This document shows, piece by piece, positions 1 through 25,613 of a stretch of 25,613 bases of DNA. The notes under the pieces are model-generated. The model saw nothing but the letters and a program-made list of their open reading frames with translations, was not told the DNA's origin and did no database searches. Location of the stretch: positions 1 through 25,613 of the IMG/VR virus record IMGVR_UViG_3300042544_003727. One strand, written 5' to 3'. This DNA comes from a virus. A program made the position numbers and the translations under genes. Position 1 is the first letter of the stretch, and each line of letters opens with the position of its first letter.

Positions 1-276
1 TTCAGAATCCATATCTAAATCCATTTCGATTTCATCATTATCAACATCCATGTCTAACTCCTCATCATCTGATTCGTCATCCATTTCAGTATCTACTTCT
101 GAGTCCATTTCAATCTCGTCTTCTTCCTCTTGTTCAGATAGAGATTCCTTTACTAATTGTCCGATTTCTTCTTTCATTGTAGAACGAAGTATTCCTTTTG
201 CATTTTCGGCGATAGCTTCTTCAACGTTTTTCATTTGAATAAGTGCCTCTTCAACAATTGATTTATTTTTTTGCAT
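1..276 (-). CDS. Acidic prohead scaffold-like protein (partial)
   Basis: The frame is open from an ATG at 274-276 to the window edge (92 codons seen), so the C-terminal part is missing. Residues 1 to about 48 look helical and mixed in charge. From about residue 49 the chain becomes almost entirely Glu, Asp, Met and Ser. Position is the main clue: in T4-type phages the gene after the prohead protease (gp21) encodes the acidic internal scaffold gp22, and this gene lies two small genes after the protease. A scaffolding role is therefore inferred from order and composition; no motif proves it. A TATTTATT-like sequence lies about 25-30 bases upstream. It could instead be another acidic structural protein. 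Confidence 0.55.
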   Translation of the reverse strand, partial: MQKNKSIVEEALIQMKNVEEAIAENAKGILRSTMKEEIGQLVKESLSEQEEEDEIEMDSEVDTEMDDESDDEELDMDVDNDEIEMDLDMDSE

Positions 277-326
277 AATAAATTGTTATTATTTTAACTA
301 ATAAATAGTGCCCAAATCAAAAAAAT

Positions 327-638
327 TTAGGCTGAGTATAATGTAAAGTTATTTTTTCCCATAGTTGTTACTGTCGCGGTTGGGAAATTTGTAGAAACCC
401 ACGACAACACGTTAGCAGCTGTTGTATCAAAGACTAATATTCTTGATACCGTAGAACTTTCATTAATCGATACAACAAACCCACTCCCACTAGCATCATT
501 AACATAAATTGGTGTAGAAGTCCATGGAGTAACGTTATATTGTGTAAGGGATAAAGCCGTTGCAGCTGCGACTCCATCTTCAATTGTAGAGTCTTGTAAT
601 ATTTTATTACCGTCAGGGTAAGATAAGATAATATTCAT
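327..638 (-). CDS. Small protein of unknown function in head module
   Basis: This encodes 103 residues, rich in Thr, Ser, Val and Ala with little charge, which suggests a compact beta-rich fold. I do not recognise a family and see no signal peptide or membrane segment. The ATG is preceded, after a 13-base gap, by an exact TATTTATA element at 652-659. An intrinsic terminator closes the upstream gene pair, so this gene probably starts its own transcript. Its place between the prohead protease and the acidic scaffold-like gene makes a small structural role (capsid decoration or minor head protein) plausible, but that is inference from position only. Confidence 0.6.
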   Translation of the reverse strand: MNIILSYPDGNKILQDSTIEDGVAAATALSLTQYNVTPWTSTPIYVNDASGSGFVVSINESSTVSRILVFDTTAANVLSWVSTNFPTATVTTMGKNNFTLYSA

Positions 639-651
639 TGTACTTTTTGTT

Positions 652-659
652 TATAAATA
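652..659 (-). promoter_or_regulatory. TATTTATA element upstream of the 103-residue protein
   Basis: Exact TATTTATA on the gene strand, 13 bases before the ATG and just downstream of the intrinsic terminator at 671-694. The octamer is the reverse complement of the T4 late-promoter box TATAAATA. A promoter role is inferred from its repeated placement in this window. Confidence 0.45.
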
Positions 660-670
660 TCATCTAAATA

Positions 671-694
671 AAAAAAGTGGTCAAAGACCACTTT
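671..694 (-). terminator. Intrinsic terminator after the DUF4494-like gene
   Basis: The arms AAAGTGGTC (674-682) and GACCACTTT (686-694) pair perfectly over 9 bp around a 3-base loop. On the minus strand the hairpin is followed by a run of T. It overlaps the stop codon of the 69-residue gene and should end the transcript carrying the prohead protease and that gene. Confidence 0.85.
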
Positions 695-902
695 ATTCAA
701 TTACTTCATCAATCTTACTTTCAGATACGGAGGTGATTCTCCAATCATGTGAGAAACCTTCGTATTTTTTGGTAACCTTTGCTTCAACGTCGGTTACTGA
801 ATACCCTTTAACAAGTTTTTCCTCTCTGATTTTTTTGATTTTACCAGAGTTTTCATCAGGTAAATCGTAAGTAATTTTTGCTACAAAAAATTTTTCGTCC
901 AT
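693..902 (-). CDS. Small DUF4494-like protein
   Basis: This encodes 69 residues: a beta-strand start (FFVAKITYDL), a charged central stretch, then SVTDVEAKVTKKY and an ITSVSESKIDEVI ending. The spacing and the pattern K(V/I)xY...VTDAEAxV...F.I..I..A resemble DUF4494, a small protein family of unknown role common in Bacteroidota and their phages; I recall the pattern but could not search for it. The gene begins 9 bases after the prohead protease stop, so the two are probably co-transcribed, and its stop lies inside an intrinsic terminator. No catalytic motif is visible. Confidence 0.6.
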   Translation of the reverse strand: MDEKFFVAKITYDLPDENSGKIKKIREEKLVKGYSVTDVEAKVTKKYEGFSHDWRITSVSESKIDEVIE

Positions 903-911
903 AGTTTGAAT

Positions 912-1625
912 TTATCTACCTAAATAATCGGTCAATTTTTTCATTAAATCAAGCGACTTATTCGAGCTAGGTTCTATTTCTATTCTTTTTTCTTCTTCAA
1001 GATTTTCCTCGTATTTCATTCTATCATCCGCATTTGGGAAAAGATAAGCACCTGGTGTTGATGGAGATGATACTAAATCGAAACAAATTAGTTCGAAGTC
1101 ATCTTGAACCTCGTTTCTTTCCCCAACCTTTTTTAATGATCCCACACCTCTTGATGATACTCCCATAGTAACACCTTGTCTCATCAAGTTCGCAGCAATG
1201 TCCCCTTTAGTTGACACAATACCGCTTTCGTGGAAACCTGGTGATGTCAATAATTTCAATTTACCCATCAAAACATTCCCTTCCCACCATATATCAGTGA
1301 TTAAATGGGAGACACGATCCAAATCAATTAATGATGATTCAGGATGGTTCAACTCAGAAGTTGATAGTCCTTTTTCAATTATTTTTTTGTATCTGTCCGC
1401 TTCTCTTTTCAGAATTTGTTCAGGGTAAAATCTACCGTTTCTATTTGGAGTGTTATACTTCTGTAATACAGCGTAAAATTCAAATGGTTTCTTATGATCC
1501 ATTGAATTATTTTCCTTAAGGAAAGCTTCATTTAACTTATCATGAGGAGAAAGATACCCCGCATCGTCTTCAATTAAAATTCCCTTACCTATTTCGTGGG
1601 GACCAAGTATTCTCAATTGTTTCAT
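912..1625 (-). CDS. Prohead core protease (T4 gp21-like)
   Basis: This 237-residue protein matches the gp21/U9 (S77) prohead protease family, which cleaves scaffold and capsid proteins inside the immature head. Visible family features are the N-terminal strand with KYNTPNRNGRFYP (about 56-68), the catalytic-His segment ELNHPE (His94), the catalytic-Ser segment GVSSRGVGS (Ser157/158), and the later DLVSSPSTPGAY block. Length is close to T4 gp21. The C-terminal tail after about residue 200 is charged and helical, perhaps a self-cleavable scaffold-targeting segment (inference). The ATG is 12 bases after an exact TATTTATA. It is followed by the DUF4494-like gene and then a strong terminator, giving a two-gene unit. 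Confidence 0.92.
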   Translation of the reverse strand: MKQLRILGPHEIGKGILIEDDAGYLSPHDKLNEAFLKENNSMDHKKPFEFYAVLQKYNTPNRNGRFYPEQILKREADRYKKIIEKGLSTSELNHPESSLIDLDRVSHLITDIWWEGNVLMGKLKLLTSPGFHESGIVSTKGDIAANLMRQGVTMGVSSRGVGSLKKVGERNEVQDDFELICFDLVSSPSTPGAYLFPNADDRMKYEENLEEEKRIEIEPSSNKSLDLMKKLTDYLGR

Positions 1626-1637
1626 TAAAGATTTTAC

Positions 1638-1645
1638 TATAAATA
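1638..1645 (-). promoter_or_regulatory. TATTTATA element upstream of the prohead protease
   Basis: Exact TATTTATA on the gene strand, 12 bases before the protease ATG, in the gap after the 147-residue gene. Candidate phage promoter -10-like box; inferred from recurrence. Confidence 0.45.
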
Positions 1646-1657
1646 TACTTTGAGATA

Positions 1658-2101
1658 CTATTTTACTAAATTACCATTTTTGGTTAATGTAAAATCAAAG
1701 AATTTATTGTTTTGAAAATTTTCGTAATTTATTTTATAGACTAATTTTTTAATTGAATCTCGAACTTTTGTTGATTTGAAATCTAACTCTGATAATGTGT
1801 AAAGGTTAATTTCGAGATTGAGGAATGATTTTTTTCCGAATACGATTCCACTTGTTCTGAGATCCAAATCGACAATTGTTTTTTCTTCATATAAGTCTCT
1901 ATCAATTTGATTGTAAACTGTATGTTTTATTTCTCTACTTAAATTACATACGATACGATTCCAATTGTCTGATATAATTTTTGGGTTAACCCAAGATTGT
2001 ATGTTTATGTAAATTGATTTTAAATTTTTTGAATCCACCGTTCCATAATTTACTTTTAACGATTCAAAATTATTAATTTTAGAAGTTTTTCCTTTTTTCA
2101 T
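1658..2101 (-). CDS. Protein of unknown function between portal and protease
   Basis: This encodes 147 residues: a Lys-rich N-terminus, then mixed alpha/beta sequence with several Asn- and Ile-rich strands (for example VDLDLRTSGIVFG and FLNLEINLYTL). I do not recognise a family. No signal peptide, membrane helix or catalytic motif is visible. It lies between the plus-strand bS21 gene and the prohead protease. The position corresponds roughly to the small core genes (67/68) between portal and protease in T4, but there is no sequence evidence for homology. Its leader is very AT-rich and contains a TATTTTTATA stretch about 35-45 bases upstream. Confidence 0.6.
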   Translation of the reverse strand: MKKGKTSKINNFESLKVNYGTVDSKNLKSIYINIQSWVNPKIISDNWNRIVCNLSREIKHTVYNQIDRDLYEEKTIVDLDLRTSGIVFGKKSFLNLEINLYTLSELDFKSTKVRDSIKKLVYKINYENFQNNKFFDFTLTKNGNLVK

Positions 2102-2199
2102 TCTTTTTCATGTACAAAATGTTTATTTATTTTTATAAAAATAGAAAAAAAATTCTCATTAGTCAAAAAAAATAGGAACAAGAAAATATATGTAATATT

Positions 2200-2391
2200 A
2201 TGATTATAATCGAAATAGGTAGAAATGATAACATTGAGAAGGCATTAAAGACTTTAAAGTCCAAAGTTATCAAAACAAAGCAACAAAAAATTCTTTTCGA
2301 GAGAAAAGAATTTGTTAAACCTTCTGTTCAAAAAAGAACACAAAAATTAAAGGCAATATATTCTCAAAGACTAAAGCAAGGATTAAATTGA
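2200..2391 (+). CDS. rpsU: Ribosomal protein bS21 (phage-encoded)
   Basis: This encodes 63 residues with the full bS21 pattern: beta start (MIIIEI), NIEKALKTLKSKVIKT, then EFVKPSVQKRTQKLKAIYSQRL. The block KPSVxKRxxKxKAxY is typical of Bacteroidota bS21. bS21 binds the 30S platform near the 3' end of 16S rRNA and influences translation initiation; several large phages carry it. It is the only plus-strand gene in the structural block, and its last 9 bases overlap the end of the converging 235-residue gene. No strong Shine-Dalgarno sequence sits at normal spacing; an AGGA lies about 25 bases upstream. Tyr54 falls in the conserved C-terminal part. The call is firm; its effect on host ribosomes is inference. 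Confidence 0.92.
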   Translation: MIIIEIGRNDNIEKALKTLKSKVIKTKQQKILFERKEFVKPSVQKRTQKLKAIYSQRLKQGLN

Positions 2392-3090
2392 TTTTTCAAG
2401 TGAACTTAATCTAATAAAGTTCATTTGATTAAATTCTTCGATTCTAAGTCGATCAATTGTTTCAGAGATTTTAGTTTTAATCTCGAATTCGTTTTCTGCC
2501 TCTAATATATTTTCTAATTTTTTTATAGCACTTTCTTTAATTGTAGAGAATTCTTCTTCTAATTGTGTTTGGTTTCCTTTCACAATCTTTAAAAAATCTT
2601 TTTTAGCAGACTCGTCCATTGTCTCGATATAATTTTCTAAAGTTTGGTTTGCAACATTAACCATAGACTTAATCGGTATATTAATAGACTCTTGTATTTT
2701 TTTGGGTTCTCTCATCAAATTCTCGATGATATTTTTTTTAGCCTGAACTCTTTCTGAAATATTTAAATTTTTAGAATAAACAATTGTATCTAAATTTTCA
2801 TATTTGTTCGGAACACTTTTCGAAGTGAACCTTGGTAACTTGGATGTACTGATAATGTTTTGAATAAGAGAGATTCCCTCCTCCAAATATTCTTTGGCGT
2901 CTAACTCACTCAATCCTTTTTCGGAAGTAAGATCATCATAAAGAGCATAAAGTCTTGAAATTGATTTATTTGTCAATACGTTTTGATGAAATTCATTCAT
3001 CACTTTCTTGAAGCCTTTGGGATCTTTGTACGACTCAATTAAGCTCTCTTCTATTATGGATTTTACTTCTCCGAATGTCATGGACTGCAT
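2383..3090 (-). CDS. Helical protein after portal, possible prohead core component
   Basis: This encodes 235 residues, almost entirely predicted helix with many Glu, Lys, Ile and Asn and little Gly or Pro. It begins MQSMTFGEVKSIIEE, and stretches such as QTQLEEEFSTIKESAIKKLENILEAENEFE suggest coiled coil. No enzymatic motif or membrane segment is visible. It follows the portal gene directly, with 15 bases between stop and start, and has its own exact TATTTATA element 7 bases before the ATG. A second in-frame Met at residue 4 would give a 16-base gap, closer to that of other genes. A prohead core or scaffold role (as for T4 gp67/68) is suggested by position and helical character only. Confidence 0.6.
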   Translation of the reverse strand: MQSMTFGEVKSIIEESLIESYKDPKGFKKVMNEFHQNVLTNKSISRLYALYDDLTSEKGLSELDAKEYLEEGISLIQNIISTSKLPRFTSKSVPNKYENLDTIVYSKNLNISERVQAKKNIIENLMREPKKIQESINIPIKSMVNVANQTLENYIETMDESAKKDFLKIVKGNQTQLEEEFSTIKESAIKKLENILEAENEFEIKTKISETIDRLRIEEFNQMNFIRLSSLEKSI

Positions 3091-3097
3091 TTTTGTT

Positions 3098-3105
3098 TAT
3101 AAATA
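3098..3105 (-). promoter_or_regulatory. TATTTATA element between portal and helical protein
   Basis: Exact TATTTATA on the gene strand, filling half of the 15-base gap between the portal stop and the next ATG. Its conservation in so small a gap suggests it is functional. Confidence 0.45.
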
Positions 3106-4944
3106 TTATGAGTTTAATAAGTTGTCTAACTCTTTTTCAATTTCTCCCAAAAATTGTTGTCCTTGACTTAAATCTAAAACCATTTTACCTCTAATCATAT
3201 CGTTCTCAACAAGAATATTCATGTTATCAAATCTTGATTCAGGTACTGTTGGTTCACCACCTGCTGGTGCCTCTTCTCCTCCTGTAGGTGCCTCAGGTGC
3301 TGCTTCAGGTTCTGTCGGTAATGAACCTAACGCTCCACCACCACCTCCTGGTTCTGGTATTTCAGTTTCGCTTGAAGCTGTTGATGTGGATCCTGTTGTA
3401 GATCCATATAATTTATCGATGTTATCGAATATTCCTGTTTTTTGAATAACTGCAGGTGTATTTTTAAGTTCTTCACCAACAGCCTTTTCGATTCTTTGTT
3501 GTTGTAAATCAAGTTTGATTTCTTCATCTGAGAATCCAAGAATGTGTTTCTTAGCCCATGTAGATGAAACAGGTTGAATTCCGTTTCCTGGATCCGAAAC
3601 TGCATCTTTGTATAACAATATCTTTTCCTTCCAAACATCAATCTTAAGAAGATCTGCTTGTGTTGAAGGATTTGTAAGTCCTAATGTAAAGTTTCCAATT
3701 TCTTCTTCAAAACCATTTAAGAAAAGGTGTATGATTGCAATTTTATTAAGTTCTTGCAACATACTCTTTTGAATTCTATTAATAGTTCTTGCGAAACGAA
3801 TATCTTGAAGTGATAAATTCTTTCCGTCTCCAACAACATCTTCAAAACCTAAAAACGCTTTAGGTACACGAAGTGCAGTTAAAAGTTTTTTCTGAATATA
3901 TTCAATGTCAGCAATCTCCGCTAAGTTCTGTGCACCTGGTAATGTATCGATTGGAGATGGTGCTGCAGGGTCTCTAACAGGAACGAAATAATCTTGGTCA
4001 ACTGCCATCTGATTAAATCTCATGTCAACGTTACCTGTCTTTTGATCCACAACTTGATCTCTTTTGAATTTGTTGGCAACACGTTGTACGTATGCTTCAA
4101 CATCTTCATCATTCATATTACCAACAAAAACTTTGAATATTCTTCTTTCAGGTGCTCTCGATGTACGATAAATCAACATCGCATCTTCTGATAGTAAAAG
4201 TTGTTTCCAAATTCTTCTTGCCTTTTCTAACATAGAAGTACCATACGGAAGTTTTCTATCATCACCTAACAATCTAAAGTGAGCAATTTCCCATGATTGG
4301 AATTCCATGTTCTTGTTCTTCCACTTGAAATGTAATGCTCTTTGGGCGGTAGGATCCTCTATTGATTGAGCTCTTTTTTCATGCATACCTGCCTCAACTC
4401 TTTCAACTTCAATATTTGGTAGTTGTTGAACACCAACAACTCCCTTTTCAGGGTCCAATTTCAAATACACAAAATTATCACCATACTTACAAGTATTTCT
4501 TGTCCACATAGGTAAGTTTGTGTTGATATCAAGTTTGTCGTTAAATAAATCTGCTAGTACTCCCTTAATTCTCTTAGATTCAGAATAGATTTGTAAAATA
4601 AATCCGTCTTCATTCGTTGTTGTAGATTCCTCAGCATAAATGTCCAAAGCTGCAGAAATTTCAGGAGTATACTCCATTGATTCATAATCATATACTGAAG
4701 CCAATCTTGTTGGCTCATAATATACTGCTTGTGAATATAGGTTATTCTCAACTTTTGCCCACTGATTGGACAGATAAAATGTTTGTTGAGCCTGTAATTT
4801 TTCACGCTCATATTCCCCTTTGTCCTGTGTTCTTAATAACTCTTTCTTATCAAAATGAAATGTTGGATAATCTTGATTCAAAAGAGCATTAGGACCAAAA
4901 GCTTGGGATAATCTCTGCCAGACCGTTAGGTTCTTTTCACTCAT
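3106..4944 (-). CDS. Portal vertex protein (T4 gp20-like)
   Basis: This encodes 612 residues. The portal is a dodecameric ring at one head vertex through which DNA is packaged and to which the tail attaches. Recognisable features are an N-terminal YDYESMEYTPEISAALDIYAEE block (about 83-105), typical of gp20-like portals, then a TRNTCKYGDNFVYLKL clip/wing region and a RAPERRIFKVFVGNM segment. The helix around DVVGDGKNLSLQDIRFARTI follows. Length fits the gp20 family. The extra feature is a low-complexity tail from about residue 520, rich in Gly, Pro, Glu and Ala, ahead of a helical C-terminus. It lies directly downstream of terminase, as expected. The leader holds an exact TATTTATA at 4973-4980, 28 bases upstream. 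Confidence 0.93.
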   Translation of the reverse strand: MSEKNLTVWQRLSQAFGPNALLNQDYPTFHFDKKELLRTQDKGEYEREKLQAQQTFYLSNQWAKVENNLYSQAVYYEPTRLASVYDYESMEYTPEISAALDIYAEESTTTNEDGFILQIYSESKRIKGVLADLFNDKLDINTNLPMWTRNTCKYGDNFVYLKLDPEKGVVGVQQLPNIEVERVEAGMHEKRAQSIEDPTAQRALHFKWKNKNMEFQSWEIAHFRLLGDDRKLPYGTSMLEKARRIWKQLLLSEDAMLIYRTSRAPERRIFKVFVGNMNDEDVEAYVQRVANKFKRDQVVDQKTGNVDMRFNQMAVDQDYFVPVRDPAAPSPIDTLPGAQNLAEIADIEYIQKKLLTALRVPKAFLGFEDVVGDGKNLSLQDIRFARTINRIQKSMLQELNKIAIIHLFLNGFEEEIGNFTLGLTNPSTQADLLKIDVWKEKILLYKDAVSDPGNGIQPVSSTWAKKHILGFSDEEIKLDLQQQRIEKAVGEELKNTPAVIQKTGIFDNIDKLYGSTTGSTSTASSETEIPEPGGGGGALGSLPTEPEAAPEAPTGGEEAPAGGEPTVPESRFDNMNILVENDMIRGKMVLDLSQGQQFLGEIEKELDNLLNS

Positions 4945-4972
4945 GATACAATTTTACTTATTACGTAGATAA

Positions 4973-4980
4973 TATAAATA
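4973..4980 (-). promoter_or_regulatory. TATTTATA element upstream of portal
   Basis: Exact TATTTATA on the gene strand, 28 bases before the portal ATG. It immediately follows the 7-bp inverted repeat at the terminase stop codon. Confidence 0.45.
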
Positions 4981-5000
4981 GTTATTTGGGCCTAAATAAC
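4981..5000 (-). terminator. Inverted repeat at the terminase stop codon
   Basis: Arms GTTATTT and AAATAAC (7 bp, perfect) flank a 6-base loop and include the terminase stop codon. There is no T run, so it may be a weak terminator or an RNA-end signal, or simply chance in AT-rich DNA. Confidence 0.3.
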
Positions 5001-6739
5001 CAGGCGTACTTCTCATAATCACCTTTAGTAACCTCATTTGGATATCTTCCACTATCTCTTCCAGCAACTGGAATCATTGGGTTAAAAAAATCTGACCTCA
5101 TTCTATTTTCAGTTACTGTAGTTTTCCAAGAATCAATCATGACTTTTGTTTGATTAATAACTTTGGTCAAACTTTGGAAAGATGTATCTCCAACATAAAT
5201 CGCCATAGATATTGCCATAATCAAATCATCATGATGTCCTTTTTGATGATCAGGTCTTCCATGAACGTATATGAATTTACCCATCTCATTCAATAATCTC
5301 GATGATCTGATTTTGAAGTCGTGTCTTAACGCTTCTTCAAATGCTGCAATAATTTGTACACGTTTGTTGTTAAAGTTAATTCCAGGTATTTTTTCGTCTC
5401 TCTTAGGGTCCCACTTATATTTGTTTTTGTCCGTAACACCCTCAATGTATAGATTTCTATATCCTAACTCTTGTAATTTTCTTGCAGTTGCAACTCCCAT
5501 ACCACCTGTCAAATCCGTAACCGCAAATGCGTTATACATGTTGCCCCACTTATAGGCTATCTCTGCCAATGTGTCTGGTGGTAGTTTTCCGACGTATTCA
5601 AACACTTGCTCTCTATCGTCGAAGTCTATTATCACAATACAGGAAAAGTCCTCAGAATCACCTCTAGATACGTCAATACCCATAATGTATTTGTGTGACA
5701 TAACAGGTTCTTTCCATATCCATAAACTACCCCCCATCATCTTACCATCAGGTTCTCTGATATCGTTCTCTTTAATCCTCATTAGTTGGTTGGCGTCGAA
5801 TACGTTATCACCTGAACCCAAGAAGTTACATTCTAATTCCTGTGCAACTTTTCTCTTGTCATACTTAAGTTTTTTCACCATACTCTCGAACCAAGATGAG
5901 TAAGGTTTAAATCCTTTAGATAAGTAATTACTCACAAGATCATAGTCCCTTTCATAGGCATCTTCTACAGATAAATCTACAATTTCTGTGTTGGGGAAAT
6001 TTTCTCTGTTCAACAAATATTCAATCAAATCTTCTGTTTTGATCATTTGTAAATCCCTATTATATCTTGGATCTTTGTACCAAAACATTTCAGTGATTTT
6101 GAATGTATTCATTTGTTTTAGAGCTTGGTCGTAAATCTCATAATAGATTGGATCATATCCATTAGGCGTAGAAATTACAATAACCTTACCACCCGTAGAT
6201 AGTGAGGCCATACAGGCAGCCCAAAAGTCATCATCTGCCTCAATGTAAGCGGCTTCATCAAAAATTAATATTGTTGGAGTATATCCACGTAAGGCATCCT
6301 TTGAAGTCGCAACTGCTTTGACTTCACAACCATTTGTAAGTTTGAAATGACGTGCGGCGTTTTTGTCAGGAGAAAACCCAACACCAACCCATTGTGGCCA
6401 TTGTTCGGTAAATGATCTCACTTTATTTGCAAATTCGACCGCAGTATCAAGTTTGTTTGCGATGATTAGAACCTTTTCAGGATTATTCTTTTTTGCAAAT
6501 GCCAATCTTTTTGACGCCCAAGCTGCGGTAACTGTGGAAACACCCGCCTGTCTATATTTCAGGGCAATGTTTTCATTATAGTTGTCGTAATCCTCAACCA
6601 ATGTAAGCTGGTCAGGAAATAAATCCAAAGGCACATATTTCTTAACCGTATTATCAAAGGTTTGGAGATATGTTTTCATCGCGTACGGAGTGTTTTTCAT
6701 ACACTTCGTAACTTCAATAATTAATTGTTCTCTAGTCAC
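4982..6739 (-). CDS. terL: Terminase large subunit (gp17-like)
   Basis: This encodes 585 residues, the motor that packages DNA and cuts the concatemer. The ATPase half shows the adenine-binding Gln region (FPDQLTLVEDY, about 41-51), a Walker A variant KYRQAGVST (61-69) and Walker B ILIFDEAAYIE (about 157-167). A motif-III-like VIVISTPNG follows. The nuclease half shows the three RNase-H-fold acidic segments: GIDVSRGDSED, AVTDLTGG and HHDDLIMA. The Walker A lacks the usual Lys just before Ser/Thr; such RQxGxST forms occur in many phage terminases, so this need not mean loss of function. It starts 6 bases after the upstream gene ends, so it is co-transcribed with the unknown genes before it. 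Length fits the gp17 family. Confidence 0.96.
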   Translation of the reverse strand: MTREQLIIEVTKCMKNTPYAMKTYLQTFDNTVKKYVPLDLFPDQLTLVEDYDNYNENIALKYRQAGVSTVTAAWASKRLAFAKKNNPEKVLIIANKLDTAVEFANKVRSFTEQWPQWVGVGFSPDKNAARHFKLTNGCEVKAVATSKDALRGYTPTILIFDEAAYIEADDDFWAACMASLSTGGKVIVISTPNGYDPIYYEIYDQALKQMNTFKITEMFWYKDPRYNRDLQMIKTEDLIEYLLNRENFPNTEIVDLSVEDAYERDYDLVSNYLSKGFKPYSSWFESMVKKLKYDKRKVAQELECNFLGSGDNVFDANQLMRIKENDIREPDGKMMGGSLWIWKEPVMSHKYIMGIDVSRGDSEDFSCIVIIDFDDREQVFEYVGKLPPDTLAEIAYKWGNMYNAFAVTDLTGGMGVATARKLQELGYRNLYIEGVTDKNKYKWDPKRDEKIPGINFNNKRVQIIAAFEEALRHDFKIRSSRLLNEMGKFIYVHGRPDHQKGHHDDLIMAISMAIYVGDTSFQSLTKVINQTKVMIDSWKTTVTENRMRSDFFNPMIPVAGRDSGRYPNEVTKGDYEKYAWLFRPK

Positions 6740-6745
6740 AAAGAC

Positions 6746-8044
6746 TTATTTGGGTCTTGATATACCCATACTACCGAAGAAATCATCAAGTCCGTCATCT
6801 TCATCTTCAGAATCAATACCTTCCTCTTCTTTATAGTCCTCAAATTCGTCTTTCATATTTTGAGCCTCTTTCATGATTTCTTCAAATCTTGCAGTTGCTT
6901 TCTTTACTTTAGACGCATCTTCAGAGATGGCATTTCCTACGATTTCCAAAAATTCTTGAGCTGGTATTTGGTATAACAAGATATGGAACCAATTTATTAA
7001 TCCTTTGTTTTCATCTTCAAACATTGGATCAGGTAATGCGAATCTAATTTTTTCAACAATCTCAGGCCCAATTCTTAGTTGCATAGGCTCGTTTGATAAC
7101 AAATCTACTTGGCTTTGTACCTTTTGACGCATTCCGGGTTCCTTCGGTAATCCGTGTCTTGCTTTTGATTCTTCAATACCTTTGATTATTTCATGACATA
7201 AAATTGGAAAAATCATCCCTTGTGCTTTGATTACAGTGTCGATTTCAGATTCACCTTCATCTCCACCTTCTTCTTCCTCATCGTCACCACCTGGGTCTAA
7301 TTCTACTTTTCCTGCAACACCTTGACCTGTTTGACTCATCATTTCAATCATTTGTTCTTGAGTGAAATACATGTAATCATTCACCGCCATAATTGCCAAA
7401 TAAAGTCCAAATAATTCAGGATTTATTTTGTCAAGTTCTCTCTTGATTGATGGTTTTTGGAAAATATAATGTCCTTTTTTTGCTGCTCCTTGAATTATAG
7501 CATTGATTATATTTCTCTTATGTTTCTCTAATTCTAATTCCTCTTCGTCAGTTAAATCCTCAACATCGAAAGACGGTATATCTAAAGATTGTTTTTCTTC
7601 TTGTTCCTCTTCATCTTCTTCCTCCTGATCAGGTTCATATCTGAAATTTGAAACATCAATAGGACTACCTAATTGAGCATCGATTTCAACCCATCCTTCA
7701 GGTACCTCAGTTTCATCCAAAGACGCTTTAACTGCCAAGTCCTCTAACTTCTTTTTGTTCCTAGCCTCCACTTGCATAATCATAGGGATTCTAGACATCA
7801 TTTGCATGTATAAGTTCTGAACTTGATTTCCTGTTAATGTTTGAATACCTGTTACATCTCTCAATTTTTTTGCAACCTTTTGAAATCTTGAACTCACTAA
7901 TCTTTGTACGTCTTTTTCACCCTTTTTCATTGCAGGGTTAGTTGCGTACATACCTTCAGGATCATTTAGTTTTCTTTCTAAATTAGGATCCATTCTTTCA
8001 GGTCTACCAGCATAATCTATTTGTTCTTGAACTTTCTTTGCCAT
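6746..8044 (-). CDS. Acidic structural-type protein before terminase
   Basis: This encodes 432 residues of unknown family. The layout is a charged N-terminus and a helical segment (about 45-110). An acidic run follows around 140-155, rich in Glu with Gln, then a helical middle. A second acidic Gly/Glu/Asp linker sits near 255-270, followed by a conserved-looking core (MIFPILCHEIIKGIEE, then RIGPEIVEKIRFALPDPMFED). A final acidic tail ends SRPK. No catalytic motif is seen. It lies 2 bases from the 287-residue gene upstream and 6 bases from terminase downstream, so it sits in the same transcript. The small terminase subunit often precedes terL, but this protein is too long for a standard small subunit, and I cannot assign it. 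Confidence 0.7.
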   Translation of the reverse strand: MAKKVQEQIDYAGRPERMDPNLERKLNDPEGMYATNPAMKKGEKDVQRLVSSRFQKVAKKLRDVTGIQTLTGNQVQNLYMQMMSRIPMIMQVEARNKKKLEDLAVKASLDETEVPEGWVEIDAQLGSPIDVSNFRYEPDQEEEDEEEQEEKQSLDIPSFDVEDLTDEEELELEKHKRNIINAIIQGAAKKGHYIFQKPSIKRELDKINPELFGLYLAIMAVNDYMYFTQEQMIEMMSQTGQGVAGKVELDPGGDDEEEEGGDEGESEIDTVIKAQGMIFPILCHEIIKGIEESKARHGLPKEPGMRQKVQSQVDLLSNEPMQLRIGPEIVEKIRFALPDPMFEDENKGLINWFHILLYQIPAQEFLEIVGNAISEDASKVKKATARFEEIMKEAQNMKDEFEDYKEEEGIDSEDEDDGLDDFFGSMGISRPK

Positions 8045-8046
8045 GA

Positions 8047-8910
8047 TTACTTTTTTAAAATTTGTGCAATTACATCCAAAACCTCATCCTTAGCCTTTTC
8101 ATAACGAGCTTTTGGTGCTGGTTTCTCACCAGGATTAGGGTTTCTCAAAGGATGTCCAGGTTTTTGTGGTCTTGTACTTGGTTTACCCGGTTTTGTTGTC
8201 GGTGACGTTTTTGGTTTTGATGGTGCAACTGCAGGTCCATCTTCATTAATATGTTTAATTAATTCAGCCTTAGTCATTCTTGGTGGGATATGTTTAGATA
8301 CTAATTCCATAATCTTGTTTTCTACAAACAAAGATAACGGATTTTTACCTTCCTTCAAAGATTTTTTTACATCTTTAACACATCTCTCATATTTGTTCTT
8401 TTCTTTGGCATTCCATAAATGTCTCTCCTGAGTACCGAATTCCTTACCTAACTGAGATGTACATATTGCCCATGGATTTGTTTTGTCCTTTCCCTTCTTT
8501 TTAGCTTCAGTAATATCTTTCTCTTTATTTATTTCAGCATTTCCATCATCATCAGTTCCATCGGGTGCTGGTACCTGAACAGGGTCTTGTGTTGTACCTC
8601 CCGCACTTTTGTCAGTTGCACTAACTTCACTGTCCGGTTGTTCTTTCATTTCACCTTCTGTCGGTGTAACTTTAACACCTGTTGGTGTTTTCTGCACTGT
8701 AACCTTTTTACCCGCAGCAACAGGAGGAAGAGTAACCCCTTTTTCAACATCCGCAGTAGGGATTTCATATGACGTTGTTGTTTTTTGTTGAATCGCTTCG
8801 TCAATTAGTCTTGAATGTAAAACATCGATTTGTGACTCTGACAATTTTGCAACTGTGTCTGGCTTTAATCCAACCTCTATTAATTCAAGGGCTTTCTTAT
8901 TAATTTTCAT
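8047..8910 (-). CDS. Pro/Lys-rich phage protein with NPWAICT motif
   Basis: This encodes 287 residues. The N-terminal helix (1-40) is followed by a long low-complexity linker (about 45-140) rich in Thr, Pro, Asp and Lys. A compact domain then starts NPWAICTSQLG and continues to KYERCVKDVKKSLKEG with two Cys (about 147-200). Next come a short helical hairpin (PPRMTKAELIKHI), a Pro/Lys/Thr linker and a final helix. The NPWAxCT...KYExCV pattern recurs in proteins of tailed phages in my recollection, but I know no function for it. The start overlaps the end of the 129-residue gene by 11 bases, which suggests translational coupling. It is probably a virion or assembly protein; this is inference from location. 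Confidence 0.65.
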   Translation of the reverse strand: MKINKKALELIEVGLKPDTVAKLSESQIDVLHSRLIDEAIQQKTTTSYEIPTADVEKGVTLPPVAAGKKVTVQKTPTGVKVTPTEGEMKEQPDSEVSATDKSAGGTTQDPVQVPAPDGTDDDGNAEINKEKDITEAKKKGKDKTNPWAICTSQLGKEFGTQERHLWNAKEKNKYERCVKDVKKSLKEGKNPLSLFVENKIMELVSKHIPPRMTKAELIKHINEDGPAVAPSKPKTSPTTKPGKPSTRPQKPGHPLRNPNPGEKPAPKARYEKAKDEVLDVIAQILKK

Positions 8911-9289
8911 ATACTTCTTTTTTGTCTATTGAAAGAATTATATCTTTCGAATACAATATGTCGTTTATTTCTTCTTCCGTTTGTCCAAACCTGAAAACCA
9001 TTCTATTTTCTTCTTCATCACTTTCCCAAGCCAACGCAACAACACCATCAACGGCATCTATCATACTAAAATAATCAGAGTTCTGAATTAACTCCAATTT
9101 TACATCGGTGTTTTTCAGAACTCCTACTCTTTTCACGTATTTTAATTCAGGTGGTTGAGGATAACCATTAGATGGTTTACTATCCCAATTCTCACCCCAA
9201 ACATCTTTTTTATCTGAAAAAATAAATTCATATAAATTATCACCTCTGAAGTTTGGACCAAGTCCATTAACATAGATTAGATAACTCAT
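8900..9289 (-). CDS. Small protein of unknown function
   Basis: This encodes 129 residues of mixed alpha/beta sequence with several aromatic residues: MSYLIYVNGLGPNFRGDNLY at the start, then a DAVDGVVALAW strand and a DKKEVYEN tail. I do not recognise a family. It overlaps its upstream neighbour by 4 bases and its downstream neighbour by 11, so the three are translated from one message. Its dense packing with terminase-proximal genes suggests a virion or assembly role, without sequence proof. Confidence 0.65.
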   Translation of the reverse strand: MSYLIYVNGLGPNFRGDNLYEFIFSDKKDVWGENWDSKPSNGYPQPPELKYVKRVGVLKNTDVKLELIQNSDYFSMIDAVDGVVALAWESDEEENRMVFRFGQTEEEINDILYSKDIILSIDKKEVYEN

Positions 9290-10659
9290 ACTAATAATCC
9301 TTCAGGTGAAATTTTTGTTTGTTTATTTCCATTTTCAAATACTAAATTCTTCTTGTTTGTTTTTCCAATGAAATTGAAACTCGCATTTTCCTCTAAGAAC
9401 TTTTCAGCAGCTAATTCTTGTTCAATAGTTTCAGAAAATTTCTTAACTGATTCCATAACCTTAACTACTTTAGTTTTCTTTTGAATTTGTCTTTTAGCGT
9501 TTTTCTCACTTGATACTCTCTTTTCTGATTCGTTTACTTCGAAATATTTTGATAAAACCTTATCTACTTTAGACTCTGAAAATAAATGATCTAATAAACT
9601 TTTCTCAGCCTTAGATTCTTCTGCTTCTTCCATTTCACCTTCGTTATTTGAACTACTTGTGAACATGTCAGAAACTTTATCCATAGCCTTGTCTGCAACA
9701 TAGCTCATAGCCATTTTTTCAAGAGCTGGTGCCACCGCCGCCTGCCATTGTTCTGTTTGTTCACCTTCTTCAGTTTCACCGAAACCTTGTTCAGTCGCCC
9801 CTGCATCTACCATGTCTGCATCATTTTCAACATCCATCATAGATTGGATATCTTCAACTTCAGTGTCATCAGTATAATCAGTACCGTCTTTGTCATCACC
9901 ACCTAAATCCATTTCATCAGATGGTTCAAACTTACCCACAATTTCTTCCTTATCTTCAGGTGATAAATCATTTATATCAACAGAAGAAAGAACCATATTG
10001 ATAACATACTTAATATCTTCAGAACTCATTTCTTGTTCTGATGCAAATTGTCTGATTTTTTGAGTTAACTTACCTGTTAACTTCTGAATTGTTTTGAACG
10101 TAACTTGTTCTTGATCCATTGGGTCTGATTCAACATCTACTTCAGTATCAACCGCTACGTCATCAACAGGTGTCTCAGCATCTGGCATTGGCTCCTCAGC
10201 CGCTGGTAATTCAGGTTCAGGAAGACTTGGTGCAACAGGTGCTTCTGCAGGAGGTGCCGGAATATCTTCAACTGGTGGTTGAGGCGTCTTTAAAACAAAC
10301 TTTTTTTGTTCACCAAATAAAGAAAGTTCTTCTTCATTTCCTACAACAGAATTATTTTCTTTTATCATCAAGTTAAGTTTTCTTAATGCTTGAGAATAGC
10401 TTGAAAAATATTTTCTATTTTTCATTGGCTCAATATAATCTGATTGGCCTTCATTTACAACTTGCTTGATGATGTAACCTTGTCTTTCTTTTACGATTCC
10501 GTATTGATTACCATCCGCAAATGTGATGTTATATTCTGTAGAAGATTTTTCATTGTTGGATTGAGAATTTGCTTCTCTATAGTTAGCAATTTCCATGATT
10601 CTTTTAATCTTATCTAATCCGTCCAATTTTTCACTTCCTAATGGTCTGATGTCTGCCAT
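9286..10659 (-). CDS. Large acidic protein of unknown function in head/tail operon
   Basis: This encodes 457 residues. The N-terminal part (about 40-105) looks like a small folded domain (NITFADGNQYGIVKERQGYII and the following helix). A Pro/Ala/Glu/Val linker spans about 125-180. A helical segment follows (TFKTIQKLTGKLTQKIRQF, then EDIKYVINMVLSSVDINDLSPED). An acidic Asp/Glu/Met/Thr stretch covers about 250-300. The C-terminal helical region is Lys-rich and ends FNFIGKTNKKNLVFENGNKQ, with EGLLV as the last residues. No catalytic motif is visible. It heads the tight series of five genes ending in terminase, overlapping the next by 4 bases. Such acidic multi-linker proteins are common among phage structural and scaffold proteins, but I cannot name this one. 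Confidence 0.65.
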   Translation of the reverse strand: MADIRPLGSEKLDGLDKIKRIMEIANYREANSQSNNEKSSTEYNITFADGNQYGIVKERQGYIIKQVVNEGQSDYIEPMKNRKYFSSYSQALRKLNLMIKENNSVVGNEEELSLFGEQKKFVLKTPQPPVEDIPAPPAEAPVAPSLPEPELPAAEEPMPDAETPVDDVAVDTEVDVESDPMDQEQVTFKTIQKLTGKLTQKIRQFASEQEMSSEDIKYVINMVLSSVDINDLSPEDKEEIVGKFEPSDEMDLGGDDKDGTDYTDDTEVEDIQSMMDVENDADMVDAGATEQGFGETEEGEQTEQWQAAVAPALEKMAMSYVADKAMDKVSDMFTSSSNNEGEMEEAEESKAEKSLLDHLFSESKVDKVLSKYFEVNESEKRVSSEKNAKRQIQKKTKVVKVMESVKKFSETIEQELAAEKFLEENASFNFIGKTNKKNLVFENGNKQTKISPEGLLV

Positions 10660-10678
10660 GTTATTTCTATTTAATTTT

Positions 10679-11503
10679 TTAATTATTTAATCCGTCGAAA
10701 CCTCCAAGTCTAATTGCGCTTTTATCATATACAGTTCCTCTTTCATCTCCAATCATTGCTTGATTCGCGGGTCTTGGTAACGGTCCATTACTTGGGTCAT
10801 AAGTTCCTCCACTATAAGATCCAAACATTTCGTCTGTAAATTCATAATAAGAGTTAGCGTAGAATGTACCAAATTCTGTTGGGGTAGGTGTTGGTGTTGG
10901 CGTCTCAGTTGGTGTAACACTTTGTGTTGGTGTTGGTGTTACTGCCGCAGTTCCAGTTGGTGTTGGAGTAACTCCTGCAGTTCCTGTTTGTGTTGGTGTT
11001 GGTGTTTTAGTTGTTGTTACCGAAGGTGTTGGAGTAGCACTTGATGTAACACTCGGTGTTGGTGAACTAGTTGGCGTAACAGATGGTGTACTTGTTGCAG
11101 ATGCTGTGATACTTGGTGTTGGTGTTACAGTTTTTGTTGGCGTTAAAGTTGGTGATGCTGTGATACTTGGTGTTGGTGTTGGTGTTGAAGATTTTGTTGG
11201 TGTAACTGTCGCAGTTGATGTTACTGTTGGTGTGACTGTTGCAGTTGTTGTTACTGTCGGTGTTGGTGTTACCACTGCTTGACAAGTAACACAATCACCA
11301 TAATTTGATGACATATAACTTACAACGTCTGTTCCGTCTCCTGGTTCTGCAGTGTCTAAAATTTCATAACAACCTTCAGTTGTTGCACCCGTGAATCTTA
11401 AAAAATAGTTTCCTCCAACAGTAGGTAATGAACTACTATTGAAATCAACGTTGATCGATGCTCCGCCGACACAGGGTCCTATCAAATATGTAACTAATGC
11501 CAT
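10679..11503 (-). CDS. Thr/Pro-repeat surface-type phage protein
   Basis: This encodes 274 residues in three parts. Residues 1-77 form a small beta-rich domain with four or more Cys ([20 protein letters not shown]). Residues 78 to about 209 are a mucin-like low-complexity rod made almost wholly of Thr, Pro, Ser, Val and Ala, with recurring units such as VTPTPT and PSITAS. Residues about 210-274 form a second small domain rich in Tyr, Gly and Asp that ends [10 protein letters not shown]. No signal peptide is visible. Two small domains joined by an extended rod suggest a virion-surface fibre, head decoration or spike linker. This is inference; I know no exact family. An exact TATTTATA lies 13 bases before the ATG. 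Confidence 0.7.
10876..11272 (-). repeat. In-frame Thr/Pro-coding tandem repeat
   Basis: About 400 bases of degenerate 6- and 12-base units, reading GTTGGTGTTGGTGTTAC-like on the plus strand and Thr-Pro-Thr-Pro-Thr-Val-like in the protein. Units vary but keep frame, so the repeat is constrained at protein level. Such DNA is prone to gain or loss of units. Confidence 0.85.
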
Positions 11504-11516
11504 TTAATTTTTTCTT

Positions 11517-11524
11517 TATAAATA
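11517..11524 (-). promoter_or_regulatory. TATTTATA element upstream of the Thr/Pro-repeat protein
   Basis: Exact TATTTATA on the gene strand, 13 bases before the ATG and within the 46-base gap after the lysin gene. Confidence 0.45.
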
Positions 11525-11549
11525 TACGTTCCTTAAGAATAATTTTATT

Positions 11550-13553
11550 TTATGCGAGGCTTTTGATGTTTGGAGAAGACCCTGACTCGTAAGACTTTAC
11601 AACTTTGGCAACTAAATTACCCGTTCCCCACGTTTTAAGTGAAGGACATTTTGCAATTTGTGCTGCCCCTATATCATTTTTCAATCCGTTAACAATACAA
11701 TCGTAGAACCCATTTCTCAAAGTCTTTAGTGTTGCAATCATACCGTCCTCCAAAGAAGAGTAGTGTTGTACACCATCGGAATTCATCTTAGTTGATCCTG
11801 GTCTTTTCCATGTAGTGTTGAATGGGTTGTATTTTCCTCCTCTACCTTCAGCTTGTCTCCAAGCATATAGAAACTTCAAATTTTCTGAAGTTACAGGTGC
11901 ACCTAATTCAGTTAATAATCTTTCATAGAAATTTTTATCTGTAATATTTCCCGTGTCAATTTCTTTGTTTTTTTGGATTTTTGACAAATCATCGTCAGAA
12001 AACTTTCTAATCACTAACATAGCAGTCAAATACCTTAAATCAAACCCATCTATTTTTCCATCACTTGTTAAGCTCACAGACTTTTGAAATTCTTTTGTTG
12101 CGGTTTCAGTTTCAGGACCAAATTTTCCATCCACACCCCATTTTGGTAATGAAAACCCTAAAAATTGTAAGGCAGTTTGTATTGCTTCTACGTCTTTATC
12201 ATATGTAATTTTACCTGGAGAGTATGAAACACTTTTATTAGATTCTGCCATTCTCATCAATTCTTGAATAAATTTTGAGTCTCCAACCAAATCTGATATT
12301 TCACTATCTTCACTGAATTTTCTTCCGTATTTACCTAATCTTTGACCTTTAGCACATTTAAGTGAACCATCATCATTTAAGAATTCACGAATATTATGTC
12401 CTGATTCAATTCCTATATGTACGTGGTCGTAAGAACTACCAGGGAAATCCATAACATATCCAATTAATTGTCCGCATTCGATCTTGTCCCCTTTTCTAAC
12501 TTTAACACCTTGTAAATGTGTGTAATAAATGTCAGGTAAACCACCGTCACTATCTACTGTAAAACTTTGTCCGTATAATTTCTTTCCACCTCTTTTGATT
12601 ACATCTGAACCGTAATCTGAAAAAGTTTGAACAGTTCCACCGGCTAACGCAAAAACAGGATCTCCAATTGATGCTTTGATATCCCAGGCATTACTCGAAT
12701 GCCAACCACTTTGTCCTCCATGAGCTCCGTCTTGTGGAATTGTCATATTGCTACCACCTAATAAATGATTACTATCAAACTCATTCAAATGTTTTTTTAT
12801 AGATTCTGATAGAAATTGTTCGATAGATAATTTTTTGTCCATATAGTTGTTATAAGTGTTGAATAATTTTTCAATCATTCCATTTCTTCTTAAGAATTTG
12901 AATGTCAAATTTTCATAGGATAATTCACCCTCTTTATCCAACCCTGACTTTCTGTATTCTTTTAGTTTATCTTTTAAATCGTCAATTTTCTTTTTTCCTT
13001 TTTCTAACTCATCTCCCTTTAATTCTTCTAAAGCATTCTCGATCTTTTCGTTCCAGTTCTTAACCTTATCTTCTATTATCGATTTATCTATTTTAGCCTT
13101 TAATTTCTCAGGTTGATTAATCCATTTGTTTTCCATCACAGAATAAACCCCTGAGCTTTCGTGTTTCTCTTCTGAACCTTGGGCATACAATTCAACATCA
13201 TATCCGAAAATCTTGATGTCGTGTTTGTCGTTGAAAACTTGTTTCTTTAGATTGAAAATTTCTTTATAAGTTTCTTCTTCCTTTCCGAATTTTTTAAGGT
13301 CTACTATGATGTGTAAATCAAAGTCAGAATATTCAGACCAATTAAAGTTGGCTAGTGACCCTGTTAGAGTAATATCTTCCACGAAAGCATCATCTCCAAG
13401 ATAATCGATAAATTCGTTGGCAATCTTCATTAAACCATTCTTAACCTTTGGTTTCATTTTTGCCTTTTTGGGATCTTCTGGATTATCCCATATTTTTGGA
13501 TTAAGAGTGTCTCTAAGATTGAAACTATCTAATATTTTCTGAAAATTGCTCAT
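11550..13553 (-). CDS. Multidomain cell-wall hydrolase with nucleotidyltransferase-like N-terminus
   Basis: This encodes 667 residues in at least four parts. First (about 40-125) is a Pol-beta-type nucleotidyltransferase-like domain with GSLAN (65-69), SDFDLHI (Asp77, Asp79) and a third carboxylate in DVELY (119-123). Second is a helical Lys/Glu-rich region (about 145-255). Third (about 268-390) is an M23/LytM metallopeptidase with the pattern GWHSSNAWDI (His284, Asp290), a YTHL segment and HVHIGI (His376, His378). Fourth is a peptidoglycan-binding repeat (about 450-520; GVDGKFGPETETATKEFQ), then a lysozyme/transglycosylase-like tail starting near YAWRQAEGRGGKYNPFNTT. It should cut peptide and perhaps glycan bonds of the wall, either as an endolysin or as a tail-associated enzyme. 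No signal peptide is seen. A TATTTATA sits 4 bases before the ATG. Confidence 0.85.
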   Translation of the reverse strand: MSNFQKILDSFNLRDTLNPKIWDNPEDPKKAKMKPKVKNGLMKIANEFIDYLGDDAFVEDITLTGSLANFNWSEYSDFDLHIIVDLKKFGKEEETYKEIFNLKKQVFNDKHDIKIFGYDVELYAQGSEEKHESSGVYSVMENKWINQPEKLKAKIDKSIIEDKVKNWNEKIENALEELKGDELEKGKKKIDDLKDKLKEYRKSGLDKEGELSYENLTFKFLRRNGMIEKLFNTYNNYMDKKLSIEQFLSESIKKHLNEFDSNHLLGGSNMTIPQDGAHGGQSGWHSSNAWDIKASIGDPVFALAGGTVQTFSDYGSDVIKRGGKKLYGQSFTVDSDGGLPDIYYTHLQGVKVRKGDKIECGQLIGYVMDFPGSSYDHVHIGIESGHNIREFLNDDGSLKCAKGQRLGKYGRKFSEDSEISDLVGDSKFIQELMRMAESNKSVSYSPGKITYDKDVEAIQTALQFLGFSLPKWGVDGKFGPETETATKEFQKSVSLTSDGKIDGFDLRYLTAMLVIRKFSDDDLSKIQKNKEIDTGNITDKNFYERLLTELGAPVTSENLKFLYAWRQAEGRGGKYNPFNTTWKRPGSTKMNSDGVQHYSSLEDGMIATLKTLRNGFYDCIVNGLKNDIGAAQIAKCPSLKTWGTGNLVAKVVKSYESGSSPNIKSLA

Positions 13554-13557
13554 CAGA

Positions 13558-13565
13558 TATAAATA
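13558..13565 (-). promoter_or_regulatory. TATTTATA element 4 bases before the lysin start
   Basis: Exact TATTTATA on the gene strand, only 4 bases before the ATG. A short hairpin (ACTCT/AGAGT) precedes it. If the element is a -10 box, the transcript would be leaderless. Confidence 0.4.
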
Positions 13566-13574
13566 CTCTGTGTA

Positions 13575-13817
13575 TTAGAGTTTTTTATATTGATACTTCT
13601 TTGATATGTCTGTTGTAAAAAATTTACCTTGTGATTCAGACATTCTGAATTTGGTATAAACTGCGTGAGGTACGTCTTTATATTCGTAAACAAGACCGTT
13701 ATTGAATTCACAGACCATTAATTTTGTTTCTGTGTCGTATTCTGTTTTCTTGATATTGGAAGACTTAATTTCATTAATAATCTTCGTCCCATTTATCGTT
13801 TCCTTGATTATCGCCAT
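13575..13817 (-). CDS. KTSC-domain protein
   Basis: This 80-residue protein consists almost wholly of a KTSC domain, named for its resemblance to a lysyl-tRNA synthetase C-terminal segment. It shows the usual order: a Ser/Asn-Ile start (KSSNIKKTEYD), a strand LMVCEFNNGLVYEYKDVP, a VYTKF helix, then SQGKFFTTDISKKY. KTSC proteins are small and widespread in phages and bacteria, and their role is not settled. The gene starts within the end of the 112-residue gene (44-base overlap in another frame), so the pair is likely co-transcribed and translationally coupled. Confidence 0.85.
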   Translation of the reverse strand: MAIIKETINGTKIINEIKSSNIKKTEYDTETKLMVCEFNNGLVYEYKDVPHAVYTKFRMSESQGKFFTTDISKKYQYKKL

Positions 13818-14112
13818 TTTCTTTTAGTGGTGTTAAGTCGTTAATTTTTTGAAAAAAAGATAAGATATAGTCATTATATTTCTTTTCATCAACATCAAAA
13901 CCATAATTATTAACCTTCTTAAGTAAAGCATGGTTTAATGCGGCAATATTAATTCTGAGATTATGCATCTTATTCGTATATGTTTTAGGTCTTTCCAATT
14001 CCTTTTCAGTAAAACCTAATTCTTGGAAATGCATTCTCAATTCGAGATACATGTCAAGTATCTCTCTAAGTTCTTTCATCTCACCTAAAAAAAATTTCCA
14101 ATCTTTTGCCAT
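13774..14112 (-). CDS. Small helical protein of unknown function
   Basis: This encodes 112 residues, mostly helical (KFFLGEMKELREILDMYLEL, then RINIAALNHALLKK), with a charged Asp/Asn/Gly tail. I do not recognise a family. It overlaps the KTSC gene by 44 bases. The start lies 3 bases after a TATTTATT element, directly downstream of the Hsp20 terminator, an arrangement repeated elsewhere in this window. The overlapping tail is hydrophilic and may be dispensable for folding. Confidence 0.65.
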   Translation of the reverse strand: MAKDWKFFLGEMKELREILDMYLELRMHFQELGFTEKELERPKTYTNKMHNLRINIAALNHALLKKVNNYGFDVDEKKYNDYILSFFQKINDLTPLKENGDNQGNDKWDEDY

Positions 14113-14115
14113 ATC

Positions 14116-14123
14116 AATAAATA
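14116..14123 (-). promoter_or_regulatory. TATTTATT element 3 bases before the helical protein
   Basis: TATTTATT (one mismatch to TATTTATA) on the gene strand, followed by GAT and the ATG. It immediately follows the tail of the Hsp20 terminator hairpin. Confidence 0.4.
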
Positions 14124-14126
14124 CAA

Positions 14127-14150
14127 ATCCCCCACCATTTGGCGAGGGAT
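14127..14150 (-). terminator. Intrinsic terminator after the Hsp20 gene
   Basis: On the minus strand the arms ATCCCTCGCC and GGTGGGGGAT form a 10-bp stem (with G-T pairs) around the loop AAAT, followed by TTTGTATTTATT. The stem is very like those after the Clp and receptor genes. Confidence 0.85.
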
Positions 14151-14174
14151 CTGATCTTGTATGAGCTTACATTA

Positions 14175-14570
14175 TTAAAGAAGACTAATTTTTTTCTTTT
14201 CTTGTTTCTTGAAACCAGGAATAAACACAGTCAATAATCCATCTTCGATTGTTGCTTCAATTAATTCAGCATTATATTCTGTACCAAGTTTAAATTGTTT
14301 GTGGATTGATTTGGAAACTTCTTCACCATTAATTTTATATGTTCGGTTTCCTTCAATTGTCATAACACCACTTTCAATTTCCACCTTAAGGTTTGTTTTA
14401 TTAAATCCTGGAGCCTCGAAGAAAAGATATGCACCATCTTTTGTTTGGTTTACTTCATAGTTATTCTCTTCTTCCTTACCTTTGGTAATAACTGATGTTT
14501 TGTAATAAGAGTTTGGATTATTACCGAATACTCTTTCGAAAATACTGTCTAAATCTGAACCGTAAATCAT
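14175..14570 (-). CDS. Small heat shock protein (Hsp20/alpha-crystallin)
   Basis: This 131-residue protein carries an alpha-crystallin domain over about 38-131: NYEVNQTKDGAYLFFEAPGF, NLKVEIESGVMTIEGNRTY, then the FKLGTEYNAELIEATIEDGLLTVFIP strands. It ends KKISLL, with an I-x-L-like end that in this family helps oligomer contacts. Small Hsps hold unfolded proteins in a refoldable state and work with AAA unfoldases. The N-terminal arm is short (MIYGSDLDSIFERVFG). It is transcribed away from the Clp unfoldase gene across a 171-base intergenic region and is followed by its own terminator. T4-like phages of cyanobacteria also carry Hsp20 genes, so the gene alone is not unusual. Confidence 0.93.
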   Translation of the reverse strand: MIYGSDLDSIFERVFGNNPNSYYKTSVITKGKEEENNYEVNQTKDGAYLFFEAPGFNKTNLKVEIESGVMTIEGNRTYKINGEEVSKSIHKQFKLGTEYNAELIEATIEDGLLTVFIPGFKKQEKKKISLL

Positions 14571-14645
14571 AGTTTTAATTTTTGTTTTTTAAAATTTATT
14601 ATTTATTATAATCAGAATCAAGTTTGATGCCGTCAGTCATATTAC

Positions 14646-14698
14646 GACAAAATGACATATGAAAAAATAAATCACTGACAATTTGACAATAAATTTGT
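14646..14698. promoter_or_regulatory. Paired GACA-N4-GACA repeats between Hsp20 and Clp genes
   Basis: GACA occurs at 14646, 14654, 14687 and 14695, giving two GACA-N4-GACA units 41 bases apart, close to four helical turns. The second includes a perfect TTGACA (14693-14698), which could be a -35 hexamer for the Clp gene, but no good -10 lies 17 bases on. A shared regulatory site for the divergent chaperone genes is a guess from placement. Confidence 0.3.
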
Positions 14699-14741
14699 TT
14701 ATGTCCAAATTTTGATACACCTTTGTTAAAATTTATAAATT

Positions 14742-16751
14742 ATGAATGACCTACTCGATGACGATGACAAAATGATGAGCAAAAAGAAATCTCAATCTGA
14801 TAGTTCAACCCCAGTGTTGGATAACTTCAGTAGAGATTTAATTAAATTAGCAGAACAAGGTAAACTTGATCCTGTTATTGGACGTGATAAAGAAATCATC
14901 CGTATTGCACAGATTCTTTCTCGTAGGAAAAAGAATAACCCAATTATTATCGGTGAACCAGGTTGTGGTAAGACCGCAATTGTAGAAGGACTTGCAATGA
15001 AAATCTACAACGGGGATTGTCCTAAAAATTTGATGGACAAAAGAATTGTTAACTTGGACATCAACTCAATAGTAGCCGGTACAAAGTATCGTGGACAATT
15101 TGAAGAGAGATTGAAAGTAATCATTGAAGAACTTCAAGCTAATCCAAATATTGTAGTATTCATTGATGAGATCCACACAATAGTTGGTGCAGGAAATGCT
15201 TCAGGATCTTTGGACGCATCTAACATTTTCAAACCAGCACTTTCTCGTGGTGAAATTCAATGTATCGGTGCAACCACTCTAAATGAGTATAGAACAAATT
15301 TCGAAAAGGACGGGGCACTTGAAAGACGTTTCCAAAAAGTTGTTGTAGATGGTGCGACAAAAGAAGAAACATTCCAAATTCTTCTTAACTCAAAAGAGAA
15401 ATACGAAACCTTCCATAAAGTATCTTACACTAATGAAGTATTGGATGCTTGTGTTAAACTTGCAGATAGATACATCACGGATCGTGAATTCCCTGATAAG
15501 GCATTTGATATCTTAGATGAAGTTGGTGCTCGTTGTCAACTGGAAATGAAAGTACCACAGGCAATCGAGGAGCTAAAACAAAAGGCTGCGGAAATCAAAC
15601 AACAAAAGTTGGACGTTGTTAAGAAACAAAACTATGAGCAAGCAGCTGAGTTAAGAGACAAAGAAAGAAAAATCATCGTTAAACTTGAAGACGCCAAGAA
15701 GAAATTCGAAGAAGAGATGAATCTTTCAAAACGTGAAGTTTCTTTGGAGTTGGTTTATGACGTTGTTTCAACAATGACAAAGATTCCAGTATCTAAGATG
15801 TCAATTGATGATACCAAGGCTCTTGTTAACCTTGATAAAATTCTTCAAGAGAAAGTTATTGGTCAAGATGAAGCAGTTCTCAAAATTGCAAAATCGATTC
15901 GTAGAAACCGTATCGGAATCAAAGATCCAAATAGACCAATTGGTTCATTCATCTTTTTAGGATCAACAGGTGTTGGTAAGACTCACTTGGCAAAACAATT
16001 GGCAAAAGAAATTTTCGGTACTGAAGATTCTTTAATCCGTGTAGATATGAGTGAATACCAAGAAAAACACACCATCTCCAAATTGGTTGGAGCTCCTCCA
16101 GGTTACGTTGGGTATGATGAGGGTGGTCAACTTACTGAACAAGTTAAGAACAAACCATACTCAGTAATTCTATTCGATGAAGTAGAAAAGGCTCACAGAG
16201 ATATATTCTCAGTTTTACTTCAGATCATGGATGACGGTCATGTTACAGATAGTTTAGGAAGAAAGATTAATTTCCGTAATACTTTGATTATCATGACATC
16301 TAATCTTGGTGTTAAGAAACTTCAAGACTTTGGTACAGGTATTGGGTTTGGTTCTTCCAAATACAGTAATGATGAAAAGAAAAAAGATGTTCTTATGAAA
16401 GAACTTAAAAATTTCTTCTCACCTGAATTCCTTAACCGTATTGATGATGTTATTACATTCAACAGCTTGAAAGGTGATGATATCAACAAAATCGCTGAGA
16501 TTGAAATCAAGAAATTGATGGTTCGTTTAAACGAAATGAACTATAAGATTTCATATGATCAAACATTAGTTGATTTCATTTCAAAAGTAGGATATGATGA
16601 ACTTTACGGAGCAAGACCTTTGAAGAGAGCAATTCAAGATAAAGTTGAAGATTTATTGTCCGAAGAAGTTCTTAAAGGAACTATCGAAGAAAACAAAAAC
16701 TATAAAGTAATTGTTGACGGAGAAGAGGTTAAGATTAAAAAGACAAGATAA
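14742..16751 (+). CDS. ClpA/ClpC-type double AAA+ protein unfoldase
   Basis: This encodes 669 residues. The first AAA module has Walker A GEPGCGKT (71-78) and Walker [10 protein letters not shown] (about 139-147). A short UVR-like middle segment follows ([14 protein letters not shown], about 295-310). The second module has Walker A GSTGVGKT (about 407-415), Walker [12 protein letters not shown] and the sensor-2 block [10 protein letters not shown]. It lacks the roughly 145-residue N-terminal adaptor domain of ClpA/ClpC; a short Asp-rich leader replaces it. The middle domain is far shorter than that of ClpB, so it is not a disaggregase of that type. A TGIGFG loop near residue 533 matches the IGF-type tripeptide by which Clp unfoldases dock on ClpP, so it may use host ClpP (inference). 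It diverges from Hsp20 and ends in a strong terminator. Confidence 0.93.
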
Positions 16752-16757
16752 AATTCG

Positions 16758-16785
16758 AACCCTCACAGAAATGTGGGGGTTCTTT
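16758..16785 (+). terminator. Intrinsic terminator after the Clp gene
   Basis: The arms AACCCTCACA (16758-16767) and TGTGGGGGTT (16772-16781) form a 10-bp stem with a GAAA tetraloop, followed by CTTTGTATTTAT. The stem is nearly identical in design to that after the receptor gene. Confidence 0.88.
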
Positions 16786-16786
16786 G

Positions 16787-16794
16787 TATTTATG
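16787..16794 (+). promoter_or_regulatory. TATTTATG element 3 bases before the zincin gene
   Basis: TATTTATG followed by ATT and ATG, directly after the Clp terminator tail. The same layout occurs before the last gene of the window (24367-24374). Confidence 0.4.
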
Positions 16795-16797
16795 ATT

Positions 16798-17454
16798 ATG
16801 ATTGATCTAATTAAACATTTAATGAAGGAACAACAGGAAGCTAGAAGAGCATCTCATTTTGACAGAATCATGGATAAATTCAGAGATGGATTCCCTGATG
16901 AGTACAAGAATGAAATTGATTCTATATCAGAATATGTCAAGTCTTTTATTAGAGAAAATAATTATACAATCAAATTTTTGAATAGCTGTTCAACAGGATT
17001 TAGTGGGGTTAGAACTGATAAAGCGGTCATTATATGTTCACCAAACTACATGGCAAGTATCGGTGATTTTTTGTATACTATCTTCCATGAAATTCGTCAT
17101 GAACAACAGATTTCAGTTTTCAAAATGGGAAACCCAACAATAGATAGTTTGGATGATTTCGAAGAACTATCTGAAAAATATTGGCAGATGGAATTGGATG
17201 CGGATTCTTTTGCAAAGAAAAAAATTGGAGAAATTGTTCTAAAATCTAAAATGCCAATAGAAATGGCTAAGATGTTATTCAGACTATCTCAATATATCCA
17301 AGAATACCCTTCATTGTCGAAAATGGTTAAATTTCAAATTGAAAAGATTGCAAATCAATTGAAATATATGAGAGATAGTGGACAAGAAATCAAAGATATA
17401 TCTGATCACCCCACTGTGAAGCAACATATGGAAAAATTAGAGGATTTTATTTAA
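16798..17454 (+). CDS. HExxH zincin-like metalloprotease
   Basis: The frame is open from a TTG at 16711 inside the Clp gene, but that start would cross the terminator; the ATG at 16798 (or 16792) is more sensible and gives 218 residues. FHEIRHEQQ contains HEIRH (97-101), the zinc-binding HExxH helix. About 30 residues on, MELDADSFA (Glu132, Asp136) resembles the ExxxD third-ligand segment of IrrE/ImmA-like and M48-like zincins. The N-terminal part is helical and charged, and the C-terminal part (150-218) is helical. Substrate is unknown. No signal peptide is seen, so it is probably cytoplasmic. It converges on the M20-like gene with a 4-base overlap at the stop codons. Confidence 0.8.
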   Translation: MIDLIKHLMKEQQEARRASHFDRIMDKFRDGFPDEYKNEIDSISEYVKSFIRENNYTIKFLNSCSTGFSGVRTDKAVIICSPNYMASIGDFLYTIFHEIRHEQQISVFKMGNPTIDSLDDFEELSEKYWQMELDADSFAKKKIGEIVLKSKMPIEMAKMLFRLSQYIQEYPSLSKMVKFQIEKIANQLKYMRDSGQEIKDISDHPTVKQHMEKLEDFI

Positions 17455-18290
17455 ATCCACAATCTATTTTTCTTCTGATATGGAACTGATTTTTTATAGT
17501 GTAATTTATAACCTAATTTCTCAATCATTTTCTTACCCATATTAATTCCGTTGTACACATCTTCAACAACAACATATTCATGTTTTGTATGATAACTGTA
17601 ATATCCTATTGAGAAATTAATACAAGAAAAATCGAACTTATTTCTTAAAGCCCAAACATCAGTGTAAGGATGAACCATGTATTCCATGTCATCATTATTC
17701 ATCCCTTCAGTTAATACTTCATTACAAGCCTGGTAGAATTCAGATTCTCGGTCGAATAGAACTTGACCAAAACATTTTTCTGTTATCATCCAATTTTCAG
17801 GTGCATCAAACTGAATAACATATCCAACGTTACTAAAAAACTCTTCATCTGCCTCTGAAGATCCGTGACATCCTGTTTCCTCAGAAACGAAGAAAGCCGC
17901 TTTCAAATATGGTAATTCAGTTAATAACTTTAAACAAGCAAAAACACCCGCCTTATCATCACCACCAATTCCTGTTGGATCCCCGTTGTCGTTATATGCC
18001 TTCAAAGATAATTTAACCTCACCTTGAGCATTCAACTTTTGTTCTTCAACAATATTGATAGTGTCTAAATTATGTACCGTGTCTGTATGTGCAACAACAC
18101 AAGGAAAATAAAAATCCTCGGGTACCATATCTTCAAACTTAGTAACGTATACATTGTTAGATTTATCCACATGATAATCTAAATTGTTTTCTTTACACCA
18201 ATTGGTGATATATTCCACCATCTTACCTTCTTGATAAGTTTTGGTTGGGACACTTAATACTGATTTTAAAAAATCTAAATCTTGAGACAT
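17451..18290 (-). CDS. M20-family-like zinc metallopeptidase
   Basis: I chose the ATG at 18290 (279 residues) over an upstream TTG at 18317, because a TATTTATA-like element lies between them. The protein has the M20 di-zinc layout: VVAHTDTV (His68 ligand, Asp70), GIGGDDKAG (Asp111/112), VSEETGCHG (catalytic Glu137, ligand Glu138), QFDAPE (Asp162) and a final YHTKHE with the last His ligand. M20 enzymes such as peptidase T hydrolyse di- and tripeptides or acyl-amino acids in the cytoplasm. At 279 residues it is shorter than peptidase T (about 400), so the dimerisation lid domain is probably lost or reduced. Next to Clp and zincin genes it could finish peptide breakdown (inference). Confidence 0.87.
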   Translation of the reverse strand: MSQDLDFLKSVLSVPTKTYQEGKMVEYITNWCKENNLDYHVDKSNNVYVTKFEDMVPEDFYFPCVVAHTDTVHNLDTINIVEEQKLNAQGEVKLSLKAYNDNGDPTGIGGDDKAGVFACLKLLTELPYLKAAFFVSEETGCHGSSEADEEFFSNVGYVIQFDAPENWMITEKCFGQVLFDRESEFYQACNEVLTEGMNNDDMEYMVHPYTDVWALRNKFDFSCINFSIGYYSYHTKHEYVVVEDVYNGINMGKKMIEKLGYKLHYKKSVPYQKKNRLWI

Positions 18291-18304
18291 TAATAATTGT
18301 TTGG

Positions 18305-18312
18305 TATAAATG
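18305..18312 (-). promoter_or_regulatory. CATTTATA element upstream of the M20 gene
   Basis: CATTTATA on the gene strand, 14 bases before the chosen ATG; one mismatch to TATTTATA. It sits at the end of the gene upstream, next to a 6-bp inverted repeat (AATGTA/TACATT). This supports the ATG start over the TTG. Confidence 0.35.
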
Positions 18313-18323
18313 TACAAAAAATT

Positions 18324-19364
18324 TTACATTCTACCAAATCCGAAGTCAAATAATTCAGGTTGATATAATAGATTGTAAAAATTTTCTTCGGAAACCTTTC
18401 TTTGCATACTCTTCAATTCATATCGAAGTGCAACAACAATTTTCATTGTGTCTTTATCAAAGTCTCTAATTGCAAACTGAACTCCTTTTAATTTTGGTAA
18501 ATTATACCAAACTCCCGGCTTAAATTTTGCAGTGATTCTATCAATCATTGCAATATAATCTTGTAAACTTTCACTATCCTCCAAGGTATCTTCCAATTTA
18601 TTTAAATAATTCCAAACGTCTCTATTGAAAGATTCAGAATCTAAATCTGCATTACTAAAATATTCCCAAGTATCATTACTCCACCCTCCAATATCTGTAT
18701 CTTCGAATGCTGTTTTGAAAAGATCTCTAAAGTTTAACCATATTTTTCCGTTCTGAACATATAACATTATCAAATGACCTACATCAATCGAAACCGCATC
18801 AAATTTATCGTGTAATTTGAAACCCTTTTCTTCCAAAGCTTTATCTATTTCACTTTCAACAACATCTCTGGCAGATGTATTTGCTGCGATTTCCTTTTCC
18901 ATACTCCAATTATCAACTAATCTATTTGTCTCCTTTTCGAAAAGTTTCAAAAGTATGTTAGCGGCTCTTTTATTTGACTCTTCATCAGGAAAATCACTAT
19001 AATCGAATCCAGGGTCGATAATTTTGATTACTCTTTTGAAAGTTTCTATGTTTTCTTCGTTAAAATCATAAAAAACATTATATCCTTGTTTGAAATCTTC
19101 ATCTGTCATTGATGAATCTTGGAAATTATATCCTTCACCATATGGATGAGTTACCACATTTGCAAACCAAGCATCGTCATCTCCGATATTCAAAAATCTG
19201 AAAAACTGATCGTTATCCTTGAAATCAAAAATTAACTTAGTTAACCCCTTTGTAGTGTTTGGTCTAATATCATATAAGTTTGAATCCGACGAATAAAGTT
19301 CACCAGTTTCAATCTGACCTTTTGTGTATTTTCTTAAATTTTGGAATAATTGTGAAGTTGCCAA
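18324..19364 (-). CDS. Phage protein of unknown function (TTG start)
   Basis: This encodes 346 residues. The start must be TTG at 19362-19364: an in-frame TAG precedes it directly and the next Met is near residue 86. The sequence is rich in Asp, Phe, Trp and Asn, with mixed alpha/beta character (for example TKLIFDFKDNDQFFRFL and GHLIMLYVQNGKIWLNF). I see no catalytic motif, signal peptide or membrane helix, and no family I can name. A TATTTATT-like element lies 15 bases upstream. It precedes the M20-like gene on the same strand, with a small gap. Confidence 0.7.
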   Translation of the reverse strand: MATSQLFQNLRKYTKGQIETGELYSSDSNLYDIRPNTTKGLTKLIFDFKDNDQFFRFLNIGDDDAWFANVVTHPYGEGYNFQDSSMTDEDFKQGYNVFYDFNEENIETFKRVIKIIDPGFDYSDFPDEESNKRAANILLKLFEKETNRLVDNWSMEKEIAANTSARDVVESEIDKALEEKGFKLHDKFDAVSIDVGHLIMLYVQNGKIWLNFRDLFKTAFEDTDIGGWSNDTWEYFSNADLDSESFNRDVWNYLNKLEDTLEDSESLQDYIAMIDRITAKFKPGVWYNLPKLKGVQFAIRDFDKDTMKIVVALRYELKSMQRKVSEENFYNLLYQPELFDFGFGRM

Positions 19365-19448
19365 CTATATTGATTTTCCAATAAATATAAATTTCGTTTG
19401 GTTTGTATAATATTTATTCTTACCTTTGACAAAGTTATTTGAAATTAT

Positions 19449-19846
19449 GGGGATGTCCAGGTATTGATTGCAGTACTTAGGGTAGACAGGCACGTAGTCA
19501 GAATTCATCTATGACTCAAATCCACGGTGAAGACAATTAAATGGCAATACTTTTGCTAAGATGGCTGCTTTAGGTTTAACTAGAGAATCATCTGTTGTTG
19601 CTGCCTAAGGGGTAGAGAACAACGTTCGGGTCGGTTAGAGCATTAACCTAGGAACAGAAGCTCAATATACGGGTGACAGGTCAGAGCTCGTTTAAAATAA
19701 TTCTGAGACCAAGTTGTTTGTAGGTAGGGTTCTCACATATATCAAACCTAATATTTCGAAACATTGAGAATCAATGTTGTGCTAAACGTGTAGTCTGTTT
19801 ATGTTAATATTGTAAGACGCGGGTTCGATTCCCGCCATCTCCACCA
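19449..19846 (+). ncRNA. ssrA: tmRNA with a long, atypical tag
   Basis: The 3' part matches tmRNA closely: CTAAACGTGTAGT, then GACGCGGGTTCGATTCCCGCC (T arm) and CATCTCC-A-CCA. The 5' GGGGATG pairs with CATCTCC to form the acceptor stem. CCA is encoded. The tag frame starts at GGC (19543), five bases after TAAAT, at the spacing of UAGUC-GCA in E. coli, and runs 21 codons to TAA at 19606-19608. It starts GNTF and ends SSVVAA. Later segments can form H-type pseudoknots (GGTTA/TAACC with GAGC/GCTC; TAGGGTT/AACCTA with TTCTCA/TGAGAA). tmRNA with SmpB frees stalled ribosomes and tags the product for Clp-type proteolysis. Usual tags are 8-15 residues ending ALAA or similar. The D-arm-like 5' region is divergent. 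Confidence 0.93.
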
Positions 19847-19921
19847 AAACAAACAAAGACGGTGGTGGAACCCCTCTGTCTATAAATCCCAAAGACGCTG
19901 TCTTGATTCGCGGTATCAGAG

Positions 19922-19983
19922 CGGTGAGGGTAGAATCACTATAAGTCGGGAGTAGCTACCCAATGACGAAAATGTGATCACCG
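19922..19983 (+). ncRNA. Possible structured RNA between tmRNA and tRNA-Glu
   Basis: Nested complementary segments could fold into one long hairpin: CGGTG with CACCG, ATCAC with GTGAT, GTC with GAC and GGG with CCC, around an 8-base loop. An alternative pairing joins GGGTAG and CTACCC. No T-arm motif is present, so it is not an intact tRNA. No reading frame of note occurs in 19847-20038. It could be a decayed tRNA or a processing element; evidence is pairing only. Confidence 0.3.
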
Positions 19984-20038
19984 GTATAGGAATATATTGG
20001 TTATGATGTACGAACGGGTACGAAAAGTTTGTTTCTTT

Positions 20039-20110
20039 GCTCCTATCGACTAAGGGTTAGGTCACATCCCTTTCACGGATGTAATACGGGTTCGAATCCC
20101 GTTGGGAGTA
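20039..20110 (+). tRNA. tRNA-Glu (UUC)
   Basis: Acceptor stem GCTCCTA pairs with TGGGAGT. The anticodon stem CATCC/GGATG holds loop CTTTCAC with anticodon TTC. The T arm has GGGTTCGAATCCC. The gene is 72 bases; CCA is not encoded (CTA follows the discriminator). It would read GAA and GAG, which suits the very Glu-rich phage proteins here. Confidence 0.93.
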
Positions 20111-20123
20111 CTAATTTAAAACT

Positions 20124-20321
20124 ATGGAAGAACTAATAAAATTATCGTCTGTTTGCATTTATGTAAGTGCAACATCCGTTTTTCCTTGCGATGAAAACGG
20201 TCAACCAAATTATGAGGACCAAAAATTGTTCAGCGATCTAAGTTCAGAATGGTTTCAAAATTTATCCAATGAGGATAAAGAATTAATTAATCAATTAATA
20301 GAATCTAATAAAAAAAATTAA
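20124..20321 (+). CDS. Small acidic protein of unknown function
   Basis: This encodes 65 residues beginning 13 bases after tRNA-Glu. It is acidic and mostly helical at the C-terminus (SSEWFQNLSNEDKELINQLIE), with two Cys in the first third. No family is recognised. It might be processed out of the same precursor as tRNA-Glu. Poly-A and poly-T runs follow its stop codon without a stem. As a short unsupported gene it may not be real, although its composition is protein-like. Confidence 0.5.
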   Translation: MEELIKLSSVCIYVSATSVFPCDENGQPNYEDQKLFSDLSSEWFQNLSNEDKELINQLIESNKKN

Positions 20322-20383
20322 AAAAAATTTTTCTCTGATTCTCAATTTAATATAAGATGTTAACAAAAATGTAATGTGAGAGT

Positions 20384-20412
20384 TTGACTACTCTGTCGTT
20401 TTAGATTATACT
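20384..20412 (+). promoter_or_regulatory. Sigma70-like promoter upstream of the receptor leader
   Basis: TTGACT (20384-20389) and TATACT (20407-20412) are separated by exactly 17 bases, close to the general bacterial consensus. It differs from the Bacteroidota TTTG/TAnnTTTG type. It would start a transcript near 20419, which meets the hairpin at 20490-20523 before the receptor gene. Confidence 0.45.
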
Positions 20413-20489
20413 TATTGAGGTATTTCAATTAACAGGAAAAAACAATTTTGTGAATCGAACAAATAATCTTTTTAACACATCAATTAAAC

Positions 20490-20523
20490 AAATCCCGTCG
20501 GCTTAGTGTCTTCGGGATTTTTT
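20490..20523 (+). terminator. Intrinsic terminator or attenuator before the receptor gene
   Basis: The arms AAATCCCG (20490-20497) and CGGGATTT (20513-20520) form an 8-bp stem with a 15-base loop, followed by a T run. It lies 26 bases before the receptor ATG, so it either ends an upstream RNA or attenuates receptor expression. Confidence 0.8.
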
Positions 20524-20530
20524 ATTTATA
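20523..20530 (+). promoter_or_regulatory. TATTTATA element upstream of the receptor gene
   Basis: Exact TATTTATA, 19 bases before the ATG, merged with the T run of the preceding terminator and followed by an A-rich leader. The same element precedes structural phage genes. Confidence 0.45.
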
Positions 20531-20549
20531 AACCAAAAAACAAAACAAA

Positions 20550-23500
20550 ATGAAAAAAACAATCATGATGTCACTTTTATCCTTTATGGTGGCGTTAACA
20601 TCTTTCGGGCAGATTACGACTTCGACCCTGTCAGGTGTTGTGAAAAATGAAAAGGGGGAAAATTTAGTGGGTGCAACAGTTCACGCTGTACACCAACCAA
20701 CAGGATCCGAGTACAAATCTCAGACAAACAAATCGGGTGTTTACACAATTCCTGCAGTTCGTCCTGGCGGTCCTTATGTTGTACACGTATCTTATGTAGG
20801 TTACAAAATGAAAGAAGTAACAGACATTAACACCTCTCTTGGTTTAACAAGCAACATCAATGTTGTTTTAGTTGAAGAATCAAAGACGTTGAAAGAAGTT
20901 ACCGTAACTTCGGGAAGAAATAACACTTTCTCCAAAGATAGAACGGGAGCATCTCAGGTTTTTGGAAGAAGAGAACTTCAAACTATTCCTATCACAGGAG
21001 CAAGAACAATTAATTCAATCACAAAGTATAATCCTTTGGGTGATGGATCATCGTTTGGTGCTGTTGATAGTCGTTTGAATAACTTCACAATTGATGGATC
21101 ACAATTCAACAATGGATTTGGATTGGGTTCTTCAGCACAAGCTGGTGGTAGAACAGGTTCAACAGCAATCTCTTTAGATGCGATTGACCAACTTCAAGTA
21201 AACATTGCACCTTTTGACATTCGTCAAAGTGGATTCGTTGGTGCTGGTATCAACGCGGTAACACGTTCAGGTACTAACAAAATTGAAGGTTCTTATTATC
21301 AGACACAAAGAGATAATAGTTCTCGTTATGTTGGTGATAAAGCTTACGGAGTTCCTGTAACCGCATCAAAATTCGATGAAGTAGTAAGAGGTTTCCGTTT
21401 AGGTGCACCAATCATCAAGAACAAATTATTCATTTTTGGTAACTATGAATTTTTGGAAAAAACTGAACCAGGTACTACTTGGACATCTGCAGGTTCACCA
21501 TTAGGTGGTGCTCAACCTACAAGAGTTCAATATAATGATTTGAAAACTCTTTCTGATTTCATGAAAGAAAAATTCAACTATACTACAGGTCCTTGGGAAG
21601 GTTATTCTAATACAAATGCTTCTTCAAAATTCTTAGTGAGAGTGGACTGGAACATCAACGACAAACATAAATTAACTGCTCGTTACGTTCATCACAACTC
21701 TGATGCTGAAATCAACATTTCAAATTCTCAATCAGCAGGTGCTGGTAATAGAACTACTCAATTCAACTCTATGAGTTATAAGAACAGTGGATATATTATC
21801 ATGGATAACACCCGTTCTGCGGTACTTGAATTGAATAGTAAGTTTTCAAACACTCTTCACAATAATTTGATTGTTGGATATGACAAACAAATTGAAGATA
21901 GAGCTTACATGTCAGGTGTTTTCCCAACGATTGATATCGCTGATGGAACATCTGCAAGGGTAAACTATATCACTACAGGATTTGATCCATTCACACCAGG
22001 GAACAAATTAGATTATAATACTTTCCACATAACAAACAACTTAACAAAGTATGCTAACAAACACACTTTAACCGCTGGTTTCAATTTAGAAAAGTATCAA
22101 TCTAACAACTTATTTTTCCCTGCTTCGAATGGTGTTTATATCTTCAACAGTTTGGCTGATTTCTACACTGCAGCTAATCAATCATTAGCTAATGGTGGAA
22201 AACCATCAACGTTGGCACCATTCAGATTCCAATACAGATATTCTGCATTACCTGGAGCTGTTGACCCAATGCAAACTTTGAAGTCAACTCGTTTAGACAT
22301 TTATGGTCAAGATGAATACCAAGTAAATGATAAATTGAAAGTTACAGGTGGTTTGAGAATTGCTATTATTGATTTCCAAAATACAGCTTTAGAAAACCCT
22401 GCGGTAACTGCAATGACATTCGCTAATGGTGAAAAATTCAATACAAGCGTATTACCTAAAACACAAAAATTGTTAGAACCAAGATTAGGTTTTAACTATA
22501 ATGTAAAAGGTGAAAGCAAAACACAATTTAGAGGTGGTACAGGTGTATTCACAGGTCGTCCTCCGTATGTGTTTGTTTCTAACCAAGTTGGTAACAACGG
22601 TGTGTTAACAGGATTTATTGATGTAAGTGGTGCAGCTGCAGCGGGATACGGTTTCACTGCTAACCCTGAGAAATATTTTATCCCTCAGACTCCAACATTA
22701 CCATCTACATTTGATTTAGCATTCACTGACCCTAATTACAAATTCCCTCAGGTTTGGAAAACTAATATTGCAGTTGACCAAAAATTACCTTTAGGGTTAA
22801 TTGGTTCGGTAGAATATCTTTACAACAAAAACATCAATGCTGTTCATTATTATAACGCAAACTTGAAAGATCCAGTTGGTAATTTCAGTGGAGTTGACAC
22901 AAGAGCGTTATATGCAAGAACCGATGCTGGTGTTAGAGTAAACAACAACGTATCTATGGGTGCTGTGTTAACTGAAAATGATGATACATACTACAACGCT
23001 CTAAGTGTTAAATTAGAAAAACCATACACTAAAGGTTTCTTTGGTAGTATTGCTTATACTAAATCTAACGCAAAAGATTTCATGAGTGCTGGTTCAATCG
23101 CATCAGGTTCATGGCAATCAATTAGAAGTGTTAACGGTAACAACAATCCATTATTATCAAATTCAGATTTCTTAGTTCCTGATAGAGCAGTCGGTTTGTT
23201 AGGTTACAGAATTGAATATGGTAAAAAGGGATATGGTGCAGCAACTTCAGTAACTTTAGGTTACGTAGGTCAAAGAAGTGGTGGTTTCTCTTATATCGTA
23301 GCGGGTGACTTAAACGGTGATAGAGTAAACAACAACGAATTGATCTTCGTTCCTAACAAAGGTTCTGACATCAAATTTGCACCACTTACAGTTGGTACAA
23401 GAGTATACACTGAAGCTGAACAACAAGCAGCGTTTGACGCTTATATCAGTCAAGATGATTACTTATCAACTCGTAGAGGTCAATACGCAGAAAGAAACTC

Positions 23501-23834
23501 TTCTTTCTTACCTTGGTTACACAGATTTGACTTATCTGTTACTCAAGATTTCTTCGTTAACGTTAAAGGTCAAAGAAATACAATTCAATTAAGATTTGAT
23601 ATCCTTAACTTCGGTAATATGGTGAACGATAAGTGGGGTGTTTCTCAAAGAGCAACAAACCCAACTATCTTAACTTATAATTCAGTTGTTAATAACGAAC
23701 CAGTCTACAGATTAGCAACTCAAAAATTTGCTGATGGAACAACAGGTTTACTAAGAGATACTTACAGCAGAAACTCATCAGTATTTGATGTGTGGACAGC
23801 TCAATTCGGTATCAGATATATCTTCGGTAGATAA
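20550..23834 (+). CDS. Oar-like TonB-dependent outer-membrane receptor
   Basis: This encodes 1094 residues. A signal peptide spans about 1-20 (MKKTIMMSLLSFMVALTSFG, cut before Q). A carboxypeptidase-regulatory-like beta domain covers about 25-110 (LSGVVKNEKGENLVGATV and VRPGGPYVVHVSYVGYK). A TonB-box-like KEVTVTSG follows. The plug domain, about 130-260, carries NNFTIDGSQFNNGFGL and APFDIRQSGFVGAGINAVT, both typical of Oar-like proteins of Bacteroidota and myxobacteria. A long beta-barrel ends in FGIRYIFGR. Length matches the family. Such proteins sit in the outer membrane and import ligands with TonB/ExbBD energy or serve in adhesion. The substrate is unknown. The gene is intact and has the window's TATTTATA element upstream and a terminator of the same design as the Clp one, so it appears to be part of this phage genome, which is unusual. 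Confidence 0.93.
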   Translation: MKKTIMMSLLSFMVALTSFGQITTSTLSGVVKNEKGENLVGATVHAVHQPTGSEYKSQTNKSGVYTIPAVRPGGPYVVHVSYVGYKMKEVTDINTSLGLTSNINVVLVEESKTLKEVTVTSGRNNTFSKDRTGASQVFGRRELQTIPITGARTINSITKYNPLGDGSSFGAVDSRLNNFTIDGSQFNNGFGLGSSAQAGGRTGSTAISLDAIDQLQVNIAPFDIRQSGFVGAGINAVTRSGTNKIEGSYYQTQRDNSSRYVGDKAYGVPVTASKFDEVVRGFRLGAPIIKNKLFIFGNYEFLEKTEPGTTWTSAGSPLGGAQPTRVQYNDLKTLSDFMKEKFNYTTGPWEGYSNTNASSKFLVRVDWNINDKHKLTARYVHHNSDAEINISNSQSAGAGNRTTQFNSMSYKNSGYIIMDNTRSAVLELNSKFSNTLHNNLIVGYDKQIEDRAYMSGVFPTIDIADGTSARVNYITTGFDPFTPGNKLDYNTFHITNNLTKYANKHTLTAGFNLEKYQSNNLFFPASNGVYIFNSLADFYTAANQSLANGGKPSTLAPFRFQYRYSALPGAVDPMQTLKSTRLDIYGQDEYQVNDKLKVTGGLRIAIIDFQNTALENPAVTAMTFANGEKFNTSVLPKTQKLLEPRLGFNYNVKGESKTQFRGGTGVFTGRPPYVFVSNQVGNNGVLTGFIDVSGAAAAGYGFTANPEKYFIPQTPTLPSTFDLAFTDPNYKFPQVWKTNIAVDQKLPLGLIGSVEYLYNKNINAVHYYNANLKDPVGNFSGVDTRALYARTDAGVRVNNNVSMGAVLTENDDTYYNALSVKLEKPYTKGFFGSIAYTKSNAKDFMSAGSIASGSWQSIRSVNGNNNPLLSNSDFLVPDRAVGLLGYRIEYGKKGYGAATSVTLGYVGQRSGGFSYIVAGDLNGDRVNNNELIFVPNKGSDIKFAPLTVGTRVYTEAEQQAAFDAYISQDDYLSTRRGQYAERNSSFLPWLHRFDLSVTQDFFVNVKGQRNTIQLRFDILNFGNMVNDKWGVSQRATNPTILTYNSVVNNEPVYRLATQKFADGTTGLLRDTYSRNSSVFDVWTAQFGIRYIFGR

Positions 23835-23854
23835 TCTTATCTTTAAATAAATTG

Positions 23855-23884
23855 AACCCTCACCTATGGTGGGGGTTTTTTTTG
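23855..23884 (+). terminator. Intrinsic terminator after the receptor gene
   Basis: The arms AACCCTCACC (23855-23864) and GGTGGGGGTT (23868-23877) form a 10-bp stem around TAT, followed by eight T. It is nearly the same stem as the Clp and Hsp20 terminators. Confidence 0.93.
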
Positions 23885-23912
23885 TAACAAAGTTTTACTA
23901 TATTTGTTACAA
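23882..23912 (+). promoter_or_regulatory. Perfect 10-bp inverted repeat over a start codon
   Basis: TTGTAACAAA and TTTGTTACAA are exact reverse complements separated by 11 bases. The second arm ends on the A of the membrane-protein ATG and overlaps TATATTTG, a match to the Bacteroidota -7 pattern TAnnTTTG. It could be an operator or an RNA hairpin that hides the start codon. Confidence 0.5.
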
Positions 23913-24259
23913 TGAGTTTAGTTAAAGTATTAATTGCAACGTTAATCATGATCTTAGGTCAAATTGGTTCGTTTATGCAATTACAAGGAGCAATTAAGTA
24001 CGGATGGTACGAGAAATATATGTGGGTTATTTTACTTGCAAGTATCCCCGTAAGTTATTTGTATATTGTTGCGGTAAGAATGTATGTTGATGGATTCGGT
24101 GGTCAAATTTGGCCAAGTAGACTGATTGGTTTTGCATTAGGTATAATGGTATTCACAGGAATGTCAATTGGTTTATTTAAAGAACACATGACACTTAAAA
24201 CCTTAATTTGTTTAGGGTTATCATTTTCAATTGTTTTAATACAATTGTTTTGGAAATAA
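23912..24259 (+). CDS. Four-helix small membrane protein
   Basis: This encodes 115 residues with four hydrophobic stretches at about 4-24, 37-57, 70-98 (interrupted by Pro/Arg) and 98-113. The topology and size resemble small multidrug-resistance or drug/metabolite-transporter fragments, and the PSRLIGFALGIMVF segment looks conserved in kind, but I cannot assign a family. It is the only clear polytopic membrane protein here and lies directly after the receptor gene. A holin-like or transport role is possible, but nothing in the sequence decides it. The start codon is buried in a perfect inverted repeat, which suggests tight control. It is followed directly by tRNA-Arg. Confidence 0.75.
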   Translation: MSLVKVLIATLIMILGQIGSFMQLQGAIKYGWYEKYMWVILLASIPVSYLYIVAVRMYVDGFGGQIWPSRLIGFALGIMVFTGMSIGLFKEHMTLKTLICLGLSFSIVLIQLFWK

Positions 24260-24262
24260 TAT

Positions 24263-24334
24263 GGTCCTGTAGTTAAATGGATATAACTTCTCACTTCTAA
24301 TGAGATGTTCGTGGTTCGATTCCACGCGGGACTA
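24263..24334 (+). tRNA. tRNA-Arg (UCU)
   Basis: Acceptor stem GGTCCTG pairs with CGGGACT. The anticodon stem TCTCA/TGAGA holds loop CTTCTAA with anticodon TCT. The T arm has GTGGTTCGATTCCAC. Encoded CCA follows at 24335-24337. It reads AGA and AGG; AGA is a common Arg codon in the genes of this window. It begins 3 bases after the membrane-protein stop. Confidence 0.94.
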
Positions 24335-24339
24335 CCATA

Positions 24340-24363
24340 AAGGGAGATAATAACTCCCTTTTT
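24340..24363 (+). terminator. Intrinsic terminator after tRNA-Arg
   Basis: The arms AAGGGAG (24340-24346) and CTCCCTT (24354-24360) form a 7-bp stem followed by a T run. A TATTTATG element and the next ATG follow at once. Confidence 0.85.
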
Positions 24364-24366
24364 GTA

Positions 24367-24374
24367 TATTTATG
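24367..24374 (+). promoter_or_regulatory. TATTTATG element 3 bases before the last gene
   Basis: TATTTATG followed by ACT and ATG, directly after the tRNA-Arg terminator. Same layout as at 16787-16794. Confidence 0.4.
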
Positions 24375-24377
24375 ACT

Positions 24378-25613
24378 ATGAAGTTTATGTCGATTTTATT
24401 GAAAGAAGGTCGTAAAGAAGATTTACAAAAAAAATATGCCAATAAGTTCAAAGATCATCCTGAACAATTGGATTATGTATTAACTGATTCTGACCTAATC
24501 AATTATAATCACAAGTACACAGATTTTGTGTTAAAAAATCTAAATCCAAACTCATCCGCCGATGCCTTAGAAAACTTTAATCAAATTGAAGAGGTTGTAG
24601 ATTTGATAAATGGATTTCACAAATACCAACAAAATTTAGAAAAGAGGGACATCAATCAATACAAGAGTTTTGAAGAACTTTCATCATCATTGAGACCGTT
24701 TCAGGAAAAAGAAATAGAAAAAGAAAAAGAAAAACAAGCTGATAAAATTTACGAAGATGATAAATTTCTTGTTGTAAAACCAAAAACTGAAGAAGCCTCT
24801 TGTAAGTATGGTTCCAACACAAAATGGTGTGTAACTGTAAAAGATGGTGGTCACTTTGGTAGATATACATCAGGTAGACAAGGACTATATTTTATAATCA
24901 ATAAAAGTAAATCAACCAATAAGAATTACTCAAAAGTTGCCATTCATATTGATGATGAAGGAACCTCAAGATATTGGGATACTCAAGATTCTCAAATGAG
25001 TCAAAGAGAAATTGACGTATTTGAATATGCTTTCCCTGAAATGATTGATGCAATCAAAAAAGATCATAAATTATACGCATTATCAATGACTGACAAGGTC
25101 TTAAGTCAAGCTTTTGATTCGATTGGAGAAACCGCAGCAGACGATAGAAAATATTTAGGAACTCAAAATACTTTAACAGTAAACCTTAGAGGGTTTCAAA
25201 ATAACACTGATTTAGGTTTCGGTCACTCAGAAGGTTTCTTAGATATTTTCTTGGACTCGGCAGAAGAAGAATCTAAACAAATTGACCGTTATTTAGTTTT
25301 AATAACATATAAAGCTGATAATGAAAATACATTCACTGCTAATATAGAATTTGAAGGTAGAGATACTTCTGATGGTAATTTCGAAGACCTTGAACTTGAA
25401 AATTGGGAAATCAATGTAAAATATAAAATTGATAGAAGTCCTGCTCAAACAGCGGAGGGTGTTAGAAGACACATCGCAACAAGAGTATTAGATCATATTA
25501 AGAACAACCCAAAACTCGTACAAAAAGTTGCAGGATCTACAAGAGTTTGGAGAGCCGACAGAGCTAACTACGGTTATACTTTTGGTAAAAACAAAGGTTT
25601 AATCAAAAAATTA
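24378..25613 (+). CDS. Phage protein with SNTKWC motif (partial)
   Basis: This frame is open for 412 codons to the window edge, so the C-terminus is missing. The first 30 residues are basic and helical. About 115-125 is a Glu/Lys repeat likely to be coiled coil or linker. At about 140-155, ASCKYGSNTKWCVTV carries two Cys and a G-S-x-T-x-W-C core that I recall from many large hypothetical phage and mobile-element proteins. A strand-rich region follows (LYFIINKSKS, SKVAIHIDDEG, RYWDTQDSQMS). The ending AGSTRVWRADRANYGYTFGKN is basic and aromatic. No enzyme motif is certain and the function is unknown. The start codon lies 3 bases after a TATTTATG element and just after the tRNA-Arg terminator. 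Confidence 0.75.
   Translation, partial: MKFMSILLKEGRKEDLQKKYANKFKDHPEQLDYVLTDSDLINYNHKYTDFVLKNLNPNSSADALENFNQIEEVVDLINGFHKYQQNLEKRDINQYKSFEELSSSLRPFQEKEIEKEKEKQADKIYEDDKFLVVKPKTEEASCKYGSNTKWCVTVKDGGHFGRYTSGRQGLYFIINKSKSTNKNYSKVAIHIDDEGTSRYWDTQDSQMSQREIDVFEYAFPEMIDAIKKDHKLYALSMTDKVLSQAFDSIGETAADDRKYLGTQNTLTVNLRGFQNNTDLGFGHSEGFLDIFLDSAEEESKQIDRYLVLITYKADNENTFTANIEFEGRDTSDGNFEDLELENWEINVKYKIDRSPAQTAEGVRRHIATRVLDHIKNNPKLVQKVAGSTRVWRADRANYGYTFGKNKGLIKKL

Follow-up and report, generated by a model that had tools for sequence, protein, structure and literature searches.

tmRNAs are known from mycobacteriophages (the Bxz1 group and Wildcat) and from Bacillus phage G (PMC4131195), were found in 402 of 18,146 phage genomes (PMC9004378), and are listed together with SmpB for huge phages (PMC7162821). 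The tmRNA analyzed here is likewise carried by a phage, whose host differs from those of the mycobacteriophages and phage G. It shares the phage setting and the idea of tagging under phage control with tmRNAs described for huge phages and for marine myophages such as Melnitz (PMC9004378, PMC7162821). It is a one-piece molecule, whereas that of Melnitz is two-piece and was described in a paper that does not mention Clp (PMC9004378), and no SmpB was found in the present clade to match the one listed beside the tmRNA in huge phages. Bacterial one-piece tmRNAs (RF00023) of the Bacteroidota type resemble it in the tRNA-like domain with G3-U70, the placement of the resume codon, the location of the stop codon in helix P5, and a covarying pseudoknot stem. 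They differ from it in tag length (9 to 10 aa, versus 21 in the phage) and tag sequence, with little similarity beyond the 3' end. Tags of length 10 are the commonest in the tmRNA database (PMC11915505). Neither this tag family nor the pairing of a phage tmRNA with a phage ClpC and ClpP came up in the papers searched, which are a limited part of the literature.

Long tags had been said by the initial annotation to occur in a few phages, and one was read in a 484-kb phage record (L239:1501-1947; LR756508.1:92434-92880), in which the frame opening at the GGC that follows TAACT encodes 36 residues, GVNNADYESAGFTAEDFAQMDGESLYHGSERKPAAV. ARAGORN picks another frame for the LR756508.1 tmRNA, and the same record carries a ClpC relative. 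Unusual ARAGORN tags were also obtained for two other phage contigs (L089:1471-1915 and L100:2448-2892), as a permuted form with 26 residues, GATIYDEMINGLQVATSERVSGLVMA.

The stretch of DNA under study (the window) is a 25.6-kb IMG/VR virus record with genes for a T4-type portal, a terminase, and an S77 prohead protease in its left part. The terminase has hundreds of relatives in IMG/VR, and its best matches among annotated phage records, a Flavobacterium myophage among them, are <30% identical. Among IMG/VR phage contigs, those that carry this kind of tmRNA are up to 317 to 321 kb long. In two 321-kb contigs, 344 bp are exactly common to both ends, inside a repetitive stretch, and these contigs are likely near-complete. 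The window appears to come from a T4-like (myovirus-type) phage, of which it is a fragment, in a clade with genomes of up to about 320 kb; this assignment forms part of the functional reading given below and shares the slight lean in its favor. The host of the clade probably belongs to the Bacteroidota, based on the outer-membrane barrel family and the distant matches to annotated phages. Coordinates of the features discussed are collected in Table 1.

Table 1. Features of the tmRNA locus and its neighborhood (window coordinates)
Feature	Position	Strand	Remarks
HSP20 small heat-shock protein	14175..14570	-	Pfam PF00011; kept adjoining ClpC
ClpC-type AAA+ unfoldase, 669 aa	14742..16751	+	Starts at D1, no Clp N domain; UVR-type middle domain
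IGF tripeptide at ClpP-docking loop position	16341..16349	+	Aligned with ClpC loop
Zincin-like putative metalloprotease	16711..17454	+	HEIRH and later ELDAD; start overlaps clpC end
M20/M42-like peptidase	17451..18317	-	PHROG 4191 peptidase, 123 bits; Pfam M20 slightly below cutoff
Divergent 346-aa neighbor gene	18324..19364	-	Adjoins tmRNA in relatives
tmRNA (ssrA), one-piece, CCA encoded	19449..19846	+	ARAGORN; Rfam RF00023 full length
Acceptor stem, 5' strand	19449..19455	+	G3 pairs with U, G3-U70 equivalent
Frame-setting AAAT 5' of resume codon	19539..19542	+	A at -4 corresponds to A86 of E. coli
Tag frame, 21 codons and TAA, GNTFAKMAALGLTRESSVVAA	19543..19608	+	ARAGORN; frame conserved in relatives
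Helix P5 around stop codon	19593..19624	+	5' strand encodes last tag residues
Pseudoknot-like element	19633..19663	+	GGTT/AACC and GAGC/GCTC stems
T arm, acceptor 3' strand, CCA	19819..19846	+	T stem pairing

Many independent contigs, one of them 321 kb long, repeat the order clpC, M20 peptidase, 346-aa gene, tmRNA, outer-membrane protein, and the gene neighborhood around the tmRNA was the same wherever those of relatives were examined. The 346-aa neighbor was present in 30 of the 41 records searched, with a tmRNA beside it in 29; the thirtieth (G007) gave no Rfam match because its contig ends inside the tmRNA gene, of which a partial copy was seen. A structure was predicted for this protein with a pLDDT of 88.9, and a fold search of the PDB with the model gave no significant match. 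The interval from HSP20 to the tmRNA also holds the zincin-like protein and the M20/M42-like peptidase. Residues H103, E104, H107, E138, and D142 of the zincin-like protein (HExRH and ELDAD) were invariant in 11 relatives, and family searches, including Pfam and PHROG, gave no match for it.

The window encodes a complete tmRNA. The covariance-model search suggested in the initial annotation matched the whole of RF00023 with 95.6 bits (E 2.2e-36; gathering score 47), and ARAGORN independently called 19449-19846 (+) with the tag GNTFAKMAALGLTRESSVVAA. A G3-U70 pair is the identity element for alanine. Acceptor pair 3 was G-U in 25 of 25 aligned relatives, and pairs 4 to 7 changed on both sides; pairing across the aligned relatives amounted to 97.7% in the acceptor stem, with two-sided changes, and 98.4% in the T stem, with two-sided changes at five of five pairs. 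Immediately before the resume codon GGC stands UAAAU, in which the A residues at -4 and -3 were invariant among the 25 aligned relatives; the counterpart of the former in E. coli, A86, is the position that sets the tag frame (PMC2481249). Helix P5 of the window folds with -13.2 kcal/mol (z -2.8), and at least four pairs enclosed the stop codon in 48 of the 49 distinct segments; the remaining one was that of the window, which was taken in incompletely. Of pseudoknots PK1 to PK4, one element 3' of the stop codon shows a strongly covarying stem, the second stem of the pseudoknot-like element (94% of cells paired and two-sided changes at all four pairs); its first stem was seen in the window sequence. 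A hairpin predicted at the resume codon (GGCAA/UUGCU) was rejected, having almost no compensatory change across relatives. A consensus scan for promoters found no clear one.

The tag frame starts at GGC 19543 and stops at TAA 19606-19608, and the initial annotation had its position, resume codon, length of 21 codons, and sequence right, as judged by ARAGORN, the A at -4, and an open frame in all relatives aligned. An RF00023 search of 48 records gave 15 above the cutoff, and pattern searches added many more relatives. With a profile built from the relatives, the family in IMG/VR phage contigs came to 58 distinct full-length tmRNAs with 46 distinct tag DNAs. The long tag that had been proposed as phage-specific extends across this clade: all family tags are exactly 21 codons long and lie in a homologous frame, G-N/K-T-F-A-K-M/L-x-x-L-G-L-x-x-E-x-x-V-V-x-A, in which the core residues K6, G11, L12, and E15 are unchanged. 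A pattern match without a tmRNA (L313), serving as a negative control, shows no such tag. All 25 aligned relatives had frame 0 open, and it was the only frame to stay so, a pattern well past anything expected by chance; stops occurred in frame +1 in 22 and in frame +2 in 25, and both a short frame +1 tag (AILLLRWLL) and a frame +2 tag were rejected on this count. ARAGORN misreads the frame in some relatives (L106 and a 321-kb contig) and returns AEEAPVVA or AEEATVVA. Gap columns numbered 0 of 66 in the tag versus 123 of 388 outside it (25 aligned relatives).

Plain pN/pS across the frames was weak (0.68, 0.75, and 0.96), and we therefore counted codon and residue changes by parsimony on a tree from which the tag had been left out. 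Over the 58 tmRNAs, codons 6, 11, 12, and 15 underwent 39 codon changes (11 at K6, 5 at G11, 18 at L12, and 5 at E15) and no amino acid change. To judge from these counts, the tag is under selection at the peptide level. Nine of the Leu12 changes fell at the first codon position, so that constraint on the RNA alone is an insufficient explanation. A third-position shuffle test gave modest support (P 0.02 to 0.05).

Among genomes from the phylum of a Chitinophaga genome, 141 of 148 had an above-threshold tmRNA. We read 34 bacterial loci, 4 of them drawn from a separate search, and the 32 readable tags all had 9 to 10 residues and ended in LAA or MAA, which bears out the earlier statement that Bacteroidota tags are short. 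At 21 aa and ending in VVAA, the window tag lies outside the Bacteroidota type (about 9 aa, ...ALAA). Matches of the phage tmRNA profile to bacterial tmRNAs were confined to the tRNA-like part at the 3' end. Searches of bacterial genomes with that profile and with TTAANTGGCAATACTTTTGC found no bacterial tmRNA with the phage tag, and at the 11 genome contig loci matching TTAANTGGCAATACTTTTGC no tmRNA was detectable. Neither of the two observations that the initial annotation had named as contrary to its proposal, a different frame or a host tmRNA with the same tag, was made.

In E. coli, ClpX reads the C-terminal residues of the tag. The initial annotation had reasoned from the greater length and changed end of the tag to a different protease or adaptor. 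The long, phage-specific tag stood, but the argument from the end was weakened: the tag end sits in P5 and covaries with the 3' strand of that helix, and VVAA alone is therefore no evidence for a new adaptor. The last four tag codons form the 5' strand of P5, and the ends vary widely across the family (AA, GA, VA, TI, EA, KA, AV, and TA), the opposite 3' strand changing to match; most tags end in A, often AA. Because the end residues vary together with compensating bases opposite, the unusual ends are partly RNA-driven. Even the conserved VV largely reflects a GUUGUU strand that pairs with AACAAC. The conserved core is better evidence for distinct recognition than the VVAA end.

The Clp unfoldase noted near the tmRNA is a ClpC in the window, and the relatives add a phage ClpP. 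In ClpC, the N domain is where adaptors and substrates bind. Compared with ClpC/MecB (PDB 6em8, 3j3t), the phage protein shares both AAA+ modules, the middle domain, and the [IV]GF loop but is without the N domain, which takes up the first ~145 residues; its phmmer alignment to 6em8 (E 1e-222) begins at ClpC residue 146-147. Pfam domains AAA_2, ClpB_D2-small, and AAA_lid_9 were found, Walker motifs are present in the two AAA+ modules, and the pore motifs are kept. GIGF occurs in all clade ClpC relatives that cover the docking loop. Clade records held 29 long or near-full copies of ClpC plus two partial ones at contig edges, and ClpC was present in 15 of 15 further long contigs. ClpP was identified in 21 contigs (8 of 34 records and 13 of the 15 long contigs). 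The two long contigs without a ClpP match end 4 to 9 kb after clpC, and most of the shorter ones end before the expected place, so that a missing match cannot be read as absence of ClpP. Where both genes could be placed, ClpP lay on the same strand, 15 to 26 kb downstream of the tmRNA and hence beyond the window; a ClpP in the phage of the window is inferred from these relatives. The phage ClpP matches nearly the full peptidase domain (PF00574, 187 to 196 bits) and keeps the serine and histidine motifs (GMAASMG and MLHQ), being like other ClpP in both respects and different in that it is phage-encoded. A search for SmpB in the 34 + 15 records gave no match, with bacterial controls positive. 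In the 321-kb relative (L337, L338), 32 kb were read, and the part between the tmRNA region and ClpP holds 23 tRNA genes that cover most amino acids.

The explanation that we favor, by a narrow lean rather than with assurance, is a working tmRNA that uses host SmpB and whose tag core is read by phage ClpC, with ClpP supplied by phage or host. During infection, the host enzyme (AlaRS) would charge the phage tmRNA with alanine, and host SmpB would deliver it into stalled ribosomes. Translation would resume at GGC, adding Ala and the 21-residue tag, whose core (K6, G11, L12, and E15) may be preserved because it is recognized as a peptide, the likeliest reader being the N-domain-less phage ClpC. 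As the N domain is missing, this ClpC would need either to hold the tag with its pore, in direct contact, or to rely on a hypothetical adaptor. Tagged proteins would then be threaded into ClpP, phage-encoded in relatives and possibly also the host's, and degraded, and the phage would recycle stalled ribosomes and dispose of truncated proteins on its own terms. This explanation draws on what was read from the sequences (the tmRNA and its frame, a tag selected at the peptide level, linkage to ClpC and ClpP, and no SmpB found); charging, use of host SmpB, recognition by ClpC, and degradation are its presumed steps, and proximity and shared presence are no proof of tag reading by ClpC. A stricter version, to which we give rather less than an even chance, is a host-independent tag-and-degrade pathway of this clade of jumbo phages in which phage ClpC, coupled to phage ClpP, would read the internal core, so that the products of stalled ribosomes would bypass host ClpXP during infection.

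The alternative that survives best, one we regard as unlikely yet still of some weight, is ordinary supplementary trans-translation, in which the products go to host ClpXP or another host protease for degradation and the phage Clp acts on, for example, host proteins or capsid assembly intermediates. The prevalence of alanine at the tag end fits this alternative, host Clp is expected to be present, and host ClpXP might accept VVAA; moreover, the sequence of the E. coli tag is not critical for tmRNA support of phage growth (PMC2481249). It accommodates less readily the position of the most conserved residues, which lie outside the C-terminus and have undergone many synonymous changes, the tags that end in TI, EA, KA, or AV, and the retention by the phages of their own ClpC and ClpP. 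We consider it improbable that the tag is something other than a degron, a long tail through which truncated proteins are stabilized, hidden, moved elsewhere, or protected against host ClpXP. The unusual length and non-ALAA ends would suit such a role, but an unfoldase with a ClpP-docking loop is retained with ClpP throughout the clade, and the hydrophobic end of the tag is kept. Very little probability attaches to a decoy RNA that titrates SmpB or host trans-translation and in which the frame is incidental: for DS6A, a phage form that consists of the tRNA-like part only, a role as inhibitor has been discussed (PMC4131195), but the present RNA has a complete open frame, no indels, conservation at the peptide level, and P5 around the stop codon in all relatives. 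A host tmRNA beside an integration site, or a chimeric contig, the least probable of all, might be suspected from the frequent use of tmRNA genes as integration sites and from the outer-membrane barrel gene after the tmRNA, but is strongly disfavored by synteny, the same gene order recurring in many independent contigs, one of 321 kb included, and no bacterial tmRNA of the phage family was found among the genomes searched.

For the favored reading, with a phage tag core read by phage ClpC, the finding bears on why phages carry tmRNA, as a viral tag unlike every bacterial tag read stands beside viral ClpC and ClpP. Since the tag is distinct, peptide-selected, and found with these two proteins, feeding from viral tag to viral protease is directly testable. 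If true, a phage would here have put its own pathway in place of one of host quality control, and it would offer an internally read, possibly host-independent pair of degron and protease for engineering.

Two further observations concern the DNA downstream of the tmRNA. The outer-membrane beta-barrel gene (20550-23834, +) encodes a signal-peptide-like start, a CarboxypepD_reg domain, and Pfam OMP_b-brl_4, and its product is 74 to 79% identical in several relatives. Between the tmRNA and a tRNA-Glu gene, a noncoding stretch (19847-20038, +) that had no match in Rfam is 79 to 92% identical in four other phage contigs. In the structure that RNAalifold gave for it, two-sided changes occur at six pairs (four sequences), making it a candidate for a new RNA.
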